Shown here one piece after another: positions 1 to 64,000 of a stretch of 64,000 bases of DNA. The stretch lies in contig JAHHIH010000002.1 in NCBI GenBank assembly GCA_019358835.1, positions 310,001 through 374,000 on the forward strand, given 5' to 3'. Below the pieces are notes generated by a model. It saw only the letters and a program-made list of their open reading frames with translations, ran no database searches and was not told where the DNA came from. Numbering within the stretch: position 1 is the stretch's first letter; every line of letters starts with the position of its first letter. Source of the DNA: Tildeniella torsiva UHER 1998/13D. GTDB taxonomy: Bacteria; Cyanobacteriota; Cyanobacteriia; Phormidesmidales; Phormidesmidaceae. Made by a program: the position numbers and the translations under genes.

Positions 1-1
1 C

Positions 2-391
2 TGGCTGGCCCGCCACAACCGCTACTCGAACTGGGAGGCCCAGGTCTACTACAACCTGCTCACCGGCATGGGCGACGGCGGCACCATCGGCGCAAATCTG
101 TTTGGCGATGCGGTGCAGCGCAAGCGGTTTCTGAAGAAAATTTGGGTGCGGCTGCCCTTTAAGCCGCTGCTGCGGTTTGTGCTGTTTTACGTGCTGCGGC
201 TGGGCTTTTTAGACGGGCGGGCGGGCTACATCTACGGGCGGCTACTGAGCCAGTACGAGTATCAGATTGGGGTAAAACTGTTTGAACTGCGTCAGTTTGG
301 CGGGCAGCTCAATGTCACCCCCCAAAAAACTGCTGCGCTGCCTCAGCCGACGGTTCAGCCTTCAATTATTTCGGTAGAATCGGCCCCGTAG
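2..391 (+). CDS. Glycosyltransferase, C-terminal part (5' end outside window)
   Basis: The open frame enters from the left edge and stops at 391, so only about 129 C-terminal residues are visible. The sequence starts WLARHNRYSNWEAQVYYN and continues with a basic and aromatic stretch (RKRFLKKIWVRLPFKPLL) and a hydrophobic segment (FVLFYVLRLGFLDGRAGYIY). This resembles the membrane-proximal tail of family 2 glycosyltransferases from cyanobacterial exopolysaccharide clusters. The catalytic domain lies outside the window, so sugar specificity cannot be read. An acetyltransferase of polysaccharide type follows 49 bp downstream on the same strand, which supports an exopolysaccharide role. Confidence 0.7.
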   Translation, partial: WLARHNRYSNWEAQVYYNLLTGMGDGGTIGANLFGDAVQRKRFLKKIWVRLPFKPLLRFVLFYVLRLGFLDGRAGYIYGRLLSQYEYQIGVKLFELRQFGGQLNVTPQKTAALPQPTVQPSIISVESAP

Positions 392-440
392 GCAAAGGGG
401 CTGCCCATGCCCAGCCACGGGTGCTCTATGGGGATTGGTA

Positions 441-1046
441 ATGACGGTTGATTCTTCCTCTAACGGTATTCACAACCCTGGAGACGATACTGCCTGGGTA
501 CAGCTCGATACCTATGACCAGTCGTGGTACAAACCGGGGCGATCGAAGGGCGTCATTCTGCTGTGGTGGCTGCTGCAGGCGGTGGTGTTTCCCCTCACGC
601 CCCACGCTTCTCATGGGCCGAGGCGCTGGCTGCTGCGGCGGTTTGGGGCCACGGTTGGCCAAGGCGTGGTGATTCGCCCTACGGCTCGGTTTACCTATCC
701 GTGGAATGTGAGCGTTGGCGACCACAGCTGGATTGGGGACGACGTGGTGCTTTACAGTCTCGCGCCAATCACGATTGGGCAGCACTGCGTGATTTCGCAA
801 AAGAGCTACCTGTGCACCGGCAGCCACGATGTTCACGATCCTCACTTTGGGTTGATCGTTTCGCCAGTGGTGATTGAAAACGGAGCGTGGGTGGCGACCG
901 ACTGCTTTGTCTCCCCTGGGGTAACGGTGGGGGCCAATAGCGTGGTGGGGGCACGCAGCAGTGTGTTTAAGTCATTGCCGCCGGGGCAAATCTGCTTGGG
1001 CAATCCCTGTCGAGTCGTGGCCCCGCGCCAGATGGGGAACGGCTAG
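441..1046 (+). CDS. WcaF/HpsU-type polysaccharide acetyltransferase
   Basis: A 201-residue protein of the left-handed beta-helix acyltransferase fold. Hexapeptide-type repeats run through its second half (IGDDVV, ITIGQHCVI, VSPGVTVGANSVVGA). The SHDVHDP segment carries the histidine expected at the active site of WcaF/NodL-type O-acetyltransferases. It probably adds acetyl groups from acetyl-CoA to an exopolysaccharide intermediate. In filamentous cyanobacteria the closest named family is the hormogonium polysaccharide acetyltransferase HpsU. I chose the ATG at 441 (MTVDSSS) over an in-frame TTG six bases upstream. It follows a glycosyltransferase on the same strand and probably belongs to the same cluster. 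Family assignment is strong; the exact substrate is unknown. Confidence 0.85.
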   Translation: MTVDSSSNGIHNPGDDTAWVQLDTYDQSWYKPGRSKGVILLWWLLQAVVFPLTPHASHGPRRWLLRRFGATVGQGVVIRPTARFTYPWNVSVGDHSWIGDDVVLYSLAPITIGQHCVISQKSYLCTGSHDVHDPHFGLIVSPVVIENGAWVATDCFVSPGVTVGANSVVGARSSVFKSLPPGQICLGNPCRVVAPRQMGNG

Positions 1047-1194
1047 GGCCATGTCTTGGGGCAAGTTCACTACTGAATTCAGCAAACATTGTTATTGATG
1101 TGAATATTCATCCCCCAACGCTTGAATTATTCTTGTCTACATCTCGTTAGAACGGCCAGCAAGACTCCTTTTCTCGGCTGGAAAAAGCATTGTT

Positions 1195-1470
1195 TCAGTA
1201 GTCTTTCCCTTCCTCATCTGCAAAACACCACAGCCACTGTTCTCCTAGTTCGGCTGAGCTGATCACGGCGTGCCCGGTTGCCTCATAGTGGCGGCGGGCA
1301 TGTTGATTTTCAGAGGAATCGCAGCACAGCATTTGTCCACAGGTTTGGCAAATGCGCAGGTGTACCCAGCGGCTGTTGGTTTTAATGCACTCTTCACAGC
1401 GAAATACTGGGTAAGCCGCTTTAGAAATTACGGTTTCGGCGGTTAGATCGTTGAGATGTTGACAGCTCAT
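1195..1470 (-). CDS. Small UBP-type zinc finger protein
   Basis: A 91-residue protein that is almost entirely one zinc-finger domain. Ligand pattern: C3 and H5 (SCQHL), C25/C28 (CEEC), C41/C44 (CQTC), C49, then H57, H61 and H67. This order matches the ubiquitin-specific-protease zinc finger (ZnF-UBP). Free-standing copies are known in bacteria, where there is no ubiquitin system and their ligand is unclear. A SRWVHLRICQTCG stretch is typical of the bacterial versions. It stands alone, convergent with the polysaccharide gene and upstream of the kinase-phosphatase-VWA block. Family is clear; function is not known. Confidence 0.85.
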   Translation of the reverse strand: MSCQHLNDLTAETVISKAAYPVFRCEECIKTNSRWVHLRICQTCGQMLCCDSSENQHARRHYEATGHAVISSAELGEQWLWCFADEEGKDY

Positions 1471-1683
1471 TGAAATCCTCTCATAATGCCTCAGCGCAAG
1501 GGAAGGGTTGAAGTTTTAGGATGGATAAGGGACTGGCAAGAAAGTAATGTACCAGTCACCACCTATCTATCGATGCATTGTTTCGCGTTGGCTAAACCTC
1601 ACCTTAGTGCTATGTATCCTACCCTGATCACCAAGTTCAATACGGTATTTCAATGCACACCCCTAATTTATCTAGCGTTCAAC

Positions 1684-3084
1684 CTAATCTGACGGTTTGA
1701 CTAGGCGTGGCCAGAGGGCGATCAGCCCGATGAATAGCAGGGTGCCAAAGACCGCAGACTCGGTATCTTCCTGGGCCATCAATACCTTGCCAATCAAAAG
1801 CACCAAGAGAATAGCGGTGGATGCAATGCCGGTGGTGACGGCATACTTGATCCACTGCTCCGGTAGGGTCAGAGATGGCAGTTTTGGGAGCGTTAGTTCT
1901 GTCCACTGCGATCGCGGCCAAGACAGCTTTGCCCCCTGCTCCCCTAGGTAAGTACTGGCCGTTGTGACCGCATGCGTCAGCGGTTTGAACAGGGTGGCAG
2001 CGGCAGCTTGGTTTCGGGCCTGCCACTGCTCGCGGGAGAGGGCGGCTTTGGGGAAGACATCGACGCCCAGGTTTTTTTTGCGATCGCACCAGTAGCACCG
2101 CCCGTAGCTCTGGCTGTAGTAATGACAGTTGACCCGATGGCAGGCTTTGAGGTCGGCCACTGCCAGCTTTAGCGCCTGGAGCCATTCCCCTGGGGTTGGG
2201 CGCAGGCTGGCATCGCGGTGGCCCTCGTTAAAGCAGCGCAAAAAGCACTGCTTTAGTTCTGGATGCACCGTCTCTAGGGGAATGGTCAGCGGGCCGCGCT
2301 GAATTAAAGTGGTGGCTCCGTAGGGCCAGTGGCCCTGGCTCAAGAGCTGGTTGGGGTCGGGGGAGTCGCCCCAGCCCGTCCACACCCCCTTGTAGGGCTG
2401 ATCGCCAAACAGCAGCAGGTGAATGATGACGGCGAGGCGAAAGCGATCGTGGCCTTCGGTTTGGTCGAGCTGGGCTAGGTCTCGCCCCAGCAGTTCTGGC
2501 GGGGTAAAGCCCTCGGACCCCACCGGGCAGCGAAACACCTGTCCCGTCTGCGGGTCGCGCACCTGAAATGAGTCGGTGTCGATCACCGAGGGCAGGGCCT
2601 GGTTGTTGACCAAAATATTCTGCGGCTTGATGTCGCCGAGGACGTAGCCCTTGGCATGGATGGCCTGGGTGATGGAGGCAATATTCATCGCCGTCACGTG
2701 CAGGTACAGCCAGTTGAAACCGGGCAGGACGGCGCGCCGTCGCTGGGGGTTGTAGACATCAAACAGGCCAACGCTGTGGGCAATTTCAGGCATTAGAAAA
2801 CCCAGCGATCGCCCGCTGGCATCCTGCAAAATGGCCTTGGGCCAGGCAAAGGAAGAATGATTGATGGCGGCATTGGGGTCGGTGGGCGGGTTAGCCACCA
2901 TGACCTCCAGCTTGCGGATGCGATCGGGGCTGGGGTTGAAGTAGAGCTTGGCCACGTAGCCGGGCCAGTTGGTGCACCAAACCTCCCCCTCGCCGCTAGT
3001 TGCTAGCTGCGTGGTTAGCTCAACCGGCTCGCTGTGGCCGACACAGGTCAGTACCTTCGCTGTTGTCCCTATAGTCTGCGCCAT
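1684..3084 (-). CDS. Protein kinase with zinc knuckle and C-terminal membrane helices (TerY-P triad kinase type)
   Basis: A 466-residue divergent protein kinase. Visible elements are a glycine loop near residues 29-36 (TSGEGEVW), a probable ATP-binding Lys46 (YVAKLY), the catalytic loop GDIKPQN with Asp151 and Asn156, a DTD in place of DFG at 169-171, and a TPPEL motif at 194-198. After the kinase domain comes a cysteine cluster (C315, C320, H321, C330, C333) that looks like a zinc ribbon. Two hydrophobic helices follow at about 412-436 and 443-461. It is the last gene of a minus-strand set VWA protein, PP2C phosphatase, kinase. That combination is the TerY-P triad described by comparative genomics for Ter-linked stress systems. 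Substrates are unknown. Confidence 0.85.
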   Translation of the reverse strand: MAQTIGTTAKVLTCVGHSEPVELTTQLATSGEGEVWCTNWPGYVAKLYFNPSPDRIRKLEVMVANPPTDPNAAINHSSFAWPKAILQDASGRSLGFLMPEIAHSVGLFDVYNPQRRRAVLPGFNWLYLHVTAMNIASITQAIHAKGYVLGDIKPQNILVNNQALPSVIDTDSFQVRDPQTGQVFRCPVGSEGFTPPELLGRDLAQLDQTEGHDRFRLAVIIHLLLFGDQPYKGVWTGWGDSPDPNQLLSQGHWPYGATTLIQRGPLTIPLETVHPELKQCFLRCFNEGHRDASLRPTPGEWLQALKLAVADLKACHRVNCHYYSQSYGRCYWCDRKKNLGVDVFPKAALSREQWQARNQAAAATLFKPLTHAVTTASTYLGEQGAKLSWPRSQWTELTLPKLPSLTLPEQWIKYAVTTGIASTAILLVLLIGKVLMAQEDTESAVFGTLLFIGLIALWPRLVKPSD

Positions 3085-3268
3085 CGAGCCTCGCCTTTAA
3101 ACCAGCAACCACTATAAACACTGACCCTCAACATTGGCCATTCGATTTTGGCCCTGAAACCTCGGCTCTGCCCTCAAAAAGTCCCCGTTCCCCATCGTTC
3201 CTACGCTTAACATCTGAAGGCGCTTGGCTAAGTGGAACCTGAGTATGATGAGAAGCTGTTCCCCTGAT

Positions 3269-4126
3269 TCAAGTTGAGCGATCGCAGCGGCATAGCAGCA
3301 GGGTCTTGTCGTCATCGGTTTTTTGATTGAGCCGTTCTGAGGTCAAAAAGCTCATCAAATACTCGTCATCGGTTTCAGGGTTGGGGGTTTCTTCCAAATA
3401 CTCTTCTAGAGGGCTGAAAAAGGGCGCAAAGGGAGCCCAGTCTTTGAGGCGCAGGGCGACTCGCTCTAGGCCGTCGGTGGCGGCGGCAATAAAGGCTGGG
3501 GGCTGACCGACCACCGCCACCTGCATCGAGGTCAGGGCATCGGCGGCGGTTATGAAGGTGGTCTGGTTGGCAAATTCGCCGCGATCGGGCTCAAACAGCA
3601 GTTCATACTCGGCCTTGGCGGGGGCCGCCCGACCATAGCGCACCACCATAAACCCGTCGCCAATCTGCATCGCCGCCAGCCAGTCGGGGGTGGCCAAAAA
3701 CGCTAGCAGAGTGCAGGCCAGATCCTGTGGCTCCCAGCCTTTGGTGCTGGCCTGCTGGGTGATTTGGGCCTGCGATCGCATCACAGCCTTGGTAAACAGC
3801 CTGCGCATCAGCTCCTCTGAGGGCGGCTGGGGCCAGCGCTGCCACGATCGCTGCCGTTTTTGCAGCCAGGCTTCGCTAGTGGCCAAATACTTTAGCGTTG
3901 TGGCCACCGCCAGCTTGGCTCCGATGGCTGAATGGGGCGCGCTGCCTGCGCCATCGGCTACCGCGCCGACGATTACCCCATGGCGATGGCCCTCAAGGGC
4001 CGGTCTTTGACCATCGCGCATGGCTTTGGGCGCAGCCACCACCACCGCCCCGTAGTCTTGGCAGGGCTGCTGCTGATCTTGATGACGGGTGCCAATGGCC
4101 GACCGGGCAATTACTCTCCAACCCAC
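3269..4126 (-). CDS. PP2C-family protein phosphatase (TerY-P triad)
   Basis: A 285-residue PPM/PP2C-type serine/threonine phosphatase. Metal-binding positions are visible in GAVADGAGSAPHSAIG (Asp58), in ATDGLERVAL, and in the late DDDKTLLL. The N-terminal IGTRHQDQQQPCQDY is the usual start of this subfamily, which is often named for TerY-linked phosphatases. The stop of the upstream VWA gene is only 10 bp away, so the two are probably co-transcribed. The kinase gene follows after about 184 bp. It presumably reverses phosphorylation by that kinase, possibly on the VWA protein. That pairing is inference from gene order. Confidence 0.88.
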   Translation of the reverse strand: MGWRVIARSAIGTRHQDQQQPCQDYGAVVVAAPKAMRDGQRPALEGHRHGVIVGAVADGAGSAPHSAIGAKLAVATTLKYLATSEAWLQKRQRSWQRWPQPPSEELMRRLFTKAVMRSQAQITQQASTKGWEPQDLACTLLAFLATPDWLAAMQIGDGFMVVRYGRAAPAKAEYELLFEPDRGEFANQTTFITAADALTSMQVAVVGQPPAFIAAATDGLERVALRLKDWAPFAPFFSPLEEYLEETPNPETDDEYLMSFLTSERLNQKTDDDKTLLLCRCDRST

Positions 4127-4136
4127 AGTGATTTCC

Positions 4137-4793
4137 CTAGGTAGTAATCTGGCCCCATTCCACCGGGGGTAGGGCTAAAGCCTCACCCACCTTGCTGCTC
4201 GACACCCGCTTCATCGAGGTGCTCAGCCAGACAAACATGGGGCTAAAGTCGAGCCCCTTAAGCAGCAAGGGCGGGCGCTCTGCCGGGGCAATTTGGCTGA
4301 GGGTTTTCATATCGGCCCCCTCGACGCCGACGGCAAAGAAGCAAAACTTGCGGGCCGCCTCCCCGGCGCGAATTTTCTCCGCTGCCGCCTGCCAGGTATC
4401 GGTGGGGGCACCATCGGTGATCAGAAAAATCCAGGGCCGATAGTACTGAATGCCGTTTTCTTTGTAGGTCTCTTTGCGTGCTTCGAGCAGCGCCAGGGAA
4501 TAGTCGATGGCCTCGCCGATGGGGGTGAGGCCATCGGCCACCAGCTCTGGTGGGGTGAGCTGGTCGATGGTGGTAAAGTCTTGCACCAGCCGCACCGGCC
4601 CAAAGGCGACGATCGCCACTTCGACGCTCAGGGCGGCCTTGCTGTCTTTAAGGGTGTCTTGCTTAAATACCTCTACGCCCCGGCTCAGTTCTTGAATGGG
4701 CTCGCCCGCCATGGAGGTGGAGGTGTCGAGCAGCAAGATTACCGGGCAGCGGTTTTCAGGGTTTTCAACGAATTCAGGCAATCCTACAGGCAT
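4137..4793 (-). CDS. VWA-domain protein, TerY-like
   Basis: A 218-residue stand-alone von Willebrand A domain. The metal-ion-dependent adhesion site is intact: D23-T-S25-T-S27 (LLLDTSTSM), a Thr in DGLTPIGEA, and the Asp in LITDGAPTD. I set the start at the ATG at 4793 (MPVGLPEF). It is preceded by GAGGGGGA at a normal spacing, whereas the longer frame from 4829 has no such site. TerY proteins are soluble VWA proteins of tellurium-resistance and chemical-stress systems. No TerD or TerC homologue is visible nearby, so this is the TerY-P triad without the core ter genes in this window. Confidence 0.88.
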   Translation of the reverse strand: MPVGLPEFVENPENRCPVILLLDTSTSMAGEPIQELSRGVEVFKQDTLKDSKAALSVEVAIVAFGPVRLVQDFTTIDQLTPPELVADGLTPIGEAIDYSLALLEARKETYKENGIQYYRPWIFLITDGAPTDTWQAAAEKIRAGEAARKFCFFAVGVEGADMKTLSQIAPAERPPLLLKGLDFSPMFVWLSTSMKRVSSSKVGEALALPPVEWGQITT

Positions 4794-5079
4794 GGTAATG
4801 TCCCCCTCGGATTCACGATTGGTTTTCACCAGAGTACTGCCCGATGGGGGTATCGAGTTTTACAGATTGTGATGCCGCAGTCGGGCGTTAAAGATGGTTG
4901 GGCCAGGCATAGCTCCGTGCCAACCTTTACGAAAGCTGTCTTCAGCGCTTTTGAGGATAATGCTCAGAGCGCTAGTTAAACGCACAAATCTGCTATGAGA
5001 AAAGGCTATCGTCAGCGTATCTTGTCGATATCCGGCATCGCCTGCGGTAGGTTGCTCAGTATTCTCTGCGCCCATAGTC

Positions 5080-5409
5080 ATGAAACTGCCCAATGGAGCA
5101 TCCGCCATTATCCCAATGGAGAAGCTAGTGAGCTATTGCCTCAACCCAAACCATTCATCAGGCAAGCACAAAGCCAGGGTTTTTGCGTCAGCCCTTGGCA
5201 TCAAGGCTGACAATGCAGAATACTTGCGACAATTGATCGCTCAAGCCGCTGTTGAGGGAGAGGTCGTGCAGCAAGACTCTACAACGTTTGGGCAACTGTA
5301 CAAGGTTGATTGGGTCATAGTTGATCGTGACTCTGTTGTACTGCGGACACTGTGGGAAGTTCGTGCCGATCAGTTTCCCCCTCGTTTGGTTTCGGCGTTT
5401 ATCAAATAA
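5080..5409 (+). CDS. DUF6883-type protein
   Basis: A 109-residue protein with the pattern MKLPNG...LVSYCLNPNHSSGKHKARVFAS. This matches my recollection of DUF6883 proteins, which begin MKLPN and carry NPxHxxGxHKARVFxxALG. No signal peptide or membrane segment is visible. Six bases after its stop comes a DUF4926-type gene, and this two-gene arrangement recurs in cyanobacteria. Some DUF6883 domains occur with polymorphic-toxin-like proteins, so a toxin/immunity or toxin/antitoxin relation is possible. I have no direct evidence for activity. The start at 5080 preserves the full family N-terminus. Confidence 0.72.
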   Translation: MKLPNGASAIIPMEKLVSYCLNPNHSSGKHKARVFASALGIKADNAEYLRQLIAQAAVEGEVVQQDSTTFGQLYKVDWVIVDRDSVVLRTLWEVRADQFPPRLVSAFIK

Positions 5410-5414
5410 GAGTC

Positions 5415-5675
5415 ATGAGTGTTGTGATAAGCCTAGACACAGTTGCCAACTTAAAGGCGATCGCCCGCGATCGCCTTACGCTGATCGAACCTGAGTTTGA
5501 ATCGATTCAACAGCTTCCCGCTGGGCAGGTGGGTACAGTGCTGGAGGTTTATGAGGGGGAAAGCCCCTGCTATTTGGTTGAGTTTGCCGATTTGGAAGGC
5601 CGCGAGTATGCCATGGCAGTTTTATCGCCAGACGAAGTGCTCCCACTACATTACGAACTGCCATTGGCGAGCTGA
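5415..5675 (+). CDS. DUF4926-type small protein
   Basis: An 86-residue acidic protein starting MSVVISLDTVANL. Its core LPAGQVGTVLEVYEG...CYLVEFAD is a small all-beta fold pattern typical of DUF4926. I chose ATG 5415 over a longer in-frame start because it fits the family length and leaves only 5 bp after the preceding stop. The tight spacing implies co-transcription and probably co-translation with the DUF6883 gene. A role as the protective partner of that protein is a guess from context only. Confidence 0.72.
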   Translation: MSVVISLDTVANLKAIARDRLTLIEPEFESIQQLPAGQVGTVLEVYEGESPCYLVEFADLEGREYAMAVLSPDEVLPLHYELPLAS

Positions 5676-5822
5676 GAAAATACTCTTCTCTGGTGGTCAG
5701 CGATCGCAGCCAGGGTAAAGCAAGCATCGACCGCTGTGAGGGAAAGGGGCGATCGCCCCAACACAACCTGCTGAACTTGCCTGGTTTCGGCGAGCAGTAA
5801 CCTCGGCCGTTTAAGGTACTGC

Positions 5823-6206
5823 TTACTCTGAAATATGCTTGAGCACTCGCTTATCGGTGGCAGTGAGTACGTCTTCACCCGCTGTCTCGGCCTGCCGGGC
5901 GCGATCGCTCAGTTCCTCAAGTTTTTGGCTAGCGGCATCTCGCCCCTTCTCAATGGCCTGGTTGCGCGCTTCTGTTTTGCCGATAATTTTCTTAGTGGTG
6001 TCTAGCCCGCTGTAGACCTTATTCGATAGCTTATCGGCCTGGTCGGCGGCTTGTTCTAGGCCCAGGGGCGGCTCTGATATAGCTTCAGCCTGTCCCTGGC
6101 GAGCTGGAGATAAGGCTGTACTCCAAAGAATCAGCACGGTGGCGATAGTAAGCAGGCCCGCGAGAATTGAACCGCTGAGAATAAAGATTCGGTTACGCAC
6201 GCCCAT
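5823..6206 (-). CDS. Membrane-anchored helical protein of unknown function
   Basis: A 127-residue protein. An N-terminal hydrophobic helix (about residues 7-30, IFILSGSILAGLLTIATVLI) serves as signal anchor or signal peptide. The rest is charged and strongly helical (QAADQADKLSNKVYSGL and KLEELSDRARQAET). This suggests a coiled coil or amphipathic helix on the periplasmic side. It is a single gene between the DUF4926 pair and the trehalose operon. I do not recognise a family; it could be a small stress-related envelope protein. Confidence 0.6.
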   Translation of the reverse strand: MGVRNRIFILSGSILAGLLTIATVLILWSTALSPARQGQAEAISEPPLGLEQAADQADKLSNKVYSGLDTTKKIIGKTEARNQAIEKGRDAASQKLEELSDRARQAETAGEDVLTATDKRVLKHISE

Positions 6207-6333
6207 AAGGCCTCCTCTGCAACACTTCTAGCCTAGCTGTAGGCGCTGGCTGCGCCATCCTTCCCCAGGGAGACACGGGCTCGCCATTGGCACAGATTAC
6301 TTTTTTGGGGGCCGTCGGAACGGCTTTGCTAGG

Positions 6334-7857
6334 TCATCGCCGTTCTCGTTGCAAAATGGCCAGCAGTTCTAGAAAGACGCCATTCGTCCAGCCGAAGCCG
6401 ACTTCGTTGGTGCTGTAGCCAAACTGAATGTCTTTGGAAACCTCGCCCGTGCAGGTCTCGATGTTGTACTTTTCGAGCAGCACACCGCTGCGCTCGAAAT
6501 CTTTGACCAGCAGGGAGACAAACTTTTCGGCCAGACACAGGGCCTCGGCTTTGTAGCCGTAGCGCAGCAGACCCTTGACCGCGAAATATTGAAACGGTGC
6601 CCAGCCAAAGGGGGCATCCCACTGGTTGCCCGACACAACGTTGCTGGTTCTGAGCCCGCCTGGAGCTTCAAAATAGGGCAGATTGTCCACCAGGCGCTGG
6701 GCCTGTTCTGGGGAGGCGGCACCGCTCCAGAGGGGGTAAAAGGCGGTGGCGTATTCGTAGCGACAGTGGCAGCGTTCGCGAAAGTTGTAGTCGAGGTAAA
6801 AGCCGCTGTCATCGTTCCACAGATATCGGTCGATGAGCTGCTGGCGGTGGTCGGCCCGATCGCGCCATTGGTCAGCTATCAGCCCGTGCCCCAAAATGCT
6901 GTGGATTTTGGCGAGATCCTGCTCCATTTGGTGCAGCAGCACGTTGAGACAGACCGGGGCGTAGTGAACGATATCGACGCTAAAGGGGCCAAAGCGGTTG
7001 GTGGGGTCGAGGCCCGACTCTCGCATGGCGCGATCGCCCCTATAAAACAGGTCAGTCAGCTCGTCTGCCTCAGGGTCGTAGTAGAGCGACACATCGTAGT
7101 CGGTGACCTCGTGGTCGCGATAGTAAGCTTTTACCCGGTCGAAATGGCTGCGGCCCTGCTCGTCGTGTTCTGAGTACAGCACCTCAGGGGAGGGGCCACT
7201 CACCACCGAAAAGTACCGCGATAGGCCGGTGGCCTGGTTAAGGTGGGGTGGCACCATCCAGTAGTAGTAGTAGCTTTCGAGCTGGGGCAGGGTGCTGATT
7301 AACCATTCGGTATCCTGGCAGTGCTCGTACCAGGCCAGCACCATGGGCGACAGCAGCGGCGGCTGCGATCGGTTGAGGTAGTAGGTGCGGTTGGCGTTCA
7401 GCACGGTGCCATAGTGCTTTACCTCGTAGAGCAACTGCTCGACTAAACTCTTGGCCAGGGCATAGTTCTTGTCGCGCAGCAGGCCAAGCAAAATGAAGTA
7501 GCTATCCCAGCCGTAGAGTTCGTTAAAGCGCCCGCCGGGCACCACGTAGTCGCCTGGCAGGTAGAGCAGCCCGTGGCCCTCGATCGCTTCGCACTCTAGC
7601 GGCAGGGTTCTCACCGAAACTTGCGCCATGTCTTCGGCAGAGACCGACTGCTTGAGGTGGGCGATTACCTGGTCAAGCTCTTCCTGGCCGGAAATGTAGA
7701 TCAGCCAGGGGCCATCTTTATGCTCAATTTTTTCGTCGTAGGCGGCGTCAAGTAGGTTTGTAGGGGAGCGGGTCAGCGTTTGCCACTGGGCTTTGATGTA
7801 GGTTTGAATCGCCGCGATAGTCGGTGAATCGAGCACGGTTTGGGTTGGCGAGATCAT
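6334..7857 (-). CDS. treH: Alpha,alpha-trehalase (GH37)
   Basis: A 507-residue glycoside hydrolase that splits trehalose into two glucose molecules. Both GH37 signatures are present: PGGRFNELYGWDSY near residue 113 and NQWDAPFGWAP near 392. The ESGLD segment supplies the catalytic acid and the late EKYN glutamate the base. There is no signal peptide, so it is cytoplasmic. It is the last gene of a minus-strand operon treZ-treY-treH, an order also known from Nostoc, so synthesis and breakdown of the osmolyte are encoded together. A perfect 40-bp palindrome separates it from treY and may set its expression apart from the two synthesis genes. Confidence 0.92.
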   Translation of the reverse strand: MISPTQTVLDSPTIAAIQTYIKAQWQTLTRSPTNLLDAAYDEKIEHKDGPWLIYISGQEELDQVIAHLKQSVSAEDMAQVSVRTLPLECEAIEGHGLLYLPGDYVVPGGRFNELYGWDSYFILLGLLRDKNYALAKSLVEQLLYEVKHYGTVLNANRTYYLNRSQPPLLSPMVLAWYEHCQDTEWLISTLPQLESYYYYWMVPPHLNQATGLSRYFSVVSGPSPEVLYSEHDEQGRSHFDRVKAYYRDHEVTDYDVSLYYDPEADELTDLFYRGDRAMRESGLDPTNRFGPFSVDIVHYAPVCLNVLLHQMEQDLAKIHSILGHGLIADQWRDRADHRQQLIDRYLWNDDSGFYLDYNFRERCHCRYEYATAFYPLWSGAASPEQAQRLVDNLPYFEAPGGLRTSNVVSGNQWDAPFGWAPFQYFAVKGLLRYGYKAEALCLAEKFVSLLVKDFERSGVLLEKYNIETCTGEVSKDIQFGYSTNEVGFGWTNGVFLELLAILQRERR

Positions 7858-7940
7858 GGAGAATTCTAGAATTTTGTTTAGGTAGACATAGCCCTCAGCA
7901 ACATCCTGGTGTAGCTGAGGGGATGGTCAGGTTGTCATAG

Positions 7941-7980
7941 CAGCGTGCTGAGCTAAGACCGGTCTTAGCTCAGCACGCTG
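7941..7980. repeat. Perfect 40-bp palindrome between treY and treH
   Basis: The first 20 bases (CAGCGTGCTGAGCTAAGACC) are followed immediately by their exact reverse complement, with no loop. It lies in the 179-bp gap between treY and treH. There is no T-tract on either side, so it is not a standard terminator. It could form a cruciform in DNA, or a strong hairpin in the treZYH transcript that partly blocks treH expression. Confidence 0.9.
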
Positions 7981-8036
7981 TTGTAGGTAATGTGGTGAGC
8001 GATCGCTCAGCCGGTGGTCAATGAGAATCCTTTGGC

Positions 8037-10862
8037 CTAGGGTTCAGCCGGTGCTACCTCAGGGGTCGGTTTTTCGGCGGCTTCGCCAATCAAAAGGGCG
8101 ACCGGGAAAGTGGCCAGCAGATCTGCCAGGGTGGCATCGTCGGCTGCGGTGACCGCTTCATTGGTGATCCAATTTTTCCAGTGCTGAACGCCGCTGGGCA
8201 GGGCCAGGGTGGTTTCACCCCACACCTTGCCGATAGGGTACTCTCCCGGCTCAATGCGGCTGGTGAGAAAGCGGGGGGCGATCGCCACCACCCACTGATT
8301 GCCCCACTGGCGGGCAAAGGCCACAATGTGCTCTTCGGCGTCGCCCCGAGCAAACAGCGGCTGGTAGTCGCCGTCGGCAAACAGCTCGGGATGGGCCTGT
8401 CTGGCCGCCAGCCCCCGGTGGGTGACCCAGAGTTTAATGCGCCCGTCTTGGCGGTACTCCAGCAGGTTTTTTAGCAGAGCTGGGCGATCGCCCTCGGCCC
8501 ACTGCTGCAACTCGCTGAGCCAGTGGCGGCGCAGGTTGTAGTCCACGGGTCGGCGGTTGTCGGGGTCAACCAGGCTAAAGTCCCACAGCTCTTGGCCCTG
8601 GTAGACATCGGGCACCCCCGGCAGCGCCAGCTTGATCGCCACTTGAGAGAGCGAGTTGTAGATGCCGTAGTCAGCAATGCGCTGCTGAAACTTGCGAAAC
8701 TCTGGGAGGAAATTGTTCTTTTCGCCGGGGGTTAGAATGGCGCGGGCAAAGGCCACGTAGCCCTCTTCGTAGTCGGCGTCGGGGCGCAGCCAGGCGGTGT
8801 GCACCTTGGCCTCGCGGACGGCTTTGACCACGTAGTCGGCAACGCGATCGCTAAAGCTGGGCAGTTCGCTGTCATCGAAGGGGAAAGCCCCCACCAGGGT
8901 TTGGTAGAGAAAATATTCGTCGTTGGCGTCGGGCACCACCTGGTCGCGCACCACGGTTTTGTAGCTGCCGTTGAGACTGCGCCAGAGGTTCACCGCCGTC
9001 TCCCACTCGCTGGGCAGTTCAGAGAGCACGTTGAGCCGGGCTCGCACATCTTCGCTGCGCTTGGTGTCGTGGGTCGAGCTGGCGTTCATCGCGTGGGGCC
9101 ACTGGTGCTGCCGCTGCTGCTGCCGCTGGTGAAACTGCCGCATCGAGAGGCCAAAGTGCCCCGGCGTGCCGCCCACCTCGTTCAGGCTAATAAAACGGTT
9201 GTAGCCGTAGAACAGGGTGTCTTCTAGCCCCTTGGCCATCAGCGGGCCGGTAAACTGCTGCAGGCGCATGACGAAGTGCAGCCACTGGGCTTTTTCTTCC
9301 TCCGGCAGCGAGCCTTCGAAGTTGAGCGATAGGAAGCGCTCGATCAGGTTCAGCTCGTTGATCAGCTGGGGAATGCGCTTGCGGGCGGCCTCGATCGCCT
9401 CCTGCACGTAGGCCATGTCGCGCTCAGAAATCTTCTCCTGGTTGACGTAGGTGCAGTAGATCGGGAAGGCAATCAGCACCTCTTCAATGGCGGTGCGCAG
9501 ACCGTAGAGGGTGAGGTCGCGGCCGTAGCGATACTGCTGGCAGACGCGCTTGAGAAACCGCGCCAGGTTGTTGATATCACCGACCAGGTTAGTCTCGGCA
9601 ATCAGCCGCTTTTTAGCGGCCACCAGCTCTGGGTAGGGGGTGCTTTCGCCGGTCAGCTGTTGATAGATGTGGGTAAAGGCATCTTGATTGTTTTGCTGAC
9701 AAAAAACGCCGTTGAGCTGAATCAGCGAGTCGTAGCCAGACGTGCCCTGAATCGGCCAGTCGCTGGGCAGGGTCTCTTCGTCCTCCAGAATTTTTTCGAT
9801 GACGATATAGGTGTCGCCCATGCGGTGGCGCAGCCGCTCTAGGTAGTGCATAGGGTCGTAGAGGCCGTCGATGTGGTCGATTCTGACGCCGGTAAACTGG
9901 CCGGTTTTGACCAGCTTGCAGATCAGCTCGTGGGTTTGGTCAAAGACTTCCTGGTTGTCGATTTTGAGGCAGATCAGCTCATTGACGGTAAAGAAGCGGC
10001 GGTAGTTGAGTTCTTCAGCCCCCACCTTCCAAAACGACAGGCGGTAGAACTGCTCTGAGAGCAGCTCGTCAAGCAGATCAAAGCTGCTGGGCTGGTCGGG
10101 GGTGCCGTTAAAAATCACCAGGGTTTGGTCGATAAACTCGCGGACGGCGTCGCTCTCCTGGTACACATCCCACAGCAGCCCCTTGGCAAACTGGGCCTGG
10201 TCGCGGTACTCGCGCCCCTTGAGATCGACGATCGCATTTTTGACCAGGTAGAGAATGCCCGAGATTTTGACGTAGGTGCGATCGCTCTTGTCGAGCTGCT
10301 GGGCCAGCCGCCCCGACTGGTAGCTCAAAAACCGCCCGTAGGACTCAACCCGCACCGGAAACCGCAGGCCAAAATAGTTGACGCTCAGCCCCCCCTCGTC
10401 GTAGCTGAGCTGAATTTCGCCCCGCTCTAGGCAGCGATCGTAAAAATCCCCCAGCATGGGGGCCAAGACTCGCCCGCCCAGCTCCTCTGGCCCTTCCCAC
10501 TCGATGTCGAAAAAGTTGAAATATTCTGAGTCAGGCCCATACTCCATGACATCCATGAGGTAGGGGTTTTGGCCGTCGTAGGCCATGTGGTTGGGCACAA
10601 TGTCTTGCAGCCAGCCCAGGCCGTGGTGGCGCACTGTGTCGCTCAGGGGCTCAAACGCCGCCTCGCCCCCCAGTTCGGGGTTGAGCTGGGTGGGGTCAAC
10701 CACGTCGTAGCCGTGGGTGCTGCCCTTGCGCGCTTTGAAAATGGGTGAGGCGTAGATATCCGAAACCCCCAGGGTTTTGAGATATTCCACAATGTCTTGG
10801 GCCGCAGCAAACCCAAAGTCTGGGTTGAACTGAAGCCGATAGGTCGCAGTGGGGATACGCAT
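8037..10862 (-). CDS. treY: Malto-oligosyltrehalose synthase (GH13)
   Basis: A 941-residue GH13 enzyme that converts the reducing end of maltodextrins into a terminal trehalose unit. The N-terminus MRIPTATYRLQFNPDFGFA and the VSDIYASPIFKARKGSTHGYD region are diagnostic of TreY. The catalytic region reads GVRIDHIDGLYDP (nucleophile Asp) followed by VIEKILEDEE (acid/base Glu). The length is usual for the family. It lies between treZ upstream (130 bp gap) and treH downstream. Its product is cleaved by TreZ to release free trehalose from glycogen-derived chains. Confidence 0.96.
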   Translation of the reverse strand: MRIPTATYRLQFNPDFGFAAAQDIVEYLKTLGVSDIYASPIFKARKGSTHGYDVVDPTQLNPELGGEAAFEPLSDTVRHHGLGWLQDIVPNHMAYDGQNPYLMDVMEYGPDSEYFNFFDIEWEGPEELGGRVLAPMLGDFYDRCLERGEIQLSYDEGGLSVNYFGLRFPVRVESYGRFLSYQSGRLAQQLDKSDRTYVKISGILYLVKNAIVDLKGREYRDQAQFAKGLLWDVYQESDAVREFIDQTLVIFNGTPDQPSSFDLLDELLSEQFYRLSFWKVGAEELNYRRFFTVNELICLKIDNQEVFDQTHELICKLVKTGQFTGVRIDHIDGLYDPMHYLERLRHRMGDTYIVIEKILEDEETLPSDWPIQGTSGYDSLIQLNGVFCQQNNQDAFTHIYQQLTGESTPYPELVAAKKRLIAETNLVGDINNLARFLKRVCQQYRYGRDLTLYGLRTAIEEVLIAFPIYCTYVNQEKISERDMAYVQEAIEAARKRIPQLINELNLIERFLSLNFEGSLPEEEKAQWLHFVMRLQQFTGPLMAKGLEDTLFYGYNRFISLNEVGGTPGHFGLSMRQFHQRQQQRQHQWPHAMNASSTHDTKRSEDVRARLNVLSELPSEWETAVNLWRSLNGSYKTVVRDQVVPDANDEYFLYQTLVGAFPFDDSELPSFSDRVADYVVKAVREAKVHTAWLRPDADYEEGYVAFARAILTPGEKNNFLPEFRKFQQRIADYGIYNSLSQVAIKLALPGVPDVYQGQELWDFSLVDPDNRRPVDYNLRRHWLSELQQWAEGDRPALLKNLLEYRQDGRIKLWVTHRGLAARQAHPELFADGDYQPLFARGDAEEHIVAFARQWGNQWVVAIAPRFLTSRIEPGEYPIGKVWGETTLALPSGVQHWKNWITNEAVTAADDATLADLLATFPVALLIGEAAEKPTPEVAPAEP

Positions 10863-10992
10863 GGCGAACTCAGAAAGGATGAACGACTAAATAACCTGTT
10901 CCAGATCCAGACTTGGAGTTTTACCTGTAGAAGAACTATAGCTCTTGGGCTGGACTTGGTATAAACCAGAGCGTTGAGAGAGTCAACCTCTG

Positions 10993-12828
10993 TTATGTCG
11001 CTGAGTAGAGGACAAAACTCAGTGGGGCCAGCTCTAGGGACTGCGCTTCAGTAATTTTTGAAGGGAGTGCCGAGCTGGGGCCATCCCACTCGTCGGTGGC
11101 TGAGTCGAGGGTGAGCACCCAGGGCTGCTGGGGGGGTGCCAGGTCAATTACGCTGACGCTCTGGTGGAAGTTCATCAGGCAGAGCAGCTGTCCGTCGGCG
11201 ATCGCCCGGCGGTAGACAATCACCTTCGTGTCTTCTTCGCTGCTAATCTCCATATCTTTAGAGTAGGACGGCACATTGAGCTTGAGCTGTCTCCGCAGCT
11301 CTAGCAGGCGTTGGTAGTAGTTCAACAACGTTTTGTGCTGCCCTTCGCCGCGCAGGTGCCAGTTCAATTTGGACGCTTTGTAGGTGGCAACCTCGTGGGC
11401 GGGGGCGGGTTCGCCAAAGCCGTGGGCCTCTTTAAATTCGCGTTTGCGCCCTTCAAAGACGGCCTCAATTAGCTCGGGGTCGCTGTGGTCAATGAAGTAG
11501 TTAAAGGGGGCTTCTTCGCCGTATTCTTCGCCCATAAAAATTAGGGGAATGTAGGGGGAGGTCAGCAGCACCCCCGCCGTCAGTTTCAGGGCATCAAAGG
11601 GCACGAGTTTAGAGAGGCGATCGCAGCCCTTAGCATTGCCAATTTGGTCGTGGTTTTGGGCGCAGACAATGAACTGGTCAGAGAGCAGATCGGTGGCCGA
11701 GTTGCCGTGCCGCCGCCGCCGAAAGGGCGAATAGGTGCCGCTATAGACAAAGCGATCGCGAATGGCGGTCGCCAGGGCTTCGCAGGTGCCAAAATCTTGG
11801 TAATAGCCGTAGCGTTCGCCGGTAATGAGGGTGTGCAGCGCGTGGTGAAAGTCGTCGCTCCACTGGGCGGTGAGGGCAAAGCCCCCCTGCTCAACGGGGC
11901 GAATAATGCGGGTGTCGTTGAGGTCGCTTTCGGCGGTGACGTAATGAGGCTTGCCCAGCTGGTCAGACAGCGCAGCTACCGCCTCAGCCATCTCGGCCAG
12001 CAGGTGCTTGGCGCTAAAGTCGTAGATGGCGTGAATGGCGTCGAGCCGCAGCCCATCGATGTGAAACTCGCGCAGCCAGTAGAGGGCGTTTTGAATGCAG
12101 TAGTGCCGCACCCCGTCGCACCAGGTGTCATCAAAGTTGATGGCATTGCCCCAGGGGGTGTTGTACTTGTCGGTGGTGTAGGGGCCGTAGCTGCCGGTGT
12201 AGTTGCCCTCTGGCCCCAGGTGGTTGTAGACCACGTCGAGAATCACCGCCAGCCCTTCCTGGTGGCAGGCATCGACTAGGCGCTTGAGGCCGTTGGGGCC
12301 GCCGTAGGAGTTTTGGGTGGCGTAAGGGAACACGCCGTCGTAGCCCCAGTTGCGCTCGCCGGGGAACTGCGCCACGGGCAAAATTTCGACGGCGGTGATG
12401 CCCAATGCTTTAAGGTCGGCTAGCTGGGCGATCGCCGAGTCAAAGGTACCCTCGGCGGTAAAGGTGCCGATGTGCAGCTCGTAGATGACATAGTCTGACC
12501 AGGGAATATTTTGCCAGGCGCTGTCGCCCCACCGGTAAGTATTGAGGTTAACCACCGCCGAGGGGCCGTGCACCCCCTCGGGCTGGTAATACGACGCCGG
12601 ATCGGGCCGCAGATCGGCTTGATCAATGTAGTACATATACTGTGTACCTTCCGCCACATTCTCGACCGTGGTAGTCCAGTAGCCTTCCTCGCTTTTCTGC
12701 ATAGAAAAAGCGGCTTTCTTAGGCGAGAGTAGACGTAGCTCGACCGAGTCTAGCTCAGGCCCCCAAAGTGTAAAACGGCACTGTCCATTGCTGTGGAGAA
12801 TGGCTCCAACTTTGAGGTCTGATCTCAT
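10993..12828 (-). CDS. treZ: Malto-oligosyltrehalose trehalohydrolase (GH13)
   Basis: A 611-residue GH13 enzyme with an N-terminal beta-sandwich (GAILHSNGQCRFTLWGP) before the barrel. Typical motifs are VIYELHIGTFTAEGTF, LDVVYNHLGPEGNY, GLRLDAIHAI (nucleophile), YVTAESDLND (acid/base) and CAQNHDQIGN. It releases trehalose from the end made by TreY. It is the first gene of the minus-strand treZ-treY-treH operon. Trehalose made from glycogen is a common desiccation and salt protectant in cyanobacteria. No dedicated regulator is visible nearby. Confidence 0.96.
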   Translation of the reverse strand: MRSDLKVGAILHSNGQCRFTLWGPELDSVELRLLSPKKAAFSMQKSEEGYWTTTVENVAEGTQYMYYIDQADLRPDPASYYQPEGVHGPSAVVNLNTYRWGDSAWQNIPWSDYVIYELHIGTFTAEGTFDSAIAQLADLKALGITAVEILPVAQFPGERNWGYDGVFPYATQNSYGGPNGLKRLVDACHQEGLAVILDVVYNHLGPEGNYTGSYGPYTTDKYNTPWGNAINFDDTWCDGVRHYCIQNALYWLREFHIDGLRLDAIHAIYDFSAKHLLAEMAEAVAALSDQLGKPHYVTAESDLNDTRIIRPVEQGGFALTAQWSDDFHHALHTLITGERYGYYQDFGTCEALATAIRDRFVYSGTYSPFRRRRHGNSATDLLSDQFIVCAQNHDQIGNAKGCDRLSKLVPFDALKLTAGVLLTSPYIPLIFMGEEYGEEAPFNYFIDHSDPELIEAVFEGRKREFKEAHGFGEPAPAHEVATYKASKLNWHLRGEGQHKTLLNYYQRLLELRRQLKLNVPSYSKDMEISSEEDTKVIVYRRAIADGQLLCLMNFHQSVSVIDLAPPQQPWVLTLDSATDEWDGPSSALPSKITEAQSLELAPLSFVLYSAT

Positions 12829-12868
12829 GGGAATAATCTTTTGGGGGCGAAGGTAGGGGGCGATGCCT

Positions 12869-12963
12869 AGCCCTCACCCTAAACCCCTCTCCCAAAGCGG
12901 GAGAGGACTTTGAAGCCGATCCCCTTCTCCTGTTTTGGGAAAAGGGGCTGGGGGATGAGGGCT
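12869..12963. repeat. Intergenic palindromic repeat (AGCCCTCA type), copy 1
   Basis: About 95 bp with outer inverted ends AGCCCTCA / TGAGGGCT and inner CCCTCTCCC / GGGAGAGG-like arms. A related copy in the opposite orientation is at 43695-43776 inside a MITE-like element. Sequences of this type are dispersed in many cyanobacterial genomes. It occupies the divergent gap between treZ and the pseudouridine synthase gene; I see nothing else in that gap. Confidence 0.75.
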
Positions 12964-13131
12964 GTTTGCGAAACTGGGATGTAACCCAAGCGAAGCATCA
13001 TGCTCCGTTACTTTATCAGCGCCAAATTAATCACCAATCTCCTCTTAGATAGATCTTGCTCTTCACTTAGATGGAAATCATGGCGCTAGGTGAAGGCTCT
13101 ATAGTCAGAAGGATTAGAGACTTTTCTGACC

Positions 13132-14901
13132 GTGCCTGACCTACCTTTTCATGCCCTAGATGCCTTTTTAGATAGGGTGCAGCTGGCTGACCTAGGGGCG
13201 CCTGACTACTACTATCAGGGCTACTGTCCCCGCACGGGGCAGCACTACCGACTGCCCCGCACGGCGCTGGCTCGGGCGATCGCCCAGGCACTTATGGCAC
13301 AGCTCGGCGAGGCTCACGCCACCGAGGGCAAGATGTTTGGGGTGCTGGTGGTGCGATCGCCCGAGGGGAAAACCGGGGTGCTGAAAGCATTTTCGGGGCT
13401 GTGGCAGGGGCAAGAGCGGGTGCCTGGCTGGGTGCCGCCGATACCGGGGCGATCGCAAGTGGCGCTGCAAGAGGCTCGCACCCTCAGTGAGCTGGGGGCC
13501 ATCAAAGACCGTCTGCTGGTTTTGCAGCGGCAGCCCGAGCGGGAGACCGTCGCTCGATTGCAGGAGGAGCAGGCCCGCGATCGCACCCTACTCAACCAAC
13601 GGCACCGCGATCGCAAACAGGCCCGCGACCTTCAGCGCCAGACCTTGGCCCGCACCCTCACTGGAGATGCGCTTACGGATGCCCTAGCGGCGCTGGAGCA
13701 GGAGAGCCGGGGCGATAAGGCCGAGCTGCGACAGTTTAAGCAGCAGTGGCGCGATCGCCTCGCCCCCTTAGAAGCCAACCTTCAATCTGCCGATGCGGAA
13801 ATCGTCGCCCTCAGGCAGCGGCGACGCGATCTCTCCTGCCAGCTCCAGGCCGAGATGCACGCCGCCTATACCCTCACCAACTTTGCGGGCGAATCTTTGG
13901 CCATCCAGAATCTAGCGGTGCAGGGCAATCTGCCTACGGGCACGGGCGACTGCTGTGCTCCTAAGCTGCTGCACGCGGCGGCTCAGCTTGGCCTGGTGCC
14001 CCTGGCGATGGCCGAGTTTTGGTGGGGGCCGGCCCAGGGCGATAAGCAGCCGGGCGAGTTTTATGGAGCCTGCGCCGATCGCTGCCAGCCAATCATGGGG
14101 TTTCTGCTGTCGGGATTGTCGGCCCAGGTGCTGGGCTCGGCAGACATCCCCGTAGGGGCGCAGCACGCTGCGCCCCTACAACCCCCACAAACGGGGGGCA
14201 TTCAATTAGGGTTTGAGATTACTGTTCTGTACCAAGACCCGTGGATGATTGTGGTGGATAAACCGGCGGGGCTGCTGTCGGTGCCGGGGCGCTACCGCGA
14301 TCGCCAAGACAGCGTGCTCACCCGCCTGCGATTCCCATCGGGATACTCGTTCCGAGTCGGTTCCCGAACGCTTCGCGAATCGGCCCTGCCCGAGGGAGCG
14401 TTTTTGCAACCCGTGCATCGACTCGACCAAGACACCTCTGGGGTGCTGGTGCTGGCGTTGGATGCCGCCACTCACCGCCAGCTCAGCCAGCAGTTTGAGC
14501 AGCGCCAGGTGCAGAAGACCTACCAGGCGATCGCGGTGGGGAATGTGGCTGCATCGTCGGGGATGATTGACCTGCCGCTGTGGGGCGACCCGACGCAGCG
14601 GCCCTGGCAACAGGTGAATTGGCAGCAGGGCAAACCCAGCCAAACCAAGTTTGAGGTGCTGGGCCGCGAGGTGCTGGGCCGCGAGGGAGCGTTGACGCGA
14701 ATCGACTTCTACCCGCTGACGGGGCGCACCCACCAGATTCGCGTCCATGCCGCCCAGGGGTTGAATGCGCCGATTTGGGGCGATCGCCTCTATGGCCAGA
14801 GTGAACCGGGGCAGCGGCTGCACCTGCATGCTCAAAGGCTGCAATTTGTTCATCCTCATAAGAAGGATGCGATCAACCTAGACTCTGCTGTGCCGTTTTA
14901 G
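13132..14901 (+). CDS. RluA-family RNA pseudouridine synthase with long N-terminal extension
   Basis: A 589-residue protein with a GTG start. The last ~220 residues form the catalytic domain: WMIVVDKPAGLLSVPGR, then PVHRLDQDTSGVLVLALD with the catalytic Asp, then LTGRTHQIRVHAA. It isomerises uridine in rRNA or tRNA. The N-terminal ~350 residues hold a charged coiled-coil stretch (about 140-250) and a cysteine-containing block (GTGDCCAPKLLHAAAQLG), seen in a longer subfamily of RluA enzymes. A 28-bp palindromic repeat at 14152-14179 is read in frame in the linker. A 15-bp tandem duplication at 14653-14682 encodes a doubled EVLGR. Which RNA it modifies is not evident. Confidence 0.88.
   Translation: MPDLPFHALDAFLDRVQLADLGAPDYYYQGYCPRTGQHYRLPRTALARAIAQALMAQLGEAHATEGKMFGVLVVRSPEGKTGVLKAFSGLWQGQERVPGWVPPIPGRSQVALQEARTLSELGAIKDRLLVLQRQPERETVARLQEEQARDRTLLNQRHRDRKQARDLQRQTLARTLTGDALTDALAALEQESRGDKAELRQFKQQWRDRLAPLEANLQSADAEIVALRQRRRDLSCQLQAEMHAAYTLTNFAGESLAIQNLAVQGNLPTGTGDCCAPKLLHAAAQLGLVPLAMAEFWWGPAQGDKQPGEFYGACADRCQPIMGFLLSGLSAQVLGSADIPVGAQHAAPLQPPQTGGIQLGFEITVLYQDPWMIVVDKPAGLLSVPGRYRDRQDSVLTRLRFPSGYSFRVGSRTLRESALPEGAFLQPVHRLDQDTSGVLVLALDAATHRQLSQQFEQRQVQKTYQAIAVGNVAASSGMIDLPLWGDPTQRPWQQVNWQQGKPSQTKFEVLGREVLGREGALTRIDFYPLTGRTHQIRVHAAQGLNAPIWGDRLYGQSEPGQRLHLHAQRLQFVHPHKKDAINLDSAVPF
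14152..14179. repeat. Palindromic repeat inside a coding sequence
   Basis: Two perfect 13-base arms, GTAGGGGCGCAGC and its reverse complement, separated by AC. I recall this GTAGGGGCGCAGC palindrome as a common intergenic repeat in cyanobacterial genomes. Here it sits within the pseudouridine synthase gene and is translated as part of PVGAQHAAPLQP, in the linker before the catalytic domain. The frame is preserved. Confidence 0.85.
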
Positions 14902-14902
14902 C

Positions 14903-15184
14903 TTAGGTGGTGGGGCGGTCGCGCTGGCTGTAGCGCAGCACATCGCCGACATCGGGGCGAATGATCAGGCCGTTTTCGGGAATGTCGATCGCATGGCTCC
15001 AGCTGACGCGCTCTAGGTAGCCGAGCAGGTGCAGGCGATCGATGGCGTGCTGGGTGTCGTCGGGGGAGCCGACCAGGTAGTGCCGCAGGCGGCGGTGAGT
15101 TACCACGGGTATAGGAATTGTCGGCAGCGGGGTCTGTGCTGTCCCCTGGAGGTAGGACGGCAAATAAGATTGAGCTTGCAACAT
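14903..15184 (-). CDS. Conserved cyanobacterial protein of unknown function
   Basis: A 93-residue protein. The core THRRLRHYLVGSPDDTQHAI and the tail IPENGLIIRPDVGDVLRY match a small family I remember from cyanobacterial genomes without any assigned role. No membrane segment or cofactor motif is visible. I prefer this frame over an overlapping minus-strand frame (14898-15272), which is arginine- and proline-rich and looks like a shadow. It is convergent with the pseudouridine synthase gene; the two stops are almost adjacent. Confidence 0.7.
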   Translation of the reverse strand: MLQAQSYLPSYLQGTAQTPLPTIPIPVVTHRRLRHYLVGSPDDTQHAIDRLHLLGYLERVSWSHAIDIPENGLIIRPDVGDVLRYSQRDRPTT

Positions 15185-15218
15185 TTAGAAAGTCCTCAAC
15201 AGCACAACGAAGCGTAGT

Positions 15219-15233
15219 GTGGGCACTGCCCAC
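15219..15233. repeat. Short palindrome GTGGGCACTGCCCAC, copy 1
   Basis: A 15-base sequence with 7-base arms around a single C. A second, slightly longer copy lies at 16494-16510, between the small helical protein and the NB-ARC gene. A decayed relative is at about 48507. The two good copies sit either side of the first three genes of the accessory operon. Confidence 0.7.
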
Positions 15234-15404
15234 CACCCGGCCACAGCTTTTTGGCGACCCCACGGGCAGCAAAAACTAGCCCCCGCGATCGCTGATGGCA
15301 AAAGAACATGGTGGGTAACGGTAGAATGGGGCACGACAGCAGGAACTCACGCACCTCAGCGCTCGATGGATGCCGGGTTCTCTGCTGATTAGTAACTAGA
15401 CACA

Positions 15405-15449
15405 TTGTCTAGACAACTCGTCTATTTGTCAAGCTGTCTAGACAGCTTG
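15405..15449. promoter_or_regulatory. Paired operator-like palindromes upstream of the XRE regulator
   Basis: Two sites share the core GTCTAGAC. The first is TTGTCTAGACAA (15405-15416, perfect 12 bp). The second is CAAGCTGTCTAGACAGCTTG (15430-15449, perfect 20 bp). Their centres are 29 bp apart, close to three helical turns. A further half-site CTAGACA begins at 15396. They lie 18-62 bp before the regulator's ATG at 15467. This placement is typical for autoregulation by a dimeric helix-turn-helix protein. Binding is inferred, not shown. Confidence 0.7.
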
Positions 15450-15466
15450 TCTTGTTCTCTCACTGG

Positions 15467-15709
15467 ATGACAAGGCAAACTGCGGCTGAAATGGAAGAAT
15501 CGCCACTTAGGAAATTGCGGGAAGAGATGGGCATGTCTCAGGAAGACTTTGCCCGCAGAATTGGCACTTCAGCCCGCACTATTAGCCGATGGGAGACTGG
15601 CGATAGCGTGCCATCGTTCACCATTGCCCAAATGAAGGCGCTAGATGCCCTGCTAGTGGAGCATGGCAAGGAGCTAAAGGACTTGCCTGATAGATTTGCG
15701 GCAAGCTGA
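15467..15709 (+). CDS. XRE-family helix-turn-helix regulator
   Basis: An 80-residue protein that is essentially one Cro/C1-type HTH domain: LRKLREEMGMSQEDFARRIG, then TSARTISRWETGDSVPS. These are the helix-2, turn and recognition-helix elements. ATG 15467 or ATG 15491 could be the start; neither has a clear ribosome site. Palindromic sites lie just upstream. The next frame starts 5 bp after its stop, and the genes then run in tight series to the NB-ARC/TPR gene, so it probably controls that operon. Domain is certain; target is inferred. Confidence 0.85.
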   Translation: MTRQTAAEMEESPLRKLREEMGMSQEDFARRIGTSARTISRWETGDSVPSFTIAQMKALDALLVEHGKELKDLPDRFAAS

Positions 15710-15714
15710 GTGGG

Positions 15715-16044
15715 GTGATCGCCCCTGCTTTTAAGACGTTTCAGCAAAAAGACTCGGCCTTTCAGGAAAATAACTCGGCGTTTGGGGTAATTAACTCGGC
15801 GCACCGAGAAAATAACTCGGCATTCCGAGAAAATCACTCGGCATTCCGAGAAAACAACTCGGCATCTGGAGCAGATCGCTCGGCGTGCCGAGAAAATTAC
15901 TCGGTGCTTCGAGAAAACAACTCGGCATCTGGAGCAAATAACTCGACGTTTCGAGAAAATTACTCGACACTTGGGTTAAATTCCTCGGAATCTCGACTTC
16001 CGGGGTTGAAGACAGAGTACAGAACTGGCAGGAACCCGGTATGA
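15715..16044 (+). CDS. Heptapeptide-repeat protein
   Basis: A 109-residue frame with a GTG start. Residues 12-95 are twelve heptads with the consensus NNSAFRE; variants include NHSAFRE, NNSASGA and NYSTLGL. No cysteine or membrane segment stands out. Its stop overlaps the next gene's start (ATGA at 16041-16044), and it begins 5 bp after the regulator's stop. That spacing argues for real translation within an operon. Short proteins built only of such heptads turn up in various bacteria without a function. An alternative is that the DNA or RNA repeat, not the peptide, is what matters, because each unit carries a small inverted repeat. Confidence 0.6.
   Translation: MIAPAFKTFQQKDSAFQENNSAFGVINSAHRENNSAFRENHSAFRENNSASGADRSACRENYSVLRENNSASGANNSTFRENYSTLGLNSSESRLPGLKTEYRTGRNPV
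15748..15999 (+). repeat. Twelve tandem 21-bp units
   Basis: The units follow the pattern AA-CTCGGC-ATT-CCGAG-AAAA. Several contain the inverted repeat CTCGG-N4-CCGAG. One unit has changed both arms to CTCGA-N4-TCGAG, keeping the pairing. The period is exactly 21 bp, so the reading frame is kept throughout. The repeats are contiguous with no unique spacers, so this is not a CRISPR array. Confidence 0.85.
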
Positions 16045-16493
16045 CTGACCCCGTTACGACCATTACCGCCAGTGCGATCGCATCTCTGGCGTTTCAAAAG
16101 TTTATTGACTCGGCGGCTGGGGAACTGGCCAAGAAATTCTCGACCGAGGCGATCGCCAAAATGGATATTTTGCTGAAGCGCATCTGGTCAAAGCTCAGCG
16201 GCAAGCCCCGCATTGAGGAGGTTAAAACCACCCTCGACAAAACTGCCAAAATTACCCCAGAGCAGGTGAACCAAATCGCCGCCTACCTGCAAGTGGCAAT
16301 GGATGAAGATCCCAGCTTTGCCCAAGACCTTCAGGTACTGGCCCAAGAAATTAACGCAGGCAAGCTCATTGACCAGAGCACCATGACTCAAACCAACTAC
16401 GACAACGCTAAAGGCTGGCAAACCAAAGTTGAAGGCGGCACCGCCTACATCGGCGACATCAACATTCACAACACCCCACCTACCACCCCTTAG
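16041..16493 (+). CDS. Small helical protein with C-terminal glycine-rich motif (candidate NLR effector partner)
   Basis: A 150-residue protein. Residues 5-110 are predicted by eye to be helical. An N-terminal amphipathic and fairly hydrophobic stretch (TASAIASLAFQKFIDSAAG) is followed by charged helices. After a linker comes the motif GWQTKVEGGTAYIGD (125-139), which recurs in the N-terminus of the NB-ARC protein next door. A helical N-terminal domain plus a short C-terminal beta-prone motif is the design of effectors paired with NLR-like proteins through bacterial amyloid-signalling motifs; many carry membrane-targeting Bell domains. I cannot confirm a Bell fold by eye. The ATGA overlap with the repeat gene shows it is in the operon. 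Confidence 0.7.
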   Translation: MTDPVTTITASAIASLAFQKFIDSAAGELAKKFSTEAIAKMDILLKRIWSKLSGKPRIEEVKTTLDKTAKITPEQVNQIAAYLQVAMDEDPSFAQDLQVLAQEINAGKLIDQSTMTQTNYDNAKGWQTKVEGGTAYIGDINIHNTPPTTP

Positions 16494-16510
16494 GGTGGGC
16501 ACTGCCCACC
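16494..16510. repeat. Short palindrome GGTGGGCACTGCCCACC, copy 2
   Basis: A 17-base sequence with 8-base arms around one C, starting at the base after the stop codon of the small helical protein. It lies in the 56-bp gap before the NB-ARC gene. As RNA it would form a compact hairpin that could lower expression of the large gene relative to the small one. Copy 1 is at 15219. Confidence 0.7.
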
Positions 16511-16549
16511 ACCACCTTTGGTAACGACAGGCGCCCCCTGCTCCCACCC

Positions 16550-18895
16550 ATGCCCAACCCCAAAGCTCAAATCCAGGCCATTCTGAACGACCTGCCCGAT
16601 GCTGACCTGGAACAGTGGTTGGCCGCATTACAGGGGGCACCCCTCACGCAGATCAACCTGGGGCAGGCCAAGGGGTATCAGGTCATGGTGCAGGGTGGCA
16701 TCGCCTATGTTGGCGACCAGCTTCATGTAGATGCGGCGGCGCTAGAAGCGGTGCTAAACAAGCTCATTACAGAACGGCAGCAGCCCCAAATCAGCGGCAT
16801 CCCCAACAACTTGCCCCGCAGCGGCACTAAAAAATTTGTGGGCCGCGATACCGACCTCGACCGAATTCACACCCAACTGCATGAATCGGATTGCATTGCC
16901 ATTATCGCCGTTCGCGGTATGGGTGGTATTGGCAAAACCGAGCTGGCCCTGCAATACGCGCTGTACCACCGAGATCAAGGCACCTACCCCGGCGGCATTT
17001 GTTGGCTCCAGGCCAGAGAGCAAGATGTCGGTAGCCAGATTGTCGGGTTTGCAAAATCAGTGGGCATGTCACCCCCTGAGGGTGAACTGGCTGACCAGGT
17101 GAAGTATGTGTGGGCACAATGGCCCCTGGCCCCTGCTGCCATGCTGGTTGTCTACGACGATGTGGCTGACTACGGTCAAATTGAACCCTACCTGCCGCCT
17201 GAAAGGCGCTGCCGAGTGCTGCTCACCACTCGGCAGCGCCTTTCAGGGCTGGCTAGCCTAGAACTCGACGTGCTTAGTTTAGAGGCAGCGCTAGATCTAC
17301 TGCGCTCTGTTGTGGGGGCAAAGCGCATCAATGCTCAATTAACTGAGGCCGTAGCCCTTTGCGCCCGGCTGGGGCACTTGCCCCTAGCGCTGGAACTGGT
17401 GGGTCGCTACCTGGAGCTAGATGAAGACTTGACCATTGTAGAGGTGCAGGCCGAGCTAGATGAGATGCGTACCTATGCCTATGCCCTGCTAAAAGACGAG
17501 TCTGCGGCTACCATGACGGCAAAGCTAGGGGTAGCCGCAGCGTTTGAGCTGAGCCTGCGGCGATTAGACAAAGCCAGCCAAACCCTCGCCACTCTGCTAA
17601 GTTTGTTTGCCGCAACGCCTATTGCTTGGGAGTGGGTGCAGACCTGTTTGGCTGACGTGCCAACGTCTACCCTGCGACAGCAGCGCAATAAGCTGCTGCA
17701 AAACAGTTTGCTACAGCGCGTCGATCAAGATGTTTATCAGCTGCATCCGCTGATTCAAGAATTTTTGCGGGTGCGGTTTGCTGACTTAGATAGCACTGCA
17801 CGCCTTCAACAGAGCTATTGCAAGGCCATTGCTCAAGCTGCTAACCAAATTGGTCAAACTCAGACTCAGAATGACATATTGCGGCTCATACCGCTGATTC
17901 CCCACATTGAAGAGGCCGCAACGACCTGGCAGCGGTTTTTAATTGATGAGAATGTTATCGACCCTGCCAATAGTGTTGGGTTGTTTTACTACAGCCAGGG
18001 AGCTTTTCGCGAGGCCCAGCCGTGGTTTGAAATGGCATTGCAAAGCGGGCACGATCGCCTCGGCGAGGCCCATCTCGCTGTTGCGACCAGCCTGAACAAT
18101 CTCGCGGGCTTATATCGATCGCAGGGGCGCTACAGCGAGGCGGAACCGCTCTACCAACGGGCGCTGGCGCTGATGAAACAGCTCCTCGGCGAGGCCCATC
18201 CCTCTGTGGCTCAAAGCCTGAGCAATCTCGCGGGCTTGTACTATTCGCAGGGGCGCTACAGCGAGGCGGAACCGCTTTACCAAGAGGCGCTGGCGCTGAT
18301 AAAACAGCTCCTCGGCAAGACCCATCCCGATGTCGCTACCAGCCTGAACAATCTCGCGACCTTGTACGAATCGCAGGGGCGCTACAGCGAGGCAGAACCG
18401 CTCTACCAAGAGGCGCTGGTGCTGAGGAAACAGCTCCTCGGCAAGACCCATCCCGATGTCGCCACCAGCCTGAACAACCTTGCGCTCTTGTACTATTCGC
18501 AGGGACGCTACAGCGAGGTGGAACCGCTCTACCAAGAGGCGCTGGCGCTGAGGAAACAGCTCCTTGGCGAGGCTCATCCCGATGTCGCCCAAAGCCTGAA
18601 CAATCTTGCGCTCTTGTACTATTCGCAGGGACGCTACAGCGAGGCGGAACCGCTCTACCAAGAGGCGCTAGCGCTGAGGAAACAGCTCCTCGACGAGGCC
18701 CATCCCGATGTGGCTGGTAGTCTATGGAACCTTGGCGCATTGAGATGTAACCAGGGGCGTTTAGAAGAGGCGAAATCGCTGCTTCTAGAAGCGCTGCTCA
18801 TTTATGAAGCGAAACTAGGCCCAGCGCATCCCAACACTCAAAATCTGAAAGGATGGGTTGCAAGGGTTCAAACAGCTCTGGATGCCGCTAGTTAA
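16550..18895 (+). CDS. NB-ARC / TPR protein (bacterial NLR-like STAND ATPase)
   Basis: A 781-residue STAND NTPase. Domain order: a short helical N-terminus (1-30); the motif GYQVMVQGGIAYVGD (42-56) shared with the preceding gene; an NB-ARC module from FVGR (96) with Walker A GMGGIGKTE (123-131), Walker B MLVVYDDV (198-205), LLTTR (224-228) and GHLPLA (275-280), and an MHD-like LHPLIQEF near 400; then TPRs of 42 residues from about 490 to the end. The TPR units are nearly identical in DNA. Proteins of this design sense a ligand through the repeats, oligomerise, and pass a signal through the N-terminus; several act in phage defence. Lacking an effector domain of its own, it probably works with the small protein encoded just upstream. 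Confidence 0.88.
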   Translation: MPNPKAQIQAILNDLPDADLEQWLAALQGAPLTQINLGQAKGYQVMVQGGIAYVGDQLHVDAAALEAVLNKLITERQQPQISGIPNNLPRSGTKKFVGRDTDLDRIHTQLHESDCIAIIAVRGMGGIGKTELALQYALYHRDQGTYPGGICWLQAREQDVGSQIVGFAKSVGMSPPEGELADQVKYVWAQWPLAPAAMLVVYDDVADYGQIEPYLPPERRCRVLLTTRQRLSGLASLELDVLSLEAALDLLRSVVGAKRINAQLTEAVALCARLGHLPLALELVGRYLELDEDLTIVEVQAELDEMRTYAYALLKDESAATMTAKLGVAAAFELSLRRLDKASQTLATLLSLFAATPIAWEWVQTCLADVPTSTLRQQRNKLLQNSLLQRVDQDVYQLHPLIQEFLRVRFADLDSTARLQQSYCKAIAQAANQIGQTQTQNDILRLIPLIPHIEEAATTWQRFLIDENVIDPANSVGLFYYSQGAFREAQPWFEMALQSGHDRLGEAHLAVATSLNNLAGLYRSQGRYSEAEPLYQRALALMKQLLGEAHPSVAQSLSNLAGLYYSQGRYSEAEPLYQEALALIKQLLGKTHPDVATSLNNLATLYESQGRYSEAEPLYQEALVLRKQLLGKTHPDVATSLNNLALLYYSQGRYSEVEPLYQEALALRKQLLGEAHPDVAQSLNNLALLYYSQGRYSEAEPLYQEALALRKQLLDEAHPDVAGSLWNLGALRCNQGRLEEAKSLLLEALLIYEAKLGPAHPNTQNLKGWVARVQTALDAAS
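17198..17247. repeat. Perfect 21-bp inverted repeat inside the NB-ARC coding region
   Basis: The left arm CCTGAAAGGCGCTGCCGAGT(G) at 17198-17218 and the right arm at 17227-17247 are exact reverse complements separated by 8 bases. The region encodes PPERRCRVLLTTRQRLSG, a conserved part of the NB-ARC domain, so both arms are under protein constraint. This makes a perfect 21-bp match unusual. It could form a strong mRNA hairpin. Confidence 0.9.
18061..18816 (+). repeat. Six tandem 126-bp TPR units
   Basis: Units start near 18061, 18187, 18313, 18439, 18565 and 18691. The first five are nearly identical and the sixth is diverged. Each encodes 42 residues with the core SLNNLAxLYxSQGRYSEAEP and the tail KQLLGEAHPDVA. 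The DNA similarity is far higher than protein function needs, which points to recent duplication or gene conversion. Confidence 0.9.
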
Positions 18896-18916
18896 AACGG
18901 GTATGGCTGTCGCCAA

Positions 18917-18974
18917 AAACCGGGTTTCTTTGCCTCCAGCCTAGCCCCCACACCCCATCCAAGAAACCCGGTTT
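18917..18974. repeat. AAACCGGGTTTCTT inverted repeat after the NB-ARC gene
   Basis: The arms AAACCGGGTTTCTT (18917-18930) and AAGAAACCCGGTTT (18961-18974) are exact reverse complements with a 30-base spacer. The AGAAACCCGGTTTCT motif is a common dispersed repeat in cyanobacteria. It starts 22 bp after the NB-ARC stop and could end the transcript, although there is no T-tract. Confidence 0.75.
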
Positions 18975-19182
18975 CTCCCCCCGCCAGCATCCCCTTCCGC
19001 GTAGGTTGCTGTCGCGCCCTCACCATCCCCCACAACCCGCAACCCCCTCCGCTAGCCTACTACAATAAAAAAAACGGTAAGTCAAATAGATAGAACCACT
19101 CCCTTGAGCCACATCTTGGAACGCAGCCCAGATAAAGTCAGCGGTAAGTGAGTATTTCGTGGCACTCGTGTTCCCGTAGCTG

Positions 19183-19207
19183 CCATCTTTGAAAACTTCA
19201 AAGATGG
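19183..19207. repeat. 11-bp-arm hairpin in the 18.9-19.7 kb gap
   Basis: CCATCTTTGAA and TTCAAAGATGG flank AAC. There is no adjacent T-tract. The 848-bp gap between the NB-ARC gene and the next gene holds this hairpin, the repeat at 18917, and two MITE-like copies. I see no gene in it. Confidence 0.7.
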
Positions 19208-19248
19208 TGCCTCATTCGATTAGTTTCTCGAGTGGTTTCCTGGTGTCA

Positions 19249-19389
19249 CAGGGCAAACGCATACTGATTTAGAGATAACGAAAAATAAGAGTTTCAACGA
19301 TCAGCAGCCTGTAAGATACCGATATTTTCGCAATAATTCATCCCAAAGCTGATCTTACTGCGAAAATATTGGAGTATGCGTTTGCCCTG
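19249..19389. mobile_element. MITE-like element, copy 1
   Basis: A 141-bp non-coding element with exact 17-bp terminal inverted repeats, CAGGGCAAACGCATACT and AGTATGCGTTTGCCCTG. It is flanked on both sides by CCTGGTGTCA, an apparent 10-bp target duplication. Inside is a second inverted pair (CGATATTTTCGCA / TGCGAAAATATTG, one mismatch), so much of the element can fold back. Ends starting CAGGG and 8-10 bp target duplications are features I associate with the ISAs1 family; that parent is a guess. Confidence 0.82.
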
Positions 19390-19399
19390 CCTGGTGTCA

Positions 19400-19541
19400 C
19401 AGGGCAAACGCATACTAATTCAGGGCCAACGAAGGAATCAGGAGTTCAACGATCAGCAGCCTGTAAAATGCCGATATTTTCGCAATAAGGTACTCCAAAG
19501 CGGGTCTTACTGCGAGAATATCGGAGTATGCGTTTGCCCTG
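19400..19541. mobile_element. MITE-like element, copy 2 (tandem, same orientation)
   Basis: A 142-bp element with the same 17-bp ends and the same internal hairpin as copy 1, but with many internal differences. It begins one CCTGGTGTCA after copy 1 ends and is followed by a third CCTGGTGTCA. The order repeat, element, repeat, element, repeat suggests insertion into an existing duplicated target, or a tandem duplication followed by divergence. Confidence 0.82.
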
Positions 19542-19743
19542 CCTGGTGTCACCCGTGCCTAGGTGAAGGCACTTATCTATAGTAAAGTAAGAGGGCTATG
19601 AGCTTTTGTCGCAACCAACTGCAACTTGCGATACCAATAAAACTTAAATGCACTACGGGTGAAGGAGAAATTCCAATCTCTATAAAGATTTTGTATTTGT
19701 AGCTGGGAATCTTGAGAAAACCATCTTGAGAGGCACCAACCTT

Positions 19744-20217
19744 ATGACCAGCAACTACATCAGCGCCACCCTTTCCCTGCAAGACCGCGACGCGATCATG
19801 GGTGCGATCGCCCTGATCCGCGATCGGCTCCCCTTCGTCATCGACGTAGCCCCCAAACTGAAAAAATCCATGCCCAAAATGGGCGACAAAAGCCGCGCCT
19901 TTGTACAAAAAGCTCTCGATGTCGCCATCCAGCACCCCGACTTTTTGCCTCGCTCCTTCGACATCGCCGAACTCCAGCGCGACGTCCACCTGTTTGAGAC
20001 CATCTACCCCCTGGCTATGGCGATCGCCCAGCTCCAGGCCGACCTCGACGACACCCTTGCCGCTGTCGGCAGCGACGCCTTTACCGCCGCCCTCCAGGTC
20101 TATCGCCACGCCAAAGCCCACGGCGACGGCAGCGGCCTCGACGCCCTAGTCGAAGATCTGGGCCAGCGCTTCGATCGCCAGCCCCGCAAAAAAGCCCCCG
20201 CCGAAGCCGCCATCTAA
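19744..20217 (+). CDS. Conserved protein of unknown function
   Basis: A 157-residue helical protein. The stretches LPKL/MPKMGDKSRAFVQKALDVA, HPDFLPRSFDIAELQRDV and AVGSDAFTAALQVYRHAK match a conserved family of unnamed proteins found in cyanobacteria and Bacteroidetes. There is no signal peptide, membrane helix or metal motif. I chose ATG 19744 (MTSNYIS) over an in-frame TTG at 19726. It is monocistronic, with the MITE-bearing gap upstream and the convergent usp gene downstream. Confidence 0.75.
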   Translation: MTSNYISATLSLQDRDAIMGAIALIRDRLPFVIDVAPKLKKSMPKMGDKSRAFVQKALDVAIQHPDFLPRSFDIAELQRDVHLFETIYPLAMAIAQLQADLDDTLAAVGSDAFTAALQVYRHAKAHGDGSGLDALVEDLGQRFDRQPRKKAPAEAAI

Positions 20218-20309
20218 CGGCAAAACCAAATCCGCCAACCCCAATTGCCCCACTGTCTAATCAAAGTCAGTGGGGCATGTTCTTGATCAAACTTGCAGGG
20301 CCAACGCCC

Positions 20310-20714
20310 CTAAGGAATAATCAGCACCGGACAGGGCGACAGGTTGATCACCCGCATGGTGACACTCTCATTCTGCACGTCTTCAATCAGGCCCACGCCC
20401 CGGCAGCCCATCACAATGAGATCGGCGTTGAGTTCGTCGGCCACATCGCAGATTACAAAGGCGGGCTGTCCCTCGCGCTCAATCACTTCGGTCTCAATGC
20501 TCTGGGCCGCAAACAGGGCCTTGGCCTGCCCCAGCAGCTTAGCCACCGCCTCGGGCGACGACTGGGCCGAAGGCTGACTCGCCTCCTCCCTCGGTTCAAC
20601 GACCGACAGCAAAACCAGCCGACTCTGGTGGGTTTTGACCAGCTCAGCCACCTTAGGAGCCGCCTGCTGCGCCTCAGAACTCATGTCGATGGGAAATAAA
20701 ACCGTCTTGAACAT
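20310..20714 (-). CDS. Universal stress protein (UspA family)
   Basis: A 134-residue single-domain USP. It begins MFKTVLFPIDMSSEAQQA and ends with LIVMGCRGVGLIEDV...SPCPVLIIP, the usual first strand and nucleotide-loop regions. The loop reads GCRG...NES, so the last glycine of the strict ATP motif (G-2x-G-9x-GS/T) is replaced. ATP binding is therefore uncertain. I chose ATG 20714 because the longer frame adds 15 unrelated residues. It is transcribed divergently from pgk. Confidence 0.88.
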   Translation of the reverse strand: MFKTVLFPIDMSSEAQQAAPKVAELVKTHQSRLVLLSVVEPREEASQPSAQSSPEAVAKLLGQAKALFAAQSIETEVIEREGQPAFVICDVADELNADLIVMGCRGVGLIEDVQNESVTMRVINLSPCPVLIIP

Positions 20715-20907
20715 GGCGTATCGAAGGGAACTCACACTCCGGTAAAATGAGGGCGGCAATAGGTAAATATTACGACAGACACAGCACCTGGGCTGGGCTG
20801 CACCGTTCCCTCAAATCTACCTTAGTCAAGGTTGGGGCCGCCGCCACCCGTGCGCTGCATAACGTAATAAATGCAGAGTCTTAAACCGTTTTTAGGAGGT
20901 ATATAGC

Positions 20908-22113
20908 GTGGTTAAAAAATCGGTGGCGAGCCTAACGGCAGCCGACCTTTCGGGTAAGCGGGTATTGGTGCGGGCCGACTTCAACGTACCCCTCGACGAC
21001 CAGGGTGCGATTACCGACGACACCCGCATTCGGGCCGCCCTGCCCACGATTCAAGATCTCACTGGCAAAGGGGCCAAGGTGATTCTCACCAGCCACTTTG
21101 GTCGCCCCAAGGCCCAGGTGGTCGAGAGCATGCGCCTCACCCCCGTCGCAACTCGCCTCAGCGAGCTGCTGGGCCAAGAGGTGATTAAATGCGACGACTG
21201 CATCGGTGCCGAAGTCGCCGCCGCCATTGATGGAATGTCTAACGGCCAGGTGGCCCTGCTCGAAAATGTGCGCTTCTACGCGGGCGAAGAGGCCAACGAC
21301 CCTGAGTTTGCCAAACAGCTGGCCGCCAACGCCGACCTCTATGTGAACGATGCCTTTGGCACCGCCCACCGCGCCCACGCCTCCACCGAGGGTGTGACCA
21401 AGTACCTCAGCCCCTCCGTAGCGGGCTACCTGATTGAAAAAGAGCTTCAGTATCTCCAGGCGGCGATCGAAAATCCCCAGCGGCCCCTGGCGGCGATCAT
21501 CGGCGGCTCTAAGGTCTCTAGCAAAATCGGCGTGATCGAGACCCTGCTCGACAAGGTTGACAAGCTGCTGATTGGCGGCGGCATGATCTTCACCTTCTAC
21601 AAGGCTCGCGGCCTCAACGTCGGTAAATCCCTCGTAGAAGAAGACAAGCTAGAGCTGGCCAAATCCCTAGAAGCCAAGGCCAAAGAAAAGGGCGTTGACC
21701 TGCTGCTGCCCACCGACGTGGTGCTGGCCGACAACTTTGCCCCCGACGCCAACAGCCAAACCGTCAGCATCGAGGCGATTCCCGACGGCTGGATGGGTCT
21801 CGACATCGGCCCCGACTCGATCAAGGTGTTCCAAGACGCGCTGAAGCAGTGCAAGTCGGTGATCTGGAACGGCCCCATGGGCGTGTTTGAGTTCGACAAG
21901 TTTGCGGCGGGCACCGAGGCGATCGCCCACACCCTAGCCGACCTCACCGGCACTGGCGTCACCACCATCATCGGCGGCGGCGACTCAGTGGCGGCGGTCG
22001 AGAAGGTAGGCGTGGCCGAGAAAATGAGCCACATCTCCACGGGCGGCGGCGCTAGCCTAGAGCTGCTCGAAGGCAAAGAGCTGCCCGGCATCGCCGCGCT
22101 AGATGATGCCTAG
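20908..22113 (+). CDS. pgk: Phosphoglycerate kinase
   Basis: A 401-residue glycolytic and Calvin-cycle enzyme that transfers phosphate between 1,3-bisphosphoglycerate and ADP. Hallmarks are [48 protein letters not shown] and [11 protein letters not shown]. It starts with GTG at 20908, supported by a strong ribosome site, TAGGAGGT, nine bases upstream. A shared hairpin terminator follows it. Two other carbon-metabolism genes, rpe and gpmA, are elsewhere in the window. Confidence 0.98.
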
Positions 22114-22142
22114 GCGTTAGATTCGCTAGCTAAGGGTTAAAC

Positions 22143-22182
22143 AAAAAGGGATTGGGGCTCGATGACACCCCAATCCCTTTTT
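22143..22182. terminator. Bidirectional terminator between pgk and a glycosyltransferase gene
   Basis: The arms AAAAAGGGATTGGGG and CCCCAATCCCTTTTT are exact, with a 10-base loop. T-tracts lie on both strands, fitting the convergent genes on either side. Confidence 0.92.
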
Positions 22183-22197
22183 ACTTGGAAAATATTT

Positions 22198-23103
22198 CTA
22201 GCCCGCCGACAGTTCTGGGTCGGGCTTACCGCCGCTCAGCCGGGCCACCACCGCCTCCTTCGCCATATCGAGCCAGGCGTGCCAGTAGCCTAAGGCCCAG
22301 CCCATATTCAGAAACCAGAGAAAGAGCGTGGGGCGATCGCGCACCCGCACTACAAATTTCACTGGAACCAGCGGCAGCGCCAAAAAACACTTGAACAGCA
22401 TTCCCTTCGGAAAGCCGTAGGCCCAGTGCTTGCGGTACAGCCGGGCCGAGTAGTAGCCAAACTTTTTCAGCCGTCGAAAGTTAGACCGCACATCGCCCCG
22501 AAAGCGAAAATTCACCACCGCATCTTTGACTTCGTGCAGCTCTACTCCCAGGGCCTGAATGCGCCAGCAGTAGTCGATGTCTTGCAGCGCCAATAACTGC
22601 CCATCAAACCCGCCCACCGCCTCGTGGTGTACCCGCTTGACCGCCAGGTTGCTGGCCGCCCCAAAGGGCCGAAACGGGTGGTAGAGCTTCCCGGTGCCCT
22701 CAATGCTGGTCAGCGCGGCAGAAAACTCGTTGCGATCGTTGAGCTGCGTCATCTCGCGCCGACCGCAGACCAGATCGTGGGTCTCCAGAGCGGTCGCCAT
22801 TGCGGCTACCCAGCCGGAGGTGACGACATCGTCAGCATCACAAAACAGCAGCGCGTCGCCCTGGGCCTGGGCGCAGGCCATATTGCGGGCGTGGGCAGCC
22901 CCGCGCTGGGCCGAAGCATCCACCACCTTGAGCTGGGGCATGGTCTGCTGGTAGCGCCGAATAATAGCCAGGGTGCCGTCGGTAGAGCCGTTGTCGCCTA
23001 CCACAATCTCCCAGGGGCCAGAGAATTCCTGCTGGACCAGGGCATCGAGCTGCGCCGAGAGAGTGCTCTCAGCGTTGTAGGCCGGAATAATAACGCTTAG
23101 CAT
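22198..23103 (-). CDS. Family 2 glycosyltransferase
   Basis: A 301-residue GT-A fold enzyme. It starts MLSVIIPAYNAESTL, continues with VVGDNGSTDGT, and has the metal-binding CDADDVV (DxD-type) near residue 88. The acceptor region contains LQDIDYCWR (the ED/DxD-type helix usual before the catalytic base). There is a basic tail but no clear membrane helix. Sugar and acceptor are unknown; protein or exopolysaccharide glycosylation is typical. It is separated from pgk by a shared terminator and has no polysaccharide genes beside it. Confidence 0.88.
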   Translation of the reverse strand: MLSVIIPAYNAESTLSAQLDALVQQEFSGPWEIVVGDNGSTDGTLAIIRRYQQTMPQLKVVDASAQRGAAHARNMACAQAQGDALLFCDADDVVTSGWVAAMATALETHDLVCGRREMTQLNDRNEFSAALTSIEGTGKLYHPFRPFGAASNLAVKRVHHEAVGGFDGQLLALQDIDYCWRIQALGVELHEVKDAVVNFRFRGDVRSNFRRLKKFGYYSARLYRKHWAYGFPKGMLFKCFLALPLVPVKFVVRVRDRPTLFLWFLNMGWALGYWHAWLDMAKEAVVARLSGGKPDPELSAG

Positions 23104-23156
23104 AGGGCCATTATGCAGTATCTAAGGGGTTCCCACCCTGGGCAGTAGACGCTGAC

Positions 23157-24278
23157 TCATCTGTCCTCGGGCGCTAGGGCGGCCTCTGACCGTTCCCTTG
23201 CCGGGTTGAGCCCGACTGGCTCGGATGAGACCTCGATCGCGCCGTCTCCAGCCCGATCCAGCACGTCAATAATCCAGGCTTCCTCGATCCAGGTTTTGCA
23301 GACTACCGCCAGAGGCAGGGCCAACACCAGCCCTACGGGGCCAAGGAAGGTGGCAAAAAAGATTTGAGACACCAGGGTAGCGGCGGGCAGCAGCGACACC
23401 TGCTTCTGCATCACCATGGGCGAAAACCAATAGCTCTCGATGTTTTGAATGAGTATATAGAGCACAATCACCGCCAGGGCCTTGCCCGGCGACTGCAATA
23501 GCGCCACAAACACCGGAAACACAGCGCTCAGGGTCGGCCCCAGGTTGGGAATAAAGTTAAACAGCCCCGCCAGCACTGCGTGGGCAAAGGCGTAGGGCAC
23601 CCCCAGCAGCACCAGCCCGGTAAAGCTGATCGTGGCCACAAAGATGGAGCTCAGCGCCACCCCGCCCAGCCAAAACATCAGCGATCGCTCGCACTTGGTC
23701 AAAATTTCGTCAGCCCGGCGACGGTAGCTCGACGGAAATAGCCGCAGCAGCAGTTTGCGGTAGGCCTGCGGGTTGCCCAGCATCATTAAGGTGAGCACCA
23801 GCAGCAGCAGCAGCTGGAGCAAAATTGCCACCGAGCTGGAGAAAAACGTTAAAAAGTTGCCAAAGACAGTCGAGCCAATCGACGCCGCCTGACGCAGCAG
23901 GTCAGGCAGGGCCGGGATCACCCGCAAATCGCGTTCGGGGAACCAGTCGGGCGGGCTGGCCTGAAAGGCGTCGAACCAAATGCCCAACTGATCAAACCCC
24001 TTGGGCGTGAGCAGCAGCAGCTCTTGAAACTGGCTGACAAACAGGGGCAGCACCAGCCCCAGAAGAATAAAGCTGCCCAGCAGCACCAGGGCCGCCGTGA
24101 CTAGCACGGAGCGATCGCGCGGCCAGCCGTACACCCGCGAGAAAAATCGCACCAGACTATTCAGGGCAATGGTGATCACCACCGCCGCAAACATCAGTAA
24201 AACAATCTGGCGAAACTGCCACACAATTATTAGGACAATGCCTAGGGCAACCAGGTTTATCCAGTCGATCAGCTTCAC
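23157..24278 (-). CDS. AI-2E family membrane transporter
   Basis: A 373-residue integral membrane protein. It has about seven or eight hydrophobic helices, beginning INLVALGIVLIIVWQFRQIV. A long soluble loop follows the third helix (LPLFVSQFQELLLLTPKGF). The conserved FNFIPNLGPTLSAVFP and a late EAWIIDVL-like tail are typical of the AI-2E/PerM (UPF0118) family. Members export small molecules or act as sodium/proton antiporters; the substrate here cannot be read. The short gap to the upstream pcyA gene is a divergent promoter region. Confidence 0.9.
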   Translation of the reverse strand: MKLIDWINLVALGIVLIIVWQFRQIVLLMFAAVVITIALNSLVRFFSRVYGWPRDRSVLVTAALVLLGSFILLGLVLPLFVSQFQELLLLTPKGFDQLGIWFDAFQASPPDWFPERDLRVIPALPDLLRQAASIGSTVFGNFLTFFSSSVAILLQLLLLLVLTLMMLGNPQAYRKLLLRLFPSSYRRRADEILTKCERSLMFWLGGVALSSIFVATISFTGLVLLGVPYAFAHAVLAGLFNFIPNLGPTLSAVFPVFVALLQSPGKALAVIVLYILIQNIESYWFSPMVMQKQVSLLPAATLVSQIFFATFLGPVGLVLALPLAVVCKTWIEEAWIIDVLDRAGDGAIEVSSEPVGLNPARERSEAALAPEDR

Positions 24279-24410
24279 AGCGGTGGCACCTTTAGCAATT
24301 AACGTAAATCACGCCCGTGGCCAAATTGTAGCTGGATAGGGGGACGGCGGCGTTTAGGATGCTAACCCTGGCTGGTATGCTGAGAACTCACTACATTCTT
24401 ACCGGGTGTT

Positions 24411-25142
24411 ATGGTAGCCCCAACTCCAACCTCTCTACGCGACCAGCAGCACCCGATGATTCGGGGCCTGGCCGATCGCATTGAAGCCACCTGGCAGCAG
24501 TATCTCGACCTATCGCCCTACCGCCTGCCAGACGATCTCGGCTACATCGAGGGCCGCCTAGAGGGCGAACGGCTCACCATTGAAAACCAGTGCTACCAGA
24601 CCCCCCAGTTCCGCAAGCTGCACCTGGAGCTGGCCCGCGTCGGCAACAACCTGGATATTTTGCACTGCGTCATGTTTCCCCGGCCTGAGTACGCCCTGCC
24701 AATGTTTGGCTGTGACCTGGTGGGTGGGCGCGGGCAAATTAGCGCCGCCATTATCGACCTGTCGCCCGTGGGCAGCGCCCTACCCGAGGGCTATACCGCT
24801 GCCCTAGAGGCCCTGCCGACCCAGAGCTTTGCCGAAGAGCGCGACCTGCCGGGCTGGGGCACCATTTTTTCGCCCTACTGCCGGTTTATTCGCCCCACCC
24901 GCCCCGACGAAGAAACTGCCTTTGTCGATTTGATTGTTACCTACCTGACCCTGCACTGCCAGCAGGCGATCGCCACCCCGGCCACGCCAGCGCAGCTAGA
25001 GAGCATTCTGGCGGGCCAGCGCCACTATTGCGAGCAGCAGCAAAAGAACGACAAAACCCGGCGGGTGCTCGAAAAAGCCTTTGGCGACGCCTGGGCCGAG
25101 CGCTACATGACCACGGTGCTGTTTGATCCGCCGACGGTCTAA
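24411..25142 (+). CDS. pcyA: Phycocyanobilin:ferredoxin oxidoreductase
   Basis: A 243-residue bilin reductase that makes phycocyanobilin from biliverdin in a four-electron, ferredoxin-dependent reaction. The residues equivalent to His74, Glu76, His88 and Asp105 of the Synechocystis enzyme are all present: His71 and Glu73 in RKLHLELA, His85 in DILHCVMFP, Asp102 in MFGCDLV. The C-terminal [20 protein letters not shown] is characteristic. It supplies the chromophore for phycobilisomes and phytochromes. The guanylate kinase gene follows 75 bp downstream on the same strand. Confidence 0.97.
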
Positions 25143-25216
25143 ATTCCAGATGAATTTAGACTTTCCTCGCCGCTGGGTTCACTAGAATAGAAAATCTTAG
25201 CCATACCACCGCCGCC

Positions 25217-25849
25217 ATGACCGTCAGCACCCCAACCCCGCTAGACACCCTCAGCCCAGAGACCCTCAGCCTCGAAACCGCCGCCGAATTTACCCCGCGC
25301 CGAGGTCGGCTGATTGTGTTTACCGGCCCCAGCGGGGTAGGCAAGGGGACGCTGCTGCGGGCGCTGCGCCACCGCTACCCGGCGCTCAAGCTGTCGGTGT
25401 CGGCCACCACGCGATCGCCCCGCCCCGGCGAGGTCAACGGCCAAGACTACTACTTCGTCAGCCGCGACGAGTTTCACGCCATGGTCGAGCAGGGGGAACT
25501 GCTGGAGTGGGCCGAGTTTGCGGGCAACCTCTACGGCACCCCAAAGACCCCGGTGATGAAAGAAATCGAGGCGGGTCAGTGGGTAATTTTAGAAATTGAG
25601 CTAGAGGGTGCCCGCCAGGTGCGCGAAACCTTCCCCAACGCGCTTCAGCTATTTGTGCTGCCCCCCTCGTTAGAAGAACTAGAAAGCCGCATTCGCCTGC
25701 GGGGGAAAGATGCCGACGAGGCGATCGCCCGGCGACTTCAGCGGGCCTTGGTCGAAATTGACGCAGCTGCCGAGTTCGACGAGCAGATCGTCAACGACGA
25801 TTTAGAAGTTGCCCTTCAGCAGCTGGAAAACGCCATCTTTAAGGATTAG
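25217..25849 (+). CDS. gmk: Guanylate kinase
   Basis: A 210-residue nucleotide kinase that phosphorylates GMP to GDP. The P-loop GPSGVGKGT is at residues 37-45. [19 protein letters not shown] is the GMP-binding region, and the lid has [17 protein letters not shown]. About 30 extra residues precede the P-loop compared with E. coli Gmk; the first 28 look disordered (Pro/Thr-rich). If an internal start were used this tail would be absent, but no better ATG is seen. Confidence 0.96.
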
Positions 25850-25962
25850 CACCAAGTCCGACTCACACAACTCCGCTGCGAACCGATACCCGGTAGGGAG
25901 CATTGCACTGCAATGCCCCCGCAAATCGGGGGGGACACAGACAGGATTTGTACAAGTCCGTT

Positions 25963-26499
25963 CTATTCGGCGATCGCCGCCGAAGCCAGTGCCTGGCGAA
26001 TGGCCTCGATGCGCTGGCGGTTGGCCCCCAGGTCAGACTTGCCCAGGCGCGACGCCGATCGCACCTGAATTTCGGGCGTGGCTGGGTCGAGGTAAAACTC
26101 CACATCGTCCACAAAGCCCATTAGCTTGCTGGTGAACTCGGCGTAGAGGTAGCGATCGGTTTTTTCAATAATTGCGGTGCGTGGCATGGCGGTGATCACC
26201 GCCTCTAGCAGCGCCATGGCCTGGGCGGGGTCGCCGCTGTAGGGTAAGGGAGCGATCGCGTGTTCGGCATCGGCGTCTCCCTGGCTGACGACGCAGTTGG
26301 GGGAGTCAGGACAAGGCGATAGCTTGCCGTCTTTCACCCCTAGCGTTGTGGGGCGCTGGCCCGCCAAATTGCCAATAAACGGTAGAACACCCATAGGCCC
26401 ATCATCCAAAGAAACAGCAGCGCTGGGGTATGCGTGGCCCAGCAGAGTCATCATAACCAGAGCGACCCCGAACCCGAGGCGAAAAACCGATTTCAGCAT
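25963..26499 (-). CDS. DUF1499 domain protein with signal peptide
   Basis: A 178-residue protein counted from ATG 26499 (MLKSVF). A hydrophobic N-terminal segment (FGVALVMMTLLGHAYPSAA) looks like a signal peptide. The DUF1499 core follows, with LSPCPDSPNCVVSQG near residue 62 and later YLYAEFTSKLMGFVDDVEFYL and RSASRLGKSDLGANRQRI. The family is widespread in cyanobacteria and chloroplast-bearing algae; its function is unknown. It is probably periplasmic or thylakoid-lumenal. The longer frame from 26514 adds only five residues. Confidence 0.88.
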   Translation of the reverse strand: MLKSVFRLGFGVALVMMTLLGHAYPSAAVSLDDGPMGVLPFIGNLAGQRPTTLGVKDGKLSPCPDSPNCVVSQGDADAEHAIAPLPYSGDPAQAMALLEAVITAMPRTAIIEKTDRYLYAEFTSKLMGFVDDVEFYLDPATPEIQVRSASRLGKSDLGANRQRIEAIRQALASAAIAE

Positions 26500-26597
26500 G
26501 GTACAACGTCCCAATCCTTAGGTGGCTCTCTTGTAGGATAAAGCAGATGGGTTAGCCCCACCCCCTGCCAGAGCCCGCCCCTTTTCAGAGATTGACC

Positions 26598-27986
26598 ATG
26601 ACTACCCTTGCCGCCCCCATCCCCGCTGCTGACCTGCTGCGCCGCCAGCGGGACTACTGGGCCAGCGGGGCCACCCGCAGCCTCGACTTTCGCCTCGAAC
26701 GGCTGAAGGCGCTGCGGGCTGCGATTCTCAAATACCAAGCCGATATTATCGACGCGGTCAAGCACGATCTGGGCCGCCCCGAGTTTGAGGGCTACTTTGA
26801 AATCGGGGCGATCAGCGAGCTGGACTATGTCATCAAGCATCTGCACCGCTGGGTCAAGCCCCGCAAGGCCTCGCTGCCCCTGAGCCAGCTGCCCGGTTCG
26901 GCCTGGGTGCAGCCCGAGCCCAGGGGCGTGGTGCTGATTATCGGCCCCTGGAACTATCCTTTTCAGCTGATTGTGTCGCCGCTGATGGGGGCGATCGCGG
27001 CGGGCAACTGCGCCATGCTCAAACCCTCGGAACTGGCCCCGGCCACCTCTCAGGTGCTGGCTCAGCTAGTGGAAGATACCTTCGACCCAGCCCACGTCGC
27101 TCTGGTGGAGGGCGGCATCGACACCGCCCAGGCGCTGCTGGCCGAAAAGTTTGACCATATCTTCTTTACCGGCGGCGAGCGGGTGGGCAAGATCGTCATG
27201 CAGGCGGCGGCCCAGCACCTCACCCCGGTGACGCTAGAGCTGGGCGGCAAAAGCCCCTGCATCGTCGATGCCGATGTCAACCTGGAGGTGGCGGCCCGGC
27301 GCATCGTCTGGGGCAAATTTCTCAATGCGGGGCAAACCTGCGTGGCCCCCGACTACCTGCTGGTCGATGACCGTGTTAAGGACGGTCTGGTGGCCGCGCT
27401 CCAGCAGCGCATTCAGGCCTGCTACGGAGACAACCCCGCCACCAGCCCTGACCTCTCGCGGGTCGTCAACGATCGCCAGTTCGATCGCCTGGTGGCTCTG
27501 CTGAACCAGGGGAACATACTGGCGGGGGGTGAGCACAACCGGGGCGATCGCTACATCGCCCCCACACTGATCGATGACATCGGCTGGGATGATGCGATTA
27601 TGCAGGAGGAGATTTTTGGCCCGATTCTGCCAATTCTGACCTACAAGGATCTGGGGGATGCGATCGCCGCTATCAACCAGCGGCCCAAGCCCCTGGCGCT
27701 GTACCTGTTTACGCGCGATCGCCAGGCGCAAACTCAGGTGCTCGATCGCACCACCGCTGGCTCGGTGTGCATCAACGACGTGATTCTACAGGTCGCCATC
27801 TGGGATTTACCCTTTGGCGGCGTGGGCAGCAGCGGCCTCGGCAGCTACCACGGCAAGCACAGCTTCGACACCTTCTCCCACCTCAAGAGCGTGCTCAAAA
27901 AGCCCTTCTGGATGGATATGGACTGGCGTTACCCCCCCTACGGCGACAAGGTCAAGCTATTTCAAAAATTTATCGGCCTCTCCTAG
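26598..27986 (+). CDS. Aldehyde dehydrogenase (class 3 type)
   Basis: A 462-residue NAD(P)-dependent aldehyde dehydrogenase. The catalytic Cys is in NAGQTCVAPDY and the general-base Glu in TLELGGKSPC. IGPWNYPFQL and FTGGERVGK form the cofactor site, and GGVGSSGLGSYHGKHSFDTF is near the end. The family of ~460 residues without an N-terminal extension matches ALDH3-like enzymes that oxidise medium and long-chain fatty aldehydes, such as the cyanobacterial AldE type. I start at ATG 26598. The C-terminus has a short aromatic tail but no clear membrane anchor. Confidence 0.92.
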   Translation: MTTLAAPIPAADLLRRQRDYWASGATRSLDFRLERLKALRAAILKYQADIIDAVKHDLGRPEFEGYFEIGAISELDYVIKHLHRWVKPRKASLPLSQLPGSAWVQPEPRGVVLIIGPWNYPFQLIVSPLMGAIAAGNCAMLKPSELAPATSQVLAQLVEDTFDPAHVALVEGGIDTAQALLAEKFDHIFFTGGERVGKIVMQAAAQHLTPVTLELGGKSPCIVDADVNLEVAARRIVWGKFLNAGQTCVAPDYLLVDDRVKDGLVAALQQRIQACYGDNPATSPDLSRVVNDRQFDRLVALLNQGNILAGGEHNRGDRYIAPTLIDDIGWDDAIMQEEIFGPILPILTYKDLGDAIAAINQRPKPLALYLFTRDRQAQTQVLDRTTAGSVCINDVILQVAIWDLPFGGVGSSGLGSYHGKHSFDTFSHLKSVLKKPFWMDMDWRYPPYGDKVKLFQKFIGLS

Positions 27987-28107
27987 GCTGGGGTCACTGA
28001 CCTCGTTACAGCAGCCCAGGCTCTGATTTTGCATAAGGTAAAACATTAGCCTTGACGAACGGTCTGCTATAGTCCGCTGCTAGTGATGCGTTGCGAGGGT
28101 TCCCGCT

Positions 28108-29466
28108 GTGCCAACTCTGCTGGTTAAGAACATTCACACCCTAGTCACCATGGATGACCAGCGGCGAGAGATTCGTTCGGGTGCTCTGTTCATTCGCGAT
28201 CACGTGATTGAGCAGGTGGGCACCACGGAGGAATTGTCCTCTGAGGCTGACCGGGTGCTTGATTTGGGCGATCGCCACCTCGTTCTGCCCGGCCTGGTCA
28301 ACACCCACCACCACTTTTATCAGACCCTTACTCGGGTGGTGCCGGGGGCGCAAAATTCTTCGCTGTTCAACTGGCTCAGCTCCCTCTACCCGCTGTGGCA
28401 AAAGCTCACCCCCGATGCGATTCGCCTCAGCGCCCAGGTGGCCGCCGCCGAGCTAATCTACTCAGGCTGCACCACCGCCAGCGATCACCTCTACCTCTTC
28501 CCTAACGGCAGCACCCTCGATGACGAGATCGAGGCGGTAGCTCAAACCGGGCTGCGGTTCCACGCCAGCCGGGGCAGCATGAGCGTGGGCGAGAGCAAGG
28601 GCGGCCTGCCCCCCGACTCGATTGTGGAAGCCGAAGCCGACATTCTCAAAGACTCCCGGCGGCTAATCGAGCAATACCACGACAACGACCCCTACGCCAT
28701 GGTGCGCATTACCCTGGCCCCCTGCTCCCCCTTCAGCGTGTCTACAGATCTGATGCGCGAGTCGGCGGCACTAGCCCGCTCTTATCCCGGCGTGCGGCTG
28801 CACACCCACCTGGCCGAAAATAATTCCGATGTCACCTACAGCCTCGACACCTTTGGCCTCACCCCCGGTGACTACGCCGCCTCGGTAGGCTGGCTGGGGG
28901 AAGACGTGTGGCACGCCCACTGCGTCAAGCTCGACGACAAGGCCATCCACAGCTTTAGCCAGACCGGTACCGGGGTGGCCCACTGCCCCTGTAGCAACAT
29001 GCGCCTGGCCAGCGGCATGGCCCCAATCCGCAAGATGCTGGATCAGAATGTGCCCGTGGGTTTGGGGGTGGATGGGTCGGCCTCCAACGACGGCAGCCAC
29101 CTGCTGGCCGAGGCCCGCCAGGCCTTTCTCATGGCCCGCGTGCGCGAAGAAGATGCCGGGGCACTGACCGCCCGTGAAGCGTTAGAAATTGCCACTCGCG
29201 GCGGCGCTAAAGTGTTGGGTCGCACCGACATCGGTTACCTAGCCCCCGGTATGGCAGCGGATTTCATCACTGTAAATCTCGATCGCCTGGCGCTATCCGG
29301 CACCGCCTACGACCCCGTCGCCGCGCTAATTTTTTGCCTGATCGATCGCGTGGACTACAGCTTTATCCACGGCAGAGAGGTGCTCAACCCCGAGGGGTTG
29401 CTAACGCTGGACTTGCCGGTAGTGCTGGAGAAGCATGGGGCGATCGCACAATCCCTCGCCGCCTAG
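28108..29466 (+). CDS. 8-oxoguanine deaminase-like amidohydrolase
   Basis: A 452-residue metal-dependent amidohydrolase with a GTG start. Metal ligands are visible in NTHHHFYQTLTR (HxH), LHTHLAENNSD, VWHAHCVKL and GLGVDGSASNDG (Asp). The overall sequence, with QNSSLFNWLSSLYPLW, matches the 8-oxoguanine deaminase branch, which converts 8-oxoguanine to uric acid. Related branches include chlorohydrolase, guanine deaminase and S-adenosylhomocysteine deaminase, so substrate assignment is likely but not certain. A Ser/Thr/Pro tail region follows the stop as non-coding sequence. Confidence 0.85.
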   Translation: MPTLLVKNIHTLVTMDDQRREIRSGALFIRDHVIEQVGTTEELSSEADRVLDLGDRHLVLPGLVNTHHHFYQTLTRVVPGAQNSSLFNWLSSLYPLWQKLTPDAIRLSAQVAAAELIYSGCTTASDHLYLFPNGSTLDDEIEAVAQTGLRFHASRGSMSVGESKGGLPPDSIVEAEADILKDSRRLIEQYHDNDPYAMVRITLAPCSPFSVSTDLMRESAALARSYPGVRLHTHLAENNSDVTYSLDTFGLTPGDYAASVGWLGEDVWHAHCVKLDDKAIHSFSQTGTGVAHCPCSNMRLASGMAPIRKMLDQNVPVGLGVDGSASNDGSHLLAEARQAFLMARVREEDAGALTAREALEIATRGGAKVLGRTDIGYLAPGMAADFITVNLDRLALSGTAYDPVAALIFCLIDRVDYSFIHGREVLNPEGLLTLDLPVVLEKHGAIAQSLAA

Positions 29467-29508
29467 TCACCCACTCACCGACCCACCCACTCACCCACTC
29501 ACCCACTC

Positions 29509-30270
29509 CTACCGCGCCTCAATCAGCAAAAACCCCCGCGTCTTACCCGACACCGAATCCACCGTATTGATCGATGTCCACAGAGTCTCAGCCTGCACCC
29601 ACACTGGGGGGTACTTGTAGCGCGACACATCCAAAATTAAGAACTGGTCGGTGTCGGCATCGTAGGCGGCGATGGGTGAAATGTGGCCGCCGCTTTCCTG
29701 GCCGATCGCCCGGCGCAGATAGTTGATCAGCACATAGCTGTCGGGAGTTTCCAGATTGACGCGAATCAAGCTGCGAAACTCATCCAGACTCACATCGCTG
29801 CCGTGGTGAATTTCAGCGCTGACGGGATAGGTTTCGAGTATGCCTGCTAACTCAGCGATGGTGAGGCCTTGGCGGGCGATCGCATCCCTAGCAATAATTG
29901 CTTCAGTTTGGTCGTTGAACAGATTCTCCTGGGTGAAATAATTCCGCTCCCACTCCGGGGCCAGCGGGGCCGCAACCCCAAGCGCATTGAGCACCATCAC
30001 TGTGCTCGCCACTCCGCAAAACGCCTGGTTCACCTGAGTCACAAACTGGCTGGTCAGCGGTACATAATCCGCCAGGGCTTCACTGTCTCGTAGCAGCCTC
30101 TGCCCCTCCGCTGAGGTCAACGTAACTAGGTGGTCGGGCAGGGGCAGCGTTTGAGAAGCCAGCGGTCGGGCGATCAGGGTTAACCCCAGCGCCGTCAGCA
30201 GCGCCATGAGTTTGGATGGGCGGAGGGCGATCGCCCGAAATTGATTTGAGAGATTGGTTGCGGGTCTCAT
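29509..30270 (-). CDS. Phytochelatin synthase family protein
   Basis: A 253-residue protein counted from ATG 30270. A hydrophobic N-terminal helix (LMALLTALGLTLIARPLAS) looks like a signal peptide. The papain-like triad is in place: Cys in VNQAFCGVAST, His in SGGHISPIAAYD, Asp in LILDVSRYKYPP. Bacterial half-length members usually act as gamma-glutamyl peptidases on glutathione, making gamma-Glu-Cys, rather than building long phytochelatins. The likely site is the periplasm. The upstream Uma2 gene ends 5 bp before this start, so the two are probably co-transcribed. Confidence 0.9.
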   Translation of the reverse strand: MRPATNLSNQFRAIALRPSKLMALLTALGLTLIARPLASQTLPLPDHLVTLTSAEGQRLLRDSEALADYVPLTSQFVTQVNQAFCGVASTVMVLNALGVAAPLAPEWERNYFTQENLFNDQTEAIIARDAIARQGLTIAELAGILETYPVSAEIHHGSDVSLDEFRSLIRVNLETPDSYVLINYLRRAIGQESGGHISPIAAYDADTDQFLILDVSRYKYPPVWVQAETLWTSINTVDSVSGKTRGFLLIEAR

Positions 30271-30275
30271 CGTGG

Positions 30276-30956
30276 CTACTCCTGGGTTAGTGGGGCTATT
30301 TGCTGACTCAACCACGCCGCCGCACTGGTATTAGTGCCCTGGGCCAGCCGTTGCAGAGTTTCATCCAGCAGCGCAATGGGCAGACCCGCCAGCGCTTGGG
30401 AAGTTTCGCAGAGTAGGTACTCGCCATTCTCTTGCAGCAAAAAGGCAAACACCCGCTGCCCCCGCACATCTACCACCCAATATTCAGGAATGCCGAGGGC
30501 GGCGTAGAGGTGCTTCTTCTCGTCCAGATCGCTAGCCAGGGTTGTGTCAGAAATTTCGCCCACCAGATCAGGCACTCGGGCTTGGTTCAAATCAATCCGA
30601 CGCGGTTCCCCCGTCTGCCATCGGGGGTAGTTAGGCCCAGCGTAGAGGATTAAGTCGGGAGCACTAGCCCGCACCTTAGCCCGTTCTAACAAACACCGCC
30701 CCAGGGAGCTGAAGGCTTGAGCAGGGTGCTGGATAGCCCAGGAACCAAGAATCATAATGAATAAATCGCTGACTGCCGCGTGACTAATGCCTTCTGCCCC
30801 TATCGTGACCCACAGCCATCCTTCGTTAAAGGCTAATTTAATGCGCTCTGGACTGGGATCGTCACGCAGTGCTACATAGTCGGCCCAGGTCGCTCGATGC
30901 CACTGGTCTTGAGGAATTTTGCGCGAAGCAGTTTTTGCCGGAGACGTTGCGGTCAT
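30276..30956 (-). CDS. Uma2 family (DUF820) endonuclease-like protein
   Basis: A 226-residue PD-(D/E)XK-fold protein of the family that is greatly expanded in cyanobacteria. Typical motifs are PDLILYAGPNYPRW, ARVPDLVGEISDTTLASDLDEKKHLYAALGIPEYWVVD, with the active-site Asp, Glu and Lys in order. I chose ATG 30956, which follows GAGGAT at a suitable distance, over the TTG at 30983. The DNA target and biological role of Uma2 proteins are unsettled; many are thought to come from mobile elements. A second Uma2 gene is divergent, 176 bp away. Confidence 0.88.
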   Translation of the reverse strand: MTATSPAKTASRKIPQDQWHRATWADYVALRDDPSPERIKLAFNEGWLWVTIGAEGISHAAVSDLFIMILGSWAIQHPAQAFSSLGRCLLERAKVRASAPDLILYAGPNYPRWQTGEPRRIDLNQARVPDLVGEISDTTLASDLDEKKHLYAALGIPEYWVVDVRGQRVFAFLLQENGEYLLCETSQALAGLPIALLDETLQRLAQGTNTSAAAWLSQQIAPLTQE

Positions 30957-31132
30957 AGGTTTAACCCAATCCTCAATGACCAATGTAAGTCATAGCCAGA
31001 TAGTTATCTTTCAACGCTAAAGCACGCTTGAAGACAGTGATAATGCCGATGCTGCCGGTTCCAAGGGCTGAGCGAAAATACCAGAGCAGAACATCGCTAT
31101 CATCGATACAGCGCTGGATATAAGCTTCAACT

Positions 31133-31705
31133 ATGACCGTTAGCAAAAGCCACGCCTATTTTACGACTGAAGAATACCTTCAGCTTGAGCACATCAGCCC
31201 CATCAAACACGAGTACCTTCAGGGTCAGATGGTGGCGATTGCTGGAGCCAGCAAAGCGCACGTCATCATTACGGGCAATCTCTCGGCCCTGTTGGTCAAC
31301 CACCTGCGCGGCACCGCATGCATTGCCTACGCCACGGATATGAAAGTGAGACTGCCTGCCTTGGATGTGTTCTACTATCCTGACCTGGCTGTTACTTGCG
31401 ACGATCGCGACCTCCGCTCTGATGAAGACTTCATTGTGCATCCCAAACTCATCATTGAAGTTTTGTCAGATTCGACGGAGGCTTTTGATCGAGGAGATAA
31501 ATTCGCTGACTACAAATCGAACCCAGCCTTTGAAGAGTACGTTCTCATTCATCAAAAGCAGGTTTTAGTCGAGCGGTTTCAGCGCAAGTCAGATAACCTG
31601 TGGATTCCCTACAATTATCAAGAGGGGAGCATTGTTGAACTTGCCAGTATTGGGTTTACCTGTGAGATCGAAACCCTTTATGAAAACCTCAGCCAACTCC
31701 TGTAA
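31133..31705 (+). CDS. Uma2 family (DUF820) endonuclease-like protein
   Basis: A 190-residue second member of the Uma2 family. It has the common opening YFTTEEYLQLE, then KHEYLQGQMVAIAGAS, FYYPDLAVTCDDRD, LIIEVLSDSTEAFDRGDKFADYK and EYVLIHQKQVLVERF. The catalytic order Asp...Glu-x-Leu...Lys is kept. Its base composition is more AT-rich than its neighbours, which may reflect horizontal transfer. It differs from the adjacent divergent Uma2 protein in sequence, so they are not a recent duplicate. Confidence 0.9.
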   Translation: MTVSKSHAYFTTEEYLQLEHISPIKHEYLQGQMVAIAGASKAHVIITGNLSALLVNHLRGTACIAYATDMKVRLPALDVFYYPDLAVTCDDRDLRSDEDFIVHPKLIIEVLSDSTEAFDRGDKFADYKSNPAFEEYVLIHQKQVLVERFQRKSDNLWIPYNYQEGSIVELASIGFTCEIETLYENLSQLL

Positions 31706-31733
31706 CCGTTACCAAACCAGATAGACCGCCACT

Positions 31734-32648
31734 ATGTCGCCCATTAAACAGCCCAGCCCTGTTAAAGCCCTGCGCAGCATTCAGCACACCCAAAGTCACC
31801 ACTGGGTCGGCGATGGCTTTCCGGTGCGCACGCTGCTGGCCTACAACAGTCTGGGCCAAGCCATTAGCCCCTTTTTGCTGCTCGACTATGCCGGGCCAGC
31901 CAATTTTCCGCCGTCCACCGGTCGGCGCGGTGTGGGCGAACACCCCCACCGGGGCTTTGAGACCGTCACCATTGTCTACGAGGGCGAGGTTGAGCACCGC
32001 GACTCTGCCGGGGGCGGCGGCATCATTGGCCCTGGGGATGTGCAGTGGATGACAGCGGCGGCGGGGCTGGTACACGAAGAATTCCACGGGCCGAACTTTG
32101 CCCAGCAGGGTGGGCCCTTTGAGATGGTGCAGCTGTGGGTAAATTTGCCCGCCAAAGACAAAATGGCTACGCCCCGCTACCAGGGCATTACCGCCGATCG
32201 CATTCCCACCGTAGATCTGCCCGATGGCCAGGGCAGTCTGCGGGTGATTGCTGGAGAGTTCCAAAACGCTCAGGGGCCAGCCCAAACCTTTACCCCAATC
32301 AATATGTGGGATCTGCGGCTGACGGGGGGCAAGCAGGTGAGTTTGGAATTGCCCGAGGGCTACACCACGATTTTGGTGGTGCTGAAGGGATCGGTGCGCG
32401 TAGGCGAGTCTGATCCGATTAGCGAAGCAGAGATTGGTATCTGCGATCGCGCTGGCACCACCCTCACCCTCGACTGCCTGCAAGACACCACCGCCCTGCT
32501 GCTGTGTGGCGAACCCATCGATGAGCCCATCGTCGGCCACGGCCCCTTCGTGATGAACACCTCGGCGGAAATCTACCAGGCTGTAACCGACTACCAGAGC
32601 GGCAAAATGGGTGCCCTGGCCCCCACTAGCCCGGCAGAGAAGGTTTAA
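31734..32648 (+). CDS. Pirin family protein (bicupin)
   Basis: A 304-residue bicupin. The iron site is intact: GEHPHRGFETVT supplies two histidines and GLVHEEFH supplies His and Glu. Bacterial pirins can act as quercetin dioxygenases or redox-linked regulators of central metabolism. The sequence gives no sign of which applies here. It follows the Uma2 gene after 28 bp and precedes an ABC transporter by 53 bp, all on one strand, but a functional link is not evident. Confidence 0.93.
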   Translation: MSPIKQPSPVKALRSIQHTQSHHWVGDGFPVRTLLAYNSLGQAISPFLLLDYAGPANFPPSTGRRGVGEHPHRGFETVTIVYEGEVEHRDSAGGGGIIGPGDVQWMTAAAGLVHEEFHGPNFAQQGGPFEMVQLWVNLPAKDKMATPRYQGITADRIPTVDLPDGQGSLRVIAGEFQNAQGPAQTFTPINMWDLRLTGGKQVSLELPEGYTTILVVLKGSVRVGESDPISEAEIGICDRAGTTLTLDCLQDTTALLLCGEPIDEPIVGHGPFVMNTSAEIYQAVTDYQSGKMGALAPTSPAEKV

Positions 32649-32701
32649 CTTTTGTAAGATCCCCAAAGCACCTTTTGCGCAGCGGGAGATTTTGCACCGG
32701 C

Positions 32702-34468
32702 ATGGAAAGATTTAACCTAAAGGGCTTCAGGCGGTTTTGGGCGATCGCCAAGAGCTACTGGTTTGGCGACGAAAAATGGAAAGCCGGGGGCCTGCTGCTG
32801 CTGATTGCGGTATTTCTGCTGGGCTACACCGGCCTCAGCGTGGTGCTCAATAACAAGCGCGGTGTGCTGATCTCGGCCCTCTCGGCCAAAGACGAAGCCC
32901 GCTTTTGGGAGACGGTGCTGGTTTTTATCGCCGTGCTGGTGGCCTACGCGCCGCTGATGGCGGGCTACGACTACCTGCAAAAGCGCCTGGGGCTAGAGTG
33001 GCGGCGCTGGCTGACCGGGCGGTTTGTGGATGATTACTTTGGCGATCGCGCCTTCTACGACATTCAGCAGTTCCACCCCGACATCGACAACCCCGACCAG
33101 CGCATCGCTGAGGATGTGAAGAACTTCACCCAGCAATCTTTGGCGCTGCTGTTAGTCGTCGTCAGCTCCGTCCTACAGGTGATCGCCTTTAGCGGCGTGC
33201 TGTGGGGCATTTCCAAAAACCTGGTGGGCTTTCTGGTGCTCTACGCCCTGCTGGGCACCCTGGTGACGGTAGGGATCTTTGGTCAGCCCCTGGTGCGGCT
33301 CAACTTTGAGCAGCTGAAACGGGAGGCCAACTTTCGCTTTAGCCTGGTGCGGATTCGTGAAAATGCCGAGGCGATCGCCTTTTACCGAGGCGAAGCCCAA
33401 GAGGCCAGCCAGGTGAATAACCGCTTTATGGCCGCCTTCGAGAATTTCAAAAAGCTGATCGTCTGGGAACTTAACCTCAACGCCCTCACCAACGCCTACG
33501 AGTTCATTCCCTTTGTGCTGCCCGCGATCGTAGTGGCCCCGGCGGTGTTCTCCGGCGATCTCGAAGTGGGCAAGGTCTCCGAGGCCCAGGGAGCCTTTGT
33601 GCGGGTGTTCTTTTCCCTCAACGTGGTGGTGGCCCGGTTCTCAGAACTGACCTCCTTTGGGGCAGGCATCGATCGTCTTTACAGCTTTGCCGAAGCCCTC
33701 AATCACATAGAGCCTGAGGCCCCAGCGGCGGCAGATTCCTTAGCATCCGTAGCCGATCCCACGGCGGAAGACCCTTCAGAATCCCTCAACCGGCCCACGA
33801 TCGCCATTGAAACCTCAGCCTCCCTGGCGCTGAAGCAGTTCACCCTGCAAACCCCCAACTACCAGCGCACCCTGGTCGAAAATCTCTCTATAGATATCCC
33901 CGACAAAACCGGGCTGCTGATTGTGGGGCCGAGCGGCTGCGGCAAGAGTTCGCTGCTGCGGGCGATCGCCGGTCTCTGGCATTCCGGCAGCGGCACCATC
34001 CACCGCCCCGAGCTAGACAACATTCTCTTTTTGCCCCAAAAGCCCTACATGATTCTCGGTACCCTGCGAGAGCAGCTGCTCTACCCCAACACTAGCCAGA
34101 CCGTGGACGATGCTGGTCTTCAGTCCGCCCTAGAGCAGGTCAATCTGGCGAACTTGGCCGAGCGCTTCGGCGGCTTTGATGCCGTAGAAGAATGGGGTGA
34201 TGTGCTCTCCTTAGGCGAGCAGCAAAGGCTCACCTTCGCCCGCATTTTGGTCAGCCAGCCCGACTTTGCCATTCTCGACGAAGCCACCAGCGCTCTCGAT
34301 TTAGCCAACGAAGCCAGGCTCTACGACCATCTACGCCACAGCGGCACCACTTTTGTCAGCGTCGGCCACCGCGAATCGCTCAACGACTACCACCAAAACA
34401 CCCTAGAACTGGGCGAAGACCACACCTGGGTGCTCAAAACGCCAGGGCTAGCCACGGCTGATTCCTAA
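32702..34468 (+). CDS. ABC transporter permease/ATPase fusion (ABCD/SbmA-like)
   Basis: A 588-residue half-transporter from ATG 32702. The N-terminal membrane domain has about six helices and the conserved WRRWLTGRFVDDYF and NPDQRIAEDV. These mark the family shared by SbmA/BacA-fused transporters and peroxisomal ABCD proteins (annotated for vitamin B12, bleomycin or peptide uptake). The C-terminal ATPase has Walker A GPSGCGKSS, signature LSLGEQQRL and Walker B DFAILDEATSALD. It should work as a homodimer. A Pro/Ala/Ser linker lies near residue 345. The transported substrate is unknown. Confidence 0.92.
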   Translation: MERFNLKGFRRFWAIAKSYWFGDEKWKAGGLLLLIAVFLLGYTGLSVVLNNKRGVLISALSAKDEARFWETVLVFIAVLVAYAPLMAGYDYLQKRLGLEWRRWLTGRFVDDYFGDRAFYDIQQFHPDIDNPDQRIAEDVKNFTQQSLALLLVVVSSVLQVIAFSGVLWGISKNLVGFLVLYALLGTLVTVGIFGQPLVRLNFEQLKREANFRFSLVRIRENAEAIAFYRGEAQEASQVNNRFMAAFENFKKLIVWELNLNALTNAYEFIPFVLPAIVVAPAVFSGDLEVGKVSEAQGAFVRVFFSLNVVVARFSELTSFGAGIDRLYSFAEALNHIEPEAPAAADSLASVADPTAEDPSESLNRPTIAIETSASLALKQFTLQTPNYQRTLVENLSIDIPDKTGLLIVGPSGCGKSSLLRAIAGLWHSGSGTIHRPELDNILFLPQKPYMILGTLREQLLYPNTSQTVDDAGLQSALEQVNLANLAERFGGFDAVEEWGDVLSLGEQQRLTFARILVSQPDFAILDEATSALDLANEARLYDHLRHSGTTFVSVGHRESLNDYHQNTLELGEDHTWVLKTPGLATADS

Positions 34469-34803
34469 CATTGCATGACATTAGGGCGCTATTTCGTGGT
34501 GATGGCTACGGATCGCCCAAAGGTTAGTGCTTACCCTTTGATGATTCATAAAAACGGCTTAGATTTCATGCCATGGTTCCCAAGTTATCAAGTTTTCACA
34601 ATCTACAAGATGCCTTCAGCGTCTACATCCCAGGGTTCAGGGCAACATCTAGCAGCCCAATTCACCCCCACAGTAGGCATATTTACTCTGAGATCGTTAA
34701 GATAGACAGATTGAAACATGCAAAAAATGCCCATCGCCTGTTGAATCTTAAGAATTAATTAACTTTTGAGCTACAATTCTCATGGGTAACGAGGAGTGTC
34801 GTT
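34469..34803. other. Intergenic gap, no recognised feature
   Basis: A 335-bp stretch between the ABC transporter gene and the DUF1815 gene. A 76-codon frame (34475-34705) has no family resemblance and unusual composition, so I do not call it. The end of the gap is AT-rich (TTAAGAATTAATTAA) and holds the ribosome site GAGGAG before 34804, so the DUF1815 promoter probably lies here. Confidence 0.6.
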
Positions 34804-35148
34804 ATGTTTGTCAGATTAGCCGAGCAGCACCGTCAATTTGTTAGAGACCTGGTCATGAACCTGCAAGCACTGGCCACCGTGCTTGAGGGTATGGGCTACC
34901 TAGCCTCCTGCTACACCTGTGGCGGCCAGATGAACAGTGCCTCCTTTATGGTGAGCCTGGGCGATGACCATCTGATTCGCTTTTTGGTGTCCGACTACGG
35001 CATCACCTGGACTGAAATGCGCGACGACCGCGAGCTGATGAAGCTGGAAGGGGCTGAGGCCATTCACCAACTGCAAGAGTTAGCTAACCTGGTTAAGTTT
35101 CGCATTCAGCCGACCAGCGCCAAAAAAGGGGTACATAGCAAGGTCTAG
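34804..35148 (+). CDS. DUF1815 family protein
   Basis: A 114-residue cyanobacterial protein. It starts MFVRLAEQHRQFVRDLVMNLQALA and contains YLASCYTCGGQMNSASFMVSLG and LIRFLVSDYGITWTEMRD. These match DUF1815, a family found almost only in cyanobacteria and without a known function. The CxxCGG element could bind a metal or be redox-active, but this is untested. It is monocistronic with a good terminator downstream. Confidence 0.9.
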   Translation: MFVRLAEQHRQFVRDLVMNLQALATVLEGMGYLASCYTCGGQMNSASFMVSLGDDHLIRFLVSDYGITWTEMRDDRELMKLEGAEAIHQLQELANLVKFRIQPTSAKKGVHSKV

Positions 35149-35217
35149 CCTGCCTCGATCTGCGCCGAGCTAAACCTAGAGCCAAAGCAATATCTCTGCT
35201 CCCCCTTAGGGGACTAG

Positions 35218-35243
35218 CACCGCTTAACCATCGGTGTTTTTTT
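35218..35243 (+). terminator. Rho-independent terminator of the DUF1815 gene
   Basis: The stem CACCG / CGGTG with a 9-base loop is followed by seven Ts. A second small hairpin, CCCC-TTA-GGGG, sits just before it. Confidence 0.75.
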
Positions 35244-35280
35244 GGTTTGGGTTTTAGCAGAACTGTTGGAATAGGGCCGA

Positions 35281-37089
35281 TCAAGCCGGTACAACGGTGC
35301 GCTCTAGCCCCGCTAGGCCAAAGGCGTTGTGCACAGCCCGTAGAGCCGTAACCCCCTCCTCTTCGGCCACCAGACAGCTAATTTTAATCTCTGAGGTGGC
35401 AATCATTTGCAGGTTAATGCCCTGCTCTGAGAGTGCTTTGAACATGCGCGCGGCGACTCCGGGGGCGTAGATCATGCCGGTGCCGACGACGCTGACCTTG
35501 GCGATCGCCTCGTCTACCGCCACATTCCCTAAGCCCAGCTCGGCGGCGGCAGATTCAACCACGGCTTTAGCGGTCTGGGCATCGCCCTGGGCCACGGTAA
35601 AGGCAATGTCGCGGGTGGCCTGGCCCTGCACCAGACGGCAGCGCTGGGACTGAATGATCATGTCAACACTGACCCCGTGGGTGGCCAGCAGCTGAAAGAT
35701 GTGGGCGGCCATGCCGGGGCGATCGGGCACGTGGCGGATGGCAACGCGGGCCTGCTTGGTATCCAGAGCGGCCCCGCGCACCAGGGGAGCCTCGGCGGCC
35801 ATGGGCGAATCCGTCTGGGGCATGGGGGAGGAGGTAACCTCAAAGGCCTCGCAGAGGACGGCAATGGCGCGATCGCAGTCTGCGACATCAATGGTGCAGC
35901 TGACCTTCACCTCTGAGGTCGAAATCAGCTGAATGTTGATCCCCGCTGCTGCCAGGGACGAGAACATCTTGGCGGCTACCCCTGGCCGACCGATCATGCC
36001 CGCCCCGGCAATGCTGATCTTGGCCATGCGCTGGTCTACCATCACCTCGGCCTGGGTGGTGTCGGTGGGGTTGCTGCGCAGCGCCGGGGCAATGGCCTCG
36101 GCCACCGCTTCGGCCCGGTTGAGGTTGGCCCTGACCATGGTGAAGGCAATGTCGTTGGTGTTGCCCTCATGGATCGACTGAATGATTAAATCGACATTCA
36201 GCGCCTGGGTGGCCAGTTCGCCAAACAAGCGGGCGGCAATGCCGGGGCGATCGGGAATTCGCAGCAGGGCCACCTTGGCCTGGTCGGTGTCAAACTCTAC
36301 GGCATCCACCGGGTGGGCCAGCTCTAGCCCTTCGAGGGGCCGGGGCTGAGGACGGGGAGAGATCACGCGGGTGCCCGGCTCATCGGTCCAGCTCGATCGC
36401 ACCACCAGGGTGACGCCGTAGTTGCGGGCAATCTCCACCGCGCGGGGGTGCAGCACCTTGGCCCCCAGGCTGGCCAGCTCCAGCATTTCGTCGCTGGTGA
36501 TCTCATCCATCAGCTGGGCCTCGGGCACCAGGCGCGGGTCGGTGGTGAGAATGCCCGGTACATCGGTATAGATTTCGCATTTCTCGGCCTGAAGTGCCGC
36601 CGCTAGGGCCACTGCCGATGTGTCAGACCCGCCCCGGCCCAGGGTGGTAATTTCCAAATCTGTGGTCTGGCTAATGCCCTGGAACCCAGCCACCACAATC
36701 ACCTTGCCTTCGTCGATGTGGCGCTGGAGGCGATCGGTTTTAATTTTTAGAATGCGGGCGCGAGTGTGCTCGGCCTCGGTGACAATGCCCACCTGAGCCC
36801 CCGTCAGGGAAATGGCGTCTTGCCCCAGGGCGTGCAGGGCCATGGTCAGCAGGGCAATTGTTACCTGCTCGCCAGTGGAGAGCAGCATATCCATCTCACG
36901 ACGGCTGGGCTGATCGGTAATATCGTTGGCGAGCTTTACCAGGCCATCGGTGGTTTTGCCCATGGCAGACACCACCACCACCACCGAGTGCCCGGCCTCC
37001 ACGGTGGCTTTAACCCGCTGGGCCACCGCCTGAATGCGCTCCACGGTGCCCACGGAGGTGCCGCCATATTTCTGTACGATCAGCGTCAT
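35281..37089 (-). CDS. lysC: Aspartate kinase with four ACT domains
   Basis: A 602-residue enzyme from ATG 37089 (MTLIVQKYGGTSVG). It phosphorylates aspartate in the first step to lysine, threonine and methionine. The kinase domain spans about 1-245 with KYGGTS, GFQGIS and TTLGRGGSDTSAVALAA. The regulatory part has two ACT pairs, in which FMVxxxxDRPGxA-type segments recur (LLRIPDRPGIA, AIRHVPDRPGMA) and each pair ends with an ISTSEVKVSC or IATSEIKISC motif. This doubled ACT layout is typical of cyanobacterial LysC and fits feedback control by lysine and threonine. The longer frame to 37167 adds 26 residues with no family match. Confidence 0.96.
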   Translation of the reverse strand: MTLIVQKYGGTSVGTVERIQAVAQRVKATVEAGHSVVVVVSAMGKTTDGLVKLANDITDQPSRREMDMLLSTGEQVTIALLTMALHALGQDAISLTGAQVGIVTEAEHTRARILKIKTDRLQRHIDEGKVIVVAGFQGISQTTDLEITTLGRGGSDTSAVALAAALQAEKCEIYTDVPGILTTDPRLVPEAQLMDEITSDEMLELASLGAKVLHPRAVEIARNYGVTLVVRSSWTDEPGTRVISPRPQPRPLEGLELAHPVDAVEFDTDQAKVALLRIPDRPGIAARLFGELATQALNVDLIIQSIHEGNTNDIAFTMVRANLNRAEAVAEAIAPALRSNPTDTTQAEVMVDQRMAKISIAGAGMIGRPGVAAKMFSSLAAAGINIQLISTSEVKVSCTIDVADCDRAIAVLCEAFEVTSSPMPQTDSPMAAEAPLVRGAALDTKQARVAIRHVPDRPGMAAHIFQLLATHGVSVDMIIQSQRCRLVQGQATRDIAFTVAQGDAQTAKAVVESAAAELGLGNVAVDEAIAKVSVVGTGMIYAPGVAARMFKALSEQGINLQMIATSEIKISCLVAEEEGVTALRAVHNAFGLAGLERTVVPA

Positions 37090-37404
37090 AGCCCTATGTC
37101 TTGTCTCCCTGCGATCGCGAGATAGGCTCTTCTCACCCCGTTGCCGAAGCGCAGAAAAGCTCCCCAAATTTTAGCCCTCTTACCGCAGCCCAAACGCGGT
37201 ATTGCCTAGATTGTTTGGGCAGGGCTGACAAAAGCCAGATCTTTAACTTTATCAGCCCGTCCCCGGCGATCGAAACCCCCAGGATTCAACTTGTCGTAAT
37301 CTTGCACGGGCTGCGGGGAGCTGCGCGGATATAGCACAGCGCACAGTATTTAGCGGTATCCTGCTTTATAACGAAAAGTAACAACTTGCTTCCCTGGTAT
37401 TGTC
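37090..37404. other. Divergent promoter gap between lysC and an NDH-2 gene
   Basis: A 315-bp gap with no coding signal. The side near 37405 is AT-richer and contains TATAAC about 38 bp before the next start, a possible -10 element. No strong hairpin or known operator is seen. Confidence 0.5.
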
Positions 37405-38829
37405 ATGCAGACTGTCTCACGCTCCGACCAAGCCGCCACGGCCTCCGACTCAGCCCGCCCAGACGCTTCCCCCACCGTTGAGGTGCCGCCCGTTACCCCC
37501 GGCAAGCATCAGGTGGTGATTATTGGGGGAGGTTTTGGCGGGCTCTATGCGGCCCAGCAGCTCGGTCGTGCCGACGTAGAAGTCACCCTGATCGACAAGC
37601 GCAACTTTCACCTGTTTCAGCCGCTGCTGTACCAGGTAGCCACGGGCGGCCTCTCCCCCGGCGACATCGCCTCTCCCCTGCGCGGCATCCTCAGCGCCCA
37701 AAAGAACACCCGAGTGCTGATGGGGGAGGTCACCAATGTTGACCCTGGCCCGCAGGTGGTCAGCCTGGCCGATGGCCGCATTGTGGCCTACGACAGCCTG
37801 ATTGTGGCCACGGGCATGAGCCACTTTTACTTTGGCCGCGACGACTGGGCCGAGGTGGCCCCCGGTCTCAAAACCGTAGAAGACGCCCTGGAAATGCGGC
37901 GGCGCATCTTTGCCGCCTTTGAAAAAGCCGAGAACACCGCTGACCCCGAACTCAGACAAACCCTGCTCACCTTCGTGATCGTGGGCGGCGGCCCCACCGG
38001 GGTAGAACTGGCCGGAGCCCTGGCCGAGCTAGCTTTTCATACCCTGTGCAACGATTTTCGCCACATTGACACCACCGATAGCCGCATTCTATTGGTCGAG
38101 GGCATGGATCGGGTGCTGCCGCCCTTTCCAGCTGAACTGTCGGCCCGCGCCAACACCGACCTAGAGAAAATGGGTGTTGAGGTGCTAACCCGGTCTCTGG
38201 TAACGGATATTTCGGGTCACCAGATCACCCTGAAGCAGGGGGATGAGGTCACCACCCTCCAGGCGGGCACCGTACTGTGGGCCGCCGGAGTGCGCGACCC
38301 CGGCATGGGCGGCATTTTGGCCGAGAGAACTGGGGCCGAGCGCGATCGCTCGGGTCGCGTCATCGTTAACAGCGACCTCAGCCTGCCCACCCACCCGAAT
38401 ATTTTTGTGGTGGGCGATCTGGCCCACTTTGCGCACCAGGGCGATGGCGCGGCCTCCCCAGAGGGGAATCGCCCCCTGCCCGGCGTAGCCCCCGTGGCCA
38501 TGCAGGAGGGCAAATACGTGGCGCGGCTGATTCAAAAGCAGCTCAAAAACGAAACCCTGCCTCCCTTCGAGTACAAAGACAGCGGCAGCCTGGCGGTAAT
38601 TGGTCGCCACGCCGCCGTGGTAAATCTGCCCTGGGCCAAGCTCACCGGCTTTTTCGCCTGGTTTGTGTGGCTGTTTGTGCACATCTTTTATCTGATCGAG
38701 TTTGACAACAAGCTTATGGTGATGACCCAGTGGGTGGCTAACTATCTCACCCGCAAGCAGGGGTCACGCCTGATTACCGAAAAGGTGTTTGAGAGGGGTG
38801 ACGTTCGCGCCCCAGCCAACCCTGGCTAG
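37405..38829 (+). CDS. Type II NAD(P)H dehydrogenase (NDH-2)
   Basis: A 474-residue FAD enzyme that passes electrons from NAD(P)H to quinone without pumping protons. The FAD-binding VVIIGGGFGGLYAAQQL is near residue 36. FHLFQPLLYQVATGGLSP is typical of the family. The second nucleotide fold is VIVGGGPTGVELAGAL, and the FAD contact is IFVVGDLAH. A hydrophobic segment near the C-terminus (FFAWFVWLFVHIFYLI) would hold it at the membrane. About 30 Ser/Ala/Pro residues precede the FAD domain. A terminator follows. Confidence 0.93.
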   Translation: MQTVSRSDQAATASDSARPDASPTVEVPPVTPGKHQVVIIGGGFGGLYAAQQLGRADVEVTLIDKRNFHLFQPLLYQVATGGLSPGDIASPLRGILSAQKNTRVLMGEVTNVDPGPQVVSLADGRIVAYDSLIVATGMSHFYFGRDDWAEVAPGLKTVEDALEMRRRIFAAFEKAENTADPELRQTLLTFVIVGGGPTGVELAGALAELAFHTLCNDFRHIDTTDSRILLVEGMDRVLPPFPAELSARANTDLEKMGVEVLTRSLVTDISGHQITLKQGDEVTTLQAGTVLWAAGVRDPGMGGILAERTGAERDRSGRVIVNSDLSLPTHPNIFVVGDLAHFAHQGDGAASPEGNRPLPGVAPVAMQEGKYVARLIQKQLKNETLPPFEYKDSGSLAVIGRHAAVVNLPWAKLTGFFAWFVWLFVHIFYLIEFDNKLMVMTQWVANYLTRKQGSRLITEKVFERGDVRAPANPG

Positions 38830-38860
38830 GGCGCGGTGGGGCTAACGAGTTATGCGATTG

Positions 38861-38890
38861 AGCACCAGGCGGCTTGTCTGGTGCTTTTTT
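38861..38890 (+). terminator. Rho-independent terminator after the NDH-2 gene
   Basis: The stem AGCACCAG / CTGGTGCT with a 9-base loop runs directly into a tract of Ts. Confidence 0.9.
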
Positions 38891-39028
38891 GCAGTGCCCT
38901 ATTCTGAAGGGCAAGTGGGTGGTGAGGCGATCGCGCGTCTAGACCGCTTCTCGGGCGAAAGGGTAGTATCAAAGGCCACCGCCAACCCTGAGCGGTTCCT
39001 GTCTTAGGCCATTCCCATTTGCCCCACC

Positions 39029-39334
39029 ATGCCCACCGATCCCCAAACTCTGCCCGACTACGAGCGCGATCTGCTGGCGGCGCTAGCCTATTTCCTCGGC
39101 CGTGACCCCGATGCCCAGGCTCGCGCCTGCCTGTGCATGTATCTGCGCCAGGCCGAACCCCGCATTATGGCCCAGGTGCGCTACTACGCCCACCGTCTGT
39201 CGGCCCAAACCGGTCAGCCGCTCGACCCCTACGAACTGCTCGCGATGATTTCCCAGTCGCCGGATGCGGTGACGGCCCTACTGCCCGATTTAGGGCAGGT
39301 CCATGATGCTGAGCAGCCCGACGTATTTAGCTAA
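39029..39334 (+). CDS. Small conserved protein of unknown function
   Basis: A 101-residue protein, mostly helical, with YERDLLAALAYFLGRDPDAQ and ACLCMYLRQAEPRIMAQVRYYAH. It looks like a cyanobacterial family without a name. There is no membrane segment, and the C-terminus is acidic. It stands alone between the NDH-2 gene and the FecR-domain gene. Codon use fits the neighbours, so I accept it as coding. Confidence 0.65.
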   Translation: MPTDPQTLPDYERDLLAALAYFLGRDPDAQARACLCMYLRQAEPRIMAQVRYYAHRLSAQTGQPLDPYELLAMISQSPDAVTALLPDLGQVHDAEQPDVFS

Positions 39335-39558
39335 TGTTTAGGCTGGATGTAGATACAGACAGATACAAAACGTATACAGCCTGTCTGTAGGTACGAGGCT
39401 CGAATTTGCCAATTTGCCAGCCCAAACAGTACCTTTAGTCGCGTCACAAAACCTTAGTGCGGGTGAACTCGCGATCGCACGGGTTAAGTTTCGCAATTTA
39501 TGCTGAATTTAGAGGGTTGCCTGTGTATAGATCCTATCAAGGCAACTCAGTGGAACTT

Positions 39559-40668
39559 ATGATGGCGTCTTTTTGGTTATTGGGGTTTAGACGACAGCCC
39601 AGCCCTAGCTGGAGGCGGTTTGCGCGACTCATGGGGGCAGCGCTTGTGGGCAGCAGCCTGCTGGCCTTACCAGGGCAGCGAGCCCAGGGCCAGTCGATCT
39701 CTGCCGCCACCGTGACCGAAATTTTAGACAGCAACCAGGTCTACATTCAAAACCGCGCAGCCCAGGTCAACAGCGTGGCCCAGCAGCGCCAGCAGGTTAG
39801 GACTCGGGACGCCCGGGCATCGCTGCGGTTTAACACAGGAGCCGTCGCCCGCTTAGCCCACAACTCTAGTTTGGTGATTGGGCAGTGTGCCCAGATCAAC
39901 CGGGGCACGCTGCTGGTCAACGGCAATCTCAACGGCTGCTCGACCTCTACCGTCGCCGGGGTGCGGGGCACAATTTATACCATTGAAGTTACCGAAACCG
40001 GGGAGACCATTATTCAGGTCTTTGAGGGGGAAGTGGTGGTGGCGCGTAACCCCGAGCCAGTGGAGCCAATGGCCGACGACTTTGACCCGCTCGATCCATC
40101 CCTAGACCCAACAGTACCCACCACAGACCCGGTGGTTCCCTTCGTTAACCCGATGGAGCCATCTACGCCGCCGCCTGAGCCAGCGCCAGTAGAGCCTCCC
40201 CCCCTGGGGTCGCCCGATCCAACCGTGCCACCCGACCCAACTCCCCCAATCACACCCACTACTCCAATCCCGATTACTCCACTAACCGGGCCGCCGCTCA
40301 CTTTCCTCACCGCACCGAAGCAAAACAGCTCTTCATCGGTGGATGGCGAAGATCCTAAACCAGCTTTGCCGACTGACGAGACCCAGGCAGAAACCGTAGA
40401 CTTTGCGCCACAGGACACTATTACCCTGGAGGAGGGGCAACAGGTGATCGTGGATGCCGAGGACGACGAGGCCGTGATTTCGTCCCTAAGCCCCGAAGAT
40501 TTTATTGAGCTGCTAGAAGGCCCGCTGATTGACGGTTTTGCAGTAGAAATACCCGGCATGGCTAACCTGCGTCGCTCCTTTGAGCAGCTGTTTCCGGGGG
40601 TGCCGCTGCCCTACTACTGGCTGCCCTCGATTCCCAGTCCACCAATCCGCTTTCCCTTCCCGTTCTAG
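39559..40668 (+). CDS. FecR-domain secreted protein with proline-rich region
   Basis: A 369-residue protein from ATG 39559. An N-terminal signal peptide (LMGAALVGSSLLALPGQRAQG) is followed by a FecR-like domain: ARASLRFNTGAVARLAHNSSL, INRGTLLVNGNLNGCSTSTVAGVRGT and IIQVFEGEVVV. Residues ~170-270 are a Pro/Thr/Asp-rich linker. The C-terminal part is acidic and ends in PIRFPFPF. The aromatic C-terminus could be an outer-membrane or export signal. It is probably periplasmic or cell-surface. The next gene, 119 bp on, is a CHASE2 adenylate cyclase whose sensor domain would face the same compartment. Confidence 0.82.
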   Translation: MMASFWLLGFRRQPSPSWRRFARLMGAALVGSSLLALPGQRAQGQSISAATVTEILDSNQVYIQNRAAQVNSVAQQRQQVRTRDARASLRFNTGAVARLAHNSSLVIGQCAQINRGTLLVNGNLNGCSTSTVAGVRGTIYTIEVTETGETIIQVFEGEVVVARNPEPVEPMADDFDPLDPSLDPTVPTTDPVVPFVNPMEPSTPPPEPAPVEPPPLGSPDPTVPPDPTPPITPTTPIPITPLTGPPLTFLTAPKQNSSSSVDGEDPKPALPTDETQAETVDFAPQDTITLEEGQQVIVDAEDDEAVISSLSPEDFIELLEGPLIDGFAVEIPGMANLRRSFEQLFPGVPLPYYWLPSIPSPPIRFPFPF

Positions 40669-40787
40669 GGGAAGGCTTCTAGCATGGAAGCCTGTGGTTG
40701 GGGAACTGTAAGCGTATGACCAGGCTCGTAGGGGTCTGTAGCAGCAGCGTCGATCGTCCAGCGTTTGCGTCTTAGGAAACGGTTGCC

Positions 40788-42740
40788 ATGGTTAGATCCT
40801 ATCGGCGTATTTTTCAGCTGGGGCACGGGTTGATGGTGAGCTGGGCCGTGTTTGGCGCGATCGCTCTCACCTCTCAGCACCCGTGGATTGTGCTGATTGA
40901 GGGCCAGGCCCAGTCGTTTTTGCTGCGCCTGCGGGGGCCGGTGACACCCCCAGAAGAAATCGTCATTCTGGGGATTGACGAGTACTCGCTGACCCAGGGC
41001 GACCTGTACCAGGCTGACCCAGAGCGCTACCCCTTTTTGGCCCCGCTGGAGATCTGGCCCTGGCGGCGTCAGGCCTACGCCCAGGCTATTGAGCAGCTAA
41101 TGGCCGCCGGAGCCAAGGCGGTAGCGATTGACGTGCTGCTGGTTGACCCCAGCGGCTACGGCCCCGAGGACGATGCGGCCTTAGACGCCACCCTGGCTCG
41201 GTGGGGCGATCGCGTAGCCCTGGCCGCCGCCTACGATGTGTCGAGCAGTGACTTTGGTCTCTTTACCAACCTGCTAGAGCCGATCTATGGCGACCAGACT
41301 CGGGCGGGCCTAATTAACCTGGAGGCCGATGCCGACGGGAAGTATCGCGCCTTCCCCGATCGGGGAATCGAAAATTTGCGCCAGACCCACGGCTTTGGCG
41401 ATGATTTGCCGTCTCTGGCGGGGGCTACCCTGGCCGCCGCCAACTACCCCAACCCCGATCGCCAGGGTCAAGATCTGTTCTTCTATGGCCCGGCGGGCAG
41501 CTTTCCGGTGGTGTCGTTTGTGCAGGTGCTCGACCCCAATAACTGGCCCCTGATCGCCGACCAGTTCAAAGGCAAAATTGTGCTGATTGGCCCCATGGCC
41601 GAGTCGTTTCAAGACCGCAAGCGGACGCCCATAGACGGGGCCATGCCGGGGGTCGAAATTCACGCCCACGCCCTGGCTAACCTGATGGAAGGCCGCACCG
41701 TCAACCCGGCGATCGCCAACCCCCTAGCCCAGGGACTGCTGACGGCGATCGCCATTGGCGCAGTCGGTCTGGGGCTGGGCTATCGCTTCACTCAGCCCGT
41801 GCCCAGGCTGGTGGGCTTTGTGGGCGCGATCGCCACCTGGGGTGCGATCGCCTACCTGCTGATGGTGCACCGCGATCGCCTCATCCCCCTGGCCATTCCC
41901 GTCGCCTGCCTGGGCATGGGCGGCGTCACCTACATCGCTACCGGGGCCGTCAGCAACCGGCTCGAAGAACAGCGCCTGCGCCGCACCCTAGAGCGCTACG
42001 TGGCCCCCTCGGTCGCCCAAGAAATTCTCAACCAGCCCGAAGACTTTACCAGCCTCACCGTGGGGCAAAAGTTTCAGGCGGCGGTTCTGTTTTCAGACAT
42101 TCGCGGGTTTAGCCGCATTTCGTACCAGCTGGGGGCGGTTGAAACCGTCAGCCTGCTCAACTCCTACCTAGATGTGATGGTGGACGCCATTCTGGAGTAC
42201 CGGGGCACCATCGACAAGTTCATCGGCGACGCGGTGATGGCCGAGTTTGGCGCACCCAAATCTCTCGGGCCAGAGCAGGATGCCCTCGGTGCCGTCTCCG
42301 CTGCCCTGGCCATGCGCGAGGCGCTGGCCACCCTACGCATTGCCCTCAAAGAACAAGGGCTGCCGCCCCTCTTTAACGGCATTGGCATCAGCTATGGCGA
42401 GCTGGTGGTGGGCAATGTGGGGTCGGTGCAGCGGCTAGAGTACACCGCCATTGGCGACACTGTAAACGTCGCCAGCCGCATTGAGGGGTTGACCAAAATG
42501 GTCGGCACCGATCTGTTGATTACCCAGCCCTGCTACGACTTGGTAAAAGACCACGTCATCGCCGTAGACCACGGCACCCATGTGTTGGCCGGGCGCGAGC
42601 AAGAATCGGTTCAGGTTTATGGCGTGGTTGCCTTCAAGGGCGAAAGCGATGACCTCTACCAGCAGGTGCAAACAGACTTGATTGAACACCTGAGCCAGCC
42701 AAAGGCCATAACCTTGACTAGCAGAGACAAAACGACCTGA
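40788..42740 (+). CDS. CHASE2-domain adenylate cyclase
   Basis: A 650-residue receptor cyclase. After a first membrane helix (about 11-30), an extracytoplasmic CHASE2 domain runs to about residue 300 ([13 protein letters not shown] and [12 protein letters not shown]). Three helices follow (~305-385), then a class III cyclase domain. It has the two metal Asps ([12 protein letters not shown] and [13 protein letters not shown]), the adenine-specifying Lys in DKFIGD, and a Thr in [16 protein letters not shown]. The Lys/Thr pair is that of bacterial adenylate rather than guanylate cyclases. It should make cAMP in response to an envelope signal. Confidence 0.93.
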
Positions 42741-42744
42741 TTGC

Positions 42745-42783
42745 AAAAAAAAGGGTGAGTCAGCTAAATGCTCGACCCACCCT
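42745..42783 (-). terminator. Terminator of rpe
   Basis: The stem AGGGTGAGTC / GACCCACCCT (one mismatch) has an 8-base A-tract on its left side, which is a T-tract on the minus strand. It lies between the convergent cyclase and rpe genes. Confidence 0.75.
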
Positions 42784-42835
42784 CCTGAGCGCCTCCACCT
42801 CGAAAGGATGCGCCTAAAAGTTGCCTTTTACCCGA

Positions 42836-43546
42836 CTAGACGGCAGCCAGCTCGGGGGCGGGGCGCTTGCTGTGGCGAATGCCTTCGATCGCCGTCGCAT
42901 AGTCCGGCGCGTTGAACACCGCCGACCCGGCCACGATCGCGTTTGCCCCCGCTTCCAGCACCTGCCAGGTGTTGTTGATCTTGAGGCCACCGTCTACTTC
43001 AATCCAGGGGTCTAGACCGCGCTCGTTGCACATGGTGCGCAGGGCGCGAATTTTATCCACCATGGTGGGGATGAAGCTCTGACCGCCAAAGCCGGGGTTG
43101 ACGCTCATAATCAGCACCAGGTCGCAGAGGTCGAGCACGTTCTCAATCAGCGACAGCGGGGTGCCGGGGTTGAGCACCACGCCCGCTTCTTTGCCCAGTT
43201 CTTTGATTTGGCCCAGGGTGCGGTGCAGGTGGGGCGAGGCGTTATGCTCGCAGTGGACGGAGATAATGTCGGCCCCAGCCTTGGCGAAGTCAGCGACATA
43301 CTTTTCAGGCTCGACAATCATCAGGTGCACGTCGAGGGGCTTTTGGGTAACGGGGCGAATGGCCTCGACAATCAGGGGGCCGATGGTAATGTTGGGCACA
43401 AAGCGACCATCCATCACGTCTACGTGAATCCAGTCGGCACCAGCTGCGTCAGCGGCCTTGATCTCTTCACCCAGACGGCTAAAGTCGGCTGACAGAATTG
43501 ACGGAGAGATGACGACGGAATTTTTGTTAGAAGAGGTGTGAGGCAT
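42836..43546 (-). CDS. rpe: Ribulose-phosphate 3-epimerase
   Basis: A 236-residue TIM-barrel enzyme of the Calvin and pentose phosphate pathways that interconverts ribulose-5-phosphate and xylulose-5-phosphate. Diagnostic segments are [57 protein letters not shown] and IEVDGGL. Catalytic Asp and metal-binding His residues are in place. It is convergent with the cyclase gene and has its own terminator. Confidence 0.97.
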
Positions 43547-43672
43547 GGGGAATGGTTCTCCTGTGCGTTTGTGCTTATCGTAACAAAGTCTTAAAATGTC
43601 TTCTCACAAATGTTCAGAAGTTGGGGGAATTCCCTATCAATATATGATGAAGCCCTGGGATCGCCCCAACCT

Positions 43673-43811
43673 CAGTAGATCACAAAATCCCCGCAGCCCT
43701 CACCCCCAGCCGGGGAGCTGGAACCAGACTTCAAAGTCCCTCTCCCAGCCTGGGAGAGGGCTTTAGGGTAAGGGCTGGATTACGGCAAGAAAGCGTGTTT
43801 GTGATCTACTG
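43673..43811. mobile_element. MITE-like element with 5-bp target duplication
   Basis: A 139-bp non-coding element with perfect 14-bp terminal inverted repeats, CAGTAGATCACAAA and TTTGTGATCTACTG. It is flanked by AACCT at both ends (43668-43672 and 43812-43816). Inside it lies an AGCCCT...AGGGCT palindromic repeat (43695-43776) related, in inverse orientation, to 12869-12963. It fills most of the 293-bp gap between rpe and the aldo/keto reductase gene. Confidence 0.82.
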
Positions 43812-43839
43812 AACCTAAGTGTTCAACTGTGATCAACCA

Positions 43840-45021
43840 TTAGGCATTCGACAATCGGGCCATCGCTTGACCCGCCAAGGCGGCGTGGGTCTCGGCCAGC
43901 AGGTGGGGAATTTGCTCAGCGTGGGGGCTGCGGCGCAGGCATTCGGCTAGATCTACCTGGCTGAGGTTCTCGGCCTTTTCGCCGGGGAACCAGTGGCCCG
44001 CTTTGCCCAGCATGTTGTAGCGGGCCTTGGCGTAGTCTTCCATATCAAAGGCTAGCAGCAGGTTGCGCAGCCGCAAAATGGCGGGGATGTTGATGTTGCC
44101 GGGGGTTTCGTCGGGTCTGGGCAGGCCCAGTTGCCAGGTGCGCAGCCAGTCGTCGCCCAGTACGGTTTGGGCGTGGTGGTGTAGGCGATCGAGCACGGGT
44201 TTGAGGTGCCTGTCAGCATCCACCAGAAGGGGCAGGGTTTTGAGGTGCTCGTCAAAGTCGGTGGGTCGGGATGCGCCAATGCTGAGGGTGTGCACCTGGG
44301 GATGGCTGAGGCAAAACAGATCGTTAAACACCATCGGGCTGAGGGGATCGCACAGCTGCACCAGCTTTTGGGGTGGGCTGTACAGATGCCCCCCTTTGTC
44401 GGATGGGCTGATGATGAAGACGCCGACATCGTGGCGCTGGGCGGTGGCGATCGCAGCCCAGTTATCTTGATTGACGTAGTACCAGTGCAGGTTGACGTAG
44501 TCGAACTGGTCGGATGCGATCGCTCGCTGAATTACCGCCGTTGGCGCATGGGTCGAAAAGCCAATGAACCGCACCCGCCCCTGCCGCTGAAACTCCCGCG
44601 CCACCTCCATACAGCCGCCGGGGCGCAGGGCCCAGTCTAAAATTTCGGCGGTGTTGATGCCGTGGAGACCGAGTAGGTCAACGGTGTCCAACCGCAGGTT
44701 GGCCAGGGACTGGGTGAGGTTGTGGCGAAACTCGGCCGGGTCAGCGGTGGGGGAGACTTTGGTTTGCACGATCAGGTGGTCTCGCGCCAGCCCCGGCAAA
44801 ATCTGCCCTAGCTGCACCTCTGAGGTGCCATAGCCCCGCGCGGTCTCGATGTGGTTGATGCCGACGTCTAGGGCGCGGCGAATGGTGGCTTCCAGGTTCT
44901 CCTGGTTTTTCTGGGGAACGTCTTCTAAGGGCACATCTTTCCAGGAGTGCTGGTACCGCATGCCGCCGCAGGAGAACACGGGCATCTGAAGCTCGGTACG
45001 ACCAAAGCGTCGGTACTGCAT
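43840..45021 (-). CDS. Aldo/keto reductase
   Basis: A 393-residue NADPH-dependent oxidoreductase. The (beta/alpha)8 barrel starts MQYRRFGRTELQMPVFSCGG. Catalytic residues are visible: Tyr in IETARGYGTSE, Lys in LIVQTKVSP, His in LLGLHGIN. The C-terminal ~100 residues match the extension of larger AKRs that often carry a 4Fe-4S cluster. Here the clustered cysteines are absent (only ECLRRSPHAEQIP remains), so the cluster has probably been lost. The natural substrate is unknown. Confidence 0.9.
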   Translation of the reverse strand: MQYRRFGRTELQMPVFSCGGMRYQHSWKDVPLEDVPQKNQENLEATIRRALDVGINHIETARGYGTSEVQLGQILPGLARDHLIVQTKVSPTADPAEFRHNLTQSLANLRLDTVDLLGLHGINTAEILDWALRPGGCMEVAREFQRQGRVRFIGFSTHAPTAVIQRAIASDQFDYVNLHWYYVNQDNWAAIATAQRHDVGVFIISPSDKGGHLYSPPQKLVQLCDPLSPMVFNDLFCLSHPQVHTLSIGASRPTDFDEHLKTLPLLVDADRHLKPVLDRLHHHAQTVLGDDWLRTWQLGLPRPDETPGNINIPAILRLRNLLLAFDMEDYAKARYNMLGKAGHWFPGEKAENLSQVDLAECLRRSPHAEQIPHLLAETHAALAGQAMARLSNA

Positions 45022-45607
45022 AGGGGGTGAGGTCTCAAAAGGGCTTATCCATCACGGTAAGCAAGGGATTGCTGATTGTAAAGGTTGGCCAGGTAGATTC
45101 AACACTATTTATGTCGCAAATATTAATCGTTAAGATCCATTGCCATAACAAATTTGGGCTTAACGTACACCTTGAATAAAATCATCTCTGCAAATAAATT
45201 CAAAGTATCTAAAACAAAATGTTCATGACAGTAAAAGACGGGAAGTATATAAGAATCAATGAGAACTGTCAAAATATAAAAAGTTGCAAAATTTTATATT
45301 TTAGCCATTGATTCAGCGGAAATTACGGAAGCCTATTCTCTACGCCGTGGCAATAATAGAGAGTATTGAAACCTAGGCAAAGGCTAGAGATCAGAGCCAA
45401 AATCTAATTTATGTTTGAAATAAATTGGTTCGAGAAAGCTGCTTGATCTTTTTAAGCTCTGGAAAGACTATTTCATTGCTTTGACCGCTTCAATTCTATC
45501 TTGCAAAGATGCATTGGCAGGCATCAAGGTTAGGTCATCAAAATCTGCTGGAATCAGAAAAATGCTGCTTTCGATAATCCATTTACCCATACTTTAAGGC
45601 AACTATT
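45022..45607. other. AT-rich intergenic gap
   Basis: A 586-bp stretch much richer in A and T than the rest of the window, with no credible gene. It contains a hairpin with arms AAAATATAAAA (45271-45281) and TTTTATATTTT (45292-45302). The final 150 bp probably hold the promoter of the gene at 45608. Confidence 0.65.
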
Positions 45608-46099
45608 ATGTCCACTGCTGTCATTCCATCTGTAGCTCAGTTGCGCTCTGAGCTTGGCGATTTTAGTAGTATTGTTTGTTTCAGAGCATTGGTTGTTGGC
45701 ACCGAAGAAGTCTTGGGTGAAAAGGCAGCCGCGATCGCACTTATTGGCGCTGGCCGCCAGCGGGGTCGGCAAGTAGCCGAGCAGCTAGGTCTTGCCGAGC
45801 AAAATAGGTCGCTTGAATCTGTGGCTGAATTACTCCAAGCCGCCTTAGGCAAAGATGGTACTCGACTCTGCATTGTGGAGAAAATTGTCGAAGCCGAAGA
45901 TAAGATTTCAGTTTACTGTCGAGAAACGATTTGTTCGGCTGGCGAACCCGAAGGCTCTCCCCGCAAACTCACGTTTACCCTAGGAGCCGTTCAGGGTGTG
46001 ATTGAGAGCGTCACCGGCAAGCGCTTGCGAGGCAAGCAAACGGAGTCTGTTCTGCGGGGCAGTGCCTTTGACGTGATCGAATTTGAAGTGATCGGCTAG
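45608..46099 (+). CDS. Conserved cyanobacterial protein of unknown function
   Basis: A 163-residue protein. IVCFRALVVGTEEVLGEKAAAIALIGAGRQRG in pieces, then DGTRLCIVEKIV, and the closing TFTLGAVQGVIESVTGKRL and KQTESVLRGSAFDVIEFEVI match a small cyanobacterial family I recall without a named function. The fold pattern resembles the ligand-binding V4R/heme-NO-like group, but this is weak. A stretch near 45633 looks like the D-arm of a tRNA (TAGCTCAGTTG) but is coding. It follows the AT-rich gap. Confidence 0.7.
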   Translation: MSTAVIPSVAQLRSELGDFSSIVCFRALVVGTEEVLGEKAAAIALIGAGRQRGRQVAEQLGLAEQNRSLESVAELLQAALGKDGTRLCIVEKIVEAEDKISVYCRETICSAGEPEGSPRKLTFTLGAVQGVIESVTGKRLRGKQTESVLRGSAFDVIEFEVIG

Positions 46100-46162
46100 G
46101 CCAAATGCAGCTTAAAGTCTGTAGATCTTTCATAAGAAGAACTACAGACGATGGCTATGGTT

Positions 46163-46867
46163 CTATTGCATCAGAACTACTTTATTAGTAAACGCGCCCT
46201 TGGCATCTACGTCATAGACGATCGGTACGCCCGTGGCCAGTTCTAGGCTGGCTACAGCCTCTTCGCTGAGGCGATCGAGCACCATCAAAATCGATCGCAG
46301 CGAGTTACCGTGGGCGGCTACCATCACATTTTTCCCGGCCTTTAGCTCCGGCAAAATCGCCGCTTCAAAAAATGGCACCGTACGCTTTACCGTGTCCTCC
46401 AGACTCTCGCCCCCCGGCGGCCGCACACTGTACGATCGCCGCCAGAGGTGTACCTGTTGTGCCCCAAATTTTTCCGACATTTCCGCTTTATTCAACCCCT
46501 GCAGGTCGCCGTAGTAGCGCTCATCTAGGGCAGGGGAGCGAATGATTTTGAGTTCCTTATCGGGTTCGCCAATGTGGCGATCCCAGCCGTGCCAGTCGGG
46601 CTCTGCAGGGTCGTGCCACATGTAGGGAATGCGGCCACCGCATACCTCATCGCACTCGGTCAGGCACACGATCGCCGTTTCGATCGCCCGAATCAGCATG
46701 CTGGTAAAGCAAATATCGACCGTGTAGCCCGCATCGCGTAATTTGCACGATGCGATCGTCGCCTCCGCCCGCCCCCGCTCGCTCATGGGGATATCGACCC
46801 AGCCGGTGAACTTGTTAACCGCATTCCACAGGCTTTGCCCGTGGCGGATCAAAATGAGTTTAGCCAT
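46163..46867 (-). CDS. gpmA: 2,3-bisphosphoglycerate-dependent phosphoglycerate mutase
   Basis: A 234-residue histidine phosphatase-fold enzyme of glycolysis. The phosphohistidine is in LILIRHGQSLWN. FTGWVDIPMSERG, ERYYGDLQGLNKAEM and the second His in VAAHGNSLRSI are the usual signatures. I start at ATG 46867 (MAKLILIRHG); the longer frame to 46954 adds 29 unrelated residues. It is divergent from the SelO gene, 165 bp away. Confidence 0.95.
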   Translation of the reverse strand: MAKLILIRHGQSLWNAVNKFTGWVDIPMSERGRAEATIASCKLRDAGYTVDICFTSMLIRAIETAIVCLTECDEVCGGRIPYMWHDPAEPDWHGWDRHIGEPDKELKIIRSPALDERYYGDLQGLNKAEMSEKFGAQQVHLWRRSYSVRPPGGESLEDTVKRTVPFFEAAILPELKAGKNVMVAAHGNSLRSILMVLDRLSEEAVASLELATGVPIVYDVDAKGAFTNKVVLMQ

Positions 46868-47032
46868 AGGATCGCAGCGGGGCCTGGGGAGGTAGAGCGT
46901 TAGAGGGGAAGGCCCATAGCCCCTCACTGCCACCTTACCCGATGGCGGGGGCAACGCCTGAGAACATCACGCTTCAGCAATTTTTGCAATACTTTAGTAA
47001 TATCTTTGTTGCTAAAGTATTTCCCCGCCGCT

Positions 47033-48481
47033 ATGACTGCCGCTAACCCCCTGCTTGCCCTCGAATACCTGCCCGCACTGGAGGCCCTGGGGGATGACTA
47101 CTACGATATTGTTGCCGCCGCCGAGTTTCCGCAGCACATTCTGCGGTTTCGCAACGACGACGTGGTGCAGCAGCTCGGCCTCGACCCTGCTGCCGTCAGC
47201 GATGACGACTTTATTGAGGCTTTCGGCAAGTTTCAGGGGCGCGAGCCCTTTCTGGCACTGCGCTACCACGGCTACCAGTTTGGCGAATACAACCCGTTTT
47301 TGGGCGACGGGCGGGGCTTTCTCTACGGCCAGGTGCGCGGTACCAACGGCAATCTCTACGACTTTGGCACCAAGGGCTCTGGCACTACCCCCTACTCGCG
47401 CGGTGGCGACGGCATGCTCACCCTCAAAGGCGGCGTGCGTGAGGTGCTGGCCTCCGAAGCGCTCCACGCGTTAGGCGTCAACACCTCCCGCGCCATGAGC
47501 CTGGTCGAAACGGGGCAGGCACTCTGGCGGGGCGATGAGCCGTCACCGACGCGATCGTCGGTGCTGGTGCGCTTTAGCCAGTCGCACATTCGCTTTGGCA
47601 CCTTTGAGCGGCTGGAGTACCACAACCGCCCCGATCTGATTTCCAAGCTGCTGGAACATGTGATCGATATCTACTACCCTGAGGCGCGGCTGTTTACTGA
47701 TGCCCAGGAGCGGTATCGGCATTTTTATGGGGAATTGTGCGATCGCGTCGCCCGCCTCGCCGCCCAGTGGATGTCTGTCGGCTTTTGCCACGCCGTGCTC
47801 AACACCGACAACATGTCGATCACGGGTGAAAGCTTCGACTACGGCCCCTTCGCCTTTATGGATGGCTACGACCCACGCTTCACCGCCGCCTACTTCGACT
47901 ACGCGGGGCGCTACAGCTACGGCAACCAGCCGATCATCTGCCAGATGAATCTCAAGGCGCTGCAAAAGCCCCTCAAGCTGATCATGCCCGAGGCAGCGCT
48001 GGAAGCGGCTTTAGAACCCTTCAAAGATCGCTATGAAACCTACTACCGAGAGCGCATGCTCCGCAAATTGGGCTTTGAATCCCTTACGGACGATCTGGCT
48101 AATACCCTAGTCAGCCAGACCATTGAATTGCTGAGCGCGGTAGAAGTGGGCTATCACGATTTCTTCCTGGGGCTGACCCAGCAGTTCTCGGCTGAGTGGC
48201 GCGACGATACCAGCCAAATATTTAGCACCACGCTGCAAGCATCAGACGTGGCGGCGACGGCTCCGCTCGAAACCTGGCGACAGACCTATCACCGCTGCCT
48301 GCAAAGCCTTGGTGTAGAAAAAATGGCAGGCGTTGCCTCACTCCTGCAAGGCACCAACCCACAGACCGTGCTGCTGCGCCCCGAAATTGAGGCGATCTGG
48401 GAGCCCATCACCACCGACGACAACTGGCAACCCTTCTACGACCTGCTGAACAAGATCCAGCATCCGTTTGGGCAAGGCTAG
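47033..48481 (+). CDS. SelO (YdiU) protein adenylyltransferase
   Basis: A 482-residue pseudokinase-fold enzyme from ATG 47033. The SelO family moves AMP from ATP onto protein Ser, Thr or Tyr residues and affects redox balance. Motifs include [52 protein letters not shown], and the catalytic [20 protein letters not shown] with FAFMDGYDP. As in most bacteria, no C-terminal selenocysteine or Cys motif is present; the protein ends in [10 protein letters not shown]. Confidence 0.93.
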
Positions 48482-48618
48482 ACTCTCTGGCACTGGCTTC
48501 GACCATGGTGGGCATTGCCCTCCCTACGAATCTGTCCACGCTACAGATCCTTGGGTAGGGGTAGGGCACGACCAGCCCTAGGTAAACTGGAATACAAACT
48601 CTACTTTAAATAATCCCC

Positions 48619-48945
48619 ATGGCCGACGACCCTACCTCTAGCCCCTTGGCTCCTCCTGCTACCGGCAAAATTCTTCAGTGCTTCAGCGGTTCTTTTGTGG
48701 CGGGCACTATCGCCATGCTTGCCTACCGCATGATGCTCTCCATTGCTGCCAATTTTGCCGCCCGGCCCGTCCTGTCTGACAACCCAGCCGTGGCGAATAT
48801 CTCATCCGCCGTGCGTACCCTAGTCGTCGGCATGGCCGCCCTCGGCGCTGGCATCTTTGGCCTAGCCGCCGTGGGGATATTTTTGCTGGGCATTCAGCTC
48901 CTCTTTCAACGCCTCACCGGACGCCCCTCCACCCTGCAAGATTAG
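48619..48945 (+). CDS. DUF3082 membrane protein
   Basis: A 108-residue protein with two hydrophobic helices (FVAGTIAMLAYRMMLSIAANF and LVVGMAALGAGIFGLAAVGI) and a short polar N-terminus. It matches DUF3082, a small family found in cyanobacteria and plastid-bearing organisms, of unknown function. It lies 77 bp before the photolyase gene on the same strand; co-transcription is possible. Confidence 0.85.
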   Translation: MADDPTSSPLAPPATGKILQCFSGSFVAGTIAMLAYRMMLSIAANFAARPVLSDNPAVANISSAVRTLVVGMAALGAGIFGLAAVGIFLLGIQLLFQRLTGRPSTLQD

Positions 48946-49022
48946 CCCTACCCTCTACTCCCCACCCCCTACTCATCCACCCTGCGTAACAATAAAACAG
49001 ACCATTTCAAGGACGCAGCACA

Positions 49023-50522
49023 ATGACCATCGGGGTTTGGGTACTGGGCAATCAGCTCTGGCAAAGTCAGGCGGCTCTAGCCAGTTGTGAGAGCCAGAAT
49101 GCCCCGGTTCTCTTCATAGAATCCACTGAGTTTGCCAAAGAGCGCCCCTACCACAAGCAAAAGCTGGTGCTGGTCTGGTCGGCGATGCGCCACTTTGCCG
49201 ACGAACTTAATCAGGCCGGGTGGGCTGTTACCTACGCGATCGCCGCTGAAACCGAAACCGCCCTGCGCGACTGGCTCAAGGCTGAGGACATCAGTGAACT
49301 GCGGCTGATGAACCCGGTCGATCATCCCTTTACCGCCTGGTTGGAGGGTCTAGATCTGCCATGCCAGCTAACCATTCTCGACAACAATCTCTTTCTTTGG
49401 AGCACCGACGACTTCAAAGCCTGGGCCAACAAGCGCAAAGGCCTACTGATGGAGAGCTTTTACCGCGAAGGCCGCAAGCGCTTCAACGTGCTGATGACAG
49501 GCGACCAGCCAGTGGGCGGCCAGTGGAATTTTGATAAAGACAACCGCAAGCCCCCCAAGGGCAAGCTCAACACTCCGACGCCTCAATGGTTTAAACCCGA
49601 CGCTACCACCCAGGCAGTAATCGACAAAGTTGATGGCTTAAAAATTCCCACCTTTGGGGACGTTATTCCGTTTAACTGGGCGGTTACTCGGGAGCAGGCC
49701 TTGGAGGTATTAGATGTGTTCATCGCAGAGCGTTTAGAAACCTTTGGCCCCTACCAAGACGCGATGGTCACGGGTGAAGACACCATGTGGCACGCCCTGC
49801 TGTCGCCCTACCTGAACCTGGGACTGCTGCATCCGTTAGAAGTGATAGAGCGGACAGAGCAAGCCTTTATAGAACGCGACTTGCCGCTCAACAGTGTGGA
49901 GGGGTTTATTCGCCAGGTGATGGGCTGGCGCGAGTACATGCGCGGTCTCTACAGCCACTTTGAGGTTGATTATGGCGATCGCAACTGGTTTGACCACCGC
50001 CAGCCGCTGCCCGAGTTTTTTTGGACTGGCGAGGTAGAGATGAACTGCCTGCACCAGGCGATCGACCAAATCCACCGCACGGGCTACGCCCACCACATTC
50101 AGCGGCTGATGATTCTCAGCAACTTTTCGCTGATTGCTGGGTTCACCCCCCAGGAGGTGAAAGAGTGGTTTCACGCGGTGTTTATCGACGCCTACGACTG
50201 GGTGATGCAGACCAACGTGATTGGCATGGGCCTGTTTGCCGATGGGGGACTGCTGGCCTCTAAGCCCTATGCCTCGTCGGCCAACTACGTGAACAAAATG
50301 AGCGACTATTGCCAGGGCTGTCGCTACAACCCCAAACAGCGCACTGGGGAAGATGCCTGCCCGTTCAACTTCTTTTACTGGGACTTTCTCCATCGCCACC
50401 GCGACAAGCTCCAGGCTCAGGGCCGAATGAGTTTCATTCTCAAGAACTTAGATCGGATGGATGGCGAGGAGCTAGACGCGATCCATCAGCAGGCGACGGA
50501 TTGGCATGGAGTGCACCCGTAA
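49023..50522 (+). CDS. Fe-S cryptochrome/photolyase (prokaryotic (6-4) photolyase type)
   Basis: A 499-residue flavoprotein of the FeS-BCP group, which repairs (6-4) photoproducts in UV-damaged DNA. It opens with GVWVLGNQLWQSQAAL. The FAD region holds QVMGWREYMRGLY, HHIQRLMILSNFSLIAG and DWVMQTNVIGMG. The four cysteines for the 4Fe-4S cluster are visible: one in EMNCLHQA, then YCQGCRYNP, then DACPFN. No separate antenna domain is evident beyond the N-terminal Rossmann part, which in relatives binds a lumazine. Confidence 0.94.
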   Translation: MTIGVWVLGNQLWQSQAALASCESQNAPVLFIESTEFAKERPYHKQKLVLVWSAMRHFADELNQAGWAVTYAIAAETETALRDWLKAEDISELRLMNPVDHPFTAWLEGLDLPCQLTILDNNLFLWSTDDFKAWANKRKGLLMESFYREGRKRFNVLMTGDQPVGGQWNFDKDNRKPPKGKLNTPTPQWFKPDATTQAVIDKVDGLKIPTFGDVIPFNWAVTREQALEVLDVFIAERLETFGPYQDAMVTGEDTMWHALLSPYLNLGLLHPLEVIERTEQAFIERDLPLNSVEGFIRQVMGWREYMRGLYSHFEVDYGDRNWFDHRQPLPEFFWTGEVEMNCLHQAIDQIHRTGYAHHIQRLMILSNFSLIAGFTPQEVKEWFHAVFIDAYDWVMQTNVIGMGLFADGGLLASKPYASSANYVNKMSDYCQGCRYNPKQRTGEDACPFNFFYWDFLHRHRDKLQAQGRMSFILKNLDRMDGEELDAIHQQATDWHGVHP

Positions 50523-50694
50523 CTAGAAGTTGTGTTTTGTGACGGTTTGGAAGGGCGATCGCAGCCCCCTTAGCCCTGGGGCTAAAATGCAGATTCGAGG
50601 GGTGGATTGTAATTCCGCCCCATCGCGATCGCCCCCCAAGGGCCGGTCTCCGACCATCGCCTTCCGTTTCCTTGTTGAAATCCCCGGTATTTTC

Positions 50695-51150
50695 ATGGTT
50701 CAAACTGCACCTCCGCCCTCCGCCGACACCCTCCCCGCCGACAGCTATCTGGTGGTGGGCCTAGCCACCTGCTACCTGCGCCAAGAAGGCGAGACCATCG
50801 AGATTCAGGTGCTTGAGCCCATTCCTTCATCCTATTTAGAATCTGTGATTCAGGGCGTGCCGACCTCCTACAGCGCCATCTGCGGCACCACCATCGCCCA
50901 AGCCCAGGCCATGGATTTGCCCGAGATCGCCGCTGCCCCCGCCCAACCCTGCGCCGACTACGAAGAGCGCATCGCCGCTGCCGCCCGCACCTACCAGTCC
51001 CGACCCGCAGCGGCAGAGCTAGTGCCCCTGGGCACCCTGCGCCGCGATCTTAACTACTCCACCGAGAGAAAACGGGTGCTCAACAGCCAGCGCAAAATCT
51101 CAAAGAACGACAACGTCAAGCAGCACAAGTACACCCACGAAGTGCTGTAG
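50695..51150 (+). CDS. Conserved cyanobacterial protein of unknown function
   Basis: A 151-residue protein from ATG 50695. SYLVVGLATCYLRQEGETIEIQ, LEPIPSSYLESVIQGVPTSY and a basic tail KRKVLNSQRKISKNDNVK-like (actual KRVLNSQRKISKNDN) match a family I recall only as hypothetical in cyanobacteria. No membrane segment or active-site motif is visible. The frame extends upstream to 50530, but that part is arginine-rich and includes HIP1 repeats, so I exclude it. It ends against a shared terminator with furA. Confidence 0.7.
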   Translation: MVQTAPPPSADTLPADSYLVVGLATCYLRQEGETIEIQVLEPIPSSYLESVIQGVPTSYSAICGTTIAQAQAMDLPEIAAAPAQPCADYEERIAAAARTYQSRPAAAELVPLGTLRRDLNYSTERKRVLNSQRKISKNDNVKQHKYTHEVL

Positions 51151-51152
51151 AG

Positions 51153-51202
51153 ATTTAAAAATCAACGCCGCTGGGGTTCCCCAGCGGCGTTGATTTTTAA
51201 AT
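51153..51202. terminator. Bidirectional terminator between a conserved gene and furA
   Basis: A 50-bp near-palindrome with perfect 24-bp arms and a 2-base TT centre. The core is CGCCGCTGGGG / CCCCAGCGGCG, with A/T-rich outer arms giving a T-tract on each strand. The last six bases overlap the 3' end of furA, including its stop codon. Confidence 0.92.
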
Positions 51203-51652
51203 GGGCAAAATCGATCGCTGGCAGGTCGGGCAAATGCCGTGGATCAGCAGTTGGCAATCCAGAATGTGGTAGCCGGAGCGATCGGCGGTTTTGGCCCCTA
51301 CCTTGAGCACCGAGTCGTTCTTGAACTCGATGGTCTTGTTGCACCGCACACAGATCAGGTGGTGATGATGGTGGGGGGCAGGCTGGTTGATTTCGTAGCG
51401 TTTTTGGCCCTCGGCCAGCTCTAGCTCGCGCAAAATGCCCATGCGCGCCATCAGCTTGAGATTGCGGTAGATAGTGGAGAGGCTGATCGGCTCCCCTTCT
51501 TTTTCGAGCAATTCGCAGAGATCTTCGGCGCTCAGGTGGGTGCTTTCAGGCAGGTTCTGAAAGGTTTTGAGCATGGTCTCGCGCTGGGGAGTCATGCGCC
51601 AGCCGCGCTCGTTGAGTTCGGCTTTAAGGGCTGATGGAGTGTAAGCAGCCAT
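51197..51652 (-). CDS. fur: Ferric uptake regulator, FurA type
   Basis: A 151-residue regulator that represses iron-uptake genes when loaded with Fe2+. The DNA-binding domain has RGWRMTPQRETMLKTF and SLSTIYRNLKLMARMGIL. The metal region has PHHHHHLICVRCNKTIEF. Both CxxC pairs (CVRC, CPTC) and the extra Cys in HILDCQL are present, as in Anabaena FurA, where the cysteines give redox and heme sensitivity. The same length and opening (YT.S.LKAELNERGWR) separate it from the Zur and PerR paralogues. Two AT-rich Fur-box-like sites lie upstream. Confidence 0.92.
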   Translation of the reverse strand: MAAYTPSALKAELNERGWRMTPQRETMLKTFQNLPESTHLSAEDLCELLEKEGEPISLSTIYRNLKLMARMGILRELELAEGQKRYEINQPAPHHHHHLICVRCNKTIEFKNDSVLKVGAKTADRSGYHILDCQLLIHGICPTCQRSILPI

Positions 51653-51690
51653 GGCCTGGTTTCTCCCCGCTAGATTTCAATAACTAATCC

Positions 51691-51752
51691 TTAATGAGAA
51701 TAGTAGCGAACTTTCTGGGGTATTTGCAATAATTTTTTGTTATTGAGAATGA
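51691..51752 (-). promoter_or_regulatory. Fur-box-like AT-rich sites upstream of furA
   Basis: Within 100 bp before the furA start, two sites read, on the minus strand, CTATTCTCATTAA (near 51691-51703) and TCATTCTCAATAACA (near 51738-51752). Both resemble half of the Fur consensus GATAATGATAATC. Autoregulation by Fur is usual in cyanobacteria. The match is partial, so this is tentative. Confidence 0.4.
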
Positions 51753-51766
51753 CTCCGAAGACTGCT

Positions 51767-52495
51767 TTAGATGTCTTTAGGTTTCTCTAGGGTGTGGGCA
51801 GCGGTGACGAGGGTGAGCGCCGCTAAAGGTGCTGTGACGGCCCGCAGAATGTGAGGCCCCAGAGAAACCGGCTGAAAGCCAGCCGCGATCGCCCCCTCCA
51901 CCTCAGCCTCTGTCCAGCCTCCCTCGGGGCCAGTAGCAATCACGGCGGGGATAGTGCGATCGCTGGCCTGAGCCACCGCCAGCAGATGGGGCGCGTTCCC
52001 GCGAGCAACGCAGAGCCATCGATTTCCCTCGATCGCCTGCTTGAGGTAGTCCCGCCAGGGCACAGGGGCAAGAATTTGGGGCAGCAGCAGCCGTTCCGAC
52101 TGTTCGGTTGCCTCGGCGGCGATGCGCTGCCAGCGCTCTAGCTTCTTGGGGTTGGGCTGGTGCAGGGTGCGATCGCTGATTACCGGCTGTAGCGTGCTCA
52201 CCCCCAGCTCCGTGGTCTGACGCACGACATCGTCAAAGCCGCTGCCCTTGGGGAGGGCGATCGCCAGGGTAATCGAAGCCTGGGTCGCTGAGGATGGGGC
52301 GGGTAGGGGGGCGATCGCGGCCACATCTGGCTGTGCTGTCAGAGTAGCTATCCACTGCTGCCCCTGGCCGTCGAGGGCCACAAACTGCTGCCCAGCCCCC
52401 AACCGCAGCACTCGGTACAGGTAGTGCTGCTGGGTGCTGCTCAGACAAAGCTGGTCAGCAATCACCTGATCAGGCTCAACCATTAATCGCTGCAC
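51767..52495 (-). CDS. rsmE: 16S rRNA (uracil-1498-N3)-methyltransferase
   Basis: A 242-residue SPOUT-fold methyltransferase. The N-terminal PUA-like part has HYLYRVLRLGAGQQFVALDG. The knot region has IALPKGSGFDDVVRQTTELGV, VIATGPEGGWTEAEVEGA and LGPHILRAVTAPLAAL. The last motif usually reads RILRxETA; here it is HILRAVTA, a small deviation at the SAM-binding knot. It lies upstream of furA on the same strand with 114 bp between them. Confidence 0.93.
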   Translation of the reverse strand: MQRLMVEPDQVIADQLCLSSTQQHYLYRVLRLGAGQQFVALDGQGQQWIATLTAQPDVAAIAPLPAPSSATQASITLAIALPKGSGFDDVVRQTTELGVSTLQPVISDRTLHQPNPKKLERWQRIAAEATEQSERLLLPQILAPVPWRDYLKQAIEGNRWLCVARGNAPHLLAVAQASDRTIPAVIATGPEGGWTEAEVEGAIAAGFQPVSLGPHILRAVTAPLAALTLVTAAHTLEKPKDI

Positions 52496-52552
52496 CGCTT
52501 CTCCTATTTCTTGTCACCGCCTTAACTCTTATACCGCAACCCCAAAAACTAA

Positions 52553-52588
52553 GGCCCCCAGCTCGAAAGCTGGAGGCCCTGGTTTTTT
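52553..52588. terminator. Hairpin terminator after the flavoprotein gene
   Basis: The arms GGCCCCCAGCT / AGCTGGAGGCC (one mismatch) flank CGAA. A T-tract lies to the right on the plus strand, and an A-rich AAAAACTAA to the left gives Ts on the minus strand. It can end the minus-strand flavoprotein transcript. The 175 bp between it and 52764 shows no gene. Confidence 0.75.
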
Positions 52589-52763
52589 AGATGGTTCAGT
52601 ATAGTACGTCCCTTATAAGAGCTTTGCGGCTCATGACCAATGTAAGGGAATCTACGTAAAGAAGAAATAAGCTCTATGTGAAGTTCTTCCAAGTTTCTTC
52701 GGTATTTACCTAGGTGGCGGTGCTATCCCTTGAGCTGTGGGCGTTTTATCCCTCGGTTCTAAA

Positions 52764-54191
52764 TTAGCTCCAGGAGCGCAGCACCCCAAACACCTTCGAC
52801 AATATCCCCTGAAGCCGGGCATTTTTGGCGTACTTCTGCTTCGTCAGCTGAAGCGCCGCCTTGCTGTTCACCTCCGCCAGGGTGGGGTAAATGTGAATCA
52901 TACTGGTCAGCGCGCCGACCTTGAGGTTGTTGCTCATGGCCAGCACAATTTCGTGGATCAGCTCCCCGGCGTGGGGGCCAACCAGGTGGGCACCGAGAAT
53001 TTCGCCATTGCTGCGGGTGATGATTTTGCCAAACCCTTGGCCAGCGGCCTCTGCCAGGGCGCGATCGACCCCGTCAAAGCCTTGCTTGAGCACATACACA
53101 TCGTTGTAGCGATCGCGGGCTTGAGCCTCGGTTAGGCCCACCCGCGCCAGTTCAGGGTCAGTGAATGTGGCCCAGGGTATGACCCGATAGTCAGCGGTTT
53201 TGGTAGGAAACAGCAGGGCGTTTTGCATCGCCACAGCCCCCTCGTAGCCCGCCACGTGAGTAAACTGACAGCCGCCAATTACATCCCCGGCGGCGTAGAT
53301 GCGGGAGTTGGTGGTTTGCAGCTTGGAGTTCACGGTAATGCCCTCCTTGCCTACGGCGACCCCAGCGGCCTCCAGATTCAGCGAATCGACGTTGGGTACT
53401 CGGCCTGCCGCCAGCAAAATGTCGTCAACCATCACGGTGCCGTTGGTGGTGTGCACATGCTTTTTGCCGTCGATCACCTCGACTCGCTGGGCGCGGGTGC
53501 CTTTGAGAATGCGGACACCATCTTTCTCCATTTGCGCCTGCACCACGGCGGCGGCTTCCGGCTCCTCTTTCGGCAGAATGTGGTCTTGACCGCCGATTAG
53601 GGTGACCTCGGTGCCCAGGCGGGCGAAGGCTTGGCCCAGCTCACAGCCAATGGGGCCAGCCCCAATTACCGCCAGAGATTGCGGCTGGTGTTTGAGGGAA
53701 AACACCGTCAGGTTGGTGATATAACCCGCTTGCTCTAGCCCCTCAATCTTGGGGTTGGCCGGGCGCGAGCCGGTAGCGATGATGTAGCTGCGGGCCTTGA
53801 GGGCGCGACCGTTGACGGTAAACGTGCGGGAGTCGGTGAATTCGCCTTTGCCGTAGATAACTTCGACCCCCAGCGACTCAAAGCGCTCGGTGGAGTCGTG
53901 CACCTGAATGGTGTCGATCACCCGGTGCACGTGGCCTAGGGCGGCCTGGAAGTCAATTTTTTCGAGCCGGGTATGAACGCCAAACTCGGGGCCGCGCGAG
54001 ACCTCATGGGCTACCCGCGACGCGTGGATGAGGGATTTGCTGGGCACGCAGCCGTAGTGCAGGCAGTCGCCGCCGAGGCGGTCTTCTCGTTCGACTAGAG
54101 CGACTTTGGCTTTGAGCTGGGCTCCGGCGCTAGCGGCGACCAGCCCGGCAGAACCGCCGCCAATAATGACCAAATCGTAGTCAACGGCCAT
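52764..54191 (-). CDS. Mercuric reductase-like pyridine nucleotide-disulfide oxidoreductase
   Basis: A 475-residue FAD/NAD(P)H enzyme of the lipoamide dehydrogenase/mercuric reductase group. It has LVIIGGGSAGLVAASAGA, the redox pair in GGDCLHYGCVPSKSL, AVIGAGPIGCELGQAFARLG for NAD(P) binding, and RIYAAGDVIGG. The N-terminal HMA domain and the C-terminal vicinal Cys pair of true MerA are both missing. Mercury reduction is therefore doubtful, and another disulfide or quinone substrate is likely. The C-terminal helix region is longer than in LpdA. It stands alone. Confidence 0.88.
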   Translation of the reverse strand: MAVDYDLVIIGGGSAGLVAASAGAQLKAKVALVEREDRLGGDCLHYGCVPSKSLIHASRVAHEVSRGPEFGVHTRLEKIDFQAALGHVHRVIDTIQVHDSTERFESLGVEVIYGKGEFTDSRTFTVNGRALKARSYIIATGSRPANPKIEGLEQAGYITNLTVFSLKHQPQSLAVIGAGPIGCELGQAFARLGTEVTLIGGQDHILPKEEPEAAAVVQAQMEKDGVRILKGTRAQRVEVIDGKKHVHTTNGTVMVDDILLAAGRVPNVDSLNLEAAGVAVGKEGITVNSKLQTTNSRIYAAGDVIGGCQFTHVAGYEGAVAMQNALLFPTKTADYRVIPWATFTDPELARVGLTEAQARDRYNDVYVLKQGFDGVDRALAEAAGQGFGKIITRSNGEILGAHLVGPHAGELIHEIVLAMSNNLKVGALTSMIHIYPTLAEVNSKAALQLTKQKYAKNARLQGILSKVFGVLRSWS

Positions 54192-54384
54192 GGTAGTCTC
54201 CTTGCCCTGGGGTGCTGATTGGGAATGCGTTTAGGTCAGTTTCCCTAGAGAATAGGCAAAAAGTCTGAGGTATGGCTGAGATGGGCTGAAATAAGGGTTC
54301 AGGCTGGGGAGGACAAGAGAAACAGGAAGAAGGAAGAACGAATGGGGATTCGTTTTGAAGGGTACTTGTTTCCTCAGCAATTTC

Positions 54385-55116
54385 CTATAGGCCCAGGACG
54401 CCTAGTTCATGCTGGCGGGGCACGATGTCGAGGACATCGAGCTGGGCGCAGTATTGTAGGTCAGTTTCGTTGTTGAGGCGCAGCAGGCGCTGGCCGTGGC
54501 TGGCGTAGTGCATCAGGTCGAGCAGCTGGTCTTGCCACTGGAGGTAGAGGCTGACGGCGGCGATCGCCGCGTCATTCCCGGCCAGTTCCTTAAAGGTCTG
54601 CCCCGTCGCGGCAATAATGCCGTGGATGATGGCCCCAGCACAGACGGTGTCTTCTAATGAATAGGTGCCCTCCCAGCCCGAGCCGACAATCCACACGGTC
54701 TCAGGGTTGTGGCTAAGCAAGAAATTCACCACCGCCTGGCGAGTGGTGAGGGCGGCGGTGATCACCGTGGGGGCGTGCTCGATGCGCTTGAGGCAGCGGG
54801 TGCCGTTGGTGGTGCTCATAAACAGGCGCTTGCCCCCCGACCGCTCAGGAGAGTGATCGAGCGGCGAGTTGCCAAGGTCGCAGCCCTCGACTTTGCCGCC
54901 ACCCCGTTCGCCTGCCCGCAGCCGCTTGTCGGTGGGCCAGGTTTCGCTGGTGGTGAGCAGGTCGTCGATGTCGCTAAACACTTGAATGGCCTCGGCCCCC
55001 GCCGCTAAGGCTGCGGCCATGGTGGTGGTGGCGCGCAGCACGTCGATGGCAATCGCACAGTCGGGTGCGCCCTGCTCAGGCACTTCTTCAGGGGTATGGA
55101 ATAGAAATAGTTTCAC
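54385..55116 (-). CDS. ComB family 2-phosphosulfolactate phosphatase-like protein
   Basis: A 243-residue protein of the ComB fold. [61 protein letters not shown] and the [10 protein letters not shown] region match the family. ComB removes phosphate from phosphosulfolactate in methanogens. Cyanobacteria lack coenzyme M, so the cyanobacterial homologues probably act on another phosphorylated acid. The catalytic Cys/Asp pattern appears kept. Confidence 0.88.
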
Positions 55117-55206
55117 GGCGTAGAAATTTACTTAGGGGTTAATGATCGGGAGCGGGGCGCCAGGCGGGGGTAACAACTCATTCTATGCGGGGAGTTGTCG
55201 CATTTC

Positions 55207-55239
55207 TCAAAAAAAGGAGCACCCCTAGGGGCGCTCCTT
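55207..55239 (-). terminator. Terminator of the DUF4912 gene
   Basis: The stem AAGGAGC...GCTCCTT with an inner CCCCTAGGGG has a 7-base A-tract on its left, giving Ts on the minus strand. It lies 32 bp after the DUF4912 stop. Confidence 0.88.
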
Positions 55240-55270
55240 AACTTGTGATTCTGCCGTTAAGCGAGGCAGC

Positions 55271-56608
55271 CTAGGGCAGCCACTCCAACACCGCTTCGTC
55301 TTTGGTATTGGTGTGGCGCGAGGGGGTAGCGCGATCGAAGGTCATGTGGATGGCGCGAGTTTGCTCGCCATCCGCCGCTACCGCCATGATTGGATAGTCG
55401 ATATTGCCGTCCTGGAACGACATTTGGAACCGGAAGGTGCCGTCGGAGTTGAGCTTGATCGGCTGCCCGCCAATGGTGACGGTGGCATCGGGCTCGGTGG
55501 CCCCGTAGACGATCAGCTCGGCATCGGCCACCAGCCAGAACTTGCGAGGGCGAATGGGCGGCGCGGAGGCCGAGAAGCCCGCCCCCGACATGGTGAGCCC
55601 AGCGCCCGACATGGTGAAGCCCGCCCCCGACATGGTGAGTTCGTTAAAGGCCCCAATGCCTGACCCGATGCCCGACATAGTAGGCACCCCAGCAGCGGCA
55701 CCAGGAACGGCCCACAGCCCGGCTCCGGAGGGGAACACGTAGGAGCTAACGGCCTTTTCAGGAGCCATGGAAGCGGGCACATGCTGCATGGAGCCAAAGA
55801 GTGACCCGGCGACCCGCTGAGCCTCGGTCGATTGGGTCATGGCGTAGATTTCGTCGTAGATGGCGTTGGCGCTTTCGGCGGCCCGCTGGCTGGGGTGCTT
55901 GAGCGCGGCTACCGTCTTGCCGCGCAGGTCGGCCTGCCAATCGACGGTGACAAAGTGGTCTTCGACCCAGTCGGAGGGGTAGACCGGGGGAATGTGGACG
56001 GGCAGGGAGCGGGCCAGCACCAGCCAGCGGCCATCGTTGCAGAGGTAGCCGATCTCGGCCACGTAGTCGCGATCGCTCACCGGAATCGGCAGGTACCACT
56101 CCCGCGCCATTTCGTCGCACTCGTACTGCTGTAGGCTGTGGGGCGTCTGCGACATAAAGTTAATGTCGGTGACGTCGTAGAAGCGCAGCGCCAGCCGCGA
56201 ACCGCCCTGCCGCCGCAGCTCATCTTTGTGGGTGTGGGGAATATCCCAGTAGCAATAGGCCCACTGGGGGTCGCGGGGCATGAGCACAATGCGGCTTTCG
56301 CCGTAGCCGCTGGGTAAGTCAGCCAAACCCTCATCGACGGTGGCCAGCACCTCAACTGGGGGCGGCGATGGGGCCGTGTAGGCGGGAGTTGCCCCAGCGG
56401 TAACGCCGGCCATAGCGGGTACCGCCGCTGGCACCTTTGGGACGGCAACTGCCGCTGCCCCCAAGCCACGCTTGGCATCAATGGCCTGAATTGCTTCAAT
56501 CAGCTCGGTCTTGCGCATGCGGCTGTAGCGAGACACTTCGTATTCACTGGCCACCTTGCGGAGCTGCCGTAGGGTCATTTCTTCTAAGGGTGGGCGGGGG
56601 GAAGACAT
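55271..56608 (-). CDS. DUF4912 protein with Rho-N-like domain
   Basis: A 445-residue protein. Residues ~7-46 resemble the Rho N-terminal RNA/DNA-binding (SAP-like) fold (LEEMTLRQLRKVASEYEV, MRKTELIEAI). DUF4912 follows from about 105 (RIVLMPRDPQWAYCYWDIP). A glycine-rich insert near 315-345 has the heptad TMSGAGF/L repeated three times, encoded by 21-bp repeats. A second beta domain near the end reads FWLVADAELIVYGATEPDATV. The family is common in cyanobacteria and some thermophiles; its role is unknown. A nucleic-acid link is suggested only by the first domain. Confidence 0.85.
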   Translation of the reverse strand: MSSPRPPLEEMTLRQLRKVASEYEVSRYSRMRKTELIEAIQAIDAKRGLGAAAVAVPKVPAAVPAMAGVTAGATPAYTAPSPPPVEVLATVDEGLADLPSGYGESRIVLMPRDPQWAYCYWDIPHTHKDELRRQGGSRLALRFYDVTDINFMSQTPHSLQQYECDEMAREWYLPIPVSDRDYVAEIGYLCNDGRWLVLARSLPVHIPPVYPSDWVEDHFVTVDWQADLRGKTVAALKHPSQRAAESANAIYDEIYAMTQSTEAQRVAGSLFGSMQHVPASMAPEKAVSSYVFPSGAGLWAVPGAAAGVPTMSGIGSGIGAFNELTMSGAGFTMSGAGLTMSGAGFSASAPPIRPRKFWLVADAELIVYGATEPDATVTIGGQPIKLNSDGTFRFQMSFQDGNIDYPIMAVAADGEQTRAIHMTFDRATPSRHTNTKDEAVLEWLP

Positions 56609-56864
56609 AAAGCACTCTCCTCATAGAAACCAGGATGACAGACGATCAATCACGACAGGCCGAAGGGAATAGCCAGCAGCGGAGAAAAGTTTACCCGATC
56701 CCGCGAACAGGATAGGGACTCTTCGCCCAAAGTCTTTCCGCCTAGCTGCCGGGCTTCAGGTTCAGGTGGGGATCAACCGTTGCCCCGTAGCATGACAAAA
56801 ACTACCGCTGGGATCAAGCCCCTGACAAGGCTTTTCTGGCTCTAACAGCGAGAGAGTAGGGGTT

Positions 56865-56906
56865 CGGGGATCAATTTGTCAGGATATCCTGACAAATTGA
56901 TCCCCG
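56865..56906. repeat. Perfect 42-bp palindrome
   Basis: CGGGGATCAATTTGTCAGGA(T) and its exact reverse complement meet with no loop. It lies in the 491-bp gap between the DUF4912 gene and the DUF2993 gene, which are divergent. No T-tract follows it. Confidence 0.9.
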
Positions 56907-57032
56907 TGAGTATTTTTACGTCAGGGATTTTTGATATTCGGCGGTGGCTGGAGAGTGCAGCGCGGGGTCGCCATGCTGAAGTCTCGTTCTCCAACTAGGG
57001 GTGCTTCCCCTGTTAGAGTTTGGGAAGCCACG

Positions 57033-57075
57033 GTGATTGATGGCAGATCTCCCAGGGAGATCTGCCATCAATCAC
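57033..57075. repeat. 43-bp palindrome upstream of the DUF2993 gene
   Basis: Two perfect 21-bp arms, starting GTGATTGATGGCAGATCTCC, are separated by a single A. It ends 24 bp before the start codon at 57100, so it is probably in the 5' leader. The rest of the 491-bp gap, apart from this and the palindrome at 56865, shows no gene. Confidence 0.9.
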
Positions 57076-57099
57076 GGGCTGTGTTCTCTTAGCTCGCCT

Positions 57100-57867
57100 A
57101 TGACCTCTGACCCTGCTAATTCTGCCGACTCTACTGCCAAGGGCAGCCGCATCATCAGTCGGCTGCTGCCCCCCGCCATTCGCCTGTGGCTGCACACCCA
57201 GCTCGACCATTTAGACGGGCTAGAGTTTGCCATTGACGGCAAAGACCGTCAGATTTTGGGCGGCTACCTGCCGGGGGTGACCCTGGCGGCCCGCCAGGCG
57301 GTGTACCAGGGACTGCACGTCAGCCAGGCTGAGGTCAAAGCCACGGATATTCGCGTCAATTTGCCGCAGGTGCTGCGGGGTAAGCCCCTGCGGCTGTTGC
57401 AGCCTTTTCCGGTGGATGGGCAGGTGACGGTGCTGGCCGAGGATCTGCGCGCTTCTCTGGGTTCCCCACTGCTGGGCCAGGGGCTACGCGACGTGCTAAA
57501 ACAGCTGCTGGCCGGAGCGGTGTCTGAACAGCAGGTTCCCTTGGTGAACTGGCTGGGGGAGGGAGGCGAGTCTTCTGAGGTGGATATTGCCCTAGGGAGC
57601 GATCGCATGACTCTGCGCTGGCCAGGGGCATCCTTGAATAACGACGCACTGGAGCTAAGCCTGGGGCTGGCGATGCGGGATGGGCGGTGGCTGTGTCTAA
57701 AGCAGCCGGTGGCTACAGTGGTGCCCGCGACTGGAGAGCCGTCGTCGCCGATCGCATTAGATGAAATTGCCTTTGACCTGGGCTCAGAGGTCGATATTCG
57801 CCAGCTAGCCGTAACCCCCGCCGGTATTGACCTCGTGGGTATGGTGCAGGTGATTCCAGCTGACTAA
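57100..57867 (+). CDS. DUF2993 (LmeA-like) protein
   Basis: A 255-residue protein from ATG 57100. LPPAIRLWLHTQLDHLDGLEF, GYLPGVTLAARQAVYQGLHVSQ, and ATDIRVNLPQVLRGKPLRLL match the DUF2993/LmeA group of lipid-binding beta-rich proteins. There is no clear signal peptide in the N-terminal Ser/Asp-rich stretch. Cyanobacterial members are uncharacterised; a role in lipid handling is suggested by the family. The longer frame upstream overlaps the palindrome at 57033 and is not used. Confidence 0.85.
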   Translation: MTSDPANSADSTAKGSRIISRLLPPAIRLWLHTQLDHLDGLEFAIDGKDRQILGGYLPGVTLAARQAVYQGLHVSQAEVKATDIRVNLPQVLRGKPLRLLQPFPVDGQVTVLAEDLRASLGSPLLGQGLRDVLKQLLAGAVSEQQVPLVNWLGEGGESSEVDIALGSDRMTLRWPGASLNNDALELSLGLAMRDGRWLCLKQPVATVVPATGEPSSPIALDEIAFDLGSEVDIRQLAVTPAGIDLVGMVQVIPAD

Positions 57868-57915
57868 TCGAAGGAATTCCATGCCTGGCGCTGCGGAACT
57901 AGTCTGTGGGATGAA

Positions 57916-59325
57916 TCAACCCTTAGCCTTGGCTTTTTTCTCCGGGAAGTTGCGGGGTGGAATCGCCCGGCCTTCATAAAAGCGACGTTCTAAAATGCCC
58001 AGGCCCGCCCAGGCGGCGGCGGTGGCTAGGGGCAGTAGACCCAGCAGCATGGCGGCGAGACCAGTGAGGTTACCTGTGGCGATCGCGATCGGCAGCAGCG
58101 ACCAGGCTACCGCGCTCACCCCCAGCAGCCCCCAGCGCAGTCTTTGGATGCGATCTAGCGCCGTGCGACAGCTGTGGCAGTGCTGGGTGTGGGAGTGGTA
58201 GCGATCGAGCAGCGCGGTTGTGCTCAAGGCCGGTGGTAGGGATTGCCCAGGGAAGGGATCGGCCTCGAAGTCGCTGACCCAGTTGCGAAAGGCCAGCACG
58301 TAGCGATCGGCCTGGGTGGGCAGGTAGCAGGCCTGGGCGTAGGTGCGGTTGGCTTTCTCTAGCTCGCGCTCTTGCAGGTGCAGAAAAATCTGGTCGTCTT
58401 CGAGCACGCCGTTGTTGCCGATGTGGCTGTACCAGCGGGGGGTAAGGCCAATCACCGTGGCGGGCAGTTTCGACGAAAACTTAAAGGGAAAACGGGCAAA
58501 TAGCCGACATTCACCCTTGCGGATTGGGGTGGCGTAGACCACGGTGAGGGTGCGGCCAAACTGCTTGGAGGTGAGGTCGTGGTACATCAGCGCCGGGGCG
58601 ATGAAGTTGGTGTGCTGGGTACCTAGCTTGCCCTTGCGGGGGCCTTCGGGCCAGAGTCCCCGAAACCCCTGTTTTCCGGCGTCTAGAACGTCCATTTCCA
58701 TGGGGGCCGCGTTCTCTCGCTTGCCCACGGTTTTGTGGTGGGTGTAGGGAATGTGGCTGGCATCCAGCACGTTTTCGAGCAGGGTGAGGGCGTCGTAGGG
58801 CAGGTCGCGAAAGGTGTTGAGCATTACCCAGCCCTCGGGCTCTTCCTCCAACGGGTCAATGATCGGCACCTCTACCTGGGGGGCATTTTGGGCCTGGCCA
58901 GGATAGACAAACAGAAGTCCCTGGGCGATCGCCGTCGGCAGCGCCAGGGCACAGGCCCGCGCCGATTGGTTGCCCTGGCCACCGTCAGGCTGCTGGGGAA
59001 TGTGGGTGCAGGTGCCGTCGCCTGCAAACGCCCAGCCGTGGTAGGGGCACTCCAGCACTCCAGCTTCATTCACCCGCCCTTCAGAAAGGGGGGCGAGGCG
59101 GTGGGGGCATTTGTCTTCGAACACTCGCCAGGCTTGGCCCTGGGCATCCCACCAGATGACGATGCCGCGATCGAGCAGGGTGAAGCGGGTGGGCTGCAAC
59201 CGGTCGAGATCGGTCACGTAGGCCACGGGGTACCAGGCCTCGGCCCAGTCAAACCGAGCCGGGTCGGGGCCACCAGCGGCCAGGGCAGCGGTGGTGGCCT
59301 GGGGTGCGATCGCAAGAGAAGTCAT
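57916..59325 (-). CDS. Rieske non-heme iron oxygenase, pheophorbide a oxygenase (PaO)-like
   Basis: A 469-residue oxygenase. The Rieske site has C73-P-H75 and C93-PY-H96 (ECPYHGW). The mononuclear iron site is in ENVLDASHIPYTHH. The C-terminal CHSC motif and two hydrophobic helices (LLGVSAVAWSLLPIAIA, AAMLLGLLPLATAAAWAGL) match the PaO/Tic55/PTC52 group of membrane-bound plant and cyanobacterial enzymes. PaO opens the chlorophyll ring during breakdown. The cyanobacterial relatives act on unknown tetrapyrrole or other substrates. It has no neighbours linked to chlorophyll metabolism. Confidence 0.9.
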   Translation of the reverse strand: MTSLAIAPQATTAALAAGGPDPARFDWAEAWYPVAYVTDLDRLQPTRFTLLDRGIVIWWDAQGQAWRVFEDKCPHRLAPLSEGRVNEAGVLECPYHGWAFAGDGTCTHIPQQPDGGQGNQSARACALALPTAIAQGLLFVYPGQAQNAPQVEVPIIDPLEEEPEGWVMLNTFRDLPYDALTLLENVLDASHIPYTHHKTVGKRENAAPMEMDVLDAGKQGFRGLWPEGPRKGKLGTQHTNFIAPALMYHDLTSKQFGRTLTVVYATPIRKGECRLFARFPFKFSSKLPATVIGLTPRWYSHIGNNGVLEDDQIFLHLQERELEKANRTYAQACYLPTQADRYVLAFRNWVSDFEADPFPGQSLPPALSTTALLDRYHSHTQHCHSCRTALDRIQRLRWGLLGVSAVAWSLLPIAIATGNLTGLAAMLLGLLPLATAAAWAGLGILERRFYEGRAIPPRNFPEKKAKAKG

Positions 59326-59803
59326 GGGCGGTTCTAGCAGTAGACCATTCTCTTTACATTCTGCAATATTTTTAGGCTGGGGATCGGTTGCCAGGGCGAT
59401 CGCTGTCGATGGTCATGGGGGTTGGGGCGATCGCAGCTCTGCTTAAAAGGCCAATAAATAGTAGAATGCGCTAGGTATAGGCCATTTTTGAGATTTCAGT
59501 AGGCTTACCCAGGCTTTTTTAGCGGCTGTGGCTTAATTTAGAGCAAAATTATCTCAATTAGGTGCCTTCTTGCCGGTGGCACATCCCACCTTTCGGCATA
59601 GTGTAAGGCAGGTCTGGCCCATACCCGCCGCTCGATTTTTAAGCTACGGTAAAAAATTGACCTGGGGTTTGGGTCTGAGCCTCCTGGGTCAGCAGCGGAT
59701 TTTGAAACGGTGGTTCCCGATAGCCGATAGCGGTTGAATCAATGATGAGCACGGCAGGGTGATGGCTGATTGAGTACTGATTTTCTCTTGCTGTATCTGA
59801 CGC
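59326..59803. other. Divergent intergenic gap, no recognised feature
   Basis: A 478-bp gap between the Rieske oxygenase gene and the GGDEF gene. It has HIP1 sites, an AT-rich middle, and no frame, hairpin or operator I can support. It presumably carries the two divergent promoters. Confidence 0.5.
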
Positions 59804-61834
59804 ATGACGCGCCACTCTCTACCCCAACCCAATATTAGCCCAGCGCAAATTTTGGATACGGTGACTGCGATCTGCGAGGCGGCGGGCGGCGGGCTAGACC
59901 CGTTGCTTCAGCAGGGAGTCGATCGGCTGCGTCCGCTGCTCGACACCGATCGGGTGGTGGTCTATCAGGTGCTGTCTCCCCATGACGGCTGCATTGCCGC
60001 AGAGTCGGTGGGGGCCTCCTGGCGGTCTTTACGGGGCGATCGTATCACTGAAGACTGCTTTGCCAGGGGATGGGAGGATCGCTGCCGCCAGGGGCAGTTA
60101 AGCCTGGTGGCCGATGTGCAAGACAGCGCCCTCGAACCCTGCTACGCGGGCCTCCTGAGTCGCTTCCAGGTGCAGGCCAATCTGGCGGTACCCATATTTG
60201 CTGGCTCCGGTCTGTGGGGAATGCTGATCGCTCATCACTGCCGCAGCCCGCGCCTGTGGAACCCGTCGAGCCGCGATTTGCTGGTGCATGCCGCTCGCCA
60301 CCTTGGCCAGGGCGTTTACCACCATGAATTGCAACAGCAGCTCCAGGCCCGTTCTGTGGGCAGCCAAACTGAGCAATTGTTTGATCTCTTCACTCACCAT
60401 GTGGAGCAGGTTCTGTTCATTCGCGATGCGGTGTCGGGGCAGTTTTTGTACGTCAGCGCGGCCTACGAACGCATTTGGGGTCATCCGCCAGCGTCGCTCT
60501 ACAGCGATCCGGGCCTGTGGCTCCGGCAGGTGCATCCCGACGATTTGCCTCGGGTGCAGGCGTCGATTGGGCAGCAGTTTGACGGCAATTCTGTGCGGCG
60601 GGAGTATCGCGTTGTGCGTCCTGACGGCGATATCCGCTGGATTCATGCCTATGTGCAGGTGGTCAACGATGACCAAAATCAACCGCGCTACATGGTGGGC
60701 TGGGCCGAAGACTGTACGGAGCGGCGGCAGTTGCAGGCGAGTTTGCAGGCTACCGAGGCCGTTCTTAGCCGTCGGGTAGAACAGGAGCAACTGCTGCGTA
60801 CCCTCACCGCCCGCATGCGCGAAACCCTCGACCTCGACACGATTTTGAGCGCCACGGTCGCCGGTATTAAAACGGTGTTCAATGCCGATCGGGCGGTGAT
60901 TTTTCAGATTTTGGCCAATGGCGATCGCCGCATTGCCCAGCAGGCGACCAGTCCCGAGTACGCTACCCTGACCGACGCTATGATTCTGTCGGGGCGACTG
61001 CCCGCTGCCTACCTCGAAAAACTGCGCACCGGGCTGCCCTACATCGTCAACGACAACAGGACGGCCCCCTGGCCGCCGGACGTGACCGCTTTTCTCTCCG
61101 TCATTCGGGTCAAGTCGGCGATGATTGCGCCCATTGCCCACCCCTTTGGGGGCGAGCGCCAGCCAGTGTGGGGCATTTTGGTGGTGCATGCCTGTGGCGA
61201 ACAGCGCCAGTGGCAGCCCTTTGAAGCCAATATGCTGCAACATTTTGCCGACCAGCTCAACACGGCGCTGCACCAGGCAGAGCTATACCATCAGCTCCAG
61301 GCTGCCAACCAAGAACTCGATCGCATCTCCAAGGTAGACAGCCTGACGCAGCTGGCCAATCGCCGCTGGCTCGATGAATACCTCAGCCAGGAGTGGCAGC
61401 GGCTGACCCGAGAGCGCAAACCGCTGAGCGTGATTCTGGCCGATGTCGATTACTTCAAACCCTACAACGACACCTACGGCCACGCCGCAGGCGACCAGTG
61501 TTTGGTAGAAATTGCCAGTGCCATTTGCTTTGGCGTGCGTCGCCCCGCTGACCTGGCGGCCCGCTACGGCGGTGAGGAGTTTGCCCTGGTGCTGCCCGAC
61601 ACCGACACCGCTGGGGCGATTCGCGTAGTGCAGCTAGTGCGCCATCACCTGCAAACCCTTGACCTGCCCCATGGCGCTAGCCCTAGCGGCGACACCATTA
61701 CCCTCAGCTTCGGCATTGCGACCGCTATCCCGACCCCAGGTAGACCAGCGGAGGGCATTCTCGAAGCGGCTGACCAGGCCCTTTACGCGGCCAAAGCCGC
61801 CGGACGCAATCAGTACCAGGTGTTTGGCTCTTAG
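59804..61834 (+). CDS. GAF-PAS-GAF-GGDEF diguanylate cyclase
   Basis: A 676-residue soluble signalling protein. Domain order: GAF at ~20-175 (DRLRPLLDTDRVVVYQ, AESVGASWRSL), PAS with PAC at ~190-310 (FLYVSAAYERIWGHPP, REYRVVRPDGDIRWIHAYVQ), GAF at ~340-495 (IKTVFNADRAVIFQIL), and GGDEF at ~510-676. The active loop reads RYGGEEFALVLPDTD, so c-di-GMP synthesis is likely. The RxxD inhibitory site before it is not obvious. The first GAF has no CxH-type bilin-attachment pattern at the usual place, so light sensing is not indicated. Confidence 0.93.
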   Translation: MTRHSLPQPNISPAQILDTVTAICEAAGGGLDPLLQQGVDRLRPLLDTDRVVVYQVLSPHDGCIAAESVGASWRSLRGDRITEDCFARGWEDRCRQGQLSLVADVQDSALEPCYAGLLSRFQVQANLAVPIFAGSGLWGMLIAHHCRSPRLWNPSSRDLLVHAARHLGQGVYHHELQQQLQARSVGSQTEQLFDLFTHHVEQVLFIRDAVSGQFLYVSAAYERIWGHPPASLYSDPGLWLRQVHPDDLPRVQASIGQQFDGNSVRREYRVVRPDGDIRWIHAYVQVVNDDQNQPRYMVGWAEDCTERRQLQASLQATEAVLSRRVEQEQLLRTLTARMRETLDLDTILSATVAGIKTVFNADRAVIFQILANGDRRIAQQATSPEYATLTDAMILSGRLPAAYLEKLRTGLPYIVNDNRTAPWPPDVTAFLSVIRVKSAMIAPIAHPFGGERQPVWGILVVHACGEQRQWQPFEANMLQHFADQLNTALHQAELYHQLQAANQELDRISKVDSLTQLANRRWLDEYLSQEWQRLTRERKPLSVILADVDYFKPYNDTYGHAAGDQCLVEIASAICFGVRRPADLAARYGGEEFALVLPDTDTAGAIRVVQLVRHHLQTLDLPHGASPSGDTITLSFGIATAIPTPGRPAEGILEAADQALYAAKAAGRNQYQVFGS

Positions 61835-61857
61835 TGGAGTTTAGTTCTTAGTCATGT

Positions 61858-62442
61858 CTAGCCCAGGGGGATGAGCACAAGCGCACCGTAGGCTACGGCT
61901 GTCAGCACGACGGTGGCTCCCAGCAGTCCTTGACTCGCCCTAGAGCTGAGGCGGGGCAATAGGTAGGCGGCGGCAGTCAGCACCAGTACCAGTTCAATCG
62001 TTGCCCCCAATCGGCCAAAGTGGTCTACATCCCAGTAGGAGACGGGGCTGATGAACCGCACCGAGCTGAGGGGCCAAAAGTGCTGGTGGGCATCGTCGTG
62101 GTGCAGGGGCAGGTCGGCCAGGTGGTGCAGCACCATGCTGGCTCCCAGAAATCCGAGTGAGGGGCCGAACCAAAAACGCCTGAGGCGATAGCCTAGTGCT
62201 ACCCCCAGCAGCCCCAGGGGAATGGAGTTGCCCACGGCAAAAACGGCCTGCCAGGGCTGGCTGTAGTAGGCCTCGTTCCAGATAGTTTGCTCGGGCAAAC
62301 CCTGCCGACGAGCCCAGCCGTAGAATACAAACATAGCCGCATCGGGAATTAGCGCGCCGATTAAGATCGGCCAGGTCATAGCCGGGGCCACCGGGCGACG
62401 CAGCACTGCCAGGTTCAGAATTAGGTGACTGGGAGTATTCAT
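61858..62442 (-). CDS. Integral membrane protein, YdjM/DUF457-like
   Basis: A 194-residue protein with about five hydrophobic helices. The N-terminus MNTPSHLILNLAVL, the GALIPDAAMF pattern, and the central histidine-rich LHHLADLPLHHDDAHQHFWPLS resemble the YdjM-like family of putative membrane metal-dependent hydrolases. Function is unknown. Its start is 8 bp from the divergent cysteine desulfurase start, so the two promoters must overlap the other gene's 5' end. Confidence 0.7.
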   Translation of the reverse strand: MNTPSHLILNLAVLRRPVAPAMTWPILIGALIPDAAMFVFYGWARRQGLPEQTIWNEAYYSQPWQAVFAVGNSIPLGLLGVALGYRLRRFWFGPSLGFLGASMVLHHLADLPLHHDDAHQHFWPLSSVRFISPVSYWDVDHFGRLGATIELVLVLTAAAYLLPRLSSRASQGLLGATVVLTAVAYGALVLIPLG

Positions 62443-62449
62443 AGGGCCT

Positions 62450-63607
62450 ATGGTACATCGACCGATTTATCTCGACTGCCACGCGACGACTCCGGTAGAT
62501 CCGCGAGTGGTGGAGGCGATGCTGCCGTTTTTTACCGAGCACTTTGGCAACCCCGCCAGCCTCACCCACGCCTACGGTTGGGAGGCCGAGGCGGCGGTGA
62601 CAAAGGCCAGGGAAACCATCGCCGCCGCCATCCACGCCAGCCCTGAGGAGATTGTCTTTACCAGCGGGGCCACCGAGGCCAACAACCTGGCGATCAAGGG
62701 CATCGCCGAAGCCTGCTTTAGTCGGGGGCGACATATCATTACAGTGCAGACGGAGCACAGCGCCGTGCTCGACCCTTGCCGGTATCTCGAATCTTTGGGG
62801 TTTGAGGTCACCTACCTGCCGGTGCAGCCCGACGGACTGGTGGATCTCGATACTTTGGATAAAGCCTTTCGCGACGACACGGTGCTGGTGTCGGTGATGG
62901 CGGCCAACAACGAGATTGGGGTACTGCAACCGTTGGCGGAGATTGGGGCGCGGTGCCGCGATCGCAACATTTTCTTCCACAGCGACGGTGCCCAGGCGAT
63001 CGCCAAAGTTCCCCTCGATGTCGAGGCCATGCATCTGGATCTGCTGTCGCTGACGGCCCACAAGGTCTATGGCCCCAAGGGCACGGGCGCGCTCTACGTG
63101 CGGCGACGGCCTCGGGTGCCCCTGGCTCCTCAGTTTCACGGCGGTGGTCACGAGCGCGGGCTCAGGTCGGGCACCCTGTATCCGCCCCAGATCGTGGGGT
63201 TTGCCAAGGCGGTGGAGCTAGGATTGGCGGAATTAGATGAAGAATCGGCTCGACAGATCACCCTGCACCAGCGGCTGTGGGATGGCCTGCAACCGCTGGG
63301 CGGCCTGCACCTCAACGGCCACGCCACCTGGCGACTGCCCGGCAATCTCAATGTCAGTTTTGAGGGGGTCGATGGCCAGGCGCTGCTGCTGGGGCTGCGC
63401 GGGATCGTGGCGCTGTCGTCGGGGGCGGCCTGTAGCACCGCCAGCACGGCCCCCTCTCACGTGCTCAAAGCCCTGGGCCGGGAGGATGGGATGGCCTACG
63501 CCTCCCTGCGCTTTGGCCTGGGGCGCTTTACTACCGCCGCTGAGATCGACCAGGTGGTGGCTGGCGTGACGACCACCGTGCAGGCGCTGCGTCAGACGGC
63601 AATTTGA
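62450..63607 (+). CDS. Cysteine desulfurase (NifS/IscS family)
   Basis: A 385-residue PLP enzyme that moves sulfur from cysteine to an active-site Cys for Fe-S cluster and cofactor synthesis. It has IYLDCHATTPVDPRV, TSGATEANNLAIKG, the PLP-binding Lys in SLTAHKVYGPKGTGALYV, RSGTLYPPQIVGFA, and the catalytic Cys loop SSGAACSTASTAPSHVLKALG. The loop length fits the group I (NifS/IscS) type. No isc partner genes lie beside it, but the window ends soon after. Confidence 0.95.
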   Translation: MVHRPIYLDCHATTPVDPRVVEAMLPFFTEHFGNPASLTHAYGWEAEAAVTKARETIAAAIHASPEEIVFTSGATEANNLAIKGIAEACFSRGRHIITVQTEHSAVLDPCRYLESLGFEVTYLPVQPDGLVDLDTLDKAFRDDTVLVSVMAANNEIGVLQPLAEIGARCRDRNIFFHSDGAQAIAKVPLDVEAMHLDLLSLTAHKVYGPKGTGALYVRRRPRVPLAPQFHGGGHERGLRSGTLYPPQIVGFAKAVELGLAELDEESARQITLHQRLWDGLQPLGGLHLNGHATWRLPGNLNVSFEGVDGQALLLGLRGIVALSSGAACSTASTAPSHVLKALGREDGMAYASLRFGLGRFTTAAEIDQVVAGVTTTVQALRQTAI

Positions 63608-63733
63608 GTACCCCCACGGTTGACGCGATCGGGCATAATAAGAATTAGCTTTGGGGTCAGGGGCATCGGCAAGGTTTAGAGCGGTGCCCAGGTTTGATTT
63701 ACACGATGTAGTGTTGAATTCCCCGGCGGGCCT

Positions 63734-64000
63734 ATGACAACCCAAGATCGGCAACTTAGCGACCTCCTCAAAATCGGTATTGAGCAGGCCCGATTGGGCT
63801 ATTTTGAGGCGGCGATCGCCCAGTTTTCCCAGGCCATCGCTCTTGATCAGGCCTGTGCCAAGGCCTTCTATAACCGGGGCTGCGCCCACCGCGACCTGGG
63901 TCGCCACGGGGCGGCAATCGACGACTTTTCTGTTGCTCTGCGGCTGGAGCCACACTTCACCAACGCCTACATCAACCGAGGCAGCGTCTATCGCCTGGCG
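63734..64000 (+). CDS. TPR protein, N-terminal part (cut by window edge)
   Basis: The frame opens with ATG 63734 and runs to the window end without a stop (89 codons). The segments EAAIAQFSQAIALD, AKAFYNRGCAHRDLG and AYINRGSVYRLA show tetratricopeptide repeats of 34 residues. The remainder of the gene is outside the window, so its full role is unknown. Confidence 0.8.
   Translation, partial: MTTQDRQLSDLLKIGIEQARLGYFEAAIAQFSQAIALDQACAKAFYNRGCAHRDLGRHGAAIDDFSVALRLEPHFTNAYINRGSVYRLA

Follow-up and report, generated by a model that had tools for sequence, protein, structure and literature searches.

Tandem MITEs of an ISAs1-family insertion sequence in Tildeniella torsiva, with modest evidence for reuse of a resident element's tip as insertion target

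The window studied here (64,000 nucleotides of Tildeniella torsiva UHER 1998/13D, contig JAHHIH010000002.1, positions 310,001 to 374,000) contains two short elements, A and B, that possess the same ends but differ inside, and that are framed and separated by three identical copies of the 10-bp repeat CCTGGTGTCA. The locus raises the question of what these elements are and how two different ones came to share one target repeat. An earlier note on the window, made from the letters alone, described two elements of 141-142 bp with identical 17-bp ends and three 10-bp repeats; this layout was confirmed, and its coordinates are exact. The features, in window positions, are as follows.

19113-19248, + strand: left part of a decayed DUF433 gene, the insertion target (PF04255; aligns to relatives)
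19239-19248, no strand: 10-bp target repeat, copy 1, CCTGGTGTCA (direct reading)
19249-19389, + strand: MITE element A, 141 bp, with perfect 17-bp terminal inverted repeats (direct reading)
19319-19372, + strand: inner hairpin of A, arms 19319-19336 and 19355-19372, 89% complementary
19390-19399, no strand: 10-bp target repeat, copy 2, separating A from B, CCTGGTGTCA (direct reading)
19400-19541, + strand: MITE element B, 142 bp, identical to four further copies in the genome
19471-19524, + strand: inner hairpin of B (fold and family comparison)
19542-19551, no strand: 10-bp target repeat, copy 3, CCTGGTGTCA (direct reading)
19552-19597, + strand: right part of the decayed DUF433 gene (PF04255; aligns to relatives)

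The 17-bp ends, CAGGGCAAACGCATACT, are 100% complementary in A and in B, while the two elements as wholes are alike at 120 of 142 alignment columns and differ at 22. In the 5.84-Mb genome the exact 17-mer has 30 occurrences, 13 of them forward and 17 reverse, and the same 17-mer read backward, used as a control, has none, indicating that the ends are not due to chance. No open reading frame of at least 80 amino acids overlaps either element, both being only 141 or 142 bp long. The genome contains six MITE copies, namely A, B and four others. A is the sole copy of its kind, and B and the four others are identical over 142 of 142 positions, giving five identical copies. Each of the four solitary B-type copies is flanked by a different repeat that is perfect over 10 of 10 bases, TAGAAGGCCT, TAGTGATGGG, GCCACTACCC and GGGAGTAGGG, so that several copies with target repeats of the length made by an insertion sequence (IS), as expected of type I MITEs, are present. 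Beyond this genome, B finds matches (E <= 0.001) in 14 of the 63 genomes of the taxonomic family, belonging to 3 of its 14 genera, a count that includes partial matches, the weakest of which (G019) is probably unrelated. The elements are thus not confined to a single genome; a lack of copies in any other cyanobacterial genome was what the earlier note had named as counting against its MITE reading. Fifteen different full-length copies could be aligned over 143 columns, and the parts conserved among them are the ends and the inner hairpin adjoining one end. A host function of these MITEs is improbable here.

The remaining 18 copies of the 17-mer identify the partner IS, which the earlier note had expected elsewhere in the genome. 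They start 124-127 bp from a contig end, indicating that the assembly breaks off inside a longer repeat. All 18 contig ends bear the exact 17-mer, and all 18 encode termini of an ISAs1 transposase, 11 N-terminal and 7 C-terminal (tblastn with the protein of the same-genus genome G015; E 5e-18 to 0.004). Their inner sequences fall into two IS types. When the ten bases outside each contig end were compared, seven pairs matched at 10 of 10 positions in reverse complement, each pair consisting of the left end and the right end of one IS type; the four ends left without partner (C17, the end of C28, C39 and C45) are all left ends. The ISAs1 transposase profile NF033564 has no match in this genome, which is expected if the IS bodies are missing from the assembly. 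The partner IS is therefore unassembled in its own genome and known as 18 contig ends. As a side result, the identical 10-bp repeats reveal contig joins in this assembly: C2/C5, C5/C6, C11/C40, C14/C47, C19/C21, C24/C41 and C44/C48.

A complete IS is found in G015, where two copies of 1,211 bp with identical ends are flanked by the 10-bp repeats GCTTCCTGAC and GGGGGCGGCT. Its transposase of 376 amino acids matches NF033564 with 431 bits (cut-off 70; E 2.3e-129) and also PF13808 and PF01609. Target repeats in the ISAs1 family range from about 8 to 10 bp. Both marks of the family are thus present: the family profile matches the transposase of G015, to which the termini in the own genome correspond, and the 17-bp inverted ends go together with target repeats that measure 10 bp in all seven rejoined pairs and in both G015 copies. 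The family assignment in the earlier note, drawn from the ends and the repeat length, holds, as does its 10-bp target duplication, which is perfect around the solitary MITE copies and the rejoined IS pairs alike. Its MITE reading is likewise borne out by further copies with their own 10-bp repeats and by ends that are those of a co-resident IS. A and B share the exact 17-mer with that IS, whose autonomous form is seen in G015 only, and are type I MITEs of an ISAs1-family IS. What they have in common with the G015 element is the ends alone: an exact match covers 17-18 bases, and against its right end 21-22 bases align at 95%. With significant alignment limited to these 17-22 bp, the interior of A and B is, as judged by sequence comparison, no deletion form of the G015 IS; the elements differ in this from an otherwise close likeness to ISAs1 insertion sequences and their type I MITEs, which extends to the 17-bp ends beginning CAGGG, the 10-bp target repeats and the ISAs1 transposase termini of the co-resident IS.

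Good descriptions exist of type I MITEs whose partner IS resides in the same genome, MITEAba12 of Acinetobacter (PMC6382973) being one example; a review also covers them (PMC10969869). MITEAba12, a 113-bp element, has the ends and target-repeat length of the co-resident ISAba12 and is said to be moved in trans; it differs from A and B in belonging to a different IS and in its 9-bp target repeat (PMC6382973). The word "tandem" does not occur in the accessible part of that paper, and that of the review mentions neither ISAs1 nor tandem or nested elements. In Anabaena sp. 90, an ISAs1 IS is listed and 147 MITEs were counted (PMC3542288, in part); its type II MITEs resemble A and B in being cyanobacterial and in interrupting genes, but their ends have, according to the authors, no evident similarity to IS ends, whereas those of A and B match exactly. 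The accessible part of a further paper (PMC9208149) gives neither ends nor target length. A tandem of ISAs1 MITEs with a common target repeat is not described among the matches listed from the open-licence literature, which is no proof of absence. Ends that match exactly, together with the target repeats and the empty site, here tie a cyanobacterial MITE family to its transposase. Target choice in the ISAs1 family has, to our knowledge, been little studied, and natural tandem pairs, unequal ones included, make it testable.

The insertion target itself is a decayed gene. Reading through both flanks, with stops written as X, yields a PF04255 match (E 4.9e-15), that is, a DUF433 gene, which we take to be antitoxin-like. 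The comparison with an empty site that the earlier note proposed was possible in the same-genus genome G008: the alignment of the flanks runs unbroken through the junction and continues into the following gene, the elements are missing, and the repeat is present once, with one base changed. The alignment likewise crosses the junction in G013 and G023. G024 (L145) has an intact DUF433 gene and, behind it, an open reading frame that matches DUF5615 below threshold (19.7 bits, cut-off 23.8); the two are presumably a toxin-antitoxin pair. In the window, positions 19113-19660 hold the decayed DUF433 gene followed by sequence that aligns with the intact DUF5615-like frame of G024, and we assume this to be a decayed toxin-antitoxin-like locus behind the NB-ARC/TPR gene. 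The latter, an NLR-like gene at 16550-18895, ends 343 bp ahead of the first target repeat. The elements had been placed just behind an NLR operon, which is right as regards the nearby NB-ARC/TPR gene, but the flanks themselves are those of the decayed DUF433 gene. Apart from its distance, nothing found here links the NB-ARC/TPR gene to the MITEs.

Comparison of the interiors bears on how the tandem arose. Between the ends, A and B are alike at 86 of 107 positions, while A is alike to the copies of two other species, G007 and G010, at 92 and 91 of 107, and B at 95 and 94 of 108. As each of the two is closer to these copies than to the other, duplication in place followed by divergence is unlikely, in agreement with the earlier note, which had not considered them a fresh duplication. 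By these comparisons A and B are likely separate lineages of the MITE family; fork support near both is low in the MITE tree. The identity of B with four other copies indicates that B is recent and probably the later arrival. On the reading that we prefer, both elements would have been moved in trans by the transposase of the co-resident ISAs1-family IS, which has the same 17-bp ends and 10-bp target duplications. A would have landed in the DUF433 gene, already decayed or decaying afterwards; later B, a member of the five-copy subfamily, would have entered the exact 10 bp abutting the right tip of A and thereby duplicated A's 10-bp repeat once more. The transposase would most likely favour the tip of a resident element together with its 10-bp flank as a landing site. 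To this history of trans-mobilised ISAs1 MITEs, with B inserted after A at the flank of a favoured tip, we assign a probability of about 0.68.

Similar junctions were found in other genomes. When genome contigs were scanned for exact pairs of 9-base tips with 10 bp between them, 41 stretches with 42 junctions emerged, and the 12 loci in which both ends are alike over at least 14 bases or so were followed. Most of the 29 stretches left aside share only about 10-13 tip bases; among them are also L088, with 15, and five with at least 18, Sediminibacterium L077, L080, L086 and L111 and Armatimonadetes L110, which were rejected for spacers that are palindromic or nearly so. A single stretch in viral contigs, whose ends become unlike those of A and B after about 14 bases, was taken as chance. 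In six of the 12 loci (Akkermansia G461 and G462, planctomycete G465, Bacteroidia L106, Riflebacteria G466 and Okeania G468) the spacer recurs, at 10 of 10 bases, at an outer position, on one side only in five and on both sides in planctomycete G465, where the left outer copy has no recognisable end after it. In the other six the outer copy is found on neither side, several of these junctions lying near a contig end and being hardly informative for that reason. The right-hand element of the Bacteroidia pair contains ISAs1 transposase sequence, indicating that transposase-bearing elements can take part. Since the contig scan had the spacer fixed at 10, spacers of 0-30 bp were searched with exact 9-base tips in 340 cyanobacterial genomes (the order of G463). 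Junctions were found in six genomes, with spacers of 10, 10, 10, 10, 17 and 23 bp, so that the spacer is 10 in four of six, or three of five without the search centre; these four include the centre genome and the already known Okeania. The spacer-10 junctions share 16-18 identical tip bases, and the 17- and 23-bp cases only the nine searched. G772 has another tandem whose copies belong to the MITE family of A and B; they are alike at 128 of 144 positions, with outer repeats of 9/10 on the right and 6/10 on the left. In G941 a 127-bp MITE adjoins a truncated ISAs1 element (tblastn E 1e-24 and 2e-11), with outer repeats of 10/10 on the left and 5/10 on the right.

Orientation speaks for an alternative to insertion at a tip. 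All six pairs that can be judged, those of this genome, G772, Okeania, Riflebacteria, Bacteroidia and Akkermansia G461, are head to tail (the last three by alike right ends only), which counts against independent insertion, since this should yield both orientations, and is what slippage between repeats would predict. One element and its 10-bp repeat might accordingly have been duplicated by slippage or unequal crossing-over to give A-A, one copy then being converted from a B elsewhere; the Okeania pair is identical (153/153), and four identical possible donors for B are at hand. Inverted pairs, as long palindromes, may be unstable and could be lost for that reason. A hint of mixed orientation comes from Desulfohalobiaceae L160, where an element's right end is similar to the left end of the element two places further on. 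Duplication requires two rare events; B equals the other copies over its full 142 bp while differing from A at the columns given above, and the neighbours in G941 are different elements. Insertion is kept ahead of it because, for A and B, duplication also requires conversion over the full length, and we consider the duplication history unlikely. Two independent insertions into the same 10 bp, by chance or through a favoured target sequence alone, are less probable still. A mild base preference does exist at insertion sites: at 14 symmetrised target sites (12 from the own genome and two from G015) no base of the repeat carries more than 0.27 bits, while the base immediately next to it carries 0.42 and a value of 0.52 is reached nine bases outside. 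So weak a preference suggests that the reuse is probably not due to target sequence alone, and sequence preference was rejected as its cause. With 17 known insertions in 5.84 Mb, we calculate a chance of about 5e-5 that any two of them occupy one site in register, and the identical 10-bp spacing recurs elsewhere, making this history very improbable.

The least probable alternative, to which we give hardly any credence, is that the repeats are not mobile DNA but represent a conserved structured RNA or a regulatory element. In its favour are the strong folds of the whole elements, with z-scores of -7.2 (A) and -8.6, and the retention of the inner hairpin across the 15 aligned copies. One pair in this hairpin is U-A in six copies, G-C in five and broken in four; the RNAalifold covariation term (+0.11) is not favourable, so that the pattern is not strong evidence for RNA, and templated repair of palindromes could produce the same one. 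Inverted ends fold back in any case, so that foldback is expected; the copies are identical, lie at different sites with their own 10-bp repeats, and are missing from the empty site of a relative. A search of positions 18500-20500 against Rfam (E up to 1) gave no match. Of the conserved structured RNA that the earlier note had named as the finding to speak against it, the conserved inner hairpin is thus present, but a match to an RNA family is not. On the - strand, the facing tips with their 10-bp spacer (19373-19416) can form an 18-pair terminator-like stem and contain two promoter-like matches spanning repeat and tip; a role of the element as terminator or promoter was rejected, as the counts are near those of shuffles.

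Insertion of B at the tip of A, the reading preferred above, leads to the wider conjecture that ISAs1-type complexes recognise a resident tip and cut exactly 10 bp out, where new copies dock, so that arrays with 10-bp spacers arise by a self-targeting rule across several phyla. We hold this only tentatively, at rather less than even odds. IS911 is reportedly inserted in a targeted manner next to inverted repeats, its transposase being said to favour the end of a resident element as a landing place, which resembles the reading given here; it is said to belong to the IS3 family, with another spacer and pathway, and is no relative of the ISAs1 elements. Several observations stand against tip targeting. 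Tandems are rare: a phylum sample searched with up to three mismatches had a junction in 1 of 386 genomes and the Akkermansia family, searched with spacers of 0-30 bp, in 1 of 195, the one genome being the own genome in the former case and the search centre in the latter. Other spacings exist too, those of 9, 2 and 0 bp having been met once each in 11 further-searched genomes drawn from the 12 loci, that of 0 bp lying inside a 10-bp case whose spacer starts with CAGGGCAAAC. The poorer outer sides of G772 (6/10) and G941 (5/10) and the lack of an outer spacer copy in 6 of 12 loci count in the same direction. Taken together, A and B are well supported as ordinary MITEs, and there is modest evidence for target reuse by ISAs1-type elements at the tips of resident ones.

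Some further arrangements were noted in passing. In Akkermansia, L162 (G462, positions 2549 and 2800) holds an element with CAGGGCAAAC as its own target repeat, a hint that it entered the tip of a resident end. Desulfohalobiaceae L160 (G460, positions 324 and about 517) has at least three elements in a row, with ends CAGGGCAAAACTGGAT and two different 10-bp spacers. In Sediminibacterium magnilacihabitans (L077, L081, L086 and L107), CAGGGCAAA tips surround one and the same palindrome, GGCTTAAGCC, in several places, and these repeats look like a family of another kind.
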